This document shows, in pieces, positions 1 to 64,000 of a stretch of DNA of 64,000 nt. Where the stretch lies: contig NZ_JAMPKY010000004.1 of the NCBI RefSeq assembly GCF_039962255.1, positions 1 through 64,000 on the forward strand, written 5' to 3'. Within the stretch, counting starts at the first letter, position 1; each line of letters opens with the position of its first letter. The position numbers were made by a program, and so were the translations under genes. The notes beneath the pieces were generated by a model. The model worked only from the letters and a program-made list of their open reading frames with translations. It was not told the DNA's origin and made no database searches. Source of the stretch: Leptolyngbya subtilissima AS-A7 (GTDB lineage: Bacteria; Cyanobacteriota; Cyanobacteriia; Phormidesmidales; Phormidesmidaceae).

Positions 1-56
1 CGACGCGCTAGCTCATCTACTGCCAGATGGTTCACAACTTGTACTTGCTTAGGCAT
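1..56 (-). CDS. Start of an IS630-like transposase (partial, runs off the window)
   Basis: The reverse strand from the ATG at 56-54 reads MPKQVQVVNHLAVDELARR and is open to the window edge. The stretch NHLxVDELxRR resembles the N-terminus of cyanobacterial IS630-type transposases, which begin with a short 'HLSVEELExRYR' helix before the helix-turn-helix. Only 18 codons are visible, so the family call rests on a short match. The context supports it: the neighbouring exporter gene loses its normal C-terminus about 50 bases away, as expected beside an insertion sequence. It could also be another small gene starting here. Confidence 0.45.
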   Translation of the reverse strand, partial: MPKQVQVVNHLAVDELAR

Positions 57-80
57 TGCACGCTTCTGATTGCAATCCCT

Positions 81-1205
81 CTAATTATGCTCCTCCATGC
101 GGACTTGATATAAGATGCGATCGGCCAGGGGGCCAGCCATGAGCGCGGCGCCGGCACTCACGACCTGTAGTACCAGGGCATTGGCGGCAAACACCCTGCC
201 CTGCTGCATGGGGGCAATCTGAGTCATCCAAATGGCGGTTTCGGAGCTGCCCAGCAGAGGAAAATTGAGCGACGAGCAGGACTGTGCCGGAACCCAGACT
301 TGGGGCGCTCGCCCCAGCCCAAACACCGTCTTACTCAGCCCGGCACCAATGAATCCGGCCAGCATGCCGCCTACTCTTTGTTTTGGGCCACCCCAAACGC
401 TAAGGATGATTGCCCCTGCCACGCCGCCAATGCCGGCTGCCGTTGCAGTGCTGGCTAGCACCTGGGCACTGCCGTTGGAGCGGGCCAAAATCATTGGCTC
501 GTAGATGGCGCCACCTAGATCGTGGAAAAACCAAAACAGGGTGCTGATCAACAGCAAGGCCCGCAGCCTGGGCAGCTGCCAAACTTCGCGAAAGCCAAAG
601 GTCAGCTTGGTCAACAGGGTTTCAATCTCAACCGTGGCTGGGGGCGCAGGCTGAGGAATTTGAAGGAAAAGGAGCGTGGCGATCGCCACCCCAAAACTCA
701 CCATATCAATTCCTACAATCCCCAGTAGACCCACCAGCGGATAGAGCACCCCAGCTAGGGCCGGACCAAAGATAGTCGCCCCGTAGTGGACTCCCGAATT
801 CATGCTGTTGGCCCGCGTTAGTTGAGAGGTTGGCACCAGGCTAGAGATCGAGGTCTGATAGGCCAAACTTTGAATTTGCCCAAAGCTACCGTTCAGCATA
901 GTGGCCAGATACAAATGCCAAATTTGCAGGTGGCTCGTTAAGTAAAGTAGGCCAATGCCAACTGTAGAGAGAACAGCAACAGCATCTCCCAATATCATCA
1001 GGTGTTTGCGATTAAAGCGATCGACGACCAGCCCCGCCACCAGGGTGATCGGGATGCGCGATAGCTGCGAAAAAAATCCCACAAGTGCTAAAGCCGTAGC
1101 CGATTTCGTCATCTCCCAGGCCCAGAGGGTCAAGGCAAACTCGGTCATGTAGCTGCCAATAGTCGAGACGAGCTGGCCCAACCAGATGATCGTAAAAGTA
1201 CGCAC
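81..1205 (-). CDS. MFS transporter, siderophore-exporter type, C-terminus truncated
   Basis: Inner-membrane major facilitator protein of the EntS-like group that usually accompanies cyanobacterial siderophore clusters and exports siderophores or other small molecules. It opens with a helix carrying the family motif IIWLGQLVSTIGSYMTEFAL, and the loop DRFNRKHLMILGD is the MFS A-like motif. About ten hydrophobic helices follow. The start is a GTG at 1205; the frame is closed by a stop a few codons upstream and no ATG is available. After GPLADRI the family normally continues with another helix pair, but here it ends in an unrelated LYQVRMEEHN tail. The 374 residues are therefore about 50-60 short. 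The break lies at about 109-113, next to a likely IS630-type transposase, so an insertion probably removed the end. It is last in the minus-strand iron cluster. Function is probably lost or altered. Confidence 0.75.
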   Translation of the reverse strand: MRTFTIIWLGQLVSTIGSYMTEFALTLWAWEMTKSATALALVGFFSQLSRIPITLVAGLVVDRFNRKHLMILGDAVAVLSTVGIGLLYLTSHLQIWHLYLATMLNGSFGQIQSLAYQTSISSLVPTSQLTRANSMNSGVHYGATIFGPALAGVLYPLVGLLGIVGIDMVSFGVAIATLLFLQIPQPAPPATVEIETLLTKLTFGFREVWQLPRLRALLLISTLFWFFHDLGGAIYEPMILARSNGSAQVLASTATAAGIGGVAGAIILSVWGGPKQRVGGMLAGFIGAGLSKTVFGLGRAPQVWVPAQSCSSLNFPLLGSSETAIWMTQIAPMQQGRVFAANALVLQVVSAGAALMAGPLADRILYQVRMEEHN

Positions 1206-1337
1206 AAACTTGTTCTCTAGCCTTAGGGTGCTTCGTCTGAATCACGAGAAGGGCGGGATTTAAGCGATAAGTTTAGTTTTAGACCCTCTGAAAATTGTTG
1301 CCGAGCAACAGAGTGAATCCCACTTTTGTAGCTTTAC

Positions 1338-1424
1338 CCTAAATCCCTCTCCCAGAACGGGCGAGACTTTGAATCCGGCTCTCCTTCTCCTTTTTGGAAG
1401 AAGGGGTTGGGGATGAGGGTGTTT
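1338..1424. repeat. Degenerate CCCTCTCCC-type dispersed repeat
   Basis: The 322-base gap between the exporter and the binding-protein gene has no gene. It contains TAAATCCCTCTCCCAGAACG, then a variant of 'AATCCGGCTCTCCTTCTCC', and GAAGGGGTTGGGGATGAGGG. Related CCCTCTCCC / GGGAGAGG blocks occur at 15858-15900 and twice inside cobN (34784-34837 and 36672-36723), so this is a mobile or spreading repeat family in this genome. Confidence 0.6.
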
Positions 1425-1527
1425 CAGCAATTTCGCCATAATCGCTGTCTTTGACTAAATTTTGCCAATGGCTAGGACAGCTTTTATCTCCTGTCAAAGC
1501 AGTGGCGTAGGGTTGGTCATAGATCCA

Positions 1528-2502
1528 TCAAGCTGGCTGGTTGTCTTCTACCAAATACTTAAATAAGTCGTCTATTACTGCATCTGCAGCCAAGGGATTG
1601 CCGCCTCTCCAGGTCGGATAATTAACCGAGTAGACTCGATCGTTCTGAACAGCCCGCAGCTGCTGCCATAACGGATTTTGTTTGAGCTCGGTAATTGTCT
1701 GAGCCGCTTCAGAACCATCGGTGGCGACAAATAGAACATCGCCGTCAATATCCATCAGTCGTTCTTCAGACAATTTCACGATGCCGCCAGCAACCGGTAC
1801 AGCTTGAGCCGGTGGTCGACGTAAGTTTGCATCAGCTAGAATGCTGCCGTTAAAAGAATTTTTTAAGTCTAGGTCAATTGTGCCGCAGCAGGTGTGGACA
1901 AAAGAGACTTCCGGGTTTTTCTGGCTATCTTCTAGGGCGGTTTTCAAAGACTGAATGCGTTGGTTGTAACGGTTCCACACCTGTTGAGCTGCATCTGTTT
2001 TTCCCAATACGTTGGCGACAAAGTCAACGTGCTGTCGCCAAGAGGGATATCCTTCCCAGTCATCGGCCACTGTAGGGGCAATTTGCGCTAGTTGGCTGTA
2101 AATGGCTTCGGTAGCATATTTAATGCCAATGATGAGATCGGGTTTTAGGGCGACTATTTTTTCAAGGTTGGGCTGTTCTTCTTTGCCCAATATTTGAATG
2201 GAGTTTAGATGTTCTGCCAGGTAAGGCGGTGGCTCGTCAAAATAGACGACGGTGGCAATTGGTTTGCCCCCCAGAGCGATCGCATCTCCCAGGCTAGGCA
2301 CACTTAGGGTAATGACCCGCTGCGGCTGATTGGGCACACAGGTTTCTCCCAGAGCATGGCGAACCATGTGACAAGTTGACGACTCGGGCGCTGAACTTGC
2401 AGATGGCTGGTTTTCTGAACCAGTACAGCTCTGGATCAGGGCTACCATCAAGACTCCGCTCCAAAATAGTTGGATGCGTCGCCACCAGGATTTATCGATC
2501 AT
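1528..2502 (-). CDS. fecB: Iron-siderophore ABC transporter substrate-binding lipoprotein
   Basis: Periplasmic binding protein that captures a ferric siderophore and hands it to the FecCDE-type transporter encoded upstream. Residues 1-26 form a signal peptide with a lipobox ending in Cys26 (LIQSC), so it is a lipoprotein. The fold begins at about residue 60 with RVITLSVPSLGDAIALG, and the class III binding-protein landmark LEKIVALKPDLIIG is present. It ends normally at 324 residues, the usual family length. It is 33 bases downstream of the TonB-dependent receptor on the same strand and so is probably co-transcribed. It contains a Cys-Cys pair in FVHTCCGT that I do not recall as a family feature. 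The substrate is inferred from context only. Confidence 0.85.
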   Translation of the reverse strand: MIDKSWWRRIQLFWSGVLMVALIQSCTGSENQPSASSAPESSTCHMVRHALGETCVPNQPQRVITLSVPSLGDAIALGGKPIATVVYFDEPPPYLAEHLNSIQILGKEEQPNLEKIVALKPDLIIGIKYATEAIYSQLAQIAPTVADDWEGYPSWRQHVDFVANVLGKTDAAQQVWNRYNQRIQSLKTALEDSQKNPEVSFVHTCCGTIDLDLKNSFNGSILADANLRRPPAQAVPVAGGIVKLSEERLMDIDGDVLFVATDGSEAAQTITELKQNPLWQQLRAVQNDRVYSVNYPTWRGGNPLAADAVIDDLFKYLVEDNQPA

Positions 2503-2535
2503 AGCGTTACGTTCTTAACCACTCATTTATCATCC

Positions 2536-5069
2536 TTAAAACGACCAAGAAACTGTGCCCCTGATCGTAAAAGGTGCGCCGTAGAAGACGCGCAGCGGGC
2601 TTTCTGCGGCTTCGAAATAGGTGATATTAAATAGGTTCTCGATGTTTAACCCAACCCGAAAATCCTCTCGGTTGTAAAACACCGAGGCATCGGTTCGGGT
2701 ATAGCCCGGCACTTGAAATGAGTTATCTAAATCGCCTTGGCGATCGCCCACATAAAACAGCCCCAGCCCAAAGCCTAACCCCTGGAGCGATCCCGATTGC
2801 AGCTCATAGGTTGTCCACAGGCTAGCGGCATGTTCTGGCACATTATTGAGGCGATTGCCTACGGCTAAAGTAGTGTCAGCGGTAATTTGGGCATCTGTGT
2901 AGGCGTAGCCCGCCACAATATTCCATCCGGGCAAAATCTCGCCTGTAGCCGTGAGTTCAACCCCGCGACTTCTCTGCTCCCCAGTTTGCACCGAGAAGTT
3001 CGGATTAATAGGGTCTTCGGTTAACACATTAGTCCGCGTGATTTGATAGAGTGCCAAAGTGGTCGAGAACCGATTGTCGAGCCAGTCTGATTTAATCCCA
3101 ACTTCGTACTGATTGCCTCGCTCAGGTTCAAAGAGACTATTGTCGAAGGCTGTGCCCACGCTCTGCAAGAACGAGCGACTGTAGCTGGTATAAAGCGCAT
3201 GTTCATCACTGGGCTGATAGACCAACCCCAGACGAGGACTAAAGGCCTGATCATCCTGGAAAGCCTCAGAGCCATCGGCAAAGAGCGTCTGCTGACTGAT
3301 CAGGTCAAACCGCCCCCCCAGTAAAAGTTTCAACTGGGGTAGCAGGTCGATTTGATCTTGAACATAAATCCCCACCGAATTAGTAATCAGAGGTTCTCTA
3401 GGATAGCTAGCCACGAACTGCAGTTGAGCTACTCCGTAGACCGGATTAAAAATATCAATGGGATCAAGAACAAATTCTTGACCACCGCTCGCGTAGATAT
3501 CGCGATTGACATCAAAACCGAATAAGAGCTGGTGAGAAATGCTACCTGTTTGTACTCTGCCCGTCAGGCTAGTATCAAAGGAGTAGTTATCTTGAGATTG
3601 GTCGCCAGCCGTAAAAAGGCCCCGTTCTAGAGTGCGCTGATCATCGAGCAGCGCTGTGGGGAAGAGGGAATTTTGTGGCTGCTGCTGAAAGCTAGCTCGA
3701 AACGAATTTTGCAGCTGCCAATCGGGGTTGATTTGGTGATCGAGGGTATACCCTAGTCGCAGCACGTAGCGATCGTTTTTATCTAAATCATCATTGCGTT
3801 CTCCAATGAACCGATTGCGGGGCAGCTGACCATTGATGTTAGGCAAAACTGTGCCCAATGCGGGTAGCCCGCGATCGTTGGGCTGTTCAGAAATCGTATA
3901 CTCGCCTTCAAAGTTGATTTGGGTGTTGGGCCCAGCTTGCCAACTGATCGTGGGCGCAATGACATAATTTCGGCGCTCAAAAAAGTCAATAAAGGTTGAC
4001 GAACTAGACGCGCCTGCGGTGAGGCGATAGAGCAGGGTTTCAGACTGATTGAGTGGCCCGGTAAAGTCTATAAAACCGCCATAGGTGTCAAAATTGTCAA
4101 TTGTTCCCTCCACAATATAGTGTGGGGTCGCTAACGGCTTTTTGGTCACAATGTTGACGGTACCACCAGGCGAACCCTGGCTAAACAAGGCCCCCGCCGG
4201 GCCTCTTAGAACCTCAATTCGCTCAATGTTAGGAATCGCGATGCGGGAGGTAATGTTGGTGTCATCGCGCAATCCATTGCGCAGAATATTTCTACCCGAA
4301 AACCCGCGAATGACATAGCCCTCAAAAGCTGACTGAGACGAGTTGCTGGGGGTACACCTACCACAGTCCGCAGGGCTTCGTTGACGCTTTGTACCTGACG
4401 ATCTTCCAAAAGCTCTTGGGGCACTACCTGCACCGAAAATGGTAAATCGCGCAGAGGGGTATCGGTTCTGCTCCCGATGGCGGCGTTGGGAACTCGGTAA
4501 TCCTGTTGCCCCTGGCCCGTAACTCCGATTTGAATGGCGTCTTCAGCACCGTCAAGCTGGGCAACTCCTGGCGCTATGTTAAAGACCAGGTTTCCTGCAG
4601 CTGTGTCAATCTGGGCGGTGGGTGGCCCATCGGTACCGGTAATGGACATCCGCACAGTGCCGTCGGGCAGGCTCGTTAACTGAACCAGGGCAATGCCCTC
4701 GGCAGGGGCAAACTGCTCAACGGTAGCCTCGTCAGTCAACTCCAGCGTTGCATTGAGAATGTCAGCAATCAGCGCATTGCCCTCGGTGCGGGAGGTGCCG
4801 ATCGCTAGGGGGCGATCGCTAACCAGCTCAATTCTCAGGCCCTCTGGGGTATCGCTAATGTCAACGTCGGTAATCACTGCGGCGGCGGTTTGTCCCTGGG
4901 CCATCCACTCCTCCACGGTGAGTGCCGCCGAGTCAAGCTGGGCTGTCGCCTCTGGAACTCGCTCAGCTTCAGGAAGCTCTAGCGGTTCTGCCCCAGCCCA
5001 AGGGGCGGTCACGCCCGCTAGCAAGCCCATCACAAACAGTCCAAAACCCAAGGTTTTCGAAGTCATCAT
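2536..5069 (-). pseudogene. TonB-dependent siderophore receptor with AMIN domain, split by a frameshift
   Basis: Outer-membrane ferric-siderophore receptor. The N-terminal part (5069 to about 4352) has a signal peptide, an AMIN domain (ITDVDISDTPEGLRIELVSD) and the start of the plug (RDLPFSVQVVPQELLEDRQV). The second part (about 4352 to 2536) continues with FEGYVIRGFSGRN, the plug strand IERIEVLRGPAGALFSQGSP, and a 22-strand-type barrel ending in Phe (TVSWSF), as expected for outer-membrane insertion. The frames are joined by restoring one base in the five-G run at 4348-4352 (+ strand), which gives VVGVPPSNSSQSAFEGY. The intact protein would have about 844 residues, normal for cyanobacteria. 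ATG at 5069 is preferred over the upstream GTG because GGGGA lies just before it. A sequencing error, a true mutation or phase variation are all possible. Confidence 0.85.
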
Positions 5070-5173
5070 TCCCCACACACAACTAGCCACCAGTTTGTCG
5101 GCGCTTACAAACGAGAAAGATTCTCAATTGAGCTAGCTTTAGATTATGAGGCTTAGGCAGGGTTTTTCTCTGC

Positions 5174-5208
5174 GACCCGGACTTTTTTCTCTTCGATCGG
5201 GACTTTTT
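5174..5208. promoter_or_regulatory. Direct repeat upstream of the receptor gene, candidate AraC/PchR operator
   Basis: Two near-identical 14-base units, GACCCGGACTTTTT (5174-5187) and GATCGGGACTTTTT (5195-5208), match at 12 of 14 positions and start 21 bases apart, i.e. two helical turns. AraC-family activators typically bind direct repeats with this spacing. The repeat lies about 105-135 bases upstream of the receptor start and directly downstream of the AraC-type regulator gene. Binding by that regulator is inferred. Confidence 0.5.
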
Positions 5209-5298
5209 GAAGCAGCAAAAAAATAGTCGTGCAAAGCGCCGGGTCCATAGCCAATTCTTCAGCCTTGGATCCTACACCCTACGCCCCAAATCTAATTC

Positions 5299-6285
5299 CT
5301 AAGCCCCCCGACAGTTTGCTAATTGATAGGCCTTTGGCGTCACCCCAAACTTGCGCCGAAAAGCTCCGCTGAAGGCAGTTGGGCTGGCGTAGCCGACGAT
5401 CGCCGCAACGACCGCAACGGAGCGTTGCTGCCCAAGTAGTTGGCAAGCTTTTTCCATCCGCTGCTGGGTGAGATAGCCAAAAATGGTAGTGTTAAATGCT
5501 TGACGAAATCCTTCCTTGAGCTTGCGATCGTTAAGGCCCACCTGCCGGGCTAAATCGATTAGGGAAGGGGGTGTTTGCAGATTACTTTGCAGAATTTGCC
5601 GCGCCTGGTGGATACGTTCTAGATCATCTTGATGAAGGATGGACTTAGCAACGGTACCATCATCCATTGCGTTTAGAAAAAGAGCAATCAGTTCGAGGGA
5701 TTTAGCCTCTAGGTAAAGGGTTTGGGTCAGTCCTTGGTAAGGACACTGTAGGATTTGCCAGAGGGCAGTTTGCATTTCTGGCGTGATCGCGATGGGGTCA
5801 ACAAAGGGGAATTCCTGTGCTCCCGTCAGCATGTTTTGCAGCGTTTTTGGTAGCCTAGCGCTGTGACTTTCAGCTAACGTCGTTAGCAGGGGTGGATCGA
5901 GATGAATATCGACCGATAAATAGTCTTGATCCGCAAATTCTCGCCAGCAGCTGTCTTGCCATTCTGGGCCGAGCAAATGGGCCTGGCGATCGCCGAGTAC
6001 TGGCCCTTCGTTGTATTGACTGTGAGTTGTCAGGCTAAAAACAAATTCAAAACAGCTGCTTTGCTCTGGCGAACAGGCCTGCACTAAATTTTGGTGCAAA
6101 CGGTAGCGGTGCAGGGTTAGAGCAATGCCACTGGGCAGATCGATATCGCGCTTGTAGCCAGTACCTAACCAGTCAGGATAGGTTAGGGTTTGATCCCGTT
6201 CATTTGCCAATAGCTCTGGCTGCGTGTTCTGAACATGCTCTCGCAGGAGCTGGCGCAATTCGCCATTTTGAAAGGTAGTCGTCAC
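5299..6285 (-). CDS. AraC-family transcriptional regulator, PchR type
   Basis: A 328-residue regulator with a long N-terminal ligand-sensing region and a C-terminal AraC DNA-binding domain at about residues 225-325. The two helix-turn-helix segments are SLIDLARQVGLNDRKLKEGF and VAVVAAIVGYASPTAFSGAF, and the family ending FRRKFGVTPKAYQ is present. PchR-type members activate ferric-siderophore uptake genes when the loaded siderophore is present. The gene sits 37 bases after fecE and upstream of the receptor, all on the same strand, which fits local control of this cluster. A two-unit direct repeat lies between it and the receptor gene. The inducer cannot be told from sequence. Confidence 0.85.
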   Translation of the reverse strand: MTTTFQNGELRQLLREHVQNTQPELLANERDQTLTYPDWLGTGYKRDIDLPSGIALTLHRYRLHQNLVQACSPEQSSCFEFVFSLTTHSQYNEGPVLGDRQAHLLGPEWQDSCWREFADQDYLSVDIHLDPPLLTTLAESHSARLPKTLQNMLTGAQEFPFVDPIAITPEMQTALWQILQCPYQGLTQTLYLEAKSLELIALFLNAMDDGTVAKSILHQDDLERIHQARQILQSNLQTPPSLIDLARQVGLNDRKLKEGFRQAFNTTIFGYLTQQRMEKACQLLGQQRSVAVVAAIVGYASPTAFSGAFRRKFGVTPKAYQLANCRGA

Positions 6286-6321
6286 AGGCCGCTGGTCCTC
6301 CTCCTGACACCGATAATCAGA

Positions 6322-7134
6322 CTAATTCTCGATAGACTGGCTGATGGGCAGGCACAGCGGCGTGTTAGACACGGGGTCAGTAATGATGCGGCTCTTTAGG
6401 GCAAAAACCTGCTGCACCATCGTTTCGGTTACAACGGCGGTGGGTTGCCCCTGGGCGATGACCTGTCCGTCGCGCATAGCAACCAGATGATGGCTGTAGC
6501 GACAGGCCATATTCAGGTCGTGGAGCACCATGACGATGGTGCGCTTTGCCTGGCGGTTGAGCTGGTAAAGCAGATCGAGCACCTCAATTTGATGGGATAG
6601 ATCGAGGTAAGTAGTTGGTTCATCCAGCAGTAGGGTTTCGGTATCTTGGGCCAGGGCCATGGCAATCCAGGCTCGCTGGCGCTGGCCGCCGGAGAGGGTG
6701 TCGAGGGAGCGGTTGGCAAACTCGTGCAGGTGGGTGGTGGCGATCGCTTCCTCCACTTTCAGCTCATCCTCCTTCGACCACTGTTGTAGCCAGGTTTGGT
6801 GGGGGTAGCGGCCCTGGGCGACGAGTTCGCGCACGGTTAGCCCTTCTGGGGCAGCGGGGCTTTGGGGCAAAATGCCCAGGCGTTTGGCCAGGTCTTTAGT
6901 GGGTAGGTGGGCGATCGCATCCCCATCCAAATACACCGTGCCGCCCTGGGGCTTGAGTAATCGCGCCATGCCCCGCAGCAGAGTCGACTTGCCACAGCCG
7001 TTTGGCCCCACCAGCGTGGTGATCTGCCCCTGGGGAATGGCGAGATCAAGACCCTGAATAATTACGTTGCCGTCGTAGGCCAGGGTGAGCTTGCGGGTGG
7101 TGAGGGCGATTTGGGTGGCGGTGTTGGTGAGCAT
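6322..7134 (-). CDS. fecE: Ferric-siderophore ABC transporter ATPase
   Basis: Cytoplasmic ATPase that powers import through the two FecCD-type permeases encoded just upstream. It shows a Walker A motif GPNGCGKST at about residues 43-51, Q-loop [10 protein letters not shown], signature [18 protein letters not shown], Walker [13 protein letters not shown] and the switch histidine in [16 protein letters not shown]. The [16 protein letters not shown] segment is characteristic of FepC/FecE/FhuC ATPases. The length of 270 residues is normal. The gap to the permease gene (155 bases) is filled by short tandem repeats rather than a clear promoter, so co-transcription is likely. Confidence 0.93.
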
Positions 7135-7136
7135 GG

Positions 7137-7262
7137 TGGCGGGGTGACGGGGTGACGGGGTGGATGGGTGGATGGGTGGATGGGTGGGTTAATTGGTTTT
7201 AGGTTTGGGGTTTATGGTTCTGCCTTGCACCTTTTGCCTTGTACCTAATACTCAGCACCTGC
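7137..7262. repeat. Short tandem repeats (GGATGGGT type, then GCCTTGTACC-like)
   Basis: The fecE-fecD gap holds GGTGACGGGGTGACGGGG followed by repeated GGATGGGT units (7159-7187), then a pyrimidine-rich stretch with 'gccttgcacc' and 'gccttgtacc'. The same kinds of units occur at 9890-9985, 14700-14775, 18046-18090 and 45475-45490, and inside cobN at 36291-36363. These are short tandemly repeated repetitive sequences known from cyanobacteria. They carry no gene. Confidence 0.7.
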
Positions 7263-7289
7263 ATTTTTTTGCCTTCTGCCTTCTCTGCA

Positions 7290-8339
7290 TTACTGGTTGC
7301 GATCGCGGTAGAGCAGCCAGAGAAAATAGGGCGCGCCAATGACCGCTGTAATCACCCCGCAGGGCAGTTCTATGGGGGCGAAGGCGAGGCGACCCACGAT
7401 GTCAGCGAGTTCGACAATGCAGGCTCCGGTGAGAGCCGCAGCGGGAAGCAAGCCTGCGTGGGAGGGGCCAACTAATTGCCGGGCCAGGTGGGGGGCCATA
7501 AGACCGACGAAACCGATGGTGCCGGCGGTGGCGACGGAGGCGCCGGCCAGGGCTACGGTGCAGAGCAGCAGGAAGCTGCGGGTCCATTCCACTCGGCTGC
7601 CGAGACCCTGGGCCAGGTTGTCGCCCAGATTGAGGGTGTCCAGATCCCTGGCCAGCACCATGGTCAGTGGCAAAAAAATGGCCAGCCAGGGCAGCAGTGG
7701 CCACAAATGTTCCCAACTGCGGCCGTAGACGCTGCCGGTCAGCCACACCAGCGCCTGGCTGACCGTATTGATTTCGCCAAAGGTGATCATCAGGTTGCTG
7801 AGAGCACTGGTCAGAGCCGTCAGGCCAATGCCCACTAGAATCAACCGAATGGGGGAACTGCCACCATTCCAGGCCAACAGGTAGATGGCGATCGCTGCCC
7901 CTAGACCGCCTGAAAACGCAGCGATTGGCAGCCAGCCCGTCGTCACCTGCGGAAACAGAACAATTAGCGCCACCGCCACCAAACTAGCGCCTGAATTAAT
8001 ACCAACGATTTCTGGAGCGGCTAGGGGGTTGCGAGTTATACCCTGTAGGATTGTCCCTGCTACCGCCAGTCCCATTCCCACCAGCAGCGCCACTAGGGCG
8101 CGGGGTAGCCGCAGGGTATTCACCACAAAGGCATAGTCAGGGTTCGCTGAGAAGCCCAAAATGGTCTTCACTACCTCCAGGGGCGGCAATGGATATTCTC
8201 CCTGGCTAACGTTGAACACCAGCGACAGCAGGGCAGCCAGCAGCAGCGCCACCAAAACCGCAGGGACACGGCGATCAACCCGAAAAGAGAGCGGGAATCG
8301 CCGGGGTCGAAGGGAAAGCCAGGGTTTTGTAATGGACAT
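7290..8339 (-). CDS. fecD: Ferric-siderophore ABC transporter permease (second permease)
   Basis: FecCD/BtuC-family inner-membrane permease of 349 residues with about nine to ten transmembrane helices. The family core is clear: [43 protein letters not shown] and the C-terminal GFVGLMAPHLARQLVGPSHAG coupling segment that docks on the ATPase. It pairs with the permease gene 75 bases upstream to make a heterodimeric channel. By order in the operon it corresponds to FecD; C and D are paralogues, so this assignment is positional. The start ATG at 8339 gives a basic cytoplasmic N-terminus before the first helix. Confidence 0.92.
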   Translation of the reverse strand: MSITKPWLSLRPRRFPLSFRVDRRVPAVLVALLLAALLSLVFNVSQGEYPLPPLEVVKTILGFSANPDYAFVVNTLRLPRALVALLVGMGLAVAGTILQGITRNPLAAPEIVGINSGASLVAVALIVLFPQVTTGWLPIAAFSGGLGAAIAIYLLAWNGGSSPIRLILVGIGLTALTSALSNLMITFGEINTVSQALVWLTGSVYGRSWEHLWPLLPWLAIFLPLTMVLARDLDTLNLGDNLAQGLGSRVEWTRSFLLLCTVALAGASVATAGTIGFVGLMAPHLARQLVGPSHAGLLPAAALTGACIVELADIVGRLAFAPIELPCGVITAVIGAPYFLWLLYRDRNQ

Positions 8340-8414
8340 GGGAAGGGATTTAAGGTGACGGGTTTAAGGTTTAGGCTTGTCTAGGGCGGGCATTGCCCAC
8401 TATCAACCTGTGCC

Positions 8415-9443
8415 CTACCGCTTGATCTTTGACCTGGCCAAATAAATAAAGAATGGTGCCCCCACCAGTGCCGTCATAATGCCTACTGGTAGCTCCTGGG
8501 GGTGGATGATTAGACGAGCAGCGAGGTCGGCGACTGACAGCAAAATGCCTCCAAAAAGCATTGAATAGGGCAAAATCCAGCGATAGTCGACACCGACGGC
8601 AAAACGCACCACGTGGGGCACCACCAGGCCGACAAAGCTAATGGGTCCAGCCAAGGCGACGGAGCTGCCCGCCAACAAGACCACCGCGATCGCTGCCCCC
8701 GCCTTTACCCAAGCCGTCTGCAACCCTAAGCCCTGGGCCACTTCTTCCCCCAGACTCATTAGCGTCAGCTGCCGCCCTAGGGCCAGAGATGCGACCAGCC
8801 CCAGGGCAATATAGGGCAGCACCGGTAGCATACTGGCCATATCCTGCCCGGCTAGCGACCCGGCTAGCCAAAAGCGAATTTCGTCTAGGGTGCGCTGGCT
8901 GAGAATGAGAATGCCATAGGTCAGCGAACTGAGCAGATACCAAATGGCGGCTCCAGCGATCACCAGTTTCAACGGTGTGAGGCCACTGCGGCCTAGGGAG
9001 CCCATCCAGTAGACGGTGATGGCGGCGATCGCAGCCCCTGCAAAGGCAAACCCTACATAGCTGCCGCCGCTGCCCAAAAAGAATATTGCCAGCACCATCG
9101 CCAGCGCTGCTCCCATATCAATGCCCAAAATGTCTGGGGCCGCCAGAGGATTGCGGGTCAACCCTTGGGTAATCGCCCCCGCTACCGCTAGCGCCGCTCC
9201 CACCACCACCGCCAAAATTGCCCTGGGCAGCCGCACCGTGCGAATAATCAAGTGTTCGGTCGAGCCATCAAACTGAAAAATCGCCTGCCACACTGTTGCG
9301 GGGCTAATATCCGCCGCCCCCAGCAGAATGCTGCATAGTAGGCAAACTAGCAAGAGACCACTGCCCAATCCTAACCCCAGCGCCAGGGATACAGGTGATT
9401 TAGAAATAGCTAGGGGTTGGGATTGCACCGACTTTGCATCCAT
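8415..9443 (-). CDS. fecC: Ferric-siderophore ABC transporter permease (first permease)
   Basis: Paralogue of the downstream permease with the same core: [42 protein letters not shown] and [21 protein letters not shown] place the start at the ATG at 9443 ([11 protein letters not shown]). The longer frame to 9518 would overlap exbD, while 9443 leaves a 31-base gap and a normal length of about 342 residues. It forms the channel with FecD and is energised by FecE. The closeness to exbD suggests one transcript running from exbB through the uptake genes, linking outer- and inner-membrane steps. Confidence 0.92.
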
Positions 9444-9474
9444 ATCAGTTGATCGAAAACCACCGAAACGATTC

Positions 9475-9882
9475 TTACTCGCCTCGCTGAGTCGCAATCC
9501 CCAAGGTTGCACCCTCAATCGCTCGCAGTTCGTCCATAACGGCGATCACGCGACCGTGGTTGACGGCTTCATCGGCGTTGATCACAATCACTGATCCCTG
9601 GGATGTGCCCATCAGATCGCGTACGCCAGTTTGCAGCTTATCTAGGGCGATCGCCTCTTTATTCAGGGCAATATCCCCCGACTCCTGCACCGTTACAGTG
9701 ATTTGATCTTGTTTTTGCATCTCAGCACTGACCGCCTTAGGCAAATTCACCGGCAGCGACTCAGAGCGAGTCAAAAACAGGCTAGACATAATGAAAAATG
9801 TCAAAATCGCAAAAATAACGTCGATCATGGGCACGACGTTGAGCTCAAACTCTTCTTCTGGCTCTTCAGGAAGGTAGGACAT
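9475..9882 (-). CDS. exbD: Biopolymer transport protein ExbD
   Basis: Small inner-membrane protein of 135 residues that with ExbB makes the proton-driven motor for TonB. One transmembrane helix lies near the N-terminus ([20 protein letters not shown]). It contains the conserved Asp in PMID that carries protons in this family. The rest is a periplasmic domain ([39 protein letters not shown]). Position between exbB and fecC on the same strand dedicates it to this siderophore system. Start ATG at 9882 with acidic cytoplasmic residues before the helix is typical. Confidence 0.93.
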
Positions 9883-9989
9883 AGGGGTAGATGGGTGGGA
9901 GGGTGGATGGGTAGGAGAGTTGGGAGTTGATGGGTGCCAGGTGTAGTTTTTTGACCTGTATCTAGTACCTAATACCTGACACCTATTCC

Positions 9990-10637
9990 CTATCTGGCAA
10001 AGGTCTCTTCCCTAAGCTGGGTCTTTCGGTCGTAGTGGGTTTCATAGAGAATCTCAAGTTGCCCGCTGTACTCTTGAATCAACGATACCTGCCGCTTGTA
10101 GAGACCCTTGAAGATATTGGCAAATAGCAGTGTGCCGATGGCTACGACCATCCCTGCGGCGGTTGAGACCAGTGCTTCGGCAATGCCACCCGTCACGGCA
10201 GCCGCATTCGAGTTGATATCGCCAATTCCTAAGGCGCTAAAGGCCGCAATTAGCCCCAAAACAGTGCCTAACAGGCCCAGCAATGGCGAGAGCGTGACTA
10301 TTGTGGCGAAAACTGTATTAAACCGGCGCAGATGAGGTAGCTCTGCCTGCATAGCGCTGAGCAGGGCCAGATGAAACTGGCTGGGTTTAGCACCTTCTAG
10401 CTCTAGGGCTTCGAGGAAAATGCGGGCCGTGGGCAGATTCACGTTTTGTCGCAGCTTGGGGTACACATCCATTGGGGCTTGCCGATAGGTGCGCAAAACT
10501 TCTTGCATTACTGGACGCTGGCGGCGATTGATGCGAAACCAAAAGACCGTCCGCTCAATGATGAGCGCGATCGCCAGAATCGAGAACCCCAGCAGTGGCC
10601 ACATGACGATGCCGCCCGCCGCAAAAATAGTACCCAT
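9990..10637 (-). CDS. exbB: MotA/TolQ/ExbB proton channel protein ExbB
   Basis: Inner-membrane motor subunit of 215 residues. One helix near the N-terminus (WPLLGFSILAIALIIERTVF) is followed by a cytoplasmic loop. Two further helices form the proton path: LSPLLGLLGTVLGLIAAFSAL and GGIAEALVSTAAGMVVAIGTLLFAN, the classic MotA/TolQ/ExbB signature. It is the promoter-proximal gene of the minus-strand iron cluster and is divergent from tonB across 297 bases. The 107-base gap to exbD again carries GGGTGGATGGGT-type repeats. Confidence 0.94.
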   Translation of the reverse strand: MGTIFAAGGIVMWPLLGFSILAIALIIERTVFWFRINRRQRPVMQEVLRTYRQAPMDVYPKLRQNVNLPTARIFLEALELEGAKPSQFHLALLSAMQAELPHLRRFNTVFATIVTLSPLLGLLGTVLGLIAAFSALGIGDINSNAAAVTGGIAEALVSTAAGMVVAIGTLLFANIFKGLYKRQVSLIQEYSGQLEILYETHYDRKTQLREETFAR

Positions 10638-10934
10638 AGGCTTTGCTGCAAAATAGTGTCAACAAGCATTCACTCTGATTTGCGAGCCAATGTCAAGGTT
10701 AAAACCAGGATTATTTTCATCAGCAGGTCTGGCCTTGGCAGCAATTTCAGAGAGTAAACTAAGGATGGAAACGTGTAGAACCCCTGCCCAGGAATGCTTT
10801 TGGCAAAATCTCGATCTTTATTAGCGGTCGTTTCTAAGGATAATTTGGCATTAAAAACTGCAGTCTTAATGCAACTGTTTGCCGATTGTGTAATATAGCT
10901 AAGAAGATTTTTGCCGTTACTTGGGCAAGCACTA
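10638..10934. promoter_or_regulatory. Divergent exbB / tonB promoter region
   Basis: This is the only sizeable spacer from which both arms of the iron cluster could be transcribed. On the plus strand, TAATATAGCT near 10891-10900 is a fair -10 candidate for tonB. An imperfect palindrome centred on ACTGCAGT (10857-10864), flanked by TTAA on both sides with one extra base, could be an operator. I do not see a convincing Fur box (GATAATGATAATCATTATC-like), so iron control through Fur is neither shown nor excluded. Confidence 0.4.
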
Positions 10935-12587
10935 ATGAGTCTTTCAGAGATTTGCAGTCAACAACACCAGCACGAGCAGCAAAAACTCCGCAAGATTCTG
11001 CTTTGGGGAATTTTAGGTTCCGTGGGAGTGCATGGGGTAGGTTTTGGCCTCAGTCAGCTCGATTTTTGGCAGAGGCTGGCTGCCGATGACATTGAGCCAA
11101 TCGAGCTGATTGTCGTCGAACCCCTGTCCGATACACCTGAAGCCATTCCCGACCCTAACCTGCCCGCCGAACTCAGCACCGAAGTCAATGACTCCGCACC
11201 AGGGGGTGGCGGCGGTGGGGGTGGCGGCGGTGGGGGTGGCGGCGGTGGGGGTGGAAACTTTACGGCAGCTCGGGTCATATCACCCCCTGCCCCTGCCCGG
11301 GTCGCACCTCCTGTAGAGCGGGTTGAAGCAAAGCCTGAGCCGGTGCGAAACACCCAAGCCGATTCAGTCGTTGAGGAACTTGAAGCTGAGCCAGAAATCT
11401 CAAAAGAAGAGCCAGAGACTGAGCCAGAAATTTCAGAAACAGAAGAGCCAGAAACTGAGCCAGAAATCTCAGAAGAAGAACCAGAGACTGAGCCAGAAAC
11501 CTCAGAAACAGAAGACCTAGAACAAGAATCTCTAACCGCTGAATCTACGGAATCTCAGGCTGAGAACCTGCGCGACTTTTTGCAGCGTCTGCGCGATGCA
11601 CAAGCTCAGACCGCAGCTGACTCAGCTGCTGCTGAAAATGGTGTTGCTAGAGACGGCAATGGATTGGCCACTGCCCCTTCCAACGGCAGCGGTGGCACCG
11701 GCAGTGGTAGCGGCATCGGTAGCGGTAGTGGCACCGGCAGCGGTAGCGGCACCGGCAGCGGTAGTAGCTCTGGCAGTGGTAGCGGTAGCGGCACTGGCAG
11801 CGGTAGTGGTAGCGGCTCCGGCAGCGGTAGTGGTAGCGGCTCCGGACAAGGTTCTCGCACTGTAGCCTGTCAAAACTGCGTGCGTCCCGACTATCCTCAA
11901 AGCGCTCTGGATGCCGGTGCTGAAGGCCAACCCATGGTCAGCGTCGATATCAATCCCGACGGCAGCGTTCGCAGTGTCACCCTAACTCGCTCCAGTGGCA
12001 ACCCGGCAATCGATCAAGCCGCCATTCAGGCTGCCCGTAACTCACAATTTCAGCCCGTTAGCGGCGGAGCCAGTGTTCCCATCGAGTATGACCTGACCAT
12101 TGAAGGGTCGCGTCGCAACCGCGATGCCCGTCGTCGGGGCGATCGCCAAGCGGTAGAGCTACCGCCAGAGGCCAACCCTACCCCCGAGACAGCAACAAAC
12201 GAGCCCAGCCCCGTACCAACGCCCACGCCGACGCCACCTGTTGAGGCTGATGAGCCAGCCGCGGCTCCAACTCCACCAGCGGCGTCAGAACCAGAGCCCG
12301 CGGAGTCAGCACCCGTAGAGGCAGAGCCCGCAGAGCCAGAACCTGTAGAGCCGAAACCCGCAGAGGCAGCAGAGCCCGCACCCGCAGAGCCAGAGCCCGC
12401 ACCAGCGAGCCCGCCGCCGGTGCAAGCGCCTACCCCTAGTCCACCCGCGCCTAGCGCTCCCCCACCGCCAGCTCCTGCGGCCCCGGCGGCTCCGCCACCC
12501 GCGCCAGTTGCACCACCCTCACCGCCCCCGGCTAGTCCTCCGCCAGCAGCGGAGCCGGCTCCGTCAGCTGCACCAACTGGGGAGTAG
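10935..12587 (+). CDS. tonB: Energy transducer TonB with long low-complexity linkers and a C-terminal Pro-rich tail
   Basis: Links the ExbBD motor to the outer-membrane receptor. ATG at 10935 (MSLSEICSQQ) is preferred over the upstream TTG. Order: cytoplasmic N-terminus, one transmembrane helix at about residues 20-38, an unbroken run of about 18 glycines (near residue 90-107), Glu/Pro repeats of the type EPEISEEEPETE (about 130-190), a (GS)n stretch (about 240-305), and the TonB C-terminal domain (about 308-375; RPDYPQSALDAGAEGQPMVS). Unusually, about 165 residues rich in Pro, Ala and Glu follow the domain. In classical TonB the Pro/Glu linker precedes it and the domain is terminal. At 550 residues it is twice the usual size. 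Divergent from exbB. Confidence 0.9.
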   Translation: MSLSEICSQQHQHEQQKLRKILLWGILGSVGVHGVGFGLSQLDFWQRLAADDIEPIELIVVEPLSDTPEAIPDPNLPAELSTEVNDSAPGGGGGGGGGGGGGGGGGGNFTAARVISPPAPARVAPPVERVEAKPEPVRNTQADSVVEELEAEPEISKEEPETEPEISETEEPETEPEISEEEPETEPETSETEDLEQESLTAESTESQAENLRDFLQRLRDAQAQTAADSAAAENGVARDGNGLATAPSNGSGGTGSGSGIGSGSGTGSGSGTGSGSSSGSGSGSGTGSGSGSGSGSGSGSGSGQGSRTVACQNCVRPDYPQSALDAGAEGQPMVSVDINPDGSVRSVTLTRSSGNPAIDQAAIQAARNSQFQPVSGGASVPIEYDLTIEGSRRNRDARRRGDRQAVELPPEANPTPETATNEPSPVPTPTPTPPVEADEPAAAPTPPAASEPEPAESAPVEAEPAEPEPVEPKPAEAAEPAPAEPEPAPASPPPVQAPTPSPPAPSAPPPPAPAAPAAPPPAPVAPPSPPPASPPPAAEPAPSAAPTGE

Positions 12588-12638
12588 ATGCAGCGCAAGG
12601 TTGAATTTGTATTCTGAAGCCAAGTCTCGTTTGTCTTG

Positions 12639-12680
12639 GTGCGTCCCGCGTCGGCAACCGACGCGGGACGCACTGCTTTT
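12639..12680 (+). terminator. Strong hairpin downstream of tonB
   Basis: A perfect 16-base stem GTGCGTCCCGCGTCGG (12639-12654) pairs with 12658-12673 around a three-base CAA loop, followed by TGCTTTT. It begins 52 bases after the tonB stop. The very GC-rich stem is a good terminator candidate, although the T-run is short; a REP-like element is the alternative. Confidence 0.7.
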
Positions 12681-12681
12681 G

Positions 12682-12854
12682 GCATGAAGCAAAAGCGGCG
12701 TTGCTGAATGAGGGATGAACCGGCAAAGCCTTCAGACTCTGCATGGCCCCTTAAATCACCCAATTCTGGGGATTTTGAGACTCTATCTCCCTCAAGACTG
12801 GGGGCTGGGGGGCAAACCATACCTGCGTTAAGCAATGCAGCATGAAGCAAAAGC
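12682..12854. mobile_element. MITE-like element with terminal inverted repeats and flanking direct repeats
   Basis: A 15-base sequence GCATGAAGCAAAAGC occurs at 12682-12696 and again at 12840-12854. Just inside, the left end GCGTTGCTGAATGAGGGATG and the reverse complement of the right end GCATTGCTTAACGCAGGTAT match at most positions, so the 143-base interior has imperfect terminal inverted repeats. The interior has the 'CCCAATTCTGGGG' / 'ACTGGGGGCTGGGG' blocks seen near many cyanobacterial genes. No reading frame of its own is present. The pattern fits a non-autonomous transposon with target duplication. Confidence 0.5.
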
Positions 12855-13345
12855 TTTATGCTGCTGCGCTCTGGTGTCTAGCCAGGGCTTTCTATATAGC
12901 AGCGATCGGGTGCCCAATTTAGCGCGATCGCCCATTCGCTCCATTTTGCTCTGGTTTAACCCCGGTCGGTATTCTCTGGGCCTTCCCCTCCATGGGACAA
13001 CTCAGGGCTGCGACCAGCCGTAAATATGGCAGCAATATTAATTGAGGCTATAGATAGATCACCTTAAATAAGCCAAACCTATCAATTGAATTAAAAATTG
13101 CATTGCAAACTTGCGCCTCAAGGTGATCCACTGGCTCAAAAATGCCTATAGACTTACTTTCATGCAAAACAAATGTGCAATTGATTTAAGTCAATGCACG
13201 TTTTAGATGTTCTCTTTGGTCGAAGCCCTAGGCTTCTTGGGGCGTAAGCCTCGTGGTCCATTCTGCTCACCCACAGCTGTTCAACTAATCCACAGTCATT
13301 TAGCTACCGGCGCTCCCCCTGCGGAGATTGCTCAAAGGAGGTCCT
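12855..13345 (+). promoter_or_regulatory. Upstream region of nrtA with a long inverted repeat
   Basis: No gene is supported in these 490 bases. GATCACCTT (13057-13065) is repeated inverted as AAGGTGATC (13120-13128), enclosing an AT-rich segment with ATTGCATTGCAAAC. Further down, ATGCAAAACAAATGTGCAAT (13162-13181) holds inverted TGCA motifs. A consensus NtcA site GTA-N8-TAC was looked for by eye and not found. The nrtA start is fixed by AAAGGAGG at 13333-13340. Confidence 0.4.
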
Positions 13346-14692
13346 ATGTCCGATTATTCGCGTCGCAAGTTTCTGGTTACCGCTGGTGTATCGGCGGCTA
13401 GTTCGCTGCTACTCAAAGGCTGTTTGGGCAATCCCCCATCGGCTACGGTTGCCGTCACGCAAGTAGCTGCCGCTGCCCCTTTGTCCGCCGCTGACACGCC
13501 CGAGACCCCTAAGGTCAAGCTGGGCTACATTCCCATCGTGGAGTCGGCAGCGATCATCATTGCCCAGACAAAGGGCTTCTTTGCCAAGTACGGCATGACT
13601 GAGGTAGAAGTTGCCAAGCAGGCTAACTGGGCCTCGGCGCGCGACAACGTCACCATTGGCTCTGCCGGGGGCGGCATCGATGGAGGTCAGTGGCAAATGC
13701 CCATGCCTCACCTAATCAGCGAAGGCATTCTTACCAACGGCCGAAAGGTTCCTATGTATGTGCTGGCCCAGCTCAATACTCAGGGCAATGGCATTGCCAT
13801 TGCTAACACCCATGCCGGCAAAGGCTTTGGGTTAGATATCTCAAGTGCCGCTGACTACATCAAAGGGTTTCCCAGCACCCAGGGCCGCAAGTTTAAAGCG
13901 GCTCACACCTTCCCCAACGTGAATCAAGACTTTTGGATTCGCTATTGGTTTGCTGCGGGTGGTGTTGACCCCGACACCGATATCGATCTGCTGGCGGTGC
14001 CCCCAGCCGAAACTGTGCAGGGCATGCGCAACGGCACCATGGACGCCTTTAGCACCGGCGACCCCTGGCCATACCGCATCGTGGCCGACGACGTTGGCTT
14101 CATGGCGGGTCTGACCCACGAAATGTGGGCCTTTCATCCAGAAGAATACCTGGCGTTGCGAGCTGACTGGGTCGATGCAAATCCTAAAGCCACCAAGGCT
14201 TTGCTAAAAGGGTTGATGGAGGCCCAGCAGTGGTGCGACAACCCTGACAATCGAGCCGAGCTGGTGCAAATTACCTCTGGTCGCAATTACTTCAACATTC
14301 CCCCCGAGATTCTCACGCCGCCTTACAAAGGCCAATACACCATGGGCGACGGCAAAGCCGATGTTAACGACATCAACGCTGGCCCCCTCTACTGGAAAGA
14401 CCCCAAAGGCAACGTGTCTTACCCCTATAAGAGCCACGACCTGTGGTTTTTAACCGAGAGCATGCGTTGGGGTTTCCACAAGGACCAGCTCACCGACTTT
14501 GACACTGTGCGGCGCATTGTCGACTCCGTCAACCGCGAAGATCTCTGGCGTGAAGCCGCTACCGAAGCAGGATTTACCGCCGACATTCCCGCCGATACGT
14601 CTCGCGGCGTTGAAACCTTCTTTGACGGCATCAAGTTTGACCCGACTAACCCTGAGGCATATCTCAACAGTCTTCAGATTAAGCGGGTCTAG
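13346..14692 (+). CDS. nrtA: Nitrate/nitrite-binding lipoprotein NrtA
   Basis: Periplasmic-side binding protein of the high-affinity nitrate/nitrite ABC importer NrtABCD. The start is the ATG at 13346, six bases after a perfect AAAGGAGG; the longer frame begins with TTG and is rejected. The N-terminus [22 protein letters not shown] combines a twin-arginine motif with a lipobox Cys at residue 26. The mature part shows the family features [46 protein letters not shown] and [12 protein letters not shown]. About 448 residues is the normal size. It heads the operon; no nirA or narB lies next to it, although in several cyanobacteria these flank nrtABCD. Confidence 0.95.
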
Positions 14693-14699
14693 GCGGAGA

Positions 14700-14775
14700 A
14701 AGGGTGGATGAGTGGGGGAGTGGATGAGTAGGCGAGGTAGTTACGCCCATCTACACATCCACCCATCTACCCCTA
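14700..14775. repeat. GTGGATGAGT-type repeats forming a hairpin
   Basis: Just after the nrtA stop, GGGTGGATGAGTGGGGGAGTGGATGAGTAGGCG is followed by CGCCCATCTACACATCCACCCATCTACCCC. The two halves are largely complementary, so the transcript can fold. It belongs to the same GGATGGGT repeat family found in other gaps in the window. Confidence 0.55.
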
Positions 14776-14788
14776 ACTCCAAACAGCA

Positions 14789-14877
14789 CTGGTTCAGAGA
14801 GAGATGACCAAAGGCAAGAGCATGGGGTCCACCGTCCACAGCAGCCCCATTCCCCCTTGCCTCGGTGCCTGAACCAG
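14789..14877 (+). ncRNA. Nested stem-loop between nrtA and nrtB
   Basis: Three sets of arms nest in the correct order: CTGGTTCAG (14789-14797) with CTGAACCAG (14869-14877), AGGCAAG (14812-14818) with CTTGCCT (14856-14862), and ATGGGG (14822-14827) with CCCCAT (14845-14850). Such an element in the transcript could protect the 3' end of nrtA mRNA or partly terminate it, giving more binding protein than permease. No T-run follows. The role is inferred; the complementarity is visible. Confidence 0.55.
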
Positions 14878-14970
14878 CCTACCTCGGTCGGTCTCCCCAA
14901 AGAAAGGCCGGGGTGGGTTTCCTCCTCAAAGCGTTTGTGATTTTTTCCTTCTAACTTAGGTACGGCAACT

Positions 14971-15822
14971 ATGGTTACTCACTCTCCAGTTCGCAAGCAG
15001 GCACGCCCTAACCCTTTTCTAGGCTCGGTTCAGGAGTTTTGGCAAAAGCGAGGCCCTGACCTGATTCCCCCCATCATTGGTATTGCGGTGTTTTTGACGG
15101 TGTGGCAACTGGTGTCGTGGTCGGGAGCCACCCGACTGCCCGGGCCGCTAAGTTTGTGGACCGATACGCGCACCCGCGAGCTATTGCTATATCCATTCTT
15201 TGATTTGGGTGGCTTGAATAAGGGGCTGTTTTGGCAAACTCTGGCTAGCCTAGGCCGGGTTGCCCAGGGCTACAGCGCTGCCGCTGTCGTTGGCATTGGA
15301 GTCGGGGTTTTAGTGGGAACTAGCCCCTGGTTAAATAAAGCCACTTACCCCATTTTTCAGTTTTTGCGGATGGTGGCACCCCTAGCCTGGGTTCCGATCG
15401 CCCTGGTGGCGCTGCAACAAAACCAGCCCGCTGCCATCTTCGTAATTTTCATCACTTCTGTGTGGCCGATTTTGATCAACACCATTGAGGGTGTGCGTCA
15501 GATTCCAGAAGACTACGACAACGTGGCTAAGGTGCTGCAACTGTCTCGCAAAGACTATTACTTGAACATTCTGTTTCCGTCGGCACTGCCCTACATCTTT
15601 ACCGGACTGCGGATTGCGATTGGTTTGGCCTGGCTAGCGATTATTGCAGCAGAGATTGTGATGTCGGGGATTGTGGGCATCGGTTTCTTTATCTGGGATG
15701 CCTACCAGCAGAATTACATCAGCGAGATTATCTTGGCGGTGTTTTACATTGGCTTTGTCGGTCTGCTGCTCGATCGCGCGATCGCTTTTTTGCAGACGAA
15801 GATTGCCCCGGCTCGGAAGTAG
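14971..15822 (+). CDS. nrtB: Nitrate ABC transporter permease NrtB
   Basis: Inner-membrane permease of 283 residues with about six helices. The cytoplasmic coupling (EAA) loop is clear: IPEDYDNVAKVLQLSRKDYYLNILFPSALPYIFTG. Other family marks are TLASLGRVAQGYSAAAVVGI and VAPLAWVPIALVAL. It dimerises and couples to the NrtC/NrtD ATPases. The 278-base gap to nrtA is filled by folded repeats rather than a promoter I can identify. ATG at 14971 follows ACTTAGGTACGGCAACT, a weak ribosome site. Confidence 0.94.
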   Translation: MVTHSPVRKQARPNPFLGSVQEFWQKRGPDLIPPIIGIAVFLTVWQLVSWSGATRLPGPLSLWTDTRTRELLLYPFFDLGGLNKGLFWQTLASLGRVAQGYSAAAVVGIGVGVLVGTSPWLNKATYPIFQFLRMVAPLAWVPIALVALQQNQPAAIFVIFITSVWPILINTIEGVRQIPEDYDNVAKVLQLSRKDYYLNILFPSALPYIFTGLRIAIGLAWLAIIAAEIVMSGIVGIGFFIWDAYQQNYISEIILAVFYIGFVGLLLDRAIAFLQTKIAPARK

Positions 15823-15845
15823 GAACTTTGAGGGGAGACCTGCCC

Positions 15846-16005
15846 GGCATAGGTTTGCCCTCTCCCCCGACCCCTCTCCCAGGGAGGAGAGGGGAGCCGG
15901 AATCCAGAACTGTAGGTTGGGTGGAGCGCCAGCGGAACCCGACGGGTTGGAAATCTATAACGCTTGACATTTTCGTTGGTGGGCAGTGCCCACCCCACGG
16001 CATTA
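15846..16005. repeat. Mosaic of three dispersed repeats between nrtB and nrtC
   Basis: Three repeat types lie end to end: CCCTCTCCC...CCCAGGGAGGAGAGGGG (about 15858-15895), GTAGGTTGGGTGGAGCGCCA with CGGAACCCGACGGGTTGG (15912-15949), and the palindrome TGGGCAGTGCCCA (15981-15993). Each is a block common in cyanobacterial intergenic DNA. The nrtC start follows directly with GAGGATAGAACT before ATG. Confidence 0.6.
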
Positions 16006-16032
16006 CTTAACAACGATCGCGAGGATAGAACT

Positions 16033-18039
16033 ATGAGCTTATTGGTGGCAGTGGATCAGGTGGATAAGGTCTTTAACCTATCCGACGGCGGCGAGTACAT
16101 CGCCCTCAAGGGCATTGACCTAACAATTAAAACGGGCGAATTTGTTTCATTTATTGGCCACTCGGGCTGTGGCAAATCGACCCTTTTAAACATGATCGCG
16201 GGGCTATCGCTGCCCAGTTCTGGAGTACTCACCTTGGAGGGTAAGAAAATTACCGAACCTGGCCCCGATCGCATGGTGGTATTCCAAAACTATTCGCTCT
16301 TGCCCTGGCGATCGGTGCGCGAAAACATTGCTCTGGCGGTAAATTCGGTCTATGGCGACAAGTCCAAGGCTGATCGCCGGGCCATTGTTGAAGAGCACAT
16401 CAACCTGGTGGGTTTGCAGCACGCCGCCGACAAATGGCCTGACCAGCTCTCGGGGGGCATGAAACAACGGGTTGCGATCGCCCGCGCCTTGGCCATTCGC
16501 CCCAAGCTGCTGCTGCTGGATGAACCCTTTGGGGCGCTGGATGCGCTAACTCGAGGCAATCTGCAGACTCAGCTGATGCGCATCTGCGACGAGAATAAAG
16601 TCACTGCCGTGATGGTTACCCACGATGTAGATGAGGCGGTGCTGCTGAGCGATCGCATCGTCATGCTCACTAACGGCCCCGGAGCCGAAATTGGCAACAT
16701 TTTAGAGGTCGATATTCCTCGCCCCCGCCAGCGCATGGAAGTGGTGGAGCACCCTAGCTACTACAGCCTGCGCAGCGAAATTATCTACTTCCTCAACCAG
16801 CAAAAGCGGATTAAGAAGCTGCGAGCCAGAAAAACTACGGCGGTGGCTCGTCACGGTTTGGAGAAGGTAAATCTGGATATTGGCTTTGTGCCACTGACCG
16901 CTTGTGCCCCGGTGGCGATCGCCAAGGAAAAAGGCTTCTTTGCTAAGCACGGCCTGGAGGAAGTTAACCTAACCCGCGAAACCAGCTGGCGCGGCATTGT
17001 GGACGGCATCGCTGGCGGCTACCTAGATGCTGCTCAAATGCCCTCCGGTATGCCCCTGTGGTTTTCCCTAGGTGGCCACAAAAATACCCCGCTGCCCGTG
17101 ATCAGCGCGCTGACCATGACCCGCAACGGCAACGCCATCACCCTATCTCGCCGTTTCTATGACCAGGGCGTCCACAGCCTGGATGCCTTTCGCGATATGC
17201 TGCACCGCACCCCCGAAACCCAGCACCGCATGGGTATGGTGCACCCGTCGTCGATGCACAATCTGCTACTGCGCTACTGGCTAGCGGCGGGCGGCATCGA
17301 CCCCGATCGCGACCTGGCTCTGCAAACCATTCCCCCCGCCCAGATGGTGGTGGATCTGAAGAACAATGCGATCGACGGCTTCTGCGTCGGTGAACCCTGG
17401 AACCTGCGCGCCGCCATGGACGAGGTAGGCTTTACCATCGCCACCGATCGCGAAATTTACGACGGCCACCCCGGCAAAGTGCTCGGCGTGCGCGAAGACT
17501 GGGCCGCCGCCTACCCCAACACCCACATTGCCCTTACCAAGGCCCTGCTCGACGCCTGCCGCTACTGCGCCGACCCCGAAAACGAGCTAGAGATTCGCCA
17601 GATTCTCTCCCAGCGCGCCTACTTAGGCACCCCCATCGACTACATCCAGCTGGGTGACCCCAACACCAAAGTCTGCGAGCTGCAAAAGCCCATGCGCGAG
17701 TACGCCCACCACCTGTTCTTTGGCGACGGCGCCAACCGCCCCAGCCGCACTGAACACCTCTGGCACATGACCCAACTCGCCCGCTGGGGTGATGTGCCCT
17801 TCCCCCGCAACTGGCTAGAGATTCTCGAACGCATTGTGCGAGTCGATGTCTATAGCACCGCCGCCCGCGAACTGGGCCTGCTCGACGCCAAATTCACTCG
17901 CGGCAGCATTCACCTGTTCGACGGCACCGACTTCGACGCTCAAGATCCCATTGGATATTTGAACAGCCTCGCTATCAAGCGCGACATCACCATTGCTGAG
18001 GTGGTGCTGGATGGACGGATGGCAGCCTTGGCTGCGTAA
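16033..18039 (+). CDS. nrtC: Nitrate ABC transporter ATPase NrtC with NrtA-like regulatory domain
   Basis: Cyanobacterial two-domain ATPase of 668 residues. Residues 1-260 are the ATPase: Walker [11 protein letters not shown]-loop FQNYSLLPW, signature [17 protein letters not shown] and Walker [16 protein letters not shown]. From about residue 275 to the end it resembles NrtA ([51 protein letters not shown]). In characterised cyanobacteria this domain binds nitrogen signals and mediates ammonium-promoted inhibition of uptake. I use the ATG at 16033, preceded by GAGGA; the frame extends further upstream but into repeats. The conserved order nrtB-nrtC-nrtD supports the identity. Confidence 0.95.
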
Positions 18040-18045
18040 GGGGTG

Positions 18046-18287
18046 GGGAGTGGGGGTAGGGGTGGATGGGTAGGGGGTGGATGGGTGACGCTTGCTTCTT
18101 CATTCATCTAGTCAGGGTTTGGAGCCTTCCGTCCAATTCAGGTTTGGAACCCCACAGTTTGATTCCTTTGACACCTCCATCGGCAGAACAGGCGTTTAAA
18201 CCGATGACCAGCAAATCCTTTCCGTGAGGTCAAGGACGGCGGAACGTCCTTGTCGATGGGGGTCTGGGGCCTGCGAAATGGCCCCAG
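18046..18287 (+). ncRNA. Repeat tract and two hairpins between nrtC and nrtD
   Basis: The 367-base gap before nrtD has no gene. It opens with GGGGTGGATGGGTAGGGGGTG repeats. Then CAAGGACG (18231-18238) pairs with CGTCCTTG (18245-18252), and CTGGGGCC (18264-18271) pairs with GGCCCCAG (18280-18287). A weaker CATCGG/CCGATG pair lies at 18178-18206. Two consecutive stable hairpins suggest transcript processing or attenuation ahead of nrtD. Confidence 0.5.
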
Positions 18288-18406
18288 CGGCAACCTTGGC
18301 TTTTCCACCCCACTTTCGTCAGCCCAACATCCTACGCCCTAGGCGATCGCTTTCTCGGCAACCACATCTCAACGTTTAGAACATTCCATCTTTAAGGAGT
18401 AAAACC

Positions 18407-19273
18407 ATGCAACCTACCCCTCTCAAACTCAAGTCTCGTCGCCCCGCACGTTCCGAACAGGCCGGCTATACCCAACCCTCTTCCGACCAAGGCTTTCTGG
18501 TCTTTGATCAAGTCTCCAAAAGCTTCCCCACTGCCAAGGGCCGATTCCCAGTACTAGAAAACGTCAACCTGAGCATTCAACAGGGCGAATTCGTCTGCTT
18601 CATTGGCCACTCCGGCTGCGGCAAATCGACCCTGCTCAGCCTAGTCTCAGGGTTCCAGCAAGCTACCCAAGGCTCCGTCACCCTCAACGGGCAACCCATC
18701 CTCAAACCCGGCCCCGATCGCATGGTCGTCTTCCAAAACTACGCCCTGCTTCCCTGGCGCACCGTGTTTGAGAACGTCTACCTAGCGGTGAAATCGGTAT
18801 GGCCCAATAAGCCCGAGGCCCAAAAGCGGGCGATCGTGCGTGACCACTTGGCCATGGTGGGACTTACTGAAGCCGCCGACAAGCGCCCCGATCAGATCTC
18901 CGGCGGCATGCGCCAGCGGGTTTCCATCGCCCGCGCCCTATCCATTCGCCCCGAAGTGCTGATTCTCGACGAACCCTTTGGCGCGCTTGATGCCATCACC
19001 AAAGAAGAACTCCAGGAAGAACTGCTCAAAATCTGGAACGACCACCGCTGCACAGTCTTGATGATTACCCACGATATCGACGAGGCATTATTCCTAGCCG
19101 ATCGCCTAGTGATGATGACCAACGGCCCCGCTGCCGGTATCGGCGAGGTGATGAATATTCCCTTCGAGCGGCCCCGCGATCGGGACCAGATTATGGAAGA
19201 CCCGCAGTATTACCAGCTGCGCAACCACGCTCTCGACTTTCTCTACAACCGCTTTGCCCACGACGAAGGGTAG
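18407..19273 (+). CDS. nrtD: Nitrate ABC transporter ATPase NrtD
   Basis: Single-domain ATPase of 288 residues, partner of NrtC. An N-terminal extension of about 30 residues precedes LVFDQVSKSFPTAKGRFPVL. Motifs: Walker [11 protein letters not shown]-loop FQNYALLPWRTVFENV, signature ISGGMRQRVSIARALSIRP, Walker [16 protein letters not shown] and switch His in MITHDIDEALFLADRL. ATG at 18407 follows AAGGAG with good spacing. The last gene of the nitrate operon, followed by a long inverted repeat. Confidence 0.95.
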   Translation: MQPTPLKLKSRRPARSEQAGYTQPSSDQGFLVFDQVSKSFPTAKGRFPVLENVNLSIQQGEFVCFIGHSGCGKSTLLSLVSGFQQATQGSVTLNGQPILKPGPDRMVVFQNYALLPWRTVFENVYLAVKSVWPNKPEAQKRAIVRDHLAMVGLTEAADKRPDQISGGMRQRVSIARALSIRPEVLILDEPFGALDAITKEELQEELLKIWNDHRCTVLMITHDIDEALFLADRLVMMTNGPAAGIGEVMNIPFERPRDRDQIMEDPQYYQLRNHALDFLYNRFAHDEG

Positions 19274-19283
19274 CAACCGCTAA

Positions 19284-19345
19284 ATTCCAAGGTTCTAGCC
19301 AAGTTTACTGGCCGACTTGTAGAGCCAGAACTAGAACCTTGGAAT
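19284..19345 (+). terminator. Long inverted repeat after nrtD
   Basis: ATTCCAAGGTTCTAG (19284-19298) is perfectly complementary to CTAGAACCTTGGAAT (19331-19345), 15 base pairs with a 32-base loop that itself holds CAAGT/ACTTG. It lies 11 bases after the nrtD stop and marks the end of the operon. There is no clear T-run, so it may act by transcript protection rather than intrinsic termination. Confidence 0.6.
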
Positions 19346-19415
19346 CTCTGCACTACGGATTACGCTAAGAGCAGATTTTAACTATGGTCACCCCTCAGTT
19401 ATGAAGTGGTGATTA

Positions 19416-19862
19416 TTACGCCTGCTCCCAAATTTGCCGAATTTCACCGGGAAGGATCGAAACAATTTCCTGGTTTCGTTCAGCAGGCAAAATTTCTTTC
19501 ATAGCTGAGAACACGGCTGCTGTTACCTCCTCAGGAGCAACCCCGGAGGGCAATGCACCTTCTTGTTGCAGACGCAGCATAAACGTCCCTGGCTTGATGT
19601 GTAAATTTTGTGCAGGGCTAATGCGGCTGAAGAAAGCGACCATGACGTTGGGATCTTTCCAAAGATCAAGCACTTCTTGCTCAGATTCAGATGCGCCTGC
19701 TTTGAGGTCTTCTTCGATCTGGTCGCTGGTTTTGTTCAACATCATATCCCGCAAAATTCGGAATACTATGTTTGTGGCCCGCTCAGCATCGTTAGCGGTT
19801 TTCAAACTACTCCGCTCTATCACTTTGTCGAGAAAAGACTGTTGCTGGGTTTGACTTGCCAT
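19416..19862 (-). CDS. DUF2267 family protein
   Basis: A 148-residue, all-helical soluble protein without signal peptide. The pattern ANDAERATNIVFRILRDMML followed by acidic helices and LPAERNQEIVSILPGEIRQI resembles DUF2267, a family of unknown function common in cyanobacteria. Two similar halves are suggested (residues about 10-75 and 80-145), as in that family. It is transcribed toward nrtD and converges on it. No neighbour indicates a role. Confidence 0.6.
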   Translation of the reverse strand: MASQTQQQSFLDKVIERSSLKTANDAERATNIVFRILRDMMLNKTSDQIEEDLKAGASESEQEVLDLWKDPNVMVAFFSRISPAQNLHIKPGTFMLRLQQEGALPSGVAPEEVTAAVFSAMKEILPAERNQEIVSILPGEIRQIWEQA

Positions 19863-20377
19863 AATTTCTCACTACAACTTTTGCAAAAAAAACGAATTGA
19901 ACTCAGTCAATTCATTGGGATTCCACTACATGTTGCGAAGTGTGAAGATGAATTCCATCCGTCTTTCGACGGAGCCATCTGGCAGAGGTGCTGAGCCAAG
20001 TACTCATTAATATTTTCGAATTAGGGTTGAGTTGTTGGTTAGCTTGCTGGGCCTAGTGATTGAGATAGTTAACTATTCGAGGTTCAAGCTGCCGAAACTG
20101 TAAGATATTTACTTTTAAACTTTGCGTATTTTGGCAATTTTAGGCAGTCTACGCCAAGTTTCATCTAATATGGCTTTGCTTCAGGCTGCGATCGCCCTAT
20201 CGCCCGAATTCGTTGAGATCAACCTATATGGTGGACTTGGCAATTTGCCCCATTTCAACCATGACCTTGAGTGAGTGGAACCGCCAGCAGTGACTGGTTT
20301 ACCAGCCCAAGTGAAATGAGCGGATGGCATCATAATTTCTGGCCCAGAATATGCCCATGAGCGCCTCACTGCCGATG
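19863..20377. other. 515-base gap without a recognisable gene
   Basis: AT-richer than the surroundings. The short minus-strand frame at 20181-20369 does not resemble a known protein and lacks a good ribosome site. I see no RNA gene or clear repeat. The region upstream of the DUF2267 gene (19863-19900) holds a run of A after its start, giving an AT-rich leader. Confidence 0.4.
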
Positions 20378-20806
20378 CTAGGGAGGAGCGGGCTTGACTA
20401 AATATTTAGGCGACTCAACATAGCCCTGCCGGTAATAAAACCGATGAGTCTGCGCGCGGCGGTTGTGACAGTGCACTTCAATACGATTGCACCCCCGCGC
20501 CCAAGCCAGCTTGCTGGCCTCTGTTTCCAGCGCCGCCCCCACTCCCTGCCCCCGTGCCGCCGGGTCAACACAAAAGTAGCTGATGCGGCAAAAGTCTCCC
20601 GGCAACGCCAGCTGCGGAATAAAGTGCAGCGAAATGAGACCAACAACGGCGTCCTGTTCTACGGCGACCAGAACCGCGGCATCGGCATGGGTGAGCTGCC
20701 GCTGGAGACTGTGAACGACAAAGTCGGGGGTGACGGGGTAGTCGAGGGCAGTAAGCAGGGCCGCGATCGCCACACTGTCTCTCACCTCGCCGGGTCTAAT
20801 CTGCAT
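20378..20806 (-). CDS. GNAT-family N-acetyltransferase
   Basis: A 142-residue acetyl-CoA-dependent acetyltransferase. The N-terminal strand is MQIRPGEVRDSVAIAALL, and the acetyl-CoA-binding motif A is clear in YFCVDPAARGQGVGAALETEA (RGQGVG being the pyrophosphate loop). Motif B is FYYRQGYVES. The substrate cannot be inferred. It lies 30 bases downstream of the CRP-family regulator gene on the same strand and is likely co-transcribed, so it may belong to the sulfur-responsive set. Confidence 0.85.
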   Translation of the reverse strand: MQIRPGEVRDSVAIAALLTALDYPVTPDFVVHSLQRQLTHADAAVLVAVEQDAVVGLISLHFIPQLALPGDFCRISYFCVDPAARGQGVGAALETEASKLAWARGCNRIEVHCHNRRAQTHRFYYRQGYVESPKYLVKPAPP

Positions 20807-20836
20807 AGGCGATCGAGTTCAGCGCAACGCAAGGAT

Positions 20837-21637
20837 TTACTTTAAAGGCCACCACGAAACCTTATCGCGGGTGGCTCCGTACACTTCCTTGAGCCCCTCG
20901 GGGTCAACCACCTGCACTTGGTCATTGGCCGACTCAGCGGTTTTGCTGGTTTTGATGTAGCCCGCCTTCGTTAGCCCCTTTAAGACCTGCTCAACGGTAC
21001 GGTGGTTGAGCTGGCAGGCGCGGGCAATGAGGTCGATGGGCAGGTCAAAGCAGTAGCTAGTGCTGCTGCCCTGGCTCGGCTGACTGCCCAGACTGCGCTC
21101 TTGATAGATCAGCGCCCGCAGCAGCGCCGCCACAGCTTGGGGAGGGTAGGTGCTGCAGTTGAGCAGGTGATACTGAAACTTCTCGCGCAGCTCAAATAGG
21201 AGAGAGTAGCGATCGCGAAAGATTTCGTGCTGGTCGTATAGCGATTGCACCACCGCTACCGGCACCTTGATCACGTCGGTAGTTTTGTAGGCTTCCACCA
21301 AACTGGGAAACGCCCGCACCACCGGCCCAAACCCCACGGGCAAATTGCGCATGCCAAAACAGGCGCCGGGGTAGGTCATGGCCATGACCCGGTCGAGGGG
21401 AGTGCTGCGCATGATCACTGGGCCGCCCTCGACCACCACGTAGAGGTGCTCTAACCAGGTCTGCGGACGAAAGGCCGTATACACCGGCCGATTGGAGTAC
21501 AGCTTTTCTACGACCAAGACACTGGAGTCTAACCCGTTGAGCAGGTCTTTGGCCTCTAGGCCCTGAAACAAAAAACTTTTCGTGGTCAAGGTTTCGACGG
21601 CATCAGTCGCCGCAACCTGGCCTTTTTGCCTTGCCAT
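20837..21637 (-). CDS. cysR: CRP/FNR-family regulator, CysR-like
   Basis: A 266-residue transcription factor with an N-terminal cyclic-nucleotide-binding-like beta domain (about residues 20-140; TWLEHLYVVVEGGPVIMRST) and a C-terminal winged helix-turn-helix (about 195-250; DLPIDLIARACQLNHRTVEQVLKGLTKAGYI). Location beside cysTW-sbpA matches CysR of Synechococcus elongatus, a CRP-family protein in the sulfate permease region needed for sulfur-regulated expression. Typical cAMP-contact residues are not evident, so another ligand or none is likely. A 22-base palindrome with CRP geometry at 25198-25219 is a candidate target. The symbol is given on family plus context. Confidence 0.7.
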   Translation of the reverse strand: MARQKGQVAATDAVETLTTKSFLFQGLEAKDLLNGLDSSVLVVEKLYSNRPVYTAFRPQTWLEHLYVVVEGGPVIMRSTPLDRVMAMTYPGACFGMRNLPVGFGPVVRAFPSLVEAYKTTDVIKVPVAVVQSLYDQHEIFRDRYSLLFELREKFQYHLLNCSTYPPQAVAALLRALIYQERSLGSQPSQGSSTSYCFDLPIDLIARACQLNHRTVEQVLKGLTKAGYIKTSKTAESANDQVQVVDPEGLKEVYGATRDKVSWWPLK

Positions 21638-21689
21638 ACTGCACTACAGGTTCGTTACCCCGCCATTGTCCCTCGAAAACTACGCTTGC

Positions 21690-21703
21690 TCAAGAATTCT
21701 TGA
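21690..21703. promoter_or_regulatory. 14-base palindrome upstream of cysR
   Basis: TCAAGAATTCTTGA is a perfect palindrome 53 bases upstream of the cysR start on the minus strand. It could be an operator or chance; no second copy was noticed. Confidence 0.25.
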
Positions 21704-21838
21704 CCGCAATCTCGATTGACCTGTATTTGAATTGGAGAATTGAACCGAGTGGGCAGCTAAGCTGACAGTGAGTGGTAGGGCAGCGAGCGATCGCCCAAGG
21801 CCATCGAGCCGCCCCCAAATAAACTTATTAAGACAAAC

Positions 21839-22150
21839 TTAGTAGCCGTCGTCGGTTTCAGTGTTGAACCACAGATCGGCTTCTAGCTCCACCAAGTCGA
21901 GCAGGGCCTCGTGAACGGTGCCGGCCTGGCCCTCAATAGCCAGATCAAACCAGCCATCTTCTTGGCCGTTGGCTCCCAGCAACGCGCCTAGAATATTCAC
22001 CTTGAGCCCATAGCGGTTAATCAGGTTTGAGATTACCGGGTCGGGGTGGCGCGCCTTGGGAATGCGGACTTTTACTTCAGTATGAATCAGGCTTTCAGGG
22101 TCTTTCAGGTGCAGAGCCTCAAGACCGTAGTCGGGAGAAACGGATGACAT
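21839..22150 (-). CDS. NIL-domain protein of the sulfate transport cluster
   Basis: Small protein of 103 residues with a ferredoxin-like NIL fold. The sequence HTEVKVRIPKARHPDPVISN, then NRYGLKVNILGALLG, ends with GWFDLAIEGQAG. The domain name comes from the conserved N-I-L, here VNILGA. NIL domains are found attached to methionine ABC ATPases and as free proteins in cyanobacterial sulfate operons, where they may bind a sulfur compound to modulate transport. The start is ATG 22150, set by AGGAGG six bases upstream; the longer frame to 22213 is rejected. It follows cysW by 91 bases. Confidence 0.8.
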   Translation of the reverse strand: MSSVSPDYGLEALHLKDPESLIHTEVKVRIPKARHPDPVISNLINRYGLKVNILGALLGANGQEDGWFDLAIEGQAGTVHEALLDLVELEADLWFNTETDDGY

Positions 22151-22241
22151 TAGGAACCTCCTAGGACATGAGCTGCGGGGTTTGCGATCGGGCCTGCAGT
22201 CTGACCAACCCAAAACCCAAAACCGTAAACTTTAGACCGGA

Positions 22242-23114
22242 TTAGTGCCCTCGATGCTGAATACCAGCCGTGCGCTCTAGCAAATACTTCACTACCAGAG
22301 TGACCACAGCCAAACAGGCCAGCAGCAGGGCAGCGGTGTAGGCTGCCTGGCTGTTGTACTGAATGTGGGCCTCTTCAATGAAGAGGGGCAGGGTTTGGGT
22401 TTTGCCGACAATGTTGCCCGAGACCACGGTCACCGCCCCAAACTCACCCATGGCCCGCGCGTTAGTCAAAATTAGGCCGTAGAGCAAACTCCACTTAATC
22501 GACGGCAGTGTGACCCGCCAGAAGGTTTGCCACTGGTTCGCTCCCAGGGTGGCGGCGGCCTCTTCTTGCTGGGTGCCCGCTTCTTCGAGGGCGGGCAGCA
22601 CCTCGCGGGCAATAAAGGGCATGGTGATAAAGATACTGGCCATGACGATGCCCGGCAGGGCAAAGATAATCTTGATGCCGTTGGCCTCAAGCAGCGGCCC
22701 AAACCAGCCCCGGTTGCCAAACAGCAGCACCAGCATGAGACCCGCAACCACCGGCGAAATCGAGAAGGGCAGGTCGATAATGCTGATCAGGAGCGATCGC
22801 CCCGGGAAATTTTTGTTGGCCAACGACAGCGCTGCACAGATCCCAAACACTGTGTTCAGCGGCACCGTAATTGCTGCCGTAATCAACGTCAGCTTGACCG
22901 CATTTAAAAAGAACTTGTTGGTAAACGTGTCGAGCAACCCGGGCAGACCCGCCTTTAATGCTTGAACAAACACGTTGAGGGTCGGCACCAGCAAAATTAG
23001 CCCCAGGAAGCCAAAGACAAAGGCCACCAGCAGCCACTTGCCCCACTGAAACGTCGTCCCCTGAGATTTAGGCCCAGCGGCAGCAATGGGTTGCTTTAAA
23101 GATGAATCAGCCAT
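22242..23114 (-). CDS. cysW: Sulfate ABC transporter permease CysW
   Basis: Inner-membrane permease of 290 residues with about six helices. The coupling EAA loop reads EEAGTQQEEAAATLGANQWQTFWRVTLPSIKWSL. Family segments IIDLPFSISPVVAGLMLVLLFG and TNARAMGEFGAVTVVSGNI are characteristic of CysW. Its start overlaps the cysT end by 8 bases, indicating translational coupling. With CysT it forms the channel for sulfate/thiosulfate, energised by the divergently encoded CysA. Confidence 0.95.
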   Translation of the reverse strand: MADSSLKQPIAAAGPKSQGTTFQWGKWLLVAFVFGFLGLILLVPTLNVFVQALKAGLPGLLDTFTNKFFLNAVKLTLITAAITVPLNTVFGICAALSLANKNFPGRSLLISIIDLPFSISPVVAGLMLVLLFGNRGWFGPLLEANGIKIIFALPGIVMASIFITMPFIAREVLPALEEAGTQQEEAAATLGANQWQTFWRVTLPSIKWSLLYGLILTNARAMGEFGAVTVVSGNIVGKTQTLPLFIEEAHIQYNSQAAYTAALLLACLAVVTLVVKYLLERTAGIQHRGH

Positions 23115-23952
23115 AGAAGCGCCTCCCGCGGGCCTGAATAAGGTTGATCACCAGCAGTGCCGACAGCGAAATCAGCAGCAGCACCGTACCAATTACCGTT
23201 GCGCCGGCGTAGTCAAACTGTTCCAAACGCTGAATAATCAGCACTGGTGCGATTAAGTCTTGAAAGGGAATATTGCCCGCAATAATCACTACTGAGCCGT
23301 ATTCGCCCACCGCCCGCGAAAATCCCATGGCCACGCCCGTGAGAATGGCCGGCATCAGCGGCGGCAAAATTACCCGCCAAAAGGTCTGCCACCGAGAAGC
23401 CCCCATGGACCAGGCCGCCTCTTCCATTTCCGGCTCCAGGTCTTGCAGTACCGGCTGCACCGTCCGTACCGAAAAGGGCAGCGCGATAAAGATCATCGCC
23501 ACCAGCACCCCCAGACGGGTAAACGACACTCGAATGCCAAAGGGCTCTAGAAAGCCGCCAATCCAGCCGTTGGTGCTGTAGATAGTCGATAGGGTTAAAC
23601 CGGCCACCGCCGTAGGCAGAGCAAAGGGCAGATCGATGATGGCATCTAAAAACCGCTTCCCCGGAAACTCATAGCGCACCAGCACCCAGGCAATAATTAG
23701 CCCAGCAAAGCCGTTGATAATGCTGGCCACCAGCGCCGTAAAAAAGGTGACGTTGTAGGTCGAGATCGCCACCGGATCGGTAGCAATGCGCCAAATCTCT
23801 GCCGGGTTTAGGGTCAGCGCCTTGAGCACAAGCGCCGCCATCGGCAAAAACAAAAACAGGGTGAGATAGAACCAGGTAACCCGCCAAGTCCAGGGAGCGT
23901 GGAGAATCTGGTGCCAAAGACCTGGGGATGAAGACGGTGGGGATGAAGTCAT
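23107..23952 (-). CDS. cysT: Sulfate ABC transporter permease CysT
   Basis: Permease of 281 residues with the CysT-type sequences IIDLPFALPTAVAGLTLSTI and the EAA loop EPEMEEAAWSMGASRWQTFWRVILPPLMPAI, then FSRAVGEYGSVVIIAGNIPF. It lies 92 bases downstream of sbpA and overlaps cysW. About six membrane helices. The gene pair is a standard cyanobacterial sulfate import arrangement. Confidence 0.95.
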   Translation of the reverse strand: MTSSPPSSSPGLWHQILHAPWTWRVTWFYLTLFLFLPMAALVLKALTLNPAEIWRIATDPVAISTYNVTFFTALVASIINGFAGLIIAWVLVRYEFPGKRFLDAIIDLPFALPTAVAGLTLSTIYSTNGWIGGFLEPFGIRVSFTRLGVLVAMIFIALPFSVRTVQPVLQDLEPEMEEAAWSMGASRWQTFWRVILPPLMPAILTGVAMGFSRAVGEYGSVVIIAGNIPFQDLIAPVLIIQRLEQFDYAGATVIGTVLLLISLSALLVINLIQARGRRFYG

Positions 23953-24044
23953 AGGTGCAGAGAAAGCATGTCGATTAGTCAGTTCTGAGCGACCGTTACC
24001 TCAGCCCGATGCGATCGCGTCAGGCTGAGGTAACCGTCATCTAC

Positions 24045-25124
24045 CTACTTGCCAACTTTGGATTGAACCTGGTCAAAGATCGCCCCGTCGGCAAAGAACT
24101 TTTTGTCAATCTCTTCCCAGCCGCCTAGGTCGGCCACCGTAAAGAGAGTTTCGATTTTAGGAAACTGATCGGCAAACTGCTCACCCACCTCGGGGTCAGA
24201 GGGGCGGAAGCCCACTTTGGCGAATTCCTCTTGAGCCTCTGGGGTAAACAAAAACTCCACAAAGGCTTCAGCGACCTCGCGGGTGCCGTGCTTATCCACG
24301 TTGGCATCGACGACGGCAACGGGGTTGTCAATGGAAATATTTACCTCGGGAACCACAAAAGGCAGCTCCTCGCCATTTTGGGCGGCCAGCAGCACCTCGT
24401 TTTCGTAGTTAATTAGCACATCGCCCTGGCCCCGGTTGAAAAACACGTCGGTAGATTCTCGCGCATCCTTGGGCAGCACCGGCACGTTTTGATAGACCTT
24501 GGTGACGAAGTCTAGGGCGGCGGCATCATCGTTACCGGTCTGGGTCTGAAAACCCCAGGCCGCTAAAAAGTTCCACTTGGCACCGCCAGAGGTTTTGGGG
24601 TTGGCGGTCACCACCTGCACATCGTCGCGGGCTAGATCTTCCCAGCCCTGAATATTTTTGGGGTTGCCCTCGCGGGTGACCAGCGCTGCTACCGAGGAAT
24701 GCACAATGGCGCTATTGGGAGTTTCGCCTTCCCAACCGGGCTCAATCAGGCCACCCTCTTCAATTTTCTTGGTGTCCCCAGCCAGGGCTAGGGCGACGAC
24801 ATCAGCTTCTAGCCCGTCGAGCACGGCTCGAGTTTGAGAGCCTGAGCCACCGTAGCTCTGGTTAAAGGTGACTTCCTGACCAGTTTCTTCCTTCCACTGC
24901 TCCACAAACTTAGGAATGATTTGCTCGTAGGCCGCCTGGGTCACAGCGTAGGAGACCAGGGTCAGCTCTACGGGACCAGCGGCAGCGGTGGTCGCTTCGC
25001 CGCCATTGCTGGCCTCGGGGGTCGATGAGGTGCTACCGCAGGCGGCTAGGGTGCCCGCCAGCCCCAGGCCAGCCGCAAATAAAATTGCCGACCGCCGCGA
25101 AATATAACGTTGAGGTGATGTCAT
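24045..25124 (-). CDS. sbpA: Sulfate-binding lipoprotein SbpA
   Basis: Binding protein of 359 residues for sulfate/thiosulfate. The leader carries ISRR before a hydrophobic stretch and a lipobox LAAC (Cys at about residue 29), so it is a lipoprotein, perhaps exported by the Tat route. The family signature SYGGSGSQTRAVLDGLEADV, with serine and glycine residues that coordinate the oxyanion, is intact. Also conserved are TANPKTSGGAKWNFLAAWG and NRGQGDVLINYENE. It is the first gene of the minus-strand sulfate set and is probably the most strongly expressed. A palindromic operator candidate lies 74 bases upstream. Confidence 0.95.
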   Translation of the reverse strand: MTSPQRYISRRSAILFAAGLGLAGTLAACGSTSSTPEASNGGEATTAAAGPVELTLVSYAVTQAAYEQIIPKFVEQWKEETGQEVTFNQSYGGSGSQTRAVLDGLEADVVALALAGDTKKIEEGGLIEPGWEGETPNSAIVHSSVAALVTREGNPKNIQGWEDLARDDVQVVTANPKTSGGAKWNFLAAWGFQTQTGNDDAAALDFVTKVYQNVPVLPKDARESTDVFFNRGQGDVLINYENEVLLAAQNGEELPFVVPEVNISIDNPVAVVDANVDKHGTREVAEAFVEFLFTPEAQEEFAKVGFRPSDPEVGEQFADQFPKIETLFTVADLGGWEEIDKKFFADGAIFDQVQSKVGK

Positions 25125-25197
25125 GGGTAGCTCTCCAAAGAATCTCCGGTATCTCGATAGGGTTTTCGAGGATTACGTTTATGGACTGTATCACAAA

Positions 25198-25219
25198 ATT
25201 TTGGACTTCGATCCAAAAT
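25198..25219. promoter_or_regulatory. CRP-type palindrome in the sbpA-cysA divergent promoter
   Basis: ATTTTGGA, six bases, then TCCAAAAT: a perfect 8-6-8 inverted repeat of 22 bases, the same geometry as CRP/FNR-family sites. It sits between divergent sulfate transport genes whose cluster encodes a CRP-family regulator, so CysR binding is a reasonable proposal. A second perfect palindrome, CTAGATCGATCTAG, lies at 25252-25265. No experimental support is available. Confidence 0.55.
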
Positions 25220-25475
25220 GAAGTTGAAGCCATTTGCACATTTTTTTAAAGCTAGATCGATCTAGTTTTGGGATGAGTTGCAATTTTATTGTGGGTGGGG
25301 TAGCGTAGGGTCACACTGCGGCTTGGTCAGTAGGCGATCGCCCCTAGGGCACTGAGGCACGCCCTGCCCTGCCGCCTAGATTTGGGTTTACGTTGATAGC
25401 AAAAGCGGCACCGCTTCCCTCAGCCTTGGTGCCGCCTCGTTAGCTGAAGCACACTGTCGATTTTGGGGAACACCC

Positions 25476-26507
25476 GTGGGAATTAGAGTAGATAACGTTT
25501 CAAAACAGTTTGGGGATTTTCAAGCCCTAGAGCCCATCACTCTAGATATCAAGAGTGGTTCTTTGGTGGCCCTGCTGGGACCTTCAGGCTCGGGTAAGTC
25601 GACCCTGCTGCGGGTGATTGCCGGTTTAGAGCAGGCCGACACCGGCAGAATCTACATCTCGGCCCAAGACGCCACCCACAAAACGGTGCAAGATCGCCAG
25701 GTGGGTTTTGTGTTTCAACACTACGCCCTGTTTAAACACCTCACCGTGCGCAAAAACGTGGCCTTTGCCCTAGAGCTGCAAAAGTGGCCCCAGGATCGCA
25801 TTAAGAATCGGGTCGATACCCTGCTCGACCTGGTGCAGCTGGATGGATTGGGCGATCGCTACCCCTCCCAGCTTTCTGGTGGTCAGCGGCAGCGGGTGGC
25901 TCTGGCGCGGGCCCTCGCCGTTGAACCCCAGGTGCTGCTGCTCGACGAGCCCTTCGGTGCCCTCGACGCTAAGGTGCGCAAAGATCTGCGCGACTGGCTG
26001 CGCCGCCTTCACAACGATGTGCATGTCACCACCGTCTTCGTCACCCACGACCAGGAAGAAGCGATGGAAATCGCCGACGAAATCGTGGTGATGAGCCAGG
26101 GTCGAGTCGAGCAGGTGGGCTCCCCCGCTGAGATTTACGAAAACCCGGCCACTCCCTTTGTGATGAGCTTTATCGGTGCGGTTAACGTGCTCTCCCCCGA
26201 CAACACCTGGAAGTCGCTCCACCGCGACGCCCCCACCCACGGGGAGGTGTTTCTACGCCCCCACGATATTGAGATCTTCACCGAGCATCACGACGGCAGT
26301 GTTGCCGCCACGATCAACCACATCATTCACCTGGGCTGGACGATTCGCATTGAGCTGACCCTCGATAACGGCCATCCCATTACTGCCCACATCAACCGTG
26401 AGCAGTATCGCGACCTGGGCGTTGAGACAGGGCAAACGGTTTACCTACGAGCCAAGCTGATTCGTAGCTTTGCCCCTGCACCGGGCTATGCGCCGTCGGT
26501 GGCCTAA
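25476..26507 (+). CDS. cysA: Sulfate ABC transporter ATPase CysA
   Basis: ATPase of 343 residues powering sulfate/thiosulfate uptake. It starts with GTG at 25476, about seven bases after GGGGA; no closer ATG exists. Motifs: Walker [11 protein letters not shown]-loop [18 protein letters not shown], signature [19 protein letters not shown], Walker [19 protein letters not shown] and switch His in [15 protein letters not shown]. The C-terminal part (about 240-343) is a TOBE-like regulatory domain ([19 protein letters not shown]). It is divergent from sbpA, sharing a regulatory region, whereas the other components are on the opposite strand. Confidence 0.95.
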
Positions 26508-26655
26508 CCGACTCGCTTGCAGCCTAGCGCCTTGATCCCTTGGTTTGCGCTCAGCTGGTTCAGCCCAGCGGTGTGCTATTCAAGGGGCTTCAATATAGTG
26601 TCATAGTAGTTTTGGCCCCAAGCCGGGGGCCAAGACGTAAGCAGGTAGGCGGGCA

Positions 26656-27516
26656 ATGGGAGCAGGTATAGAACTGGGGCTGGCGGTCAACGGGTTGGCG
26701 CAGCTAGCGTCACCGGGGCCAATTATCTTTCAGCTGGGGCCCTTGGCCATTCGTTGGTACGGGCTGCTGATTGCGATCGCCCTGGCGATCGGCATTACCC
26801 TGGCGCAACGGCTGGCCCAGCGGCGCGGGCTTGACCCCGAGGCGGTTGCCGACCTGTCGATCTGGCTGGTGCTGGGGGCTTTGCCTGCCGCCCGTCTCTA
26901 CTACGTCGCCTTTGAGTGGGATCGCTACGCCGATGACCCGCTGAGTGCCTTCGCCATTTGGCAGGGGGGCATTGCCATCCACGGGGCGATCTTGGGCGGT
27001 ATGCTGGCGGCGCTGTTGTTTGCCCGTCTCAATCGACTGTCGTTTTGGGCCCTAGCGGATGTGGTGGCTCCGGCTTTGGTGCTGGGCCAAGCCATTGGTC
27101 GCTGGGGCAATTTCTTCAACTCTGAGGCCTTTGGCGGCCCGACCAATCTGCCCTGGCGGGTTTATATTCCCCCCGCCCAGCGCCCCCCCGGGCTGGAAAC
27201 CGTGGAGTATTATCACCCCACCTTTCTCTACGAATCGCTGTGGAATTTGGGGGTGTTTGCCCTGGTGCTGTGGCTGTTTTTCTGGGGTCTGCGCCATCCC
27301 GAACGGCTGAAGACGGGCACGCTCTTTTTGGTCTACTTCGCCACCTACAGCTTAGGCCGCCTGTGGATCGAGGGCCTGCGTCTCGATAGCCTAATGCTGG
27401 GGCCGCTGCGAATGGCCCAGGTGGTGAGCCTCACCGGTATAGCGCTAGGAGTAGCTGGGCTGCTGTGGCTGTACATGGGGCGGCGATCGCTGCCGGATGT
27501 GGCCAAAGGTAGCTAA
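26656..27516 (+). CDS. lgt: Prolipoprotein diacylglyceryl transferase
   Basis: Integral membrane enzyme that adds diacylglycerol from phosphatidylglycerol to the lipobox cysteine of prolipoproteins, the first step for NrtA, SbpA and FecB-type proteins in this window. The 286 residues include seven membrane helices. The Lgt signature [13 protein letters not shown] is present (residues about 150-162), as are [24 protein letters not shown] and [14 protein letters not shown]. The gene is alone on the plus strand, 148 bases after cysA. Normal length. Confidence 0.95.
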
Positions 27517-27595
27517 ATCTCAATCGAGAGCGCACGTAGGTAAAGGCTCCTGACTGCCACCGTGCGCGTTCTAATTTGCTGCCTATTGCCCAACC

Positions 27596-27634
27596 AAAAA
27601 ACGCTCTGGAAATCACAACGAGATTTCCAGAGCG
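27596..27634 (-). terminator. Rho-independent terminator of the small secreted protein gene
   Basis: CGCTCTGGAAATC (27602-27614) pairs perfectly with GATTTCCAGAGCG (27622-27634) around a seven-base loop. On the minus strand the stem is followed by TTTTTT (27601-27596), a textbook intrinsic terminator for the gene ending at 27671. It may also stop lgt readthrough. Confidence 0.85.
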
Positions 27635-27670
27635 CAGCAAGGGGAGTGACGATTGACAGGGGTTGGGGGA

Positions 27671-28237
27671 CTATTGCGGTGGGGAACTGCCTTCGGAACC
27701 GCAGTTGCCGGGGCCGCCGCCTCTTCCCATGTTGCTGCGCAGGGCTTCCTGGAGATCGGTTTCGTTAACGCCCAGTTCGGCGGCAGCGGCGGCCAGATCA
27801 GGGCGCGGCGGTGGCTCAGCGGGTAGGCCCAAGGCTTCTTTCAAGGCGGCTTCACTGACGCCTAGCTGTATGGCGGCGGTGGCTAGCCTTTGGCCGCGAT
27901 CGCCGTCTCTGCCGCTGCGCAGGGCTTCCTGTAGCTCAGTTTCACTGACACCTAACTCAGTCGCGGCGGCGGCCAAGTCAGGGCGCGGTGGCGGTTCAGA
28001 AGGCAGACCCAGGGCGGCTTTGAGGGCGGCTTCGCTAACGCCTAGATCTGCCGCAGCGTTGGCCAGCCCTTCACCGTGACCTCGCCCTCGGCCCTCGGGC
28101 CGCTGAGCGGGCTCAGTTGGAGTGGCTTCGGGCTGCGGGGGTTGACCCTGGGTGGTTTGGCTAAAGGCGGCCAAACCTAGACCACCAACCAGGGCAGCCG
28201 CCAGGCCAGCAGTCAGCAGTGAACGATGAATTACCAT
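27671..28237 (-). CDS. Small secreted protein with repeated helical hairpins
   Basis: A 188-residue protein with a signal peptide (residues 1-26, ending near AAFSQ) and a Pro-rich spacer. Four helical units follow in an A-B-A-B order: LANAAADLGVSEAALKAALG, DLAAAATELGVSETELQEAL, LATAAIQLGVSEAALKEALG and DLAAAAAELGVNETDLQEAL, joined by LPxEPPPRP. A DNA duplication clearly produced this. The LGVSEAxLxxAL pattern recalls small repeat proteins of unknown function such as the YckD/DUF2680 group. It is divergent from an OmpR/histidine kinase pair with a 129-base shared promoter, so it may be a target or an accessory of that sensor. Function unknown. Confidence 0.7.
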   Translation of the reverse strand: MVIHRSLLTAGLAAALVGGLGLAAFSQTTQGQPPQPEATPTEPAQRPEGRGRGHGEGLANAAADLGVSEAALKAALGLPSEPPPRPDLAAAATELGVSETELQEALRSGRDGDRGQRLATAAIQLGVSEAALKEALGLPAEPPPRPDLAAAAAELGVNETDLQEALRSNMGRGGGPGNCGSEGSSPPQ

Positions 28238-28366
28238 GAACGATTTGCTCCGGGTGATTAGGTTGACGATTCCTATTAAGCCTGGGCACTATGGCAAAAC
28301 CATGGCCGCCAAATTACAGCTTTGTCATTTTTGCGGCCTGCTGGCGGTGCTAGGCTGTGAGCGCCT

Positions 28367-29065
28367 ATGAACGTTTTATTAGTCGAAGACGAGGCCAAAA
28401 TTGCCAGTTTTGTGGCCCAGGGGCTGCAAGAACAGGGCTTTGTGGTGGACACCTGCCCCAACGGCACTGAGGGCTATGCCCTGGCCACCGATCGCACCTA
28501 CGATGTGGTGCTGCTCGACATCATGGTGCCGGGGATGGACGGGCTGGCCATTCTCAAGGCGTTGCGGGGGGCAGGCTATGCCGTGCCGGTAATTTTAATT
28601 ACCGCCCGCAACGAGCTAGACGATCGCTTGGCTGGGCTAAATCTTGGGGCCGACGACTACATCGCTAAGCCCTTTTATGTCGAAGAACTGGTAGCTCGCA
28701 TCCATGCGGTAGTGCGGCGCAGCAGCGGCGAGCGGCAGAATTTTTTGGCCGCTGGCCCCCTGCGCCTCGATCGCATTACCCGCGAGGTCACCTGCGGCGG
28801 GCACCAGGTCGAGCTGACGGCGCGAGAGTTTAATCTGCTGGAATATTTGATGCGATCGCCCGGTCGAGTGCTGACCCGCACCCAAATTTTGGAGCATGTC
28901 TGGGGCTACGACTTTAACCCCAGCACCAACGTCGTCGATGTGGCCATTCAGCGACTGCGCAAAAAGCTCGATCCCCTAGACGCGGCTCAGTGGATCGAGA
29001 GCGTGCGGGGAGTGGGCTACCGCTTTCGCCCCCCCGAAGAGAGCGCTCGAGGGGAACGCCCGTGA
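28367..29065 (+). CDS. OmpR/PhoB-family response regulator
   Basis: A 232-residue regulator. Residues 1-118 are an intact receiver: acidic pair in LLVEDEAK, phospho-acceptor Asp in VVLLDIMVPGMDGL, Thr in ILITARNE and Lys in DYIAKPFYVEEL. Residues about 130-225 are a winged helix with ELTAREFNLLEYLMRSPGRV and VVDVAIQRLRKKLD. The stop overlaps the start of the kinase gene (GTGA), which makes them a translationally coupled pair. Resembles copper/envelope-type regulators, but the signal is unknown. Confidence 0.95.
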   Translation: MNVLLVEDEAKIASFVAQGLQEQGFVVDTCPNGTEGYALATDRTYDVVLLDIMVPGMDGLAILKALRGAGYAVPVILITARNELDDRLAGLNLGADDYIAKPFYVEELVARIHAVVRRSSGERQNFLAAGPLRLDRITREVTCGGHQVELTAREFNLLEYLMRSPGRVLTRTQILEHVWGYDFNPSTNVVDVAIQRLRKKLDPLDAAQWIESVRGVGYRFRPPEESARGERP

Positions 29066-30477
29066 CGCGATCGCCGCTGCCCCGATTTTCCCTGCGGCTG
29101 CGGCTGGCGCTGTGGTCTGCCGCCCTGGCCGGAGGGGCACTGCTGGGGTTTGCCCTGCTGTCGAGCTGGCTGATCTACCAGGCCAAGCTCGATCGCCTCG
29201 ACGCCCGGTTAGAACGCACCGTTCCCCTGGGTCGCCCCGGCGATAGCGGCAATTTTCCCCCCGGTAATCGCAATGGCTTTCCCACCAACCCAGAACCGGA
29301 TTTGGCCCAAGACCTGGGCCTGCCCGCCGATGCCGAGGTGGGGTTTTTGCTGGTGGGCCGCACAGGGGAGGTGGTCTATCAATCGCCCCAGTGGCCCAGT
29401 GCGATCGCTCAAATCTCCCCCACACCCAACCCAACTCAGGGGCGCCGGGGACCGCGCCGGTTGATGACGGTGCGATCGCCTGACGGGCCTTGGCGATTGG
29501 TGGTGCGGGCTACCCCTATGGGACAACTGGCGCTCGCTGCCAACCTCGACGTTCTTCGTCAGGAAATGGCCACCCTGCGACGCATCTACGCCCTGACGAT
29601 TCCCGGCCTGCTGCTGGTAATTGGGGGCGGAGCCTGGGCGATCGCGGGCCAGGCGCTGCGGCCCGTGCGTCAGCTTAGCCAGAGCATTAACCAGGTGACG
29701 GCCCAGGGTCTGCACCAGCGAGTGCCCGCCGACCCCGACCCTGAGTTTGCGCCGCTCATTGCCGCCTTCAACGCCATGCTAGAGCGGCTAGAGCGCAGCT
29801 TTCAGCAGGCGTCTCGCTTCAGCGGCGATGCCGCCCACGAACTCAAGACGCCCCTGACCATTCTCCAGGGAGAGCTAGAGCGAGCCATTCAGCAGGTCGA
29901 AACCGGCTCGGCGGCCCAGCAAACCCTGAGCCAACTGCTTGACCAGGTGCGCCACCTGAGCGGCATTGTGCGCAAACTGCTGCTGCTGTCGCTGGCCGAT
30001 GCCGGGCAGATGAGCATTCAGCGCCAGCCGGTCGATTTCAGCGCCCTAGTGCAAGATCAGCTGGAGGATCTCTCGCTGCTGGCCCCTGAGCTGGCGGTGA
30101 CGGCTGAGATTGAGCTGGGGGTGGGCGTGATGGGCGATCGCGACCTACTGGCCCAGGTGATCCAAAACCTGATCACCAACGCCGCTAAATACAATCTGCC
30201 TCAAGGCTGGGTGCGGGTAGCGGTCAACCGCGCTGATTCCCAAGTACAGCTCACGTTAACTAACGCCACGGCACCCCTCACCGCCGCCGAAGCCAGCCGC
30301 CTATTCGATCGCTTCTACCGGGGTGACCCTGCCCGCGCCCGCCAAACCGAAGGGCTAGGCCTAGGCCTCAGCCTTGCCCGCGAGATCGCCCGTGCCCACG
30401 GTGGCGATCTGGTGCTGGCCCCTAGCCCCGCTGGAGAAGCCCGGTTTGATCTACACCTGCCTATGTCCTCCAACTAG
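29062..30477 (+). CDS. Membrane sensor histidine kinase, cognate of the upstream regulator
   Basis: A 471-residue kinase. The GTG at 29062 is chosen because it overlaps the regulator stop; the longer frame lies inside the regulator. Order: membrane helix (about 10-36), periplasmic sensor of about 130 residues with PNPEPDLAQDLGLPADAEVG, second helix (about 178-200), HAMP (RPVRQLSQSINQVTAQGLHQ), HisKA with DAAHELKTPLT and ATPase with NLITNAAKYN, DRFYRGDPARARQ and GLGLGLSLAREIARAHGG. All catalytic boxes are intact. The short sensor and gene order fit CusS/QseC-like envelope sensors. Confidence 0.93.
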   Translation: MTRSPLPRFSLRLRLALWSAALAGGALLGFALLSSWLIYQAKLDRLDARLERTVPLGRPGDSGNFPPGNRNGFPTNPEPDLAQDLGLPADAEVGFLLVGRTGEVVYQSPQWPSAIAQISPTPNPTQGRRGPRRLMTVRSPDGPWRLVVRATPMGQLALAANLDVLRQEMATLRRIYALTIPGLLLVIGGGAWAIAGQALRPVRQLSQSINQVTAQGLHQRVPADPDPEFAPLIAAFNAMLERLERSFQQASRFSGDAAHELKTPLTILQGELERAIQQVETGSAAQQTLSQLLDQVRHLSGIVRKLLLLSLADAGQMSIQRQPVDFSALVQDQLEDLSLLAPELAVTAEIELGVGVMGDRDLLAQVIQNLITNAAKYNLPQGWVRVAVNRADSQVQLTLTNATAPLTAAEASRLFDRFYRGDPARARQTEGLGLGLSLAREIARAHGGDLVLAPSPAGEARFDLHLPMSSN

Positions 30478-30480
30478 CCA

Positions 30481-30756
30481 AAGGTACAGGCTACATGAGG
30501 GGACTCGGGTGTAAGGTTTCAGGTCTAAGGTACAAGGTACTAATCTTGCCCTGAACCCTAGACCTTAAACCCTGAACCCCTAAATTCAGACCTCACACCA
30601 TCTAACCCAAACAGTCAAGTTCTTATCCTACGGAAAGAGAAATATTAGAGTTATGTAAACATCTGTTAACAAAGGTATAGACTAAATTAAGGAAAATACT
30701 TCACTATTGGCTTTACTTTAGGCCAGCGGTGAGTCGCTTTCGTCGTTGTCAGTTCT
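30481..30756. repeat. AAGGTACAAGGTAC-type repeats and the TPM-gene promoter
   Basis: After the kinase, units such as AAGGTTTCAGGTCTAAGGTA and the inverse-like CCTAGACCTTAAACCCTGAA (30490-30590) can fold into a hairpin and may end the kinase transcript. Further on, GTTAACAAAGG and TATAGACT (about 30665-30683) are a plausible promoter for the gene at 30757. Confidence 0.45.
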
Positions 30757-31566
30757 ATGTTCTTACGGCAAGCCAGTATGAGACACGCGCTAAACATTTT
30801 GGTCATTTGTGTAGTAAGCCTCTGCGCCTGGCTGCCAATGGCACCGGCCTTGGCCTACGACAACCCAGAACTCTTGCCCGATACCCAGACTGCCATCATT
30901 GATCTGGCCAAGTCGCTCAGCGCTCGCCAAGAAGAAAGCCTCGACTCTAAGCTCAACGACTTTGAAGCCGAAACTGGCTGGAAGCTGCGTGTGCTTACCC
31001 AGTACGACCAAACTCCAGGTCGGGCGGTTAAAGACTTTTGGGGCCTCGACGATCGCAGCATTATGCTAGTAGCCGACCCGCGCGGCGGCAATCTGCTTAA
31101 CTTCAGCGTAGGCGATGCCGTCTACGACCTGCTGCCCCGCACCTTTTGGATTGAGCTGCAAACCCGCTACGGCAATCAGTTCTTTGTGCGCGAAAACGGC
31201 GAAGACAACTCTATTCTCAGCGCCCTGGAGTCAATTCAGGGCTGTCTGCGCCAGGGGGGCTGCAATGTGGTGCCCGGTCTGCCTCAAGAGCAGTGGGTGC
31301 TAACACTGATTACCTCCATTGTCGGCGGGGTCATCTGTGGATTTGCGGCTCACCCCCGCAAGCCTGGACAAATTTTCGCCTGGCAGTGGGTGCTGATCTT
31401 TTCGCCTCTGTGGGGGATTCTGTTCTTTGCCTTTGGCATTGGCCCGGTGGTAACCCGTACCAGTGACTGGCTGCCCCTAACGCGTAACGTTGCTGGCTTT
31501 TTGATTGGCGCTTTAGTAGCCTTTCTGACTCCAATTCTCGGCAATCAGGCCTCTTCTGAGACCTAA
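30757..31566 (+). CDS. TPM-domain membrane protein, Psb32/TLP18.3-related
   Basis: A 269-residue protein with a signal peptide or N-terminal anchor (about residues 8-34, ending APALA), a TPM domain (about 40-165) and about three hydrophobic helices at the C-terminus (QWVLTLITSIVGGVICGFAA, WVLIFSPLWGILFFAF, VAGFLIGALVAFLTPIL). The domain shows LSARQEESLDSKLNDFEAET, WKLRVLTQYDQTPGRAVKDF and SIMLVADPRGG. TPM proteins such as Psb32 in cyanobacteria and TLP18.3 in plants protect or repair photosystem II in the thylakoid lumen. The three-helix tail differs from the single-helix Psb32 form, so this may be a paralogue. ATG 30778 (MRHALN) is an alternative start. Confidence 0.65.
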   Translation: MFLRQASMRHALNILVICVVSLCAWLPMAPALAYDNPELLPDTQTAIIDLAKSLSARQEESLDSKLNDFEAETGWKLRVLTQYDQTPGRAVKDFWGLDDRSIMLVADPRGGNLLNFSVGDAVYDLLPRTFWIELQTRYGNQFFVRENGEDNSILSALESIQGCLRQGGCNVVPGLPQEQWVLTLITSIVGGVICGFAAHPRKPGQIFAWQWVLIFSPLWGILFFAFGIGPVVTRTSDWLPLTRNVAGFLIGALVAFLTPILGNQASSET

Positions 31567-31605
31567 CGACGGGTAGTTTGATTTAACCCGCACTAGGTGT
31601 GGGCT

Positions 31606-31644
31606 GTGGGCATTGTTCGTCAGAACAATGCCCACTCTGTTTTT
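31606..31644 (+). terminator. Intrinsic terminator of the TPM gene
   Basis: GTGGGCATTGTTC (31606-31618) pairs perfectly with GAACAATGCCCAC (31623-31635) around GTCA, followed by TCTGTTTTT. It lies 40 bases after the stop. Confidence 0.9.
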
Positions 31645-31873
31645 GAAGCGGGAGCGAAAGAGCAAAGATAGAAGAATGAAAAGATGCTCAATCAGGCTTC
31701 CATTTTTGGCAGGTTGGATTGGTCTAACCCAGATCCACCTGCTGTATGGCGATCGCCCACTCGGCTAAAAGATTTTGGGGCAATAGCTATAAACACCAGT
31801 TTTTGCCGCTAGACGTCTCGTCTTCAGCGCCGTGGCATGGCTGTATTTGTGGGCATGCAAGCAGAGGTTTGGG

Positions 31874-34045
31874 CTACACCGGCTGGGTAGTCATAACGGC
31901 GTTGACTGTCGCCAGCAGTTGCCGGGGGTCTATGGGTTTACTGACGCAGTCATTGGCCCCTGCTTTAAGGGCTTGCTCTATTTGGTTAGGGCTGTCTAAA
32001 TCGACTAAAGCCAGGATTTTTGGCCTTGGGGAGCCTGAGCCCTGGCGCAGGGTGGCAATGATGTCGCTGCCATCGGCGCTGGCTAAGCTGAGGCTGGTGA
32101 TCATGGCCGCAGGTTGAAGCAGATCTACCTGGTCGAGCACTCGCGATCCATCCACGATCCAGATCACTTGGTAGCCGGCGGCGGTGAGCATGTCGCAGAT
32201 GACGCTGGCGGTTTCCTCGTTGTCTTCGACCAGCACAATGCGCCCCACGATGGGTTCGGCGGTGAGCTCTGGCTCGGCCGTTAGGGGATCGGTCGATCGC
32301 TGCGCCGGGATTCTGACGGTAAAAATAGAGCCCTTGCCAACCTCTGAGTTCACTTTTATAGAACCGCCGTGGAGCTCGACCAGCTGCTTGGTGAGGGCTA
32401 GGCCCAGACCCGTGCCTGGGTGCTCTCGCTGGAGCACATTTTCAAGCTGCTGAAACTTGCCAAACAGCAAGGATTGGGCGGCGGCTGAAATGCCAATGCC
32501 CGTGTCTTGGACTTGAAAGACGGCGTCGTTTTGCTCACGCCGCACGCGCAGAACGACTTTGCCGCCGGCATCGGTAAATTTGACGGCATTGCTGAGCAGG
32601 TTGGCGAGAATTTGCCGCACCCGCCGGGGGTCGGCTAAGAAGGTGTCTTGACCGTTGGGCAGCTTGAGGTCGAGGGCGATGTCGATGTCGTTTTGGGCGG
32701 CCTCGGTACGAAAGCCATCGACGCTTTGGCGACAAAGGGAGGTGAGGGAAAACTGACGCACTTCTAGAACGGTGCGCCCGGCCTCAATTTTTGACACGTC
32801 AAGAATGTCGTTGATGACCCGCAGCAGATGCTCGCCGCTAGTTTGAATGGTGGAGAGGTAGTCGCGCTGGCGGGGGGTGAGCTCGCCCAGAGACCAGCGC
32901 AGCAGGGTAGCCGACATGCCAATGATGTAGGTGAGAGGGGTGCGCAGCTCGTGGCTCATGGTGGCCAAAAATTCGGTTTTGGCGCGGTTGGCGGCTTCGG
33001 CAGCCACTAGGGCATCGCGCAGGTCTTGGGTGCGTTCGACGACGCAAACTTCGAGGTTTTGGGTCTGCTGCTGAAGCTGTTGGTAGAGCTGAGCCTGGTT
33101 GATGGCGATCGCCAGGTGTTCAGCGATGTGCTGCAAAAACTCGGTTTCCCAAGGCTGCCATTGGCGCAGGTCGGCGCACTGGTGCACAATCAGCAGGCCC
33201 CAGAGCTGCTGCCCCACCTGAATGGGAGCCACGGCCTTTGACTTCACCTGCATCTGCTCGAGAAAGGTTTCCATGCAGGGGGCATGGAGGTAGGCTTTGC
33301 CCACGTCGTCAATGGCGAGGGGGCGACCGTGGCGGTAGCGGCGCTTCTGATGGGGGTAGTCGGGGTGGTCGTTGAAGCAGAGGTCTTCGGTGTAGTTGAG
33401 CACCGAGGCGAGGCGATCGCTCGATCGCGACTCGTAGGTGATATAGCCAATTGGGCGCGCCACGCTGAAGTGGGCTGGAGCATCGCTATCCATAGGCTGA
33501 ACCGGGGTGGCAGGCACCTGGTCAAACTGGTAGATCAGCAGCCGATCGGCTTGGAGAAACTGGCGCACTTCGGCCACGGTGGTTTCTAAAATTTCGCCCA
33601 GCTCCAGGCTGCCCTGAATTTTGGTGATCACCTGGTTGAGCAGCAGGCGGCGCTCTCGCTGCCGGTTGATGAGGCTTTGGGCCGGCACCTCCGCACAGGC
33701 CTGCAACCAGGCCAGCATAAATTGGCTGAGGGCACTGAGGCTGGTGGTAGGTACGGGCCGACTCAAGCCCCGCTGGGCCAAGAACGCCTCTATGACAGCA
33801 GCCTCGGCGGTGAGATCGACCACGGCGCGATCGTCATCCTGGGAGCGCGCCGTTACGACTACCGCAAGCTCTGGCCCCTCTAGACACCAAAAACTGTCGC
33901 CGCTAGAAGTGTCAGCGGGGAGGTCAGTTTCGGTGAGCAGAGTTAGCTGGTACTGCTGGCAGTACTGACGCAAAAACTGCTCCAGCAAAACTAGAGCAGC
34001 CTTGGGCATGACCTGTTCGGTGCCACGGGTTATAAAGTCAGGCAT
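31874..34045 (-). CDS. Hybrid histidine kinase with cyanobacteriochrome-like GAF and a receiver lacking its Asp
   Basis: A 723-residue cytoplasmic kinase. Residues 1-125 are an unassigned N-terminal region. A GAF domain spans about 130-325 and contains D221-L222-C223-F224, which matches the DXCF motif, and Cys257 ([22 protein letters not shown]) at the place of the chromophore-binding Cys of cyanobacteriochromes. A coiled linker leads to HisKA with His365 ([11 protein letters not shown]) and an ATPase with [21 protein letters not shown] and [18 protein letters not shown]. The C-terminal receiver (602-723) has LVEDNEE and CVSKPI, but Ser651 replaces the phospho-acceptor Asp. Bilin binding is a hypothesis: Met follows the Cys where His or Tyr is usual, and there is an insertion near residue 180-195. 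Confidence 0.85.
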
Positions 34046-34223
34046 TTCTATATTTTGAGGCCGAGGGCGCCCACTGCGGTGGTTTGAAACGGGGAGTTGC
34101 CAAAGAAAGCCTTAAGGTTTAAGGATCCTCATCCTAGGGAGTCCCCATGGTAACTTTCGTTTTGGGCCTACCCTGACTTACGCTAGAGTTCCTTCAGATT
34201 TGTTGTTGCCCTAGGGATCGCCC

Positions 34224-37200
34224 ATGCATCGCTTAGCCGCTACCCCCGGCGGCTGGACGCCGGATACTGAAGGCGTTATTTTTGTCGAGCAAACCCCGGC
34301 GCCGCTGGTGTTTCTCACCGCCGCCGATACCGAAATTCAAAGTCTGACTCGGGCCAGTTTTCCCGCCGATTTTCCGGCCTTGCGGGTGGCCAACCTGCTT
34401 CAGCTTCAGCAGCAGTTGGCGATCGACACCTACACCGACGATGTGCTGCGCCACGCACAGATTATTGTGGTGCGGCTACTGGGGGGGCGCGCCTACTGGC
34501 CCTACGGTTTGGAAGTGGTCAGGGAGGTGGCCGCCGAAACCGGGGCCGCCCTGATTGTGCTGCCTGGCGACGATCGCCCCGCCCCGGATCTGATCAGCCA
34601 TTCGACCGTGCCGCTGACGGTAGCAAACCAGCTCTGGCGCTACCTCAACGAAGGCGGCGTTGAGAATATAGCGAATGGGTTAATGGAGGTGTGCGATCGC
34701 ATTCTCCACACCACCTACCACCCCCTGGCCCCGCAGCCCATCCCTAAAGTTGGGGTGTATGCCACTGGTCAACAGGAGAAGTACCCCGTCCCCCTCTCCC
34801 CTAGCCCCTCTCCCATGGGGAGAGGGGGACCGGAGCGTGAAACTGCCAAGGTAGGCTTGATCTTCTATCGGGCGCATTACCTGGCGGGCAACACTGCCCC
34901 TATTGATGCCCTGTGCGCGGCGTTGGCAGAACGGCAGCTACACCCGGTGCCCGTATTTGTATCGTCGCTGCAAGATCCTGAGGTGCAGGAGGATTTGGTC
35001 GCTCTGCTCAAGCCCAAAGAAGGACAGGGCATTGACCTACTGCTAAATACCACCAGCTTTTCGGTAGCGAAACTAGACGGCGCTACCCCCAATTTGGATC
35101 TGTGGGAAACCTTGGACGTGCCAGTGCTGCAAGTGATTCTCAGCGGCGGTACCAAAGCCGCCTGGGAAAGTCAAAGCCTGGGACTCTCACCCCGCGACAT
35201 TGCCATGAATGTGGCTCTGCCCGAAGTTGATGGGCGCATCATTACCCGCGCTGTTTCGTTTAAATCGATTAACCAGCGCAGCGAAACGCTAGAAACGGAC
35301 GTGGTCACCTACGAGCCGGTAGCTGACCGTATAGAATTTGTTGCTGACTTGGCCGCTCAGTGGGCCACCCTACGCCGCACCCCTGTGGGCGATCGCCGCA
35401 TCGCCCTGATTCTCGCCAACTACCCCAACCGCGATGGTCGCCTTGCCAACGGCGTCGGCCTCGATACGCCCCAGAGTGCGATCGAAGTTCTCCACGTCCT
35501 CAAGGCGGCGGGCTACACTCTGGGCGACATCCCCACCGATGGCGACGACCTGATTCGCCAGCTCACCGTCGGGATGACCAACGACCCCGAAGGCCGGGAT
35601 TTTCGCCAAGTTCACCAGTCTCTTCCCCTCGCTGACTACCGCCAGTATTTTGAAACCATGCCGGAAGCGGTGCGCGCTGGCATGAGCGCTCGTTGGGGCA
35701 TTCCAGGGGGAGATGGAAAAAGTGGGGAGGCCGGGGAAGAAACTCAAAACTCAAAACTCAAAACTCAAAACTCGAAATTCCCCATTTCCGGCCTCCAACT
35801 CGGCAACATCTTCATTGGTGTTCAGCCGAGCCGAGGCTACGACCTTGATCCCTCCCTCAACTACCACTCCCCCGATCTAGAGCCGACCCACGACTACCTG
35901 ACCTTTTATCTCTGGCTGAGGTATAGCTTTGGGGCGCAGGCGATCGCTCACCTGGGCAAGCACGGCAACTTAGAATGGCTGCCCGGCAAGGGTGTCGGCC
36001 TGTCGCAGGACTGCTACCCCGAAGCCATGTTTGGCCCCACGCCCCACCTGTACCCCTTTATCGTCAATGACCCTGGCGAAGGCTCCCAGGCGAAGCGCCG
36101 CGCCCAGGCAGTAATTCTCGACCACCTGACGCCACCGCTGACCCGCGCCGAACTCTATGGTCCCCTCGAAAAGCTAGAGGGTCTGGTGGATGAATACTAC
36201 GAAGCCCAGAGCTTGGATCCGAGCCGGTTGACCTTGATTGGCGATCGCATCCTCACCCTGCTCAACGACACCCACTTACTCGACGAAATCTCCCCCACCC
36301 ACCCACCCATCCACCCATCCACCCACCCACCCTCCTCCCCACTCCCCACCCTCCTCCCCACCCTCGACACCTACCTCTGCGATCTCAAAGAAGCCCAGAT
36401 CCGCGACGGTCTCCATATCTTTGGCCAGTGCCCCAATGGCCGACAGCTACGAGATTTGATTGTGGCGATCGCTCGCCACCCCGGTCCTGGCCGACAGGGA
36501 TTGACGCGGGCGATCGCAGAATCCTGGAACCTTGACCTTGACCCCCTTACCGCTGATCCTGGAGAACCTTTTACCGGGTTGGAGCACTGTCGGATTGTGG
36601 GGGATGCGATTGAGGCCTTAGAAGAGGAAGCTTCTCGTCTGGTGGAAGGGTTGCTGCCGCAAGTTGCTGCCCGCCCTCTCCCTAGCCCTCTCCCCCAGGG
36701 AGAGGGGCCGGGGGAGAGGGGAACAGCCATCGCCACCGAACTTCATTGGATCCAGCACACCCTCATTCCTGCCTTGACCCGCACCACCGACGAGATCGCC
36801 AATCTGCTGGCGGGTCTCGACGGTCGCTACGTGCCCAGCGGCCCCGCTGGAGCGCCCACCCGCAATCGCCCCGACGTGCTGCCCACGGGCCGCAATTTCT
36901 TCTCGGTGGATATTCGCGCCATCCCTACCGAGAGCGCTTGGGATGTGGGGCGGCGGGCGGCGGAAGTGCTGGTGGAGCAGTACACCCAAGACCACGGCGA
37001 GTACCCCCAAACCTTAGGCCTATCGGTGTGGGGCACCTCTACCATGCGTACCGGCGGGGACGACATTGCCGAAGCTCTGGCTCTGATGGGGGTGCGCCCG
37101 GTGTGGGATGGTCCCTCGCGGCGGGTAGTCGATTTTGAGGTGCTGCCGCTGTCGGCGATCGGGCGGCCGCGGGTGGATGTCACCCTGCGGATTTCGGGCT

Positions 37201-38123
37201 TCTTTCGCGATGCCTTCCCCAACTTGATTGACCTGGTAGACCAGGCGGTGGCGGCGGTGGCGGCTCTGGAGGAACCACCGGAACAAAATCCTTTGGCGGC
37301 GCGATCGCGGCAGGAGAGTGCCGAGTGGCAGGCCCAGGGACTGACGGCCGAGCAGGCCGAGCTACGATCGCGCTACCGCATTTTTGGCTCTAAGCCGGGG
37401 GCCTACGGAGCTGGGTTGCAAGGGCTAATCGAATCGCAAAACTGGACCACTGACGAAGATCTGGCCCGTGCCTACCTGAACTGGAGCGGCTACGCCTATG
37501 GTCGCAATGCCCAAGGCCACGCCATGCCCGAAGCTTTTGAGCAGCGGCTCAAGCACCTGCAAGTGGTGCTCCATAACCAGGATAACCGCGAGCACGATCT
37601 GCTCGACTCTGACGACTACTACCAGTTTCAGGGGGGCATGACGGTGGCGGCGAGAACCCTTCAAGGGCAGCAGCCAGCCACCTACTTTGGCGATAATGCG
37701 GTGACGGCCAAGCCCAAGGTGCGATCGCTCGAAGCTGAGATTGCCAAGGTCTACCGCTCCCGCGTGGTCAACCCTAAGTGGATCGAGGGCGTCATGCGCC
37801 ACGGTTACAAAGGAGCCTTTGAGATGGCCGCCACCGTCGACTACCTGTTTGCCTACGACGCCACCGCCCGCTGCGTCGCCGACCACATGTATGAGGGCGT
37901 GGCCCAGGCCTACCTGCTTGACCCCACAGTGCAGGCCTTTGTGCAAACCTCAAACCCCTGGGCGCTGCGCGATATGGCCGAGCGCCTGCTCGAAGCCAAC
38001 CAGCGAGGGCTGTGGGCTACGGCCCGCACCGAGATGCTGGATAGCCTGCGGCAGATCGCCAACCAGGCGGAAGGAGTATTAGAAACCCAGCAGTTCAATC
38101 GAGGTCAGCCCCAGGCAGAGTAA
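34224..38123 (+). CDS. cobN: Cobaltochelatase subunit CobN with repeat-derived insertions
   Basis: Large subunit (1299 residues) of the ATP-dependent cobalt chelatase family for corrin metallation, related to ChlH of Mg-chelatase. Family blocks include [119 protein letters not shown] and [20 protein letters not shown]. Four stretches look foreign to the fold: about residues 188-206, 506-519, 690-714 and 817-834. They translate intergenic-type repeats yet keep the frame open. Cyanobacteria usually lack CobS/CobT partners nearby and may use ChlI/ChlD; none are here. No B12 riboswitch was seen in the 178 bases upstream. Confidence 0.93.
   Translation: [1299 protein letters not shown]
34784..34837 (+). 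repeat. CCCCTCTCCC palindromic repeat inside cobN
   Basis: Contains CCCCTCTCCCATGGGGAGAG and neighbours, a self-complementary GC-rich block. It encodes [18 protein letters not shown] in frame between YATGQQEKY and [15 protein letters not shown], where CobN relatives are not expected to have such low-complexity sequence. Same family as 15858-15900. Confidence 0.75.
35741..35775 (+). repeat. Five 7-base AACTCAA tandem repeats inside cobN
   Basis: Five head-to-tail copies of AACTCAA (last copy AACTCGA). Because the unit is seven bases, three copies encode a seven-residue period, visible as [20 protein letters not shown]. Heptameric repeats of this type are normally intergenic in cyanobacteria. 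Confidence 0.85.
36291..36363 (+). repeat. CCACCCATCCACCC repeat tract inside cobN
   Basis: This is the complement of the GGATGGGTGGG repeat found in several gaps. In frame it encodes [20 protein letters not shown]. It interrupts the region between THLLDEIS and [20 protein letters not shown]. Confidence 0.85.
36672..36723 (+). repeat. Second CCCTCTCCC / GGGAGAGGGG repeat inside cobN
   Basis: CCCTCTCCCTAGCCCTCTCC followed by CAGGGAGAGGGGCCGGGGGA, encoding [18 protein letters not shown] in frame between EGLLPQVAA and [17 protein letters not shown]. Like the first copy, it can form a stable hairpin in the mRNA. Confidence 0.8.
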
Positions 38124-38244
38124 CCCTGGGAGCGATCGCCCCAGCCGTGTCGGGCGGCACCTTCCTACCAATGCCGCAAAATTGGGCTGTATGTTGAAAC
38201 GCTCTCACGCGATCGCCCCAACCCCCTCAAAAAGGGAGCAGCGA

Positions 38245-39390
38245 CTAGCACGCTAGGGGCTGCCGAACTGTCGCTGTAGTTTGTTGCAGGTAGGCCCGCG
38301 TAATCTCAAGAATCCGCTGGGAAGCCTGGCCGTCGCCAAAGGGGTTGATCGCCTCGGCCATGGTCTGGTAGGCCTCGGGGTTCAGCAGTAGCGTCTCAGC
38401 CTCCGCCAGCATGCGATCGGCGTCGGTGCCAATTAGCTTAGCGGTGCCGGCCATCACGGCTTCGGGGCGTTCGGTGTTATCGCGCAGCACCAGCACCGGT
38501 TTACCCAGGCTGGGGGCTTCCTCCTGCAATCCGCCCGAGTCAGTCATCACCAGATAGCACCGCTGAATCGCGCCCACCAGCTGGGTGTAGTCGAGGGGCT
38601 CAGTCAAAAAGGCGCGGGGATGATCGCCAAGGGCGGCCTGGAGCGGGTCTCGCACCGTGGGGTTGCGGTGCAGGGGCAGCAGCAGGGCGGTGTCGGGAAA
38701 CCGTTCAAGCACTTTGAGAAACCCCTTGGCGATCGCTCCCAGAGGTGCGCCCCAGTTTTCGCGCCGATGCACCGTCGATAAAATTACCCGGTGGCGGTTC
38801 CAGTCTAGCCCCGGCACCTCGCAATCGGGACGGCGATCGGCCACCGACAGCAGGGCGTCGATCACGGTGTTGCCGGTCTGGTGCAGATTGCCGGTTACCC
38901 CCGATCGCTCTAAGTGCTGCACCGATAGAGCCGTGGGCGCAAAGTGCAGCTGGGTAATTTGGGAAACCAGCCGTCGGTTGGCCTCCTCAGGGAAGGGGTT
39001 ATAGATGTTGTCGGTGCGCAGACCCGCCTCGACATGGCCCACCGGAATCTTTTGATAAAAGGCCGCCAGGGCCGCAGCAAAGGCCGTCGTCGTATCGCCC
39101 TGCACCAGCACAATATCGGGGCGACTCTCTTGAAAGAGGGCCTCTAACCCCTGAAGGCTGCGACAGGTAATGTCGGTTAGAGTTTGGCGGGGCTGCATAA
39201 TCGCTAAATCTTGATCAGCGCTCAGGTTAAATAGCGCCATGACCTGATCCACCATCTCCCGATGCTGACCGGTGAGCAGCACTTGGGTGTCAAAGTCGGG
39301 GCACTGACGAAAACATTGAATCACCGGCGCAAGTTTAATCGCCTCAGGGCGAGTGCCCAACACAATGCAGACTTGAAACGGTGGAACCAT
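38245..39390 (-). CDS. wecB: UDP-N-acetylglucosamine 2-epimerase, non-hydrolysing
   Basis: A 381-residue cytosolic enzyme interconverting UDP-GlcNAc and UDP-ManNAc for cell-surface polysaccharide synthesis. Family motifs are intact: CIVLGTRPEAIKLAPVI, LTGQHREMVDQVM, VQGDTTTAFAAAL, VGHVEAGLRTDN, PFPEEANRRL, STVHRRENWG and TDSGGLQEEAPSLGKPVLVL followed by RDNTERPEAV. The length is normal. It converges with cobN and stands alone; no other polysaccharide genes are adjacent. Confidence 0.94.
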   Translation of the reverse strand: MVPPFQVCIVLGTRPEAIKLAPVIQCFRQCPDFDTQVLLTGQHREMVDQVMALFNLSADQDLAIMQPRQTLTDITCRSLQGLEALFQESRPDIVLVQGDTTTAFAAALAAFYQKIPVGHVEAGLRTDNIYNPFPEEANRRLVSQITQLHFAPTALSVQHLERSGVTGNLHQTGNTVIDALLSVADRRPDCEVPGLDWNRHRVILSTVHRRENWGAPLGAIAKGFLKVLERFPDTALLLPLHRNPTVRDPLQAALGDHPRAFLTEPLDYTQLVGAIQRCYLVMTDSGGLQEEAPSLGKPVLVLRDNTERPEAVMAGTAKLIGTDADRMLAEAETLLLNPEAYQTMAEAINPFGDGQASQRILEITRAYLQQTTATVRQPLAC

Positions 39391-39580
39391 AGGGAGCTGC
39401 CCTTTGAATGCAAAATCATGCTCAGAATAACCTGTTCATGCCACCATTCCAGACGGCGGTGCCCAGACATAGCAAAAGAACGAAGAATGGAAAAAATGCC
39501 CAATGAGTTTGAACTCTGACGTTTGGACTGCCCTGGCTTAAACTTGACCTGCTGTAAAACGGTAGCTGCTAGCTCAGGCC

Positions 39581-39688
39581 TAATACGAAATCCGATTTGA
39601 TGAACCCCAATTCATGATGCAGAAACCCTGAGGGGCGTAGCATGCTACGCCCCTACAAATCGGGGGTATTCATTCAGGATTTGGTACA
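39581..39688. repeat. Palindromic dispersed repeat, copy 1
   Basis: Begins TAATACGAAATCCGATTTGA and ends GGATTTGGTACA. It holds the palindrome GGGGCGTAGCATGCTACGCCCC (here at 39631-39652) and CCCCAATTCAT. A second copy at 60323-60430 matches along nearly the whole length. The ends are inverted (AAATCxGATTT / GGATTTGG), as in a miniature transposon. The rest of the 480-base gap before the kinase has no clear gene; a short minus-strand frame (39670-39891) runs out of this repeat and is not supported. Confidence 0.8.
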
Positions 39689-39871
39689 AGTTCACCAATA
39701 ACAGAGAATTTGCCGCGATCGCAGTCCACCACTCGACAATAATTATTGCCATAGATAGCTTTAGGGATGACTCGATGCTTACCATAGACAAAAACAGCGG
39801 TTTGTCGACCGATCGCTATGGGGAGTAGCCACGCCAATGGGGCCACATCCATGGAGCCTAAGAGGTATCCT

Positions 39872-42280
39872 ATGACCGGGCAGCTGGCCAATCAGATTCT
39901 TTGGGTAGGAGAGAATTCAGCAGCATTGGGGTGCGATCGCCCTGCATGCCAACTGGGGCTAGTTGCCCTAAACCAGGTCGATGCCGCCCTAGCTTACCTC
40001 GCTGCTGGCCATCAAGTTGACGGCATTTTGCTAAATTTGGCTGGCTCAGCCACAGCGGGGCTGGCTCCGCTAGAGGTGCTTCAGGCACAAGCACCCGACG
40101 TGCCGGTAATTGTGCTGGTTAACCCAAACCAGGCGGCCTTAGGGTTAGAGGCCGTCTGGGCTGGAGCCGAGGATTACCTAGTTTGGGAACAGACCGCCGC
40201 CGAAATTGGCCGGGCCCTAGACTGTGCCCTGGCACGCCGCCGCAGGCCGCGATCGGGGTCGGCGACAGGGGCGGGGGGCAACCTTGGCGGACAGATGCAG
40301 CTTGACGCTGAACGCCGCCGGGCCGAGGCGCTGTTGACCACACGTATTCGTCAGCAGGCCACTTTACTTACCAGCGCCGAACGCATTGGCAACATGGGCA
40401 GTTGGGCCCTCGACTTGAACACCAACCACCTAGTCTGGTCGGTGGGCACCTATCGCCTGTTTGGCCTGCGTCCTGAGGAGCCCATTGAGAGCTTTGAACG
40501 GTTCATCGAGTGGGTGCTGCCCGAAGATCGGCTGGAACTGCTGAACAACCATGCTCAGGCCGGTCGGTTGAGCGGAACTTTGGAGGTCACCTACCGCATT
40601 CGTCGCCCCGATGGGGATGTGCGCTGGCTGTCGGATCGGGGCAACATCGAAGTGGACGCCGAGGGACAACCCTACCGGCAGCTGGGCACGGTAATCGACG
40701 TGACCGCCCAGAAGACGGCTGAGGTCACTCTGCGGGCCAGTGAAGAACGGTTTCGACTGGTCTCGAAGGCCACCAACGACGCCATTTGGGATTGGGATTT
40801 GCTTGCCGATATCACCTGGCGAGGGGAGGGGTATAAAACTCTGTTTGGCTATGGCAAAGATGACCTTGGGACCTCTTACGACTGGTGGCACAGCCGCCTG
40901 CACCCCGACGATCGCCAGCGGCTTCTGGCCTCAGTGCAGACGGTCCTAGAGGGAGACGCCACCATCTGGACGGATGAGTATCGATTTCGCTGCCACGATG
41001 GCCGCTATGCCTACGTCATGGATCGCGGCTATGTGATTCGCAATGAGCAGGGGCAGGCAATTCGGATGATTGGCGGCATGCTCAACCTAACTGAGCAAAA
41101 GAACCTAGAGGCGCAGCTGCTGCAAAGCCAAAAAATGGAGGCCATTGGCCAGCTAACCGGCGGAGTTGCCCATGACTTTAACAACCTGCTGACGGTGATT
41201 TTGGGCAACGCCGAGCTGCTGGTCGAACTACTCGACACCCAGCCCCGGCTGCGATCGCTGGCCGATATGATCAGCGGGGCGGCCCAGCGGGGAGCCGACC
41301 TTACCCAGCGCCTGCTGGTCTTTGCCCGCCGCCAAATCCTTGACCCCAAGCCCGTTGATGTCAACCAGCTGATTGGCCGTATGGATGCAATGCTGCGCCG
41401 CACCTTGGGAGAACAGGTCGAGGTGCGCTGTAGCTATGACGTTCAGCTGGGGTCTGCTCTAGTCGATGCCAGCCAGCTAGAGAACGCCCTGCTCAACCTC
41501 TGCCTCAATGCCCGCGATGCCATGAACGGCGTGGGCCGCCTCACCCTCACGACCGCCCAGACCTGCATCATCTCGCCCGGCGACAAGTTCCAGGGCGACT
41601 TCTCCCCAGGCGACTATGTTGTAGTTGCCGTGTCGGACAATGGGGTAGGCATGGGGCCAGAGCTGCTGAGCCAGGTTTTTGAGCCATTTTTTACCACTAA
41701 GGCCAGGGGCAAAGGCACCGGGCTAGGACTGAGCATGGTCTATGGCTTTGTCCGCCAGTCCAACGGCTACGTCACCATTGACTCCGAGCCGGGCGCAGGA
41801 ACCACCGTGCGACTATACCTGCCCCGATACCATCATGGCTCTAACCCGGTTTTAGAGAGTTCTCATGCCCCAGAGACTTCCCTTCCATGGCCAGATGCTT
41901 ATCCTGGTGGCTCAGAGCTAATTTTGCTCGTTGAAGACAACGCTTTGGTGCGCGCTCACGCCCAGCAGCAGCTTGAGAGTCTGGGGTACCGGGTATTGGC
42001 GGCTGAAAATGGCCCAGCGGCCCTAGAGCTGCTGCATCAATGGCCTGAAATCGATCTGCTGTTTACCGATGTGATCATGCCCGGCGGCATGACGGGCTGT
42101 GACCTCGCAGCTGCGGCTCACCGGCTGCAGCCGCAGCTGCGAGTCCTCTATACTTCTGGCTATACCGAAAATGCCCTAATTCACCAGGGGGCGCAAGAAC
42201 CTGGAATTTTACTGCTAGCCAAGCCCTACCAGCGAGCTGAGCTGGCCCGTCATGTTCGTCAAGCCCTTGCCAAAGGTTAA
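39872..42280 (+). CDS. Hybrid histidine kinase: pseudo-receiver, PAS-PAS, kinase, receiver
   Basis: A cytoplasmic protein of 802 residues. ATG at 39872 is chosen because AAGAGGT lies seven bases upstream. The N-terminal region (about 1-125) is receiver-like, but Asn55 replaces the phospho-acceptor Asp and the usual Lys-Pro is YLVWEQ. Two PAS/PAC sensors follow (about 160-290 and 295-415). The kinase core has the NtrB-like H-box GQLTGGVAHDFNNLLTVILG, N-box ENALLNLCLNARDAM, and KGTGLGLSMVYGFVRQSNG. The C-terminal receiver has LLVEDNALV and phospho-acceptor Asp733 (LLFTDVIMPGGM). It is immediately followed (8 bases) by a closely related kinase. Confidence 0.92.
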   Translation: MTGQLANQILWVGENSAALGCDRPACQLGLVALNQVDAALAYLAAGHQVDGILLNLAGSATAGLAPLEVLQAQAPDVPVIVLVNPNQAALGLEAVWAGAEDYLVWEQTAAEIGRALDCALARRRRPRSGSATGAGGNLGGQMQLDAERRRAEALLTTRIRQQATLLTSAERIGNMGSWALDLNTNHLVWSVGTYRLFGLRPEEPIESFERFIEWVLPEDRLELLNNHAQAGRLSGTLEVTYRIRRPDGDVRWLSDRGNIEVDAEGQPYRQLGTVIDVTAQKTAEVTLRASEERFRLVSKATNDAIWDWDLLADITWRGEGYKTLFGYGKDDLGTSYDWWHSRLHPDDRQRLLASVQTVLEGDATIWTDEYRFRCHDGRYAYVMDRGYVIRNEQGQAIRMIGGMLNLTEQKNLEAQLLQSQKMEAIGQLTGGVAHDFNNLLTVILGNAELLVELLDTQPRLRSLADMISGAAQRGADLTQRLLVFARRQILDPKPVDVNQLIGRMDAMLRRTLGEQVEVRCSYDVQLGSALVDASQLENALLNLCLNARDAMNGVGRLTLTTAQTCIISPGDKFQGDFSPGDYVVVAVSDNGVGMGPELLSQVFEPFFTTKARGKGTGLGLSMVYGFVRQSNGYVTIDSEPGAGTTVRLYLPRYHHGSNPVLESSHAPETSLPWPDAYPGGSELILLVEDNALVRAHAQQQLESLGYRVLAAENGPAALELLHQWPEIDLLFTDVIMPGGMTGCDLAAAAHRLQPQLRVLYTSGYTENALIHQGAQEPGILLLAKPYQRAELARHVRQALAKG

Positions 42281-42288
42281 CTTAGGGA

Positions 42289-44949
42289 ATGTTTTCTCGC
42301 GGCCCAGCTATGACGTTTCGGCTGCCTCGACCCTCGACCCGCTGGGCTCGGGGATTGACCCTCGCCGGTTTTGTGGGGGTGTTCCTAGCCGATATGGTGA
42401 CGCCCCTGGGGTTTGCCCATGGCATGTTGTATATGCCGTGGGTAGTGGTGGCGGGGCTGTCTCGCAATAGCCGGTGGGTTGTGGGAGCAACCGTGGCCGG
42501 TGTGGGGCTAACGGCGGCGGGCTTTCTTGTGTCACCCTCGAATCTGACCGGGGCGGCTCTGGCCTACGCGATCGCCAATCGACTGGTGGCAGCTCTAGCA
42601 ACCGCCACCACCGGTGGGCTCACCCTGGCGATTTTGCAATACGTTCACCGGGTGAAAGAGACCCAGCGGTTGCTCAGCGAGGCCTACGACACCCTGCGGT
42701 CGCAGCAGACTTTACTGCAAATTGCTAGCGAGATTGGCCATCTGGGCGGCTGGCTGGTGCGCCTGGATACCCATGTAGCGGTCTGGTCTGAGGAAGTGTG
42801 TCGCATCCACGAGGTCGAGCCGGGCTTCGCCCCCACGGTGGCTCAGGGCATTGAGTTTTATGCCCCTGAGTACCGCGATCGCATTACCGCTGTCTTTGCC
42901 GCCTGCGTCGAGACTGGCTTGCCCTTTGACGAAGAGCTGCAAATTATTACGGCCCGCCAGCGCCGGCTGTGGGTGCGCTCTATTGGCCAGCCCGTGCGCA
43001 ACGAGCAGGGAGCTATCGTGGCCGTGCAGGGGGCCTTTCAAGACATTACCTCGCAAAAGCTGGCCGAAGCGTCTTTAGAGCGCAGCGAGCAGCGGTTTCG
43101 CCAGCTGGCCGACGCCATGCCCCTGATCGTGTGGACTGCCGACCCCAACGGCACCGTCGACTACGCTAGCCACGCCCTAAGGGTCTACACCGGCATCTAT
43201 GACCCTGATACGCCCCCGAGCCAGATCTGGATGACCCTGCTGCACCCTGACGACGTTGACCTCTGCTTGACTGTGTGGACGGCGGCGGTGCAGTCTGCCA
43301 GCCCCTACCGGGTTGAGCTTCGGACGCGGCGCTACGACGGCGACTACCGCTGGCATCTGGTGCAGGCGGTGCCCATTCGTGACGAAGCCGAGCAAATTGT
43401 TAAGTGGTACGGCACTGCGATCGAAATTCACGACCAAAAGCAGCTCGAACAGGAGGCCCGCCAGATCGCCGATCGCCTCAACACCACCCTGGAAAGCATT
43501 ACCGACTGCTTTTTTACCCTCGATCGCCAGTGGAACTTTACCTTTATCAACCGACAGGCCGAACAACTCTTGCAGCGTGAGCGGGCCGATCTACTGGGCA
43601 AATATGCGTGGGATGAGTTTCCAGAAGCGAGCGGCAGTGTCTTTCAGCAGCAGTATGAAAAAGCGGTAAATGAGGGGCAATCGGTCGAGTTTCGAGAGTT
43701 TTATGCCCCCTTAAACGTCTGGTTAGATGTACGAGCCTATCCATCCCAGGAGGGCCTGGCGGTGTATTTTCAAGATGTGACCGATCGCATAGCCCTTGAA
43801 GAGCGTCTGCACCAATCGCAGCGCCTAGAATCCATAGGGCAGCTGACCGGGGGCATTGCCCACGACTTCAACAATCTGCTCACCGTCATTTTGGGCAACG
43901 CTGAGCTACTGGGCGAAATGCTTGAAGCTGACCCTCACCTGCACCCCCTGGCGCAGATGATTGGCAGCGCCGCCCAGCGGGGGGCCGAACTCACCCAGCG
44001 GCTATTGTCCTTTGCCCGTCGCCAGGCCCTTGACCCCAAGCCCGTTGATGTCAATCAGCTGATGACCGCTACGAATGGGCTGCTGCGCCGCACCCTGGGC
44101 GAGCACATCGACATCAACATCGTGGCAGAGGCCAATCTGTGGCCCGCCCTGGTCGACCCGGCCCAGCTAGAAAACGCCCTGCTCAACCTCTGCCTCAACG
44201 CCCGCGATGCGATGGTTCAGGGGGGCCAGCTCACCCTTGAAACCGCCAACATATACCTCAGTCAGGACTACGCCAGCCAGCACGTGGAGGTGATGTCGGG
44301 GCATTACGTCATGGTGTCGGTGTCGGATACGGGCGTGGGCATTGATCCCAAGCATCTAGAGCGGGTATTTGAGCCCTTCTTTACTACCAAAGAACAGGGC
44401 AAGGGCACCGGCTTGGGCCTGAGCATGGTCTATGGCTTCATCAAGCAGTCGGGGGGCCACATCAAGATCTATTCCGAGCTGGGCCACGGCACCACCATCC
44501 GAATGTATCTACCCCGATTTTGGGGTGATGTTCAGCCCTCCCTGCCTGCCCCAGAGGGAGTGGTGGTCGGTCACTCAGAGCTGATTTTGCTGGTGGAAGA
44601 CAACGAGCTAGTGCGCCGCTACGCCCACGACCAGCTGGTTGATCTAGGCTACCGAGTGCTGGTGGCCACCAGCGGTCCGGCAGCTCTGGCCATGCTCTAC
44701 CAGCAAGACAACATTGACCTGCTGTTTACCGACGTGGTGATGCCCGGCGGTATGAGTGGGCGCGAACTGGCTGACTTGGCCCAGCAGATCAGGCCGGGGC
44801 TGCGGGTGCTCTACACCTCGGGCTATAGCGAAAATGCTATTGTCCATCAAGGTCGGTTGGATACGGGTATACAGCTGCTCAGCAAGCCCTACGGCCGCAC
44901 CGAACTCTCGCGAAAAATTCGAGAGGCGCTGACTTCTCCCTGTCACTGA
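42289..44949 (+). CDS. Membrane hybrid histidine kinase with three PAS domains
   Basis: An 886-residue paralogue of the preceding kinase. About three hydrophobic helices at residues 18-110 anchor it. Three PAS/PAC domains follow (about 130-260, 270-390, 395-505); the first begins QIASEIGHLGGWLVRLDTHV, close to the PAS of the upstream protein. H-box GQLTGGIAHDFNNLLTVILG, N-box ENALLNLCLNARDAMVQGG, G-box KGTGLGLSMVYGFIKQSGGH. The receiver has LLVEDNELVRRYA and LLFTDVVMPGGM. It lies 8 bases after the upstream kinase, so the two are co-transcribed. The strong similarity of the catalytic halves indicates tandem duplication. Confidence 0.93.
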   Translation: MFSRGPAMTFRLPRPSTRWARGLTLAGFVGVFLADMVTPLGFAHGMLYMPWVVVAGLSRNSRWVVGATVAGVGLTAAGFLVSPSNLTGAALAYAIANRLVAALATATTGGLTLAILQYVHRVKETQRLLSEAYDTLRSQQTLLQIASEIGHLGGWLVRLDTHVAVWSEEVCRIHEVEPGFAPTVAQGIEFYAPEYRDRITAVFAACVETGLPFDEELQIITARQRRLWVRSIGQPVRNEQGAIVAVQGAFQDITSQKLAEASLERSEQRFRQLADAMPLIVWTADPNGTVDYASHALRVYTGIYDPDTPPSQIWMTLLHPDDVDLCLTVWTAAVQSASPYRVELRTRRYDGDYRWHLVQAVPIRDEAEQIVKWYGTAIEIHDQKQLEQEARQIADRLNTTLESITDCFFTLDRQWNFTFINRQAEQLLQRERADLLGKYAWDEFPEASGSVFQQQYEKAVNEGQSVEFREFYAPLNVWLDVRAYPSQEGLAVYFQDVTDRIALEERLHQSQRLESIGQLTGGIAHDFNNLLTVILGNAELLGEMLEADPHLHPLAQMIGSAAQRGAELTQRLLSFARRQALDPKPVDVNQLMTATNGLLRRTLGEHIDINIVAEANLWPALVDPAQLENALLNLCLNARDAMVQGGQLTLETANIYLSQDYASQHVEVMSGHYVMVSVSDTGVGIDPKHLERVFEPFFTTKEQGKGTGLGLSMVYGFIKQSGGHIKIYSELGHGTTIRMYLPRFWGDVQPSLPAPEGVVVGHSELILLVEDNELVRRYAHDQLVDLGYRVLVATSGPAALAMLYQQDNIDLLFTDVVMPGGMSGRELADLAQQIRPGLRVLYTSGYSENAIVHQGRLDTGIQLLSKPYGRTELSRKIREALTSPCH

Positions 44950-45084
44950 CACAAACTTCCCAACCCACCTTCTCTAACTGAGCAGCGGCGACTCTATTCG
45001 GACTGAATGCCGTCTTCAACATAACAAATGGTAGGCATTGATAAAAAGTATCTATTTTGCCTATGTGAGCCCCAATCTACAACG

Positions 45085-45481
45085 AAAAATACGGCCAGGG
45101 CACCGAGCTAAGGCTTAGCATGTAGACGGGTTTGCTCAGCAGTCCAACGGATTTACCACAATCGATTTGGAGTTAGGTCAGGGCACGACGGTTAGGCTGT
45201 ATTTACTCAGATATCAAGGAATCCAGGACGTTCTCTGCAATTGGTTAAGAACGGTTTCTCTCAATCAAAGACGATAACCTAGTGCACAGCTACGGGCAAA
45301 ATCAGCTAGAGCAGCTGGGGTATCAGATGACAGTAGCCAGAAGTGGCCCAACGGTCCTGGCTACTGTTCAGCGCAGGTCATTGTTCACCCGGAGCGGCTC
45401 GACCCTGGAGTCAAGTTGCTGAGTAAGTCCTACCGGCGGGCCGATTTAGCCCAAAAAGTTTGTGATGTGCTGGATGGGTAG
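45085..45481 (+). pseudogene. Remnant of a third hybrid kinase copy
   Basis: Downstream of the two kinases the DNA still translates, in shifting frames and with stops, to kinase C-terminal sequence. GQGTELRLSM then a stop aligns with the G-box GKGTGLGLSM. Next comes TTIDLELGQGTTVRLYLLRYQ (ATPase end). Then DNLVHSYGQNQLEQLGYQMT aligns with the receiver start, and LSKSYRRADLAQKVCDVLDG ends at the TAG 45479-45481, matching the LLSKPYGRTELSRKIREAL ending of the intact copy. The middle of the receiver is deleted. It is a decayed tandem duplicate. Confidence 0.8.
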
Positions 45482-45561
45482 GGGTGGGTGGGCAGGCTGA
45501 GAGGGGGCTGGCTGGGACTATGGCAGCACAAGGACGGTTTGAGGGGGGCAACTGGTAAGGC

Positions 45562-46794
45562 ATGGGCGATCGCCGACTGTTAATTTTAGATGACGATCCC
45601 ATGACCGGGGAGACCATTCAGCGGATCGCTGAGTTTGCTGGGCTGGAGGTATATTTCACCTCCGACCCCGATCGGTTCTTTGTCCTGCTCCGCGAGTGGC
45701 AGCCCACCCACATTGCCCTCGACCTGGTGATGCCCACCATGGATGGGGTGCAAGTCATGGCTCGGCTAGCCAAGCTATCTTGCCGGGCCAAAATTATTAT
45801 TACCAGTGGTGTTGGCAGTCGAGTGCTGGATGCCGCTGGGCGATCGGCGGTTGAGCACGGCCTCGACATTGCCGGGGTGCTGGCCAAGCCCTTTTCGCCT
45901 AACCAGCTGCGGGAAATGCTGCTGGGCCAAGTCGCCAGCCCGCCCCCGCCGCCCCCGGTTGTCGGTGCCCCCTTCCAGCCGCCGGAGCTGACCCCGGCTG
46001 ACCTGCTCCAGGCCCTCGATCGCCGTGAGTTTGTGCTGGCCTATCAGCCTAAAGTGCTCTGTACCACCGGCGAACTGGCCGGGGTTGAGGCTCTGGTGCG
46101 GTGGGCTCACCCCACCTACGGCCTGCTGCCGCCGGGGCGGTTTATTCCCCTGGCGGAGAGCTGTGATCTGATTGACCCTCTCACCGATCAGGTGATTGAG
46201 CAGGCCCTAGCCTGGTTTGGGCCGCTCTGCACGGCGGGGGCGACCCCGCTGTCTGCGGCGATCGGCGATCAGCTGATGCTGTCGGTGAATATTTCGGCCC
46301 GCACCTTGGGCAACGGGGCGCTGTTTGAGCGCGTGCAGGAGCGCTGCAGTGCCCAGGGCGTTGACCCCGCCCGGCTGATTTTTGAACTCACCGAAACCAG
46401 CGCCATGGATGACCCGGTGGCCTCTCTCGATCTGCTTACCCGGCTGCGCATGATTGGCTTTCACCTGTCGATTGACGACTTTGGCACTGGGTTTTCGTCG
46501 ATGCTGCAGCTGGTGCGGCTACCCTTCTCGGAGATTAAGGTTGACAAGTCGTTTGTGATGACGGCGATGACGTCTCCCGAGTCGCGCACAGTGGTGAAAT
46601 TTATTGTTGACCTGGGCCACAGTCTGGGGCTGCGCTGCACCGCTGAGGGGGTTGAAGACGCCGAAACTCTCGATTATCTAACCACCATTGGCTGCGACCT
46701 GGCCCAGGGTTACCACATTGCTCGCCCCCTGGCTGGCGACGATTTTTGGCCTTGGCTAGCCGTGCGCGATCGTTATGCCCTGAGGGAGAGCTAG
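45562..46794 (+). CDS. Response regulator with EAL c-di-GMP phosphodiesterase domain
   Basis: A 410-residue protein. Residues 1-125 are a receiver with LILDDDPMTGE and phospho-acceptor Asp in HIALDLVMPTMDGV, and Lys in VLAKPFSP. A Pro-rich linker leads to an EAL domain (about 150-400). Its catalytic residues look complete: EALVRW, SVNISARTL, LIFELTETSAM, IDDFGTGFSS, EIKVDKSFV, TAEGVEDAET and DLAQGYHIARPL. It should hydrolyse c-di-GMP under phosphorelay control. It lies downstream of two orphan-output hybrid kinases and 180 bases upstream of a diguanylate cyclase, so the block may set c-di-GMP levels in both directions. Confidence 0.93.
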   Translation: MGDRRLLILDDDPMTGETIQRIAEFAGLEVYFTSDPDRFFVLLREWQPTHIALDLVMPTMDGVQVMARLAKLSCRAKIIITSGVGSRVLDAAGRSAVEHGLDIAGVLAKPFSPNQLREMLLGQVASPPPPPPVVGAPFQPPELTPADLLQALDRREFVLAYQPKVLCTTGELAGVEALVRWAHPTYGLLPPGRFIPLAESCDLIDPLTDQVIEQALAWFGPLCTAGATPLSAAIGDQLMLSVNISARTLGNGALFERVQERCSAQGVDPARLIFELTETSAMDDPVASLDLLTRLRMIGFHLSIDDFGTGFSSMLQLVRLPFSEIKVDKSFVMTAMTSPESRTVVKFIVDLGHSLGLRCTAEGVEDAETLDYLTTIGCDLAQGYHIARPLAGDDFWPWLAVRDRYALRES

Positions 46795-46974
46795 GAAACC
46801 GACCTGGGGCTTTACAGTTTAGATAGGGGTGTCCTTAGTGCCGGGTTTGCCCAGGCCGTTAACTACAGACTGTGAAGGTCGAGGAAGCCTCGATCACCCC
46901 AACGCTATGTAAGGGCATCATAAAGAAAGCGTGCAAACCCATACATTTGCATACAATTCGCCACACAGGCCAGG

Positions 46975-49900
46975 ATGAACAATTTAACCGACGACGCTGA
47001 ACGGCTGGCGGCGGTGCATCGCTACCACATCCTTGATATGCAGTCGGATAAGGCCTTGGACCGGGTTACGGCGATCGCGGCCCGCCTGTTTCAGGTGCCC
47101 ATTGCGTTGGTGACTGTAGTCGATCGCGATCGCATCTGGTTTAAGTCGCGCTATGGGGCGACCCTGGATCAAATTGACCGAGAGTTGGGGTTGTGCGCCT
47201 CGGCAATTTTGCAGGGCGAGGTCTACGCCATTGCTGATGCCCGTCAAGACCCACGCACGCAGTTCAATTCTCTGGTGCAGGGTGAGTTGGGCCTCAGGTT
47301 TTACGCCGCCGCTCCCCTCACCACTGCCGATGGCCATACTATCGGCACCCTGTGCATTATCGACCACCAGCCCCGCCAGCTCACCGCCGATGAAACTCAA
47401 ACCCTGGTTGACCTGGCCGCCGTGGTGATGGAGAAGCTGGAGCTGCAGCTGTCGAGCCGCCAGCTGATCGCCACCACTGCCGCCCAGCGGGTAGCCATCG
47501 ACAACCTCTACCATCGGGCTCCCTGCGGCTACCACTCGCTCGACAGCAACGGGGTATTTATTGAAATTAACGACACCGAGCTGGGGTGGCTGGGCTATGA
47601 CCGCGAGGCGGTAGTGGGCCGACTGCGCTTCTGGGATGTGATCACTCCGGCCAGCCAGGCTACCTTTACCGCTAACTTTTCTCTGTTTAAGCAGCGAGGC
47701 CGCATTAGCGATTTGGAGTTTGAGCTGGTGGGGGCCGACGGCTCCACCCAGTGGATTTTGCTCAACGCGATCGCCGAGTATGATGAGCAGGGCAACTACG
47801 TCAGCAGCCGATCGACGGCGTATAACATTAGCGATCGCAAACGCACCGAGATCGCCCTGCGCCAGCTAAATCAGTCCCTAGAGGCCAAGGTGGCCGAGCG
47901 CACCACCGAGCTAGCCGAGCGCAATGCCGAGCTAGAAACCAGCAACCGCGCCCTCCGTCTGAGCAACCTGCGCTTTCGTAACGCCTTTGACTACGCTGGC
48001 ATTGGCATGGCTTTGGTCAGCCTAGAGGGCCGTTGGCTAGAGGTCAACCGCTCCGTGTGCGAAATTACGGGCTATAGCGAGGCCGAGCTGCTCGCCACCA
48101 CGTTTCAGGCCATTACCCACCCCGACGACCTAGACACCGACCTAGACCTGGTGCGGCAGCTGCTCAATCAGGACATTCGCCACTACCACTTAGAAAAGCG
48201 CTACCGCCACCGACGGGGCCATTGGATTTGGGCGATGCTCAGCGTGTCGATTGTGACCGACGAGCATCAGGTGCCGCTCTATTTTGTGTCTCAGATCCAG
48301 GATATTAACGAGCGCAAGCAGTCAGAGTTGGCCCTGCGCAAAAGCCAAGCCATGCTGCTAGAGTCCCAGAGCGTGGGCCGCATTGGCAGTTGGGAGTACG
48401 ACGTTGCCACCCAGAAAGTCACCTGGTCAGCCGAAAAATTTCGCATCTTAGGGCGCGACCCCGCCCTGGGCGAGCCTGGCTTCGACGAACTGCTGCGGCT
48501 CTACCACCCAGAGGACGGCGACTACCTGCGCCAGTCGGTCGAACAAGCCCTAACGACCGGTGAACCCTACAGCATCCGAATTCGGTGTAACCGCAGTGAC
48601 GGTACCGTGGGCTATATCGATGACCGGGGCCAGGCCGAACGCAATGCCCAGGGCGAGGTCGTGCGCCTCTACGGCATTGCCCAAGACATTAGCGATCGCG
48701 TGCAGGCCGAGCGAGAGCTGCGCGAAATGAGCACGGCCCTGGCCCATGCCGTTGAGGGCATTTCGCGATTGGACAACGCCGGGCGCTACATTAGCGTCAA
48801 CCAGGCCTATGCCGCTATGGTGGGCTATACCCCAGAGGAACTGGTGGGCCAAACTTGGCAAATTACCGTTCACCCTGACGATCTCGGTCGGCTCAATCAG
48901 GCCTATGACACCATGTTGGCCCAGGGCAATGTCAATATCGAAGCTCGGGGCTTGCGCAAGGATGGCTCAATTTTCTACAAGCAGTTGTTTATGGTGACGG
49001 CCTACGATGACCGGCAGCAGCGCCAGGGTCACTACTGCTTCATGAAAGACATTAGCGAACGAGCCCAGCTCGAAGCCGAGCGCAAGCAGGCCGAAAGTGC
49101 CCTGCAACAGGAACTAGAGCGCCTGTCTGAGGTCGTAGAGACCCAACAAAAGGTGGCCCTGGTCAATCCCCATTTAGAACAGGTGATGGCGGTGATCGCC
49201 GCAGGTGCTCTATCGCTCACCCGCGCCGACGGGGCCGCCGTTGAGCTCCTCGAAGGTACCGAACTGGTGTGCCAGGCCGGTAGCGGCATCGCTCAGGCCC
49301 ATTTAGGCTGGCGATTGCCCCTGGCCGATAGCCTAGGCGGTCAGTGCCTCACCGAGGGCCGCACGCTGTACTGCGCCGATGTGGAGCAGGAGGGGTGGAG
49401 CAAGTCCTCTGTTATTCAGGCGCTGGGGCTGCGATCGATGGTGGTGGTGCCTCTGACCTATCAGGCAGAACGGGTTGGGGTGATCAAAGTCTTCTCATGC
49501 CAGCCCAATGCCTTTACGGGGTCCGATCGACAAACCCTACAGCTAATGGCTGGTTTTTTGGCGGCTAGCTTACACTCAGCCAGGGAGTTTGAGGCCAAAA
49601 CTACCCTACTGCAAGAGCTTCAAGACAGTGAGGAGCGCTATCGTTCGGTAGTGGCGGCCCTTTCTGAAGGAGTAGCCGTGGTGCAGGCGGATGGCGTTCT
49701 ATTGACCTGCAATGCCAGCGCGGCCAAGATTTTAGGGTTGCAAAGTTGGCAGATCGTCGGCCGCTCCCTAGCCGATATGAATTTGTACATGATTGGGGAA
49801 GATGGTTCTCCCTGCCCCCAGGAAGATCACCCAGCTTTACTTACCCTGAGCACGGGGCAACTGGTTAACAACCAGGTGATGGGCGTGGTCAAACCCGACG

Positions 49901-51060
49901 GCATTACCTGGATTTCCTGCAATACTCGTCCCCTATTTCATCCCAATGAACGCCTGCCCTATGTGGTGGTGCTCTCGTTCACCGATATTACTGAGCTCAG
50001 GCGATCGGAGGTGGCGGCCCTGCGGCGGCGGGCTGAGCAGGAGCGGCTGCTGAGTGAAATTGCCCAACGCATTCGCCAAACCCTTGACCTGAAGGCAATT
50101 CTTACCACCACTGTGACTGAGGTACAGCAGTTTTTGCGCACTGACCGAGTGCTGATCTACCGTTTAGAGGCCAGTGGTCAGGGCATGGTGATCGCCGAGG
50201 CCATCACCGCTGGCTTTCCACCGCTGCTGGGGCAACAGGTGGACAGTCCGATCGCAGAGGCGCGGCTGATGCAGTTGCAGCAGGGCAACCTGGAGGCGGT
50301 TGCCGACCTCCAGATCGAGCCCGATCGCCTCTGCCCCCTCGATTGCCTTACCCAAGCCCGGGCTCAGGTGGTGGTGCCGATTGTGCAGGGCAATCGGCTT
50401 TGGGGCATGCTGATGGCCCACCACAGCCAGGGGCCACGCCCTTGGGAAACCTCTGAGCTAGATGTGTTAAAGCGGCTGGCCATTCAGCTGGCGATCGCGA
50501 TTCAGCAGTCGCAGCTCTACCAGCATATTCAAACCGTCAATCGCCAGCTTGAACACCTGGCCACCCACGACGGCCTTACCCAGGTGGCCAACCGACGCAG
50601 CTTTGACACCTACCTCCAGCAGGAGTGGGGGCGTTTGCTGCGAGCACAGGCTCCCCTGAGCTTGATTCTGTGCGACATTGACCACTTCAAGCAGTACAAC
50701 GACACCTACGGTCACCCGGCGGGGGATGTGTGCCTGCAGCGGGTGGCTCAGGCCCTAGAACAGGTGGCCAAACGCCCGGCTGACCTGGTAGCCCGCTACG
50801 GCGGCGAAGAGTTTGCCCTGGTGCTGCCCGACACTGACCAGACCGGAGCCGAGGCGATCGCCCGCGCCATTCAGCAGGCCTTGGCGGAGCTAGCGCTGTT
50901 TCACGGCGCCTCGCCCCTAGGCCAGCGCATCACCCTTAGCCTCGGCATTGCCAGCGTTATACCCACTGTTGAGCAGCAGGCTCAAACCCTAATTGACCAG
51001 GCCGATGCCGCCCTCTACGCCGCCAAGCAGCAGGGGCGCGATCGCTACCGCGTGTTTTAG
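46975..51060 (+). CDS. Multi-sensor diguanylate cyclase (GAF, PAS, GGDEF)
   Basis: A 1361-residue cytosolic protein. Approximate order: GAF (1-165; LCASAILQGEVYAIADARQD), PAS (175-290), coiled coil, PAS (325-450), PAS (455-575), PAS (580-695), GAF (715-880), PAS (885-1000), GAF (1030-1185) and GGDEF (1197-1361). The GGDEF domain has DGLTQVANRRSFD, DIDHFKQYNDTYGH and the active site RYGGEEFALV near residue 1277. RPAD lies five residues before GGEEF, an intact RxxD inhibitory site, so product inhibition is expected. GAF3 has Cys near PLDCLTQARAQVVVPI, but the usual chromophore pattern is not clear. It synthesises c-di-GMP. Confidence 0.93.
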   Translation: MNNLTDDAERLAAVHRYHILDMQSDKALDRVTAIAARLFQVPIALVTVVDRDRIWFKSRYGATLDQIDRELGLCASAILQGEVYAIADARQDPRTQFNSLVQGELGLRFYAAAPLTTADGHTIGTLCIIDHQPRQLTADETQTLVDLAAVVMEKLELQLSSRQLIATTAAQRVAIDNLYHRAPCGYHSLDSNGVFIEINDTELGWLGYDREAVVGRLRFWDVITPASQATFTANFSLFKQRGRISDLEFELVGADGSTQWILLNAIAEYDEQGNYVSSRSTAYNISDRKRTEIALRQLNQSLEAKVAERTTELAERNAELETSNRALRLSNLRFRNAFDYAGIGMALVSLEGRWLEVNRSVCEITGYSEAELLATTFQAITHPDDLDTDLDLVRQLLNQDIRHYHLEKRYRHRRGHWIWAMLSVSIVTDEHQVPLYFVSQIQDINERKQSELALRKSQAMLLESQSVGRIGSWEYDVATQKVTWSAEKFRILGRDPALGEPGFDELLRLYHPEDGDYLRQSVEQALTTGEPYSIRIRCNRSDGTVGYIDDRGQAERNAQGEVVRLYGIAQDISDRVQAERELREMSTALAHAVEGISRLDNAGRYISVNQAYAAMVGYTPEELVGQTWQITVHPDDLGRLNQAYDTMLAQGNVNIEARGLRKDGSIFYKQLFMVTAYDDRQQRQGHYCFMKDISERAQLEAERKQAESALQQELERLSEVVETQQKVALVNPHLEQVMAVIAAGALSLTRADGAAVELLEGTELVCQAGSGIAQAHLGWRLPLADSLGGQCLTEGRTLYCADVEQEGWSKSSVIQALGLRSMVVVPLTYQAERVGVIKVFSCQPNAFTGSDRQTLQLMAGFLAASLHSAREFEAKTTLLQELQDSEERYRSVVAALSEGVAVVQADGVLLTCNASAAKILGLQSWQIVGRSLADMNLYMIGEDGSPCPQEDHPALLTLSTGQLVNNQVMGVVKPDGITWISCNTRPLFHPNERLPYVVVLSFTDITELRRSEVAALRRRAEQERLLSEIAQRIRQTLDLKAILTTTVTEVQQFLRTDRVLIYRLEASGQGMVIAEAITAGFPPLLGQQVDSPIAEARLMQLQQGNLEAVADLQIEPDRLCPLDCLTQARAQVVVPIVQGNRLWGMLMAHHSQGPRPWETSELDVLKRLAIQLAIAIQQSQLYQHIQTVNRQLEHLATHDGLTQVANRRSFDTYLQQEWGRLLRAQAPLSLILCDIDHFKQYNDTYGHPAGDVCLQRVAQALEQVAKRPADLVARYGGEEFALVLPDTDQTGAEAIARAIQQALAELALFHGASPLGQRITLSLGIASVIPTVEQQAQTLIDQADAALYAAKQQGRDRYRVF

Positions 51061-51115
51061 CTCGGCGGGCGAGGGCAGGACAGTTTGGGCAACGGGACAT
51101 GCTAAGCGAGATGAT

Positions 51116-52960
51116 CTACTCCAGCATCTCCAGGTTGCGCACGCCGCCTTGGTCGGCGCTGGTGGCCAGCAGGGCATAGGCTTTAAGGGCAGCAGTTACC
51201 CGCCGCTGACGGGGCTGAGCAGGCTTCCAGGCGTCCTTGCCCTTGGCCTCCATAGCCACCCGGCGGTTGGCTAACTCCTCTGCCGACAGATCGACATTGA
51301 TGGTGCGGTTGGGAATGTCGATCAGGATGCGATCGCCCTCTTCCACCAAAGCAATATTGCCGCCCGCTCCCGCCTCCGGCGAGGCATGGCCGATGGAGAG
51401 GCCCGAGGTACCGCCCGAGAAGCGTCCGTCGGTGAGCAGCGCGCAGACCTTGCCCAACCCCTTCGACTTTAGGTAGCTGGTGGGGTAGAGCATTTCCTGC
51501 ATGCCCGGCCCGCCGCGTGGCCCCTCGTAGCGAATGATCACCACGTCGCCCGCCTGCACCTCATCCTTGAGAATGCCGTTGACGGCGGCATCCTGACTTT
51601 CGTAGATGCGGGCCTTGCCCTCAAACACCAAAATACTCTCGTCAACGCCGGCGGTTTTGACAATGCAGCCGCGCTCGGCCAGGTTGCCATAGAGGACCGC
51701 CAGGCCGCCCTCGGCACTGTAGGCATGGTCGACACTGCGAATGCAGCCCTTTTCGCGATCGAGATCGAGCGTGGGCCAGCGGGTCGACTGGCTAAAGGCC
51801 TGCTGGGTGGGAATGCCTGCCGGGCCAGCTCTAAAGAAGGTGTGGACAGCTTCGTCGTTGGTGCGGCGCACATCCCAGCGATCGAGGGAGTCCTTCATCG
51901 TGGGGCTGTGGACGGTTGGTACGTCGGTGTGCAATAGCCCTGCCCGGTCTAGCTCGCCCAAGATAGCGGGAATGCCGCCGGCCCGGTGCACGTCTTCCAC
52001 GTGGTAGTCGGGGATGTTGGGGGCGACTTTGCAGAACTGGGGCACCTGGCGTGACAGGCGATCGATGTCGGTGAGGGTAAAGTTGATCCCAGCCTCGTGG
52101 GCGGCAGCCAGCAGGTGCAAAATGGTGTTGGTGGAGCCGCCCATGGCAATATCCAGCATCATCGCGTTCTCAAAAGCCTCGAAGCTGGCGATCGAGCGGG
52201 GCAGCACCGACTCGTCGCCCTGCTCGTAGTAGCGGCGGGTGATGTCGACAATGGTGCGGGCAGCGGTGAGGAAGAGATCTTTGCGATCGAAGTGGGTGGC
52301 CAGGGTGGTGCCGTTGCCTGGCAGCGATAGGCCAATCGCCTCGGTGAGACAGTTCATCGAGTTGGCGGTAAACATGCCCGAGCAAGAGCCGCAGGTGGGG
52401 CAGGCGGAGCGCTCGTACTCATCGGCCACTTCATCGCTGATGCTGCTGTCGGCGGCCACCACCATGGCATCGACTAGATCGAGCTTGTGTTCTGAAAGCT
52501 TGGTCTTGCCTGCTTCCATCGGGCCACCGGAGACAAACACGGCGGGAATGTTGAGCCGCAGGGCCGCCATTAGCATGCCGGGGGTGATTTTGTCGCAGTT
52601 GGAAATGCAGACTAGGGCGTCGGCGCAGTGGGCATTGACCATGTACTCAACTGAGTCGGCAATGATCTCGCGGGAGGGCAGGCTATATAGCATGCCGTCG
52701 TGGCCCATGGCGATGCCGTCGTCAACGGCAATGGTGTTGAATTCTTTAGCGACGCCGCCAGCGGCTTCAATCTCGCGGCACACCAGCTGACCCAAGTCTT
52801 TGAGGTGAACGTGGCCCGGCACGAACTGGGTGAAGGAGTTGGCCACCGCAATGATGGGCTTCTCAAAATCTGCGGTTTGCATGCCGGTGGCGCGCCAGAG
52901 GGCGCGAGCCCCGGCCATGTTGCGTCCCTGGGTGGAGGTTTTAGAGCGATAGGTCGGCAT
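51116..52960 (-). CDS. ilvD: Dihydroxy-acid dehydratase
   Basis: Fe-S enzyme of branched-chain amino acid synthesis converting 2,3-dihydroxy acids to 2-oxo acids. Start ATG at 52960 ([20 protein letters not shown]) matches the family start; the longer frame is rejected. 614 residues. Motifs: [40 protein letters not shown] (cluster Cys), [38 protein letters not shown] and [20 protein letters not shown]. The length and the MPTYRSKT start match the longer E. coli-like subtype rather than the about 560-residue form found in many cyanobacteria. It converges with the diguanylate cyclase gene. Confidence 0.95.
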
Positions 52961-53287
52961 GGCGCATTCTAGACTAAAGGATTGTCTATAGTCTGGCCCT
53001 AGCACCTGCAAGACACGAGCAAGACTACAAACTGTAATAACCACAATAGCTGACTATACGGTTCAAGTTGCCCAACGGATTGCCTATGGTCTGGGTCGAA
53101 ATTTCTTAAGCGATAGTCTTCGATAGGTGCGATCGCCCACCGCACCGCCAAGTCAGAGTGAGGCGCTGAAAAGCGCAGTAACTTCTAAAGCAGTTGAGCC
53201 CGTCGCCTAGCCTTCTTGTCCGCCCTAGCCAAAGAACGCACAGGTTAGGTTGGCTGCGTTTGTCCTTATAAATAATAAATAAGGGAC

Positions 53288-53315
53288 GCCCACCAACCCG
53301 ATCGGGTTGGTGGGC
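53288..53315 (-). terminator. Perfect 28-base palindrome ahead of ilvD, downstream of a small gene
   Basis: GCCCACCAACCCGA and its exact complement TCGGGTTGGTGGGC form an uninterrupted palindrome 82 bases past the stop of the minus-strand gene at 53397. AT-rich DNA (TTATTTATTATTTATAAGG on the minus strand) follows, as for a terminator. The rest of the gap 52961-53396 shows no gene. Confidence 0.6.
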
Positions 53316-53396
53316 ATCTAGAGCTTGATAACGAGATCAAAGAGCGCTACTTAAGGCGTTTACCACCTTATTTTTCGATACTCTCAGACGCTACAA

Positions 53397-53843
53397 CTAG
53401 TCGCTAAAAGCACCCTTGATGTTATCCACAGCACGCTCAACGGCGTTCATAGATTTTTCTGCTGCTTGCTCGGTACGATCGGCATCTTTGGATGCTTTTT
53501 GCTCAATACGGTTGCGATCGCGCTTGGCTTTGCCCTCAACAGCGCTCCCTGTTTCGTCAGCCTGATCGACTTTGGAGGCATTGCTTCTAGCAGCATCTTT
53601 AACTTTGTCTTCCGTACCGCGGATGATATTTTTAGAAGCCCCTTTGATGTCCTCAGCGGCACCTTTAACTTGGTTGCCAGCATCTGCGGTCGCAATTAAA
53701 GTTCCAGCGGGGGCGGCCATAGCTGAAATGTTTGAGACTAGTGGGCTCTGCCAAACGAAGGCGATCGCAACTAGGCAGACTAGGGTTACAGTCAATTTAC
53801 GACCTAGGGTCGAAAGTTGGGTCATAAAACGATTAGACTTCAT
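53397..53843 (-). CDS. Small secreted, charged repeat-like protein
   Basis: About 148 residues. A long leader (KLTVTLVCLVAIAFVWQSPL) is followed by signal-cleavage-like SAMAAPAG. The mature part is hydrophilic and helical, with repeated K/D/A segments: GNQVKGAAEDIKGASKNIIRG, TEDKVKDAARSNASKV, KRDRNRIEQKASKDADRTEQ and AVERAVDNIKGAFSD. It resembles CsbD-like or LEA-like stress proteins, but no family is certain. Of three in-frame ATGs (53858, 53849, 53843) I favour 53843 because GAGG sits nine bases before it. Likely a stress-inducible periplasmic or envelope protein; function not known. Confidence 0.6.
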   Translation of the reverse strand: MKSNRFMTQLSTLGRKLTVTLVCLVAIAFVWQSPLVSNISAMAAPAGTLIATADAGNQVKGAAEDIKGASKNIIRGTEDKVKDAARSNASKVDQADETGSAVEGKAKRDRNRIEQKASKDADRTEQAAEKSMNAVERAVDNIKGAFSD

Positions 53844-53858
53844 AGACATAGTCCTCAT

Positions 53859-54342
53859 AGAATTTAACTATCCAGTTTTACCCTGCTAACCCTCTTTGCT
53901 AAAACATCCTCTAGATAGACTTTCTTCTGGCCCGATTTTGAGAGAATTTGATAGCTATTGATATATCAAATCTGTGAAATAGCACTATAGATTTTGGATC
54001 CTCTCTTCACTGCCCTCCTGAAAGGGGCTGTAAAGACTCCGATTGGTTGCCTCATTTTTGTAAGGGAAGCTATCGGTCAAGATTATCTGCGTTGAGCAGA
54101 GCGGTTACTACTAAAAAAATTGATATCAAAAAAACTTACCCTCCACTCTTAAAACAGGCGATGCATAGCGCGATCGCTCATTTCTTGAGTAGAAGGGTAA
54201 GAGGGTCCTCGAGAGAGGGAGCAATGCAGCATTTCCTAGCTATATAAGGCACGGTTAGGACCCAGATGCCAAAGGTCTTAGGGCAGTTCATGTGCCTTAC
54301 TAGCCTGCAAAAATGCCGTAACGGGGTTACCAGGTCTCTACC
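53859..54342. other. AT-rich 484-base gap with hairpins
   Basis: No gene is supported. CTTACCCTCCACTC (54139-54152) and GAGTAGAAGGGTAAG (54188-54202) form a hairpin with one bulge, and TAAGGCAC (54246-54253) pairs with GTGCCTTA (54290-54297). These may terminate the upstream small gene (54343 onward) and serve as a leader for the next. The composition is clearly lower in GC than the rest of the window. Confidence 0.4.
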
Positions 54343-54843
54343 CTAGCGCTTTTGGGTAGAGACAGGATTGGTATTGGCGTGGGTATTGGGATTAGTGTCT
54401 GGGTTGGTGTTGGGGTTGTAGGCATTTTGGCCAACTCCATCGCCGGGATTACCGGGCAAGACGCTCTGAACCGCATCCTTGACGTTGTCTAGAATGCCCT
54501 GAGCCTGATCTTCGGGTGCCTTGGAGAGCCCTTGCGGAGTTCCTACTGGCTGGTCGCTACCAGTGACATTATGGCGGCTACCGGGCTCGCGGGACTGACG
54601 CACAGCTTCGCCCTCATAGACTCTGCCATCCAGATTGTCGCCTGCTTGGGCAGACTGGGTGTAGGCACCGATGGAGCCCACCCAAAAGGCCATAGCCAAC
54701 ACGCTAACAATAGCCGTTTGGGTGGCTAGGCGAGTTAGAGGTCGGCGCATCTGCACAGTCTGAAAGCTTGAGCCCAGCCGCGCTAAAAAGCCAGGAAGCT
54801 GACGATGAACCGCGACCAAAAAAGAACGAAAAAGTGTAATCAT
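54343..54843 (-). CDS. Hypothetical membrane-anchored or secreted protein with Asn/Pro-rich tail
   Basis: 166 residues from ATG 54843 (MITLFRSFLVAV); the longer frame to 54906 has no better ribosome site. One hydrophobic segment (LATQTAIVSVLAMAFWVGSI, about 40-60) acts as signal or anchor. The soluble part has GDNLDGRVYEGEAVRQSREP, LSKAPEDQAQGILDNVKDAV and a tail NPNTNPDTNPNTHANTNP. The QxxxDNVKDAVQSVL helix recalls the neighbouring small secreted protein and low-temperature-induced type cyanobacterial proteins. Function unknown. Confidence 0.5.
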   Translation of the reverse strand: MITLFRSFLVAVHRQLPGFLARLGSSFQTVQMRRPLTRLATQTAIVSVLAMAFWVGSIGAYTQSAQAGDNLDGRVYEGEAVRQSREPGSRHNVTGSDQPVGTPQGLSKAPEDQAQGILDNVKDAVQSVLPGNPGDGVGQNAYNPNTNPDTNPNTHANTNPVSTQKR

Positions 54844-55725
54844 GGCATTATCCAATATTTTCAAGAGTTGATGATCGGTTGCCCACCAATAAAGTTTTGG
54901 AGGCAATTTGAGATTCTTTGAGATTCAGTGAAGTAACTAACTTGAGGTGAAATTTCCGCATTTGATGCTAAGAAGGTCTTAGCGGTTTAGGAATGTGCGG
55001 GTTGAATATGGTCTCAGCCTAGGAGAATAACTGAGTATCTCCTTCGCTCTAAGGGCAGAAACTAGCACTAAACTAACCCTCCGTTTGAGGGAGATGCAGC
55101 AAAAGCCTGTAGCCCAAATCACCATATTCAGCTGACAAACAGCTTTTTTAAGAAATAAGTGTTTATTCGATTCGCGTAATTTTAGTTGTAATGACCAGCT
55201 ACGTTCCATCTCCCAACGACTGTGCTATTATCTCTGGGTCAAGGGTGCTGAGTGGCACTGGAGTAGCCGTTGGTAGGGTTGGTATAGCCAAGGGCATGGA
55301 GAATTTTGATAGTGCGGTCTATCCCGCCAAGGCTACCGCAGAGCATGTGATGCACTCACTCTGGCCGAGGATGGGGTTTGGCAAACTGAGCAGGCGGAAG
55401 ATTGGACGCCTCATTGGCGGCTGGTTCGAGGTATTGAGGCATAGGTTCTATTTACTTCTATGTTTGATGAGCAAGCCTTTCCCCAGGACGGGGCAGGTGA
55501 AGGAAAATAGAACGCGAACAACCCTAGCTACCTGCTAATGCAGTGCAAACGGGGTAGCTAGGGTACGCTCGCCCAGCTCAAAGGCTGAATTTATAGTGAA
55601 CCCGACACCATGTCTTTCAGCATCATGCGATCGCCCCCTAAATCTTTGAAGAGAAGCTTGAATAGCGATCGCTCACAAAGGTCTCTACCGATCGAGCAGA
55701 GGCGATTGCGCCTTTTCACACGCAA
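54844..55725. other. 880-base gap without a supported gene
   Basis: Short frames on both strands (for example plus 55191-55538) lack ribosome sites and resemble nothing I know. A hairpin is the only firm structure: ACCCTAGCTACC (55522-55533) pairs with GGTAGCTAGGGT (55554-55565), 12 base pairs with a 20-base loop, which could end the baeRF-like transcript together with the AT-rich DNA at 55574-55600. Confidence 0.4.
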
Positions 55726-56883
55726 TCAGTAGCGAAATACTGCTGCGATAGGAGCATCATCCGGCATCGTCTGCGGTTCAACTGCATACACTGTTCCACC
55801 ATGAAAGATTGTCTGAATCGCCGCTGCATTTAGTAAATCTTCGTCACCCGGTTGAGCATCATTGTGCATTTCAAGCTCCATTGCTTCTGGATCGAAATGC
55901 CCCCACTTCTGCACCCCAACAGGAACGAAGAGCTGCTCTACACGACCATAGAAGGCGCCTTGAATCACTTCGTTTAAATCATCTGATCCTTTACCAGCGG
56001 CAATCGACTCGTGATAGTAGTCGAGCGCATTTTGTTTGCCTGCCTCAAACTGCGGCTCCACGATCGCCCATGCTTCTGCATGAAGCTCTTGCGCTGTTTG
56101 TTCCTTTGTGTTGTGTTGAATGCCTTCTTCCACGATGAAATTGTAAGTATTGGCCTCCTGGTAAATCGGCAGCAAATAACTAACCCCAGCTAAAACAAGC
56201 GGCGCACGGCGATTGCGGAAAAAGTCGTGCAGCGCTTTATCCAGTAGCAGGAAGTATTGCAGTAAGTCTTCCTTGACGTTCTCGCGATCGGCTCCCTGTC
56301 CGTGATATGAGCCACCTCCTTGCAAGCCTGCACGACCAGCGCCACCTTCCTGCCGCCGCTGTTGATCCTTCGATGTTTCGTCATACTGCAAGGCTTCATC
56401 CATATCCTTCGGCAAGCCTTCGATTTCAATTTCACGAGTGATACCGTAGCGATTGCCTTCTAAAAGACGCACATCGCGCTGACCAAGCGTGAGAATATAA
56501 AAACGGTCATCTCCGCTTAGCAGCGGGATTAGCGGTTTAAGATGAAAGCGATCGCTCACAACCACCAATTCAATCACTTCTATCGGCACACAGTAATAAC
56601 GAAAGAATCCTTCTGCAACAAACAAAGCCAATCCGGCACTCTGATGTTGCCAAAACTCATCGTTATCTAAGTCGAGAGCGGGCGCAAAGAATTGAGTCAA
56701 ATTATCTGGACGCGATTCATATTGTTCTAGCTGTGCTTCTGCTTGCCGAATTAGGTTTTTAAACCGGACAGAGTTTTGCTTTGTATCTGAACCTACCTGT
56801 ACGGTCGGCATGTACATCGATATACACAATCCTTGTGGCTGTTCGACGAGTTCTTTTAGTTCTTCTAGCGAAAGAAAGCTCAT
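55726..56883 (-). CDS. baeRF-like protein (bacterial archaeo-eukaryotic release-factor family)
   Basis: A 385-residue cytosolic protein. The start MSFLSLEELKELVEQPQGLCISMYMPT, the segment WQHQSAGLALFVAEGFFRYY and the C-terminal IQGAFYGRVEQLFVPVGVQKW belong to the baeRF families, bacterial relatives of eRF1 domain 2 and 3 that are proposed to act on ribosomes or in stress. A Gly-rich insert (QEGGAGRAGLQGGGSYHGQG, about residue 178-197) stands where eRF1-type proteins have a mobile loop; here it contains GGGSYHGQG, not the GGQ that triggers peptide release. Function is not established. It lies in a lower-GC island with the small secreted genes. Confidence 0.7.
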   Translation of the reverse strand: MSFLSLEELKELVEQPQGLCISMYMPTVQVGSDTKQNSVRFKNLIRQAEAQLEQYESRPDNLTQFFAPALDLDNDEFWQHQSAGLALFVAEGFFRYYCVPIEVIELVVVSDRFHLKPLIPLLSGDDRFYILTLGQRDVRLLEGNRYGITREIEIEGLPKDMDEALQYDETSKDQQRRQEGGAGRAGLQGGGSYHGQGADRENVKEDLLQYFLLLDKALHDFFRNRRAPLVLAGVSYLLPIYQEANTYNFIVEEGIQHNTKEQTAQELHAEAWAIVEPQFEAGKQNALDYYHESIAAGKGSDDLNEVIQGAFYGRVEQLFVPVGVQKWGHFDPEAMELEMHNDAQPGDEDLLNAAAIQTIFHGGTVYAVEPQTMPDDAPIAAVFRY

Positions 56884-57317
56884 GGGATTAGGTAGAATTA
56901 GAGTTGGGGTTTGAAGAGGTTAAATCGAGGCGTTTATTAGGTAATGCTAAAAATTTCTTCAAGCGAAAGGACCTATCGAATGGCATAGAAGGGAGGCACG
57001 ATAGGTTAAAGTTCGTTGAGTGCCCGAATGCCAAGACTATTCAAGCTACTTGTACAACAGCAAGTACGATTGCAGCTTAATAATCTGCTTAGAGCGAACC
57101 TCTGAAGACCTCTAGATTGAGTTCGAAGTTGCCTGCTGATCAAGCGCACTGTTTGCTAGCTGTCTTTCACCTAATTCTTAGTTGAGAATCTGGAATTTAG
57201 TTAAAGTTTTTTGTCTATTCTGTCTAAGTCAAGCAAATTCCATGATTGCTGGTGTAAGCAAGTCATTATCCTTCTTTGCTTGCCTGGTTCTTGTTTAGAT
57301 GACGGTCGCGATCGCCG
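56884..57317. other. AT-rich gap upstream of the baeRF-like gene
   Basis: No coding frame or RNA gene seen in 434 bases. The last part contains an imperfect hairpin, GTTTAGATGACGG (57293-57305) with CCGTTATCTAAAC (57315-57327), which also contains the stop of the VOC remnant. Confidence 0.4.
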
Positions 57318-57477
57318 TTATCTAAACTTGCGCGTACCCTCAATCGCCATGGGCGGCAGCAGCACTTGGCCACCTAAGGCTTTAGCTTGTTCTGCGATCG
57401 CATCCACGTCCTCCACCGTTGATATGGAAACCCTGGGCATGCGGCGGTGAGACCATGCCGCCAATATCCTTTCCTAC
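57318..57477 (-). pseudogene. Remnant of a VOC (glyoxalase/bleomycin-resistance) family gene
   Basis: On the minus strand one frame reads VGKDIGGMVSPPHAQGFHI and an adjacent frame continues STVEDVDAIAEQAKALGGQVL then LPPMAIEGTRKFR and a stop. Together they match the second half of VOC proteins (GxxIGGMM... then VEDVDAxxAxAxALGGxVLxPPxxIxG). One frameshift joins them near 57420. The first half and the final strands (RFAVLxDPxGA) are missing. A dead fragment. Confidence 0.7.
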
Positions 57478-57481
57478 CCTT

Positions 57482-58540
57482 CTATGACGGTGTGGAGCCT
57501 TGCCCTTGGGTGCTATCAACAACGTAGCGATCGCGCCCCTGCTGCTTAGCGGCATAGAGCGCCCGATCGGCACTGGCAATGAGTTGCTTGGGCGACCCGA
57601 TGGTGGTGGGTATTAGGCTAGCAACACCCAAACTAATCGAAACAACGGTGCTGACTGTTGAGGTCTCGTGGGGAATGGCTAGGGCTTTAACGGCCTGTTG
57701 AATTTGCTCTGCGATCGCAGTTGCGCCAAACAAATCAGTATTGGGTAAAACAACGGCAAATTCTTCGCCCCCGTAGCGGGCCACCACATCAGTCGTTCGT
57801 TCAACTGTTGATTTAACCGTCTGAGCAATGCTAATCAAGCAGTCATCACCCATTTGATGACCGTAGTAATCGTTGTAGCGTTTGAACGCGTCAACATCGA
57901 ACATAATTAATGAGAGCCGCTGCTGGCTGCGTAGGGCGCGCCGCCATTCTTGCTCTAGATAGTCATCAAATTTTCGTCGATTGGCGATTTGAGTGAGGCT
58001 ATCTACGGTGGCTAACTTTTCTAACTTTGTATTAGCGGCCTGAAGAGATTGCTCAAGACGACGGCGCTCTGTGCTGTCAAAAACAAATAAGTAGTAGCCA
58101 ACTACCTCCTGGTCACTGCTGAAGGCTGGCGTTAAACAACTGGTGAGATAGACATAGTCACCATTGCGATAGACCATTCCAAATTCAAAGCTTTGCGGCT
58201 CTCCCTTTAAAACGCGCTCAACATAGTCTTTGACAGAGGCGTATGCTTCTTCACCAATTACATCCCAGACGTATTTATTTAGAATGCTTTCTCGAGAACG
58301 GTTGAAGCGTACTTCATAAAACCGGTTGACAAACTGGTATCGTCGCTCGGCGTCGACAAAGGCAATACCCGCGTCGGTAGAGTTGAGAATTTGCTGAAGC
58401 TGTTCGTTACTTGCGCGCAGGGTCGCTTCCGTCTGGGCACGTTCTTGCTGTTCCAGTTTCAGTTGAGCCTTGGTTTGCTCGAGTTCTAGAGCAAGCTGTT
58501 TGACCCGCTGTTTCAGCGTTGAGATGTAATCAGCATCCAT
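57482..58540 (-). CDS. PAS-GGDEF diguanylate cyclase
   Basis: 352 residues: coiled coil (1-45; LKQRVKQLALELEQTKAQLK), PAS with PAC (about 45-165), and GGDEF (about 175-340). The cyclase has DSLTQIANRRKFDDYLEQEW, DVDAFKRYNDYYGHQMGDDC and active site RYGGEEFAVVL, with RTTD five residues before it as an RxxD product-inhibition site. Its cyclase domain closely resembles that of the 1361-residue protein (LEQEWRR/LQQEWGR, AAKQQGRDRY ending), suggesting duplication within the genome. No transmembrane segment. Confidence 0.93.
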   Translation of the reverse strand: MDADYISTLKQRVKQLALELEQTKAQLKLEQQERAQTEATLRASNEQLQQILNSTDAGIAFVDAERRYQFVNRFYEVRFNRSRESILNKYVWDVIGEEAYASVKDYVERVLKGEPQSFEFGMVYRNGDYVYLTSCLTPAFSSDQEVVGYYLFVFDSTERRRLEQSLQAANTKLEKLATVDSLTQIANRRKFDDYLEQEWRRALRSQQRLSLIMFDVDAFKRYNDYYGHQMGDDCLISIAQTVKSTVERTTDVVARYGGEEFAVVLPNTDLFGATAIAEQIQQAVKALAIPHETSTVSTVVSISLGVASLIPTTIGSPKQLIASADRALYAAKQQGRDRYVVDSTQGQGSTPS

Positions 58541-58736
58541 TAAAGGATTTTAGCTTGTCGACGCGTAGAGAGCTTCTGAAGCGTAGCACCCGCTTGAGCG
58601 GCTTTTGTTATGTGACTTAGAGCAACGCATTTACCCGCCTATAGCTAACTATCCTCAACCGTCCTAAGCATGGCTTGCGCTGGGAGAATTTGCCGCTGCA
58701 AGCCATGCTAACCGGAATCAAGGCACCGTCAGTCGG

Positions 58737-60050
58737 CTATTCTTCTTCCTCAGAATATTCCTCTTCCTCGGATTCTTCTTCGGCGTACTCCTCCTCCTCT
58801 TCCTCAGAATATTCCTCTTCCTCGGATTCTTCTTCGGTGTACTCTTCCTCAGACTCCTCTTCCGCGTACTCTTCTTCAGATTCCTCCTCGGCGTACTCTT
58901 CTTCGGATTCTTCTACGGCCTCGTCTTCCTCAGTTGCCTCTTCATCGCTGCTGCCGTAGCCGAAGCTATAAGATTCATCAACGGCGTACTCTTGGCAAAG
59001 AGCGTCTAGCTCGGCGACAAACTCGGTACCGTCCTCAACGCTGAGGTCAAAGTTGAGGATGTTGAGCAAATAGGGACTGCCTTCGTCTTCGTTGTAGTCG
59101 TAGTCGAAGTAATAGTCGTCTTCGGTTTCGACGTAGGTGAGGCAGAGGGCAGCAAGCGCGTCGGTGAAGCCTTCGGGGTCTTCGGTATGAATATAAAAGT
59201 CGTACAGCAAGAGCGAGCATTCGTCGGCGAAGAATGACTCGTCCTCTTCCCAAACTTCGGCGCTAAAGTCGAGATCGCTGAGAGACTTGATAATCCAGGA
59301 GTCGTGGCCGTTGTAGTCGTCGTGGATGACGTAGTCGTAGGGAATGTAGCAGTAGCCGCGATCGCCCCACTCTGGCCCCCAGGAGTTGCGCACAATAAAG
59401 AAGCGGTCTTTGTCGGAGTAGCCGACGCAGAGCATAGCGTGCCAGCCGTGGGTTTCGCGCACGTTGTCGGAGCGCTTGGGCTGAGGGACTCGGCCTTTGT
59501 TGCGGGTGGCCTCGTCAAACGATTCAAAGGTGTTGAGGGCGAAGGCGATTGGGTAGCCTTCGGCCAGGGTATGTCGCCAGAGGTCTAGGTCGGTGTCGAT
59601 GGTCTCAGTTTCGACAATTTTGAAGTTAGAGGCGTGGTCATAGGCCCCGGTGTCGGGCTCGGTGAAGATTAGCTCTTCGTCATTGGGCCAGAGGTCTTCG
59701 GAGCAGGCCCCGTGCTGCATTAGGGTTTCGATCGCACAACGCATCTGTGTGCCAGCATCTTCGTTGTGGCTACCGGTTTGCGATCGCGCGTTGTAATAGA
59801 CAAACAGACGGCTGACGTTACCAGCATCACCCAGATCGCGCTTGGCCAGATATTCGTAGGCCCCTACAAAGGCATTGGCCACGCAGCTATTGCCCACCTG
59901 CGCTTCCACTTCAGTCATGTGGTGGCGTAAATCGACCCGGCCCGGCAACTCCTCTTTCCCAAATCGGCCAATCTGGTGATGCTTAACGTCGTCCGGCTTT
60001 TGCCCCGGTTGATAACCGCCAATGCGAAACTTACGGGTCTGCGTAAACAT
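58737..60050 (-). CDS. Papain-like C1 cysteine protease with extreme acidic tail
   Basis: 437 residues from ATG 60050 (MFTQTRKFRIGG), preferred over the 26-residue longer start because AAGG precedes it. No signal peptide, so probably cytosolic. Papain-type catalytic sites are present: QVGNSCVANAFVGAYEYLA (active Cys), GWHAMLCVGYSDKDRFFIVR (His) and NSWGPEWGDRGYCYIPYDYV (Asn). Two short acidic modules follow (SLLLYDFYIHTEDPEGFTDA, LLNILNFDLSVEDGTEFVAE), each resembling a small repeated unit. The last 69 residues contain only D, E, S, Y, A, T and V, made of EEEYAEEESEE units, encoded by tandem DNA repeats with a 57-base period. The target and the tail's role are unknown. Confidence 0.85.
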   Translation of the reverse strand: MFTQTRKFRIGGYQPGQKPDDVKHHQIGRFGKEELPGRVDLRHHMTEVEAQVGNSCVANAFVGAYEYLAKRDLGDAGNVSRLFVYYNARSQTGSHNEDAGTQMRCAIETLMQHGACSEDLWPNDEELIFTEPDTGAYDHASNFKIVETETIDTDLDLWRHTLAEGYPIAFALNTFESFDEATRNKGRVPQPKRSDNVRETHGWHAMLCVGYSDKDRFFIVRNSWGPEWGDRGYCYIPYDYVIHDDYNGHDSWIIKSLSDLDFSAEVWEEDESFFADECSLLLYDFYIHTEDPEGFTDALAALCLTYVETEDDYYFDYDYNEDEGSPYLLNILNFDLSVEDGTEFVAELDALCQEYAVDESYSFGYGSSDEEATEEDEAVEESEEEYAEEESEEEYAEEESEEEYTEEESEEEEYSEEEEEEYAEEESEEEEYSEEEE

Positions 60051-60322
60051 GTTCAACCTTGAGGAATGGCTTCTTAAGCATTCCCTCCGCACCCCTAGCG
60101 AGCGCAGCATGGCAGCCCAATATTGCATTACTTTTAAAGAACGGTAAGGCAGTTTGAAGCGGAGTCTGCGAGGTTCTTGTTGCCTGCTGCCCTCGCGTGC
60201 CCGCTCACCCTAGAAGAAGGTGCCAGTACCGATAAGAAGCAGGTCATCTAGGTTCAAAGTTTTCCCTAAAGAATGAGGTTCAAGCGGAACTCTAATTTGT
60301 GGATCCCTCAGGGCAGACCCTC

Positions 60323-60430
60323 TAATACCAAATCTGATTTGGTAGACCCCAATTCATAATCAGGAACCCCGTAGGGGCGTAGCATGCTACGCCCCTACAA
60401 ATTGGGGGTCATTCATTCGGGATTTGGTGT
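60323..60430. repeat. Palindromic dispersed repeat, copy 2
   Basis: Starts TAATACCAAATCTGATTTGG and ends GGGATTTGGTGT, with inverted ends and the central palindrome GTAGGGGCGTAGCA / TGCTACGCCCCTAC (60371-60398). It matches the copy at 39581-39688 with small differences. The remaining gap 60051-60530 shows no gene. Confidence 0.85.
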
Positions 60431-60530
60431 AAGGCATCCGCTAATCTCTACCCCAGCGCGCCGCTTGCCTCAATCGCAAGACGTTACCTTAAGTCTTATA
60501 GACCGTACTGATAGGCTACGCCCATTGACC

Positions 60531-61592
60531 ATGCAAGCATTTGATAAGCTGCCCCGTTGGCTGGTGTGGGAAATTGCCCTGCCTTTGACCATTCTGAACA
60601 TTTGGCTGCTTTACAAGGTCTTTCAGACCTTTCAGACACCGTTTACTATGCTGATCGCCGCCACGCTGCTGTCGTTTCTGTTGAGCTATCCGATCGAGCA
60701 GCTTGAAAAGCGCGGCATTAAACCCGGTGTCAGCATTGCGCTAATTTTGCTTTTGACAGTTGGGCTAGTGGGGATTTTGGGCTTTACCCTAGTGCCGGCC
60801 CTGCTTCAGCAGTTAGGAGATTTGGGAACTCGCCTGCCTAACTGGTTAGAGTCGGGTAACGAGGAGTTTCAAGCATTAGATGCCTGGCTGGCGGTTCAAC
60901 ATATTCCTTTAAACGTCACCGCGCTGGCGACACAGGTGGCGCAAATGCTGCCCGATGAGGTGGCTCAGCTGCCCGATCAGCTGCTTGAGGTGGTTGTTGG
61001 CGTCGCTGACAGCCTGGTGGAAGTATTGATTACGGTCGTGCTGACGCTCTACCTGCTGCTGCATGGGGATGGGTTTTGGAGCGGTCTGCTGCGCTGGCTA
61101 CCGGGCAACCTTGGCGGTCAGATTCGGCTGGCGTTTCAGGAAAAGTTTAAGAACTATTTTGTGGGGCAGGCCACGATCGCGCTGCTCATGGTCACCAGTC
61201 TAACGACCGTCTTCTTTCTGCTCCACATTCCCTATTGGCTGGTGTTTGGCATCGGCATTGGCCTGATGACGCTGATTCCGTTTGGCGATGTCGTGGGCAT
61301 CTTTACGGCTACCATCATCGTGAGTTTTCACAGCATTTTGCTAGGGGGAGAGCTGGTAGTGGTGGCTCTGCTGGTTGATCAGGTGATTGACAATGCTGTG
61401 ACTCCCAAAATTTTGGGCGATTTAATTGGGCTGAACCCCGTGTGGATTTTGGTGCTGCTGTTGATTGGCTCCCAGCTCGCGGGGGTGTTAGGGTTACTGC
61501 TGGCCGTACCGCTGGCGGGGGCAATCAAGCGAATCTTTGAGGAGATTTATCAACCCTCTGGGCCATCCTCAGGGGCTAACCCAGTCGGTTGA
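60531..61592 (+). CDS. AI-2E family transporter
   Basis: A 353-residue integral membrane protein of the AI-2E (PerM/TqsA) family with about seven to eight helices. ATG 60531 (MQAFDKLPRWLVWEIA) gives the normal start; the longer frame runs into a repeat. Typical segments: IAATLLSFLLSYPIEQLEKRG, FGIGIGLMTLIPFGDVVGIFT and DQVIDNAVTPKILGDLIGLNPVWILVLLLIGSQLAGVLGLLLAVPLAG. Members export small molecules or ions; the substrate cannot be told. Single gene with no operon partner. Confidence 0.9.
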   Translation: MQAFDKLPRWLVWEIALPLTILNIWLLYKVFQTFQTPFTMLIAATLLSFLLSYPIEQLEKRGIKPGVSIALILLLTVGLVGILGFTLVPALLQQLGDLGTRLPNWLESGNEEFQALDAWLAVQHIPLNVTALATQVAQMLPDEVAQLPDQLLEVVVGVADSLVEVLITVVLTLYLLLHGDGFWSGLLRWLPGNLGGQIRLAFQEKFKNYFVGQATIALLMVTSLTTVFFLLHIPYWLVFGIGIGLMTLIPFGDVVGIFTATIIVSFHSILLGGELVVVALLVDQVIDNAVTPKILGDLIGLNPVWILVLLLIGSQLAGVLGLLLAVPLAGAIKRIFEEIYQPSGPSSGANPVG

Positions 61593-61640
61593 CCGGCGGG
61601 CTTGAAAAGACCTGCGATCGCTGGCCAACCCCCAATCCCT

Positions 61641-61850
61641 CTACCCCTCAACGGAGCGAAATCTGGCCCGTTCTAGCCAGGCAAACAGTGCGTCGAGCTG
61701 AGCTGTGTTGATAAAGCCATACTGCCAGAGAATCATCGGCAGCTGGGTGGCAGAGTCACTGTGGTGGAACGCGGTAGCCACTTCTTCGTTAGATACCCCA
61801 AATTCGGTTTGCACGAAGCTAACCAACCGGCTGAGCAGTGGTGAGGTCAT
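61641..61850 (-). CDS. DUF2949 family small protein
   Basis: 69 residues with helices only. The sequence LVSFVQTEFGVSNEEVATAF, then LPMILWQYGFINTAQLDALFAWLE, fits the cyanobacterial DUF2949 family (LPMxLWQYGLxxxxQLxxIFxWLE). Function unknown. It converges on the AI-2E gene. Confidence 0.85.
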   Translation of the reverse strand: MTSPLLSRLVSFVQTEFGVSNEEVATAFHHSDSATQLPMILWQYGFINTAQLDALFAWLERARFRSVEG

Positions 61851-62404
61851 AGCAAAGTTTCCTAGTGTGAGGGAGCGTTGGTCTTGCCCATCAGTAGCCG
61901 CAGTGGGCTAATCAGGACAGTCCAATTTGAAGGCAAAGCGCAAACAGCGGTTGTGGTAATACTGTGTCGCTAGCGTTTCAGCCTAGTTGCATTGGGCCTA
62001 AATCGCTCGCTTTGTCACAGTCATGTCACTGTAACGACATACCCAGCCCCTAACCTAGAATCCATGGGTAGAAATCAATCGTATCGATAGGATGGTCCAC
62101 CTATTTGAGCAGCACACTAGCTGTTTCCTCTAGCGGCTGGGCAGGGAAACAGCCATCCACTGGTAATTTTGACCTACTGCACGCTAAGTCTCCTGGTTCT
62201 ATCGCCTATGATTGGCTCAATCACAACCGCGATCGCGTCGTTATGGCTAGCTACCTTCAGGGCATTCTTGAGGTCACTTATGCTCACCGGATTATTTACC
62301 GCTAGCATTGTGGCAGCGACGATGGCGTGATTTGGCCTTGTTTATGTCAACAATGACCCTGCCTCAGCGAAAATTAGCTTTCACCCCCTGTAAGTGAGTC
62401 AGTC
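61851..62404. other. Gap between DUF2949 and lepB
   Basis: A 66-codon plus-strand frame with a TTG start (62105-62305) is not supported by homology I recognise. GCTGTTTCC (62120-62128) pairs with GGAAACAGC (62145-62153). CAGTCATGTCACTG near 62020 is a partial palindrome. Otherwise nothing. Confidence 0.35.
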
Positions 62405-62962
62405 ATGATCGATTCCAGCTCTACCCCTCCCCGCCCTTCGGCCCCCAGAGGCAAAGGAATTTTGCGTGAAACCGTAGAAACCCTAGGCCTGAGCGTGCTG
62501 CTGGCCCTGGGCATTCGCACCTTTGTAGCTGAGGCTCGCTACATTCCCTCGGGCTCAATGCTGCCCACTCTGGAAATCAACGATCGCCTGATCATCGACA
62601 AGGTGAGCTACGACTTTGGCGATCCCCAGCGGGGCGACATCGTGGTGTTTCGTCCCCCCGACGCCTTAGGTCAAAATGAGGCCTTCATCAAACGGCTGGT
62701 TGGTCTGCCGGGAGACGTAATTGAGGTCAAAAACGGCCAGCTCTACGTCGACAATGAGCCCCAGTCAGAGCCCTACATCGCAGCTAAGCCAGACTACCAG
62801 TATGGGCCTGTGACGGTGCCTGATGATTCTTACCTGGTTTTGGGCGACAACCGCAACAAGAGCTTTGATTCTCACTACTGGGGCTTTTTGCCGGCTGACC
62901 ATCTAATTGGCCGCGCTGTATTTCGGTTTTGGCCTCCCGATCGCCTAGGGGATCTTGACTAA
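62405..62962 (+). CDS. lepB: Signal peptidase I
   Basis: 185-residue membrane protease that removes signal peptides from exported proteins. One N-terminal helix (ETVETLGLSVLLALGIRTFV). The catalytic Ser lies in YIPSGSMLPTLEINDRLIID and the general-base Lys in EAFIKRLVGLPGDVIEV; the third and fourth boxes are VPDDSYLVLGDNRNKSFDSH and YWGFLPADHLIGRAVFRFWP. Normal short cyanobacterial form. Confidence 0.95.
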   Translation: MIDSSSTPPRPSAPRGKGILRETVETLGLSVLLALGIRTFVAEARYIPSGSMLPTLEINDRLIIDKVSYDFGDPQRGDIVVFRPPDALGQNEAFIKRLVGLPGDVIEVKNGQLYVDNEPQSEPYIAAKPDYQYGPVTVPDDSYLVLGDNRNKSFDSHYWGFLPADHLIGRAVFRFWPPDRLGDLD

Positions 62963-62966
62963 ACCG

Positions 62967-63521
62967 CTATAGCTGCTGGAGCCGCTGCTCAATGCGATCG
63001 AGCCGGCGCAGCAGTTCTGCCTCAGCGGGGGTGGGTAAATCGGTGGCTCGCTCCACGGTAATGCTGCCGCTGGTTTCTAAAATAGCTTCTCTAATTTCCG
63101 CCAGGTTCTCAAACCCCTGACGGCGCAGCACCGTGCGGAACTCTTTTTCGCTAATCAACTCTTTAGCCAGATTTTTTGAAATCATTTGCCCATCCAACAG
63201 CAGCGGCGTCGATCGGCCTTCGACTACCTGCTGAATGCGAGGATAGCGATAGGCTAAACGCACCACTAAATAGTTTGTAATTAGTAGAGTAGTCGCCCCA
63301 ACTAGCCCGCCTAAGACCGAATTGTCGTCGCCGATAATGGCGTTTTGCACGGCGTTAGAAAGCATGAGCAGCACAACTAAGTCAAAGCCCGTCAGCTGCC
63401 CCAGCTCTCGTTTGCCACCCAGCCGCAGGGCAATGAGCAAAAAGCCATAGACCAAAATTGGCCGAATAATCTTTTCAAGAATGGATACATCGGGTATCCA
63501 CAGATCGTGAGCGATAGTCAT
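62967..63521 (-). CDS. DUF421/YetF-family membrane protein
   Basis: 184 residues from ATG 63521 (MTIAHDLWIPD); the ORF could also begin six codons upstream. Three helices at the N-terminus (RPILVYGFLLIALRLGGKRE, LTGFDLVVLLMLSNAVQNAI, LGGLVGATTLLITNYLVVRL) are followed by a cytoplasmic domain with VVEGRSTPLLLDGQMISKNL and GFENLAEIREAILETSGSIT, the YetF hallmarks. A C-terminal coiled coil (AELLRRLDRIEQRLQQL) is added. Function not settled. Its end is 4 bases from lepB (convergent). Confidence 0.88.
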   Translation of the reverse strand: MTIAHDLWIPDVSILEKIIRPILVYGFLLIALRLGGKRELGQLTGFDLVVLLMLSNAVQNAIIGDDNSVLGGLVGATTLLITNYLVVRLAYRYPRIQQVVEGRSTPLLLDGQMISKNLAKELISEKEFRTVLRRQGFENLAEIREAILETSGSITVERATDLPTPAEAELLRRLDRIEQRLQQL

Positions 63522-63804
63522 AGGGCAAAGAACAAACATAGAAGAGCGAAAGATGAAAGAGATGCTCGATGGGCTTGAATTTCGCTATTTTGGGCTGTCC
63601 TAACTAGTTTTCACTTGCTACAGAGTTTAGGTGAATCAGTAGGTGTTCAATGCTATAGCAGAAGCAGGCTTAAGCATCTGCTCAGCCTCAAGTTGGCCGC
63701 AAAGACTGTCTATAAACCAAGCAGGCGAAATTTAGCGATCGCCAAACTTCGCCACAGCACAAGGCTCTAGTGACTGGCAATAACTATGCTGTGGATTCTT
63801 GCGT

Positions 63805-64000
63805 CTACACCACCAGGCTTTCTAATCGGCTGACGGCGCGATCGACAATGTCTAAACTGTCCTGCCAAAACTCAGGCTGGCGAATGTCTTGCTGGAGATG
63901 ACGCAGCACGACATCCTCCGCCGTCATGCTGCCGGTGTCGCGCAGCAGCTTGGTGTATAGGTCGTTAAACTGAGCGCCGTATTGGTCTTTTTGGGCGTAG
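63805..64000 (-). CDS. C-terminus of an M3-family oligoendopeptidase (partial)
   Basis: The minus strand reads from the window edge YAQKDQYGAQFNDLYTKLLR, DTGSMTAEDVVLRHLQQDIR, QPEFWQDSLDIVDRAVSRLE, SLVV and stop. This matches the end of oligoendopeptidase F-type M3 peptidases (LxxGGSMxPExLVxxxGxDIxDPxFWxxGL). The catalytic HEXXH lies beyond the window. The gap 63522-63804 holds no gene. Confidence 0.75.
   Translation of the reverse strand, partial: YAQKDQYGAQFNDLYTKLLRDTGSMTAEDVVLRHLQQDIRQPEFWQDSLDIVDRAVSRLESLVV

Follow-up and report, generated by a model that had tools for sequence, protein, structure and literature searches.

What use might a probably intracellular bacterial papain-like protease have for a C-terminal tail that consists mostly of Glu? 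The question is raised by an open reading frame of 437 aa at 58737–60050 on the minus strand of the window, by which we mean the whole stretch of 64,000 nucleotides that was analysed. The reading frame is a complete CDS (437 aa plus stop). The relative L003 supports the start at 60050, as the first possible start (ATG, GTG or TTG) past its upstream stop is the same Met. The Pfam profile Peptidase_C1 matched residues 36–237 (E = 1.3e-9; 38.9 bits against a curated cut-off of 20.7), and this gene gave the sole C1 match at E ≤ 0.001 in the 5.66-Mb genome; no NCBIfam family matched the protein. Its nearest solved relative is xylellain of Xylella fastidiosa (PDB 3ois; phmmer E 3.5e-32). Five whole-protein models were generated with AlphaFold2, of which the best had a mean pLDDT of 75.6 and two stood at 52 and 45. 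The predicted papain fold aligned with 3ois over residues 5–259 (VIA-align Z 32.9, rmsd 2.1, 249 aligned residues, 33% identity), and Foldseek matched the model to the same structure with an E of 2e-23. Profile, sequence and structural matches together place the catalytic domain at residues 35–258 (59277–59948, minus strand), with a net charge of −16.

All three catalytic residues are present, as the initial annotation stated: Cys56 (59883–59885), His204 (59439–59441) and Asn222 (59385–59387), all on the minus strand, are invariant across the alignment (35 of 35 proteins). The same holds for Gln51 (59898–59900, minus strand), the candidate oxyanion-hole Gln. In papain, the oxyanion-hole Gln lies six residues ahead of the catalytic Cys. 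The spacing is likewise six in xylellain, as read from its phmmer alignment with the window protein, and in the deeper tailed relatives L062, L079 and L083, while Gln51 precedes Cys56 by five residues in the window subclade; the loop between them (59883–59900 in the window) is thus one residue shorter there than in these three relatives. Judged from its sequence, the window protein is a C1A (papain-family) peptidase. Inspection by eye found no hydrophobic stretch at its N-terminus, in agreement with the earlier statement that a signal peptide is lacking. Signal peptides are absent from the intracellular members of the bacterial C1A family according to the available part of PMC10380794, and the window peptidase is probably cell-internal. 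The view that such enzymes are uncommon in bacteria was too strong, as the same portion of that source places the family in every major bacterial phylum with a single exception and describes bacterial C1A peptidases as widespread and often spread by transfer.

The tail itself spans residues 369–437 (58740–58946, minus strand) and was delimited by composition and model pLDDT. Its 69 residues comprise 46 Glu, seven Ser, six Tyr, five Ala, two Asp, two Thr and one Val, that is 48 acidic and no basic residues, just as the initial annotation of an acidic Glu/Ser/Tyr tail had described. In the AlphaFold2 model the tail block has a pLDDT of 25–38, and because such low values are the usual sign of disorder, the tail is predicted to be disordered. 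It is built from repeats, as had been proposed, but the unit is not 57 bases long: TRF detected a direct repeat of 54 bases within the tail (58744–58850, minus strand; 2.0 copies, 96%), and a weaker 27-base unit is also present. The Tyr residues are regularly spaced in the window protein, with gaps of 9, 9, 10, 8 and 10, but this regularity, to which attention had been drawn, is not conserved among relatives; the tails of L014 and L022 have no Tyr, and that of L008 has one. A pattern for interrupted Glu runs had four matches in the 5.66-Mb genome, three within the window tail and one outside the gene, and the reversed control pattern had none in the same genome. The window tail therefore exceeds chance expectation.

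To place the tail in an evolutionary setting, we compared protease domains across genomes. A scan of GTDB species genomes yielded 44 loci, found in Cyanobacteriota, Bacteroidota (Emticicia, Runella, Arcicella, Lacihabitans and others) and Gammaproteobacteria (Thiothrix and one MAG), most of which end in an acidic tail that ranges from a few residues up to long poly-Glu. The dataset for defining a clade held 133 distinct proteins, with identical protease domains counted once here and in the other sets; 62 of them share 44% identity or more with the window domain, and the next has 41.5%. We scored as an acidic tract any 20-residue stretch past the domain in which Asp and Glu make up at least half of the residues or, more strictly, 65%. 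Among the unbroken proteins at or above 44% identity, a tract was present in 58 of 58 (57 relatives plus the window protein; L026 and L040, cut by contig ends with the tail still visible, are included), and 46 of these passed at 65%. One of the 12 that did not is L034; the other 11, whose tail is short or missing, were counted by virtue of their acidic accessory domain. Below 44% identity none of 71 proteins passed at either threshold, the top 20-residue value being 0.35, and 28 of the 71 have fewer than 20 residues past the domain. The four copies left out of the 58 (L032, L033, L044 and L061) are broken or split, in that their open frame stops within the catalytic domain or soon after the accessory domain has begun; this reflects either occasional loss of the gene or assembly errors at these sites.

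Two later finds with more than 44% identity, L163 from a Deinococcus plasmid and L164 from IMG/VR, are also tailed, so that tailed proteins occur in Cyanobacteriota, Bacteroidota, Gammaproteobacteria and Deinococcus. In the later set, 57 distinct proteins below 44% identity, one of which (L167) is cut by a contig end, had no acidic stretch beyond two residues; two proteins flagged in this set have just one or two residues past the domain. When 112 protease domains were placed in a tree, the tailed proteins formed one side of one branch (SH-aLRT 96); the tree is unrooted and was built by a quick method, with warnings that the long branch L144 meets the tailed group and that L109 and L080 are long branches within it. 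The GTDB scan used six peptide patterns, of which the tail, the accessory domain and the sequence immediately ahead of the latter contributed one each, and both this pattern set and the whole-protein query lean towards tailed proteins. However, searches with the protease domain only and with patterns from that domain gave the same division into tailed and untailed proteins, which holds among the matches listed (the best 30 at most per search). The possibility raised at the outset that all relatives lack the tail and that it reflects slippage only does not hold, given 58 tracts in 58 proteins and long tails in several phyla; because of the former, the tail is not merely a product of recent local slippage. 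We hold it to be very likely that the tailed C1A peptidases constitute a single bacterial clade with a disordered polyanionic tract past the catalytic domain, and that they are probably intracellular. Because one clade is present in several phyla, the gene has probably spread by transfer.

Between protease and tail lies an accessory domain (residues 276–366; 58953–59225, minus strand), which was delimited from the predicted model and hhalign. Both alone and in the whole protein it is predicted as a beta-alpha-beta-beta-alpha-beta, ferredoxin-like fold, with block pLDDT values of 84–92 over the fold and 78 at its end, and hhalign shows its halves to be homologous to each other (probability 98.6 local, 97.7 global). 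No Pfam match to the domain was over the cut-off. In comparisons with ACT-, NikR- and PII-like folds the best natural entries reached Z 8–9 (2nyi, 3lou and 3qsi), indicating a common arrangement only, and the best Foldseek E was 1.6e-3. We assign the domain to no family, because its model matched many unrelated folds at Z 7–9, which is generic similarity. We considered and rejected the window protein as a C1-TerB peptidase, because Pfam matched TerB neither to the protein nor to its C-terminal part and a ferredoxin-like fold is predicted there.

The domain at this place differs among relatives. TerB follows the C1 domain in L163 (24.9 bits; Pfam cut-off 24.4), scores just below the cut-off in L065 (24.2 bits in a slightly mistyped copy with the tail removed, no match with the tail on) and lies below it in L080 (22.8 bits). 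In L085–L087, a helical-looking end domain (by eye) follows an acidic stretch and takes the place of the tail; TerB was not matched in L085, the sole one of the three tested. L109 has no helical or TerB-like domain in its sequence, and some other clade members have mostly acidic sequence past the protease. The gammaproteobacterial proteins hold a second copy of the window-type accessory domain, in which they end, behind an acidic linker. Because ferredoxin-like, TerB and helical-looking variants all occur in the clade, the acidic tract is kept and the neighbouring domain varies.

Next, we considered the tails in the window's subclade, a set of 31 that leaves out the Thiothrix-type proteins L029 and L034–L036. 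Twenty-two have at least 27 residues, eight have 6–13, and one member (L039, Runella defluvii) has none; a long tail is therefore not essential. Acidic tracts of more than 100 residues are found in L064/L084, L066, L067, L083 and L109. Proteins whose protease domains are 96–98% identical to that of the window protein vary in post-domain length from 159 to 183 residues, which implies that tail length turns over far faster than the enzyme. The units also differ: the window tail is of EEEYAEEES type, L008 repeats EEEEDS, L014, L022 and L109 have poly-Glu, L064 and L164 have DSYEE (DSYEE-like in L164), and L163 has a DEEDI repeat. On the evidence of these sequences, tail length is driven by repeat expansion, and lineages differ in their repeat unit yet stay acidic. 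The 31 tails total 1385 residues, with 883 Glu and 154 Asp. Lys and Arg add up to 34; by our own count, 26 of them lie in basic C-terminal tips and eight in the interior. The acidic tail ends in four or five Lys/Arg in the Bacteroidota proteins L023, L024, L025, L042 and L043, and the cyanobacterial tails among the loci of the GTDB scan are without a terminal basic cluster, except that L015 terminates in Lys-Arg. Glu is encoded by a mixture of both codons (570 GAA, 313 GAG); because this mixing is partly periodic, the L022 tail being an alternation of GAA and GAG, part of the pattern reflects repeat expansion rather than slow substitution under selection.

These data bear on the reading that the tail has no function and that repeats slip in a permissive C-terminus while length drifts. 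The rapid change in post-domain length, the existence of short-unit arrays such as that of L022 and the tail-free L039 all fit drift, but acidity is kept across phyla despite different repeat units, Lys and Arg make up only eight of 1385 residues in the interior although Lys is one transition from Glu, and the trait is limited to one group on the tree. We consider absence of function highly improbable. Because different repeat units all stay acidic, we infer instead that selection acts on net negative charge rather than on sequence and that the tail works through electrostatics. Since charge is kept and sequence, length and Tyr spacing are not, a docking motif is unlikely and an electrostatic element is the best reading.

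How is charge distributed over the rest of the enzyme? The window protein has a net charge of about −93, made up of +3 in residues 1–34, −16 in residues 35–258, −33 in residues 259–369 and −47 in residues 370–437. The catalytic domain has a mean charge of −16.6 in 58 clade proteins compared with −3.2 in 54 proteins outside (p 2e-18, Mann-Whitney). For the 31 residues ahead of the domain the mean is +4.2 compared with +2.4 (p 0.0014); both p-values are too strong because the proteins are related. This comparison used 112 of the 133 proteins, those without a clear domain start having been dropped, and its 58 clade members include the broken copies L032, L044 and L061. Because the catalytic domain is acidic too, negative charge characterizes the enzyme as a whole.

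The basic segment at the N-terminus (residues 1–34, net +3; 59949–60050, minus strand) was delimited by structural alignment with the N-terminal part of xylellain 3ois, and it also overlays the pro-segments of several pro-enzymes. In xylellain, the N-terminal segment reportedly covers the active site. Because this segment is basic, intramolecular regulation is the main rival to the capture of outside partners that we prefer: the acidic tail might bind its own N-terminal segment, or a basic patch, and thereby open or close the cleft. Consistent with this idea, a charge of +3 or more ahead of the domain is found in 53 of 58 clade proteins compared with 28 of 54 outside, in a protein that is otherwise as negative as described, and L085–L087, with their helical-looking end instead of a tail, have an N-terminal charge of −2 to −4. 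There is also a precedent in the RNA chaperone Hfq, whose disordered acidic C-terminus autoregulates the protein, its tip binding basic core residues in competition with nucleic acid, as described in the available part of PMC5606850. However, the core of the window protein has a net negative charge, whereas the Hfq core residues in that account (PMC5606850) are basic, and within the clade the charge of the N-terminal segment shows no covariation with that of the post-domain part (Spearman rho −0.005, p 0.97, n = 55). The short-tailed L017, L019, L020, L027, L037 and L045 retain +4 to +7, the tailed L079 (−1) and L109 (0) are missing the basic segment, and about half of the untailed proteins (the 28 of 54 mentioned above) have one as well. 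The case for direct autoinhibition of the core, a role suggested in the initial annotation, is weakened because the core is acidic, although a local basic patch may exist, and because the charge of the N-terminal segment does not follow that of the post-domain part. Overall, we regard autoregulation as unlikely, and we rank passive solubility, cation sensing and absence of function as weaker rivals still.

The tail might instead be a passive element, its one task being to maintain hydration and an extended form in a stand-alone cytosolic protease and to make it hard to cleave. Such a role would agree with a tail that is disordered in the model and in which charge matters while sequence and length hardly do, and resistance to proteolysis is given as a proposed reason for D/E tracts in the available part of PMC9953673. 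Against it, the tract is confined to one clade among the C1 peptidases examined (none of the 71 outside), and the rest of the genome seldom shows the acidic pattern, with the single match outside the gene, so that a general need is not evident; we judge this role to be quite unlikely. The proposal that the tail senses divalent cations or polycations, collapsing upon binding of Ca2+, Mg2+ or polyamines and so switching the enzyme, draws on the statement in that portion of PMC9953673 that cation valency affects D/E tracts more strongly than K/R tracts, and on the presence in some relatives (in L163 over the Pfam cut-off) of TerB, a family named for tellurite resistance. The existence of short-tailed members speaks against a sensor, which seems to us very unlikely. 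Finally, mimicry of nucleic acid by the tail has no specific support.

By elimination, we prefer an outside cationic partner. Given the net negative charge of the core, the tail would not be expected to rest on its surface, except at a local basic patch, should there be one. Therefore, our working hypothesis is that the tail and the acidic catalytic domain would jointly attract cationic proteins or peptides, that the captured substrates, or a cationic regulator, would be held near the cleft, and that the accessory domain, ferredoxin-like here and TerB elsewhere, may tune activity. Taken as a whole, a single-clade C1A peptidase with a charge-selected tail that captures cationic partners is our best explanation, which we put forward tentatively and at somewhat less than even chances. 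The capture step by itself, in which tail and acidic domain hold cationic partners near the cleft, is possible and carries appreciable doubt. A broader idea, which we offer as slightly more doubtful again, is that of a charge-only module in one clade of cytosolic cathepsin-like proteases, in which each lineage, selected for net charge alone, re-invents a polyelectrolyte tail from new repeats to recruit cationic proteins or peptides to an acidic core, with swappable regulatory domains between. It is important to note that a pure anion model does not explain the basic C-terminal clusters of the Bacteroidota tails, which count against it, and that net charge says nothing about the charge of the cleft itself on which the capture reading depends.

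Genomic context was examined by clustering of ORFs around the 44 related loci and the window gene (in L026, the gene frame runs off the contig). In this set no operon or partner gene was found, and neighbours were common to near relatives only, with two weak exceptions: a carbonic-anhydrase-like cluster (by eye) lies near the gene, in differing positions, in the cyanobacterial L021 and three Lacihabitans loci, and one ORF cluster touches nine loci and is the next listed ORF in one (L033). The next downstream gene in the window (57482–58540) looks GGDEF-like by eye; among the nearest relatives it occupies the same position in L002, L003, L004 and L006, but not in L005, so the locus is inherited vertically at that depth. 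Elsewhere in the window, an ORF at 10911–12587 is rich in tandem Gly, Glu/Pro and Gly/Ser repeats and has a stretch resembling a TonB C-terminal domain (by eye).

We also considered mobile elements and defence. A role as an anti-phage defence protein was rejected, as no PADLOC-DB family matched at E up to 1. The protein matched phrog_16701 in PHROGs, annotated 'peptidase' and of the kind 'other' (E 4.1e-8), and three phage records contain C1 peptidases with 26–36% identity over about half of the query. Two of these, H24 (LC667451.1, 151610–152323; Burkholderia phage FLC9) and H23 (LR756511.1, 449319–450035), are 34–36% identical to the window protein and cover its residues 29–258 and 2–240, respectively. 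Among 80 loci kept of 85 in IMG/VR, L164 was the sole tailed one; it lies near the end of a 73.7-kb contig and may be host DNA. A plasmid search matched 22 records, and one of them (H1) was examined. L163 (3953–5362), a C1-TerB member whose tail is a DEEDI repeat, is encoded on a Deinococcus plasmid of 523 kb, which is a possible vehicle of transfer for the tailed gene.

The initial annotation rightly judged the tail unfamiliar. C1A and C1-TerB peptidases have been published, and in the literature on such tails, TerB, autoinhibition and xylellain we found no report of this tail or of the tailed clade. The clade provides a clean comparative system, in which closely related enzymes have tails from none to more than 100 residues, together with several repeat units and at least two accessory domains. 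As such, it lets one ask if the charge of a disordered region can be under selection largely independently of the underlying sequence, and what a charged disordered region does for an enzyme.

Among known systems, xylellain shares the short bacterial papain-like fold with the window protein and has one extra residue between Gln and Cys. Its chain has 291 residues, and the match stops near its end, at residues 257–259 of the 437 of the window protein; xylellain is therefore without a counterpart of the accessory domain or the tail. The 'short bacterial C1-terB peptidases' named in PMC10380794 consist of a C1A domain followed by TerB, and the tailed clade holds such members, for example L163, whereas in the window protein a predicted ferredoxin-like domain replaces TerB. 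The available part of that source mentions no acidic tail on C1-terB peptidases, and they may belong to the same clade as the tailed members. Hfq likewise is a bacterial protein with a disordered acidic C-terminus whose charge is held to be the active property, as far as the available text of PMC5606850 describes it; its tip binds a basic core, whereas the window protein is a protease with a net acidic core. The eukaryotic D/E-repeat proteins described in the available part of PMC9953673 have long acidic tracts that favour Glu over Asp, as do the tails of the clade (883 compared with 154). In contrast to those repeats, the tracts of the tailed clade are interrupted by Ser, Tyr and other residues, and they are bacterial, are carried by a peptidase and mark one clade of those examined.
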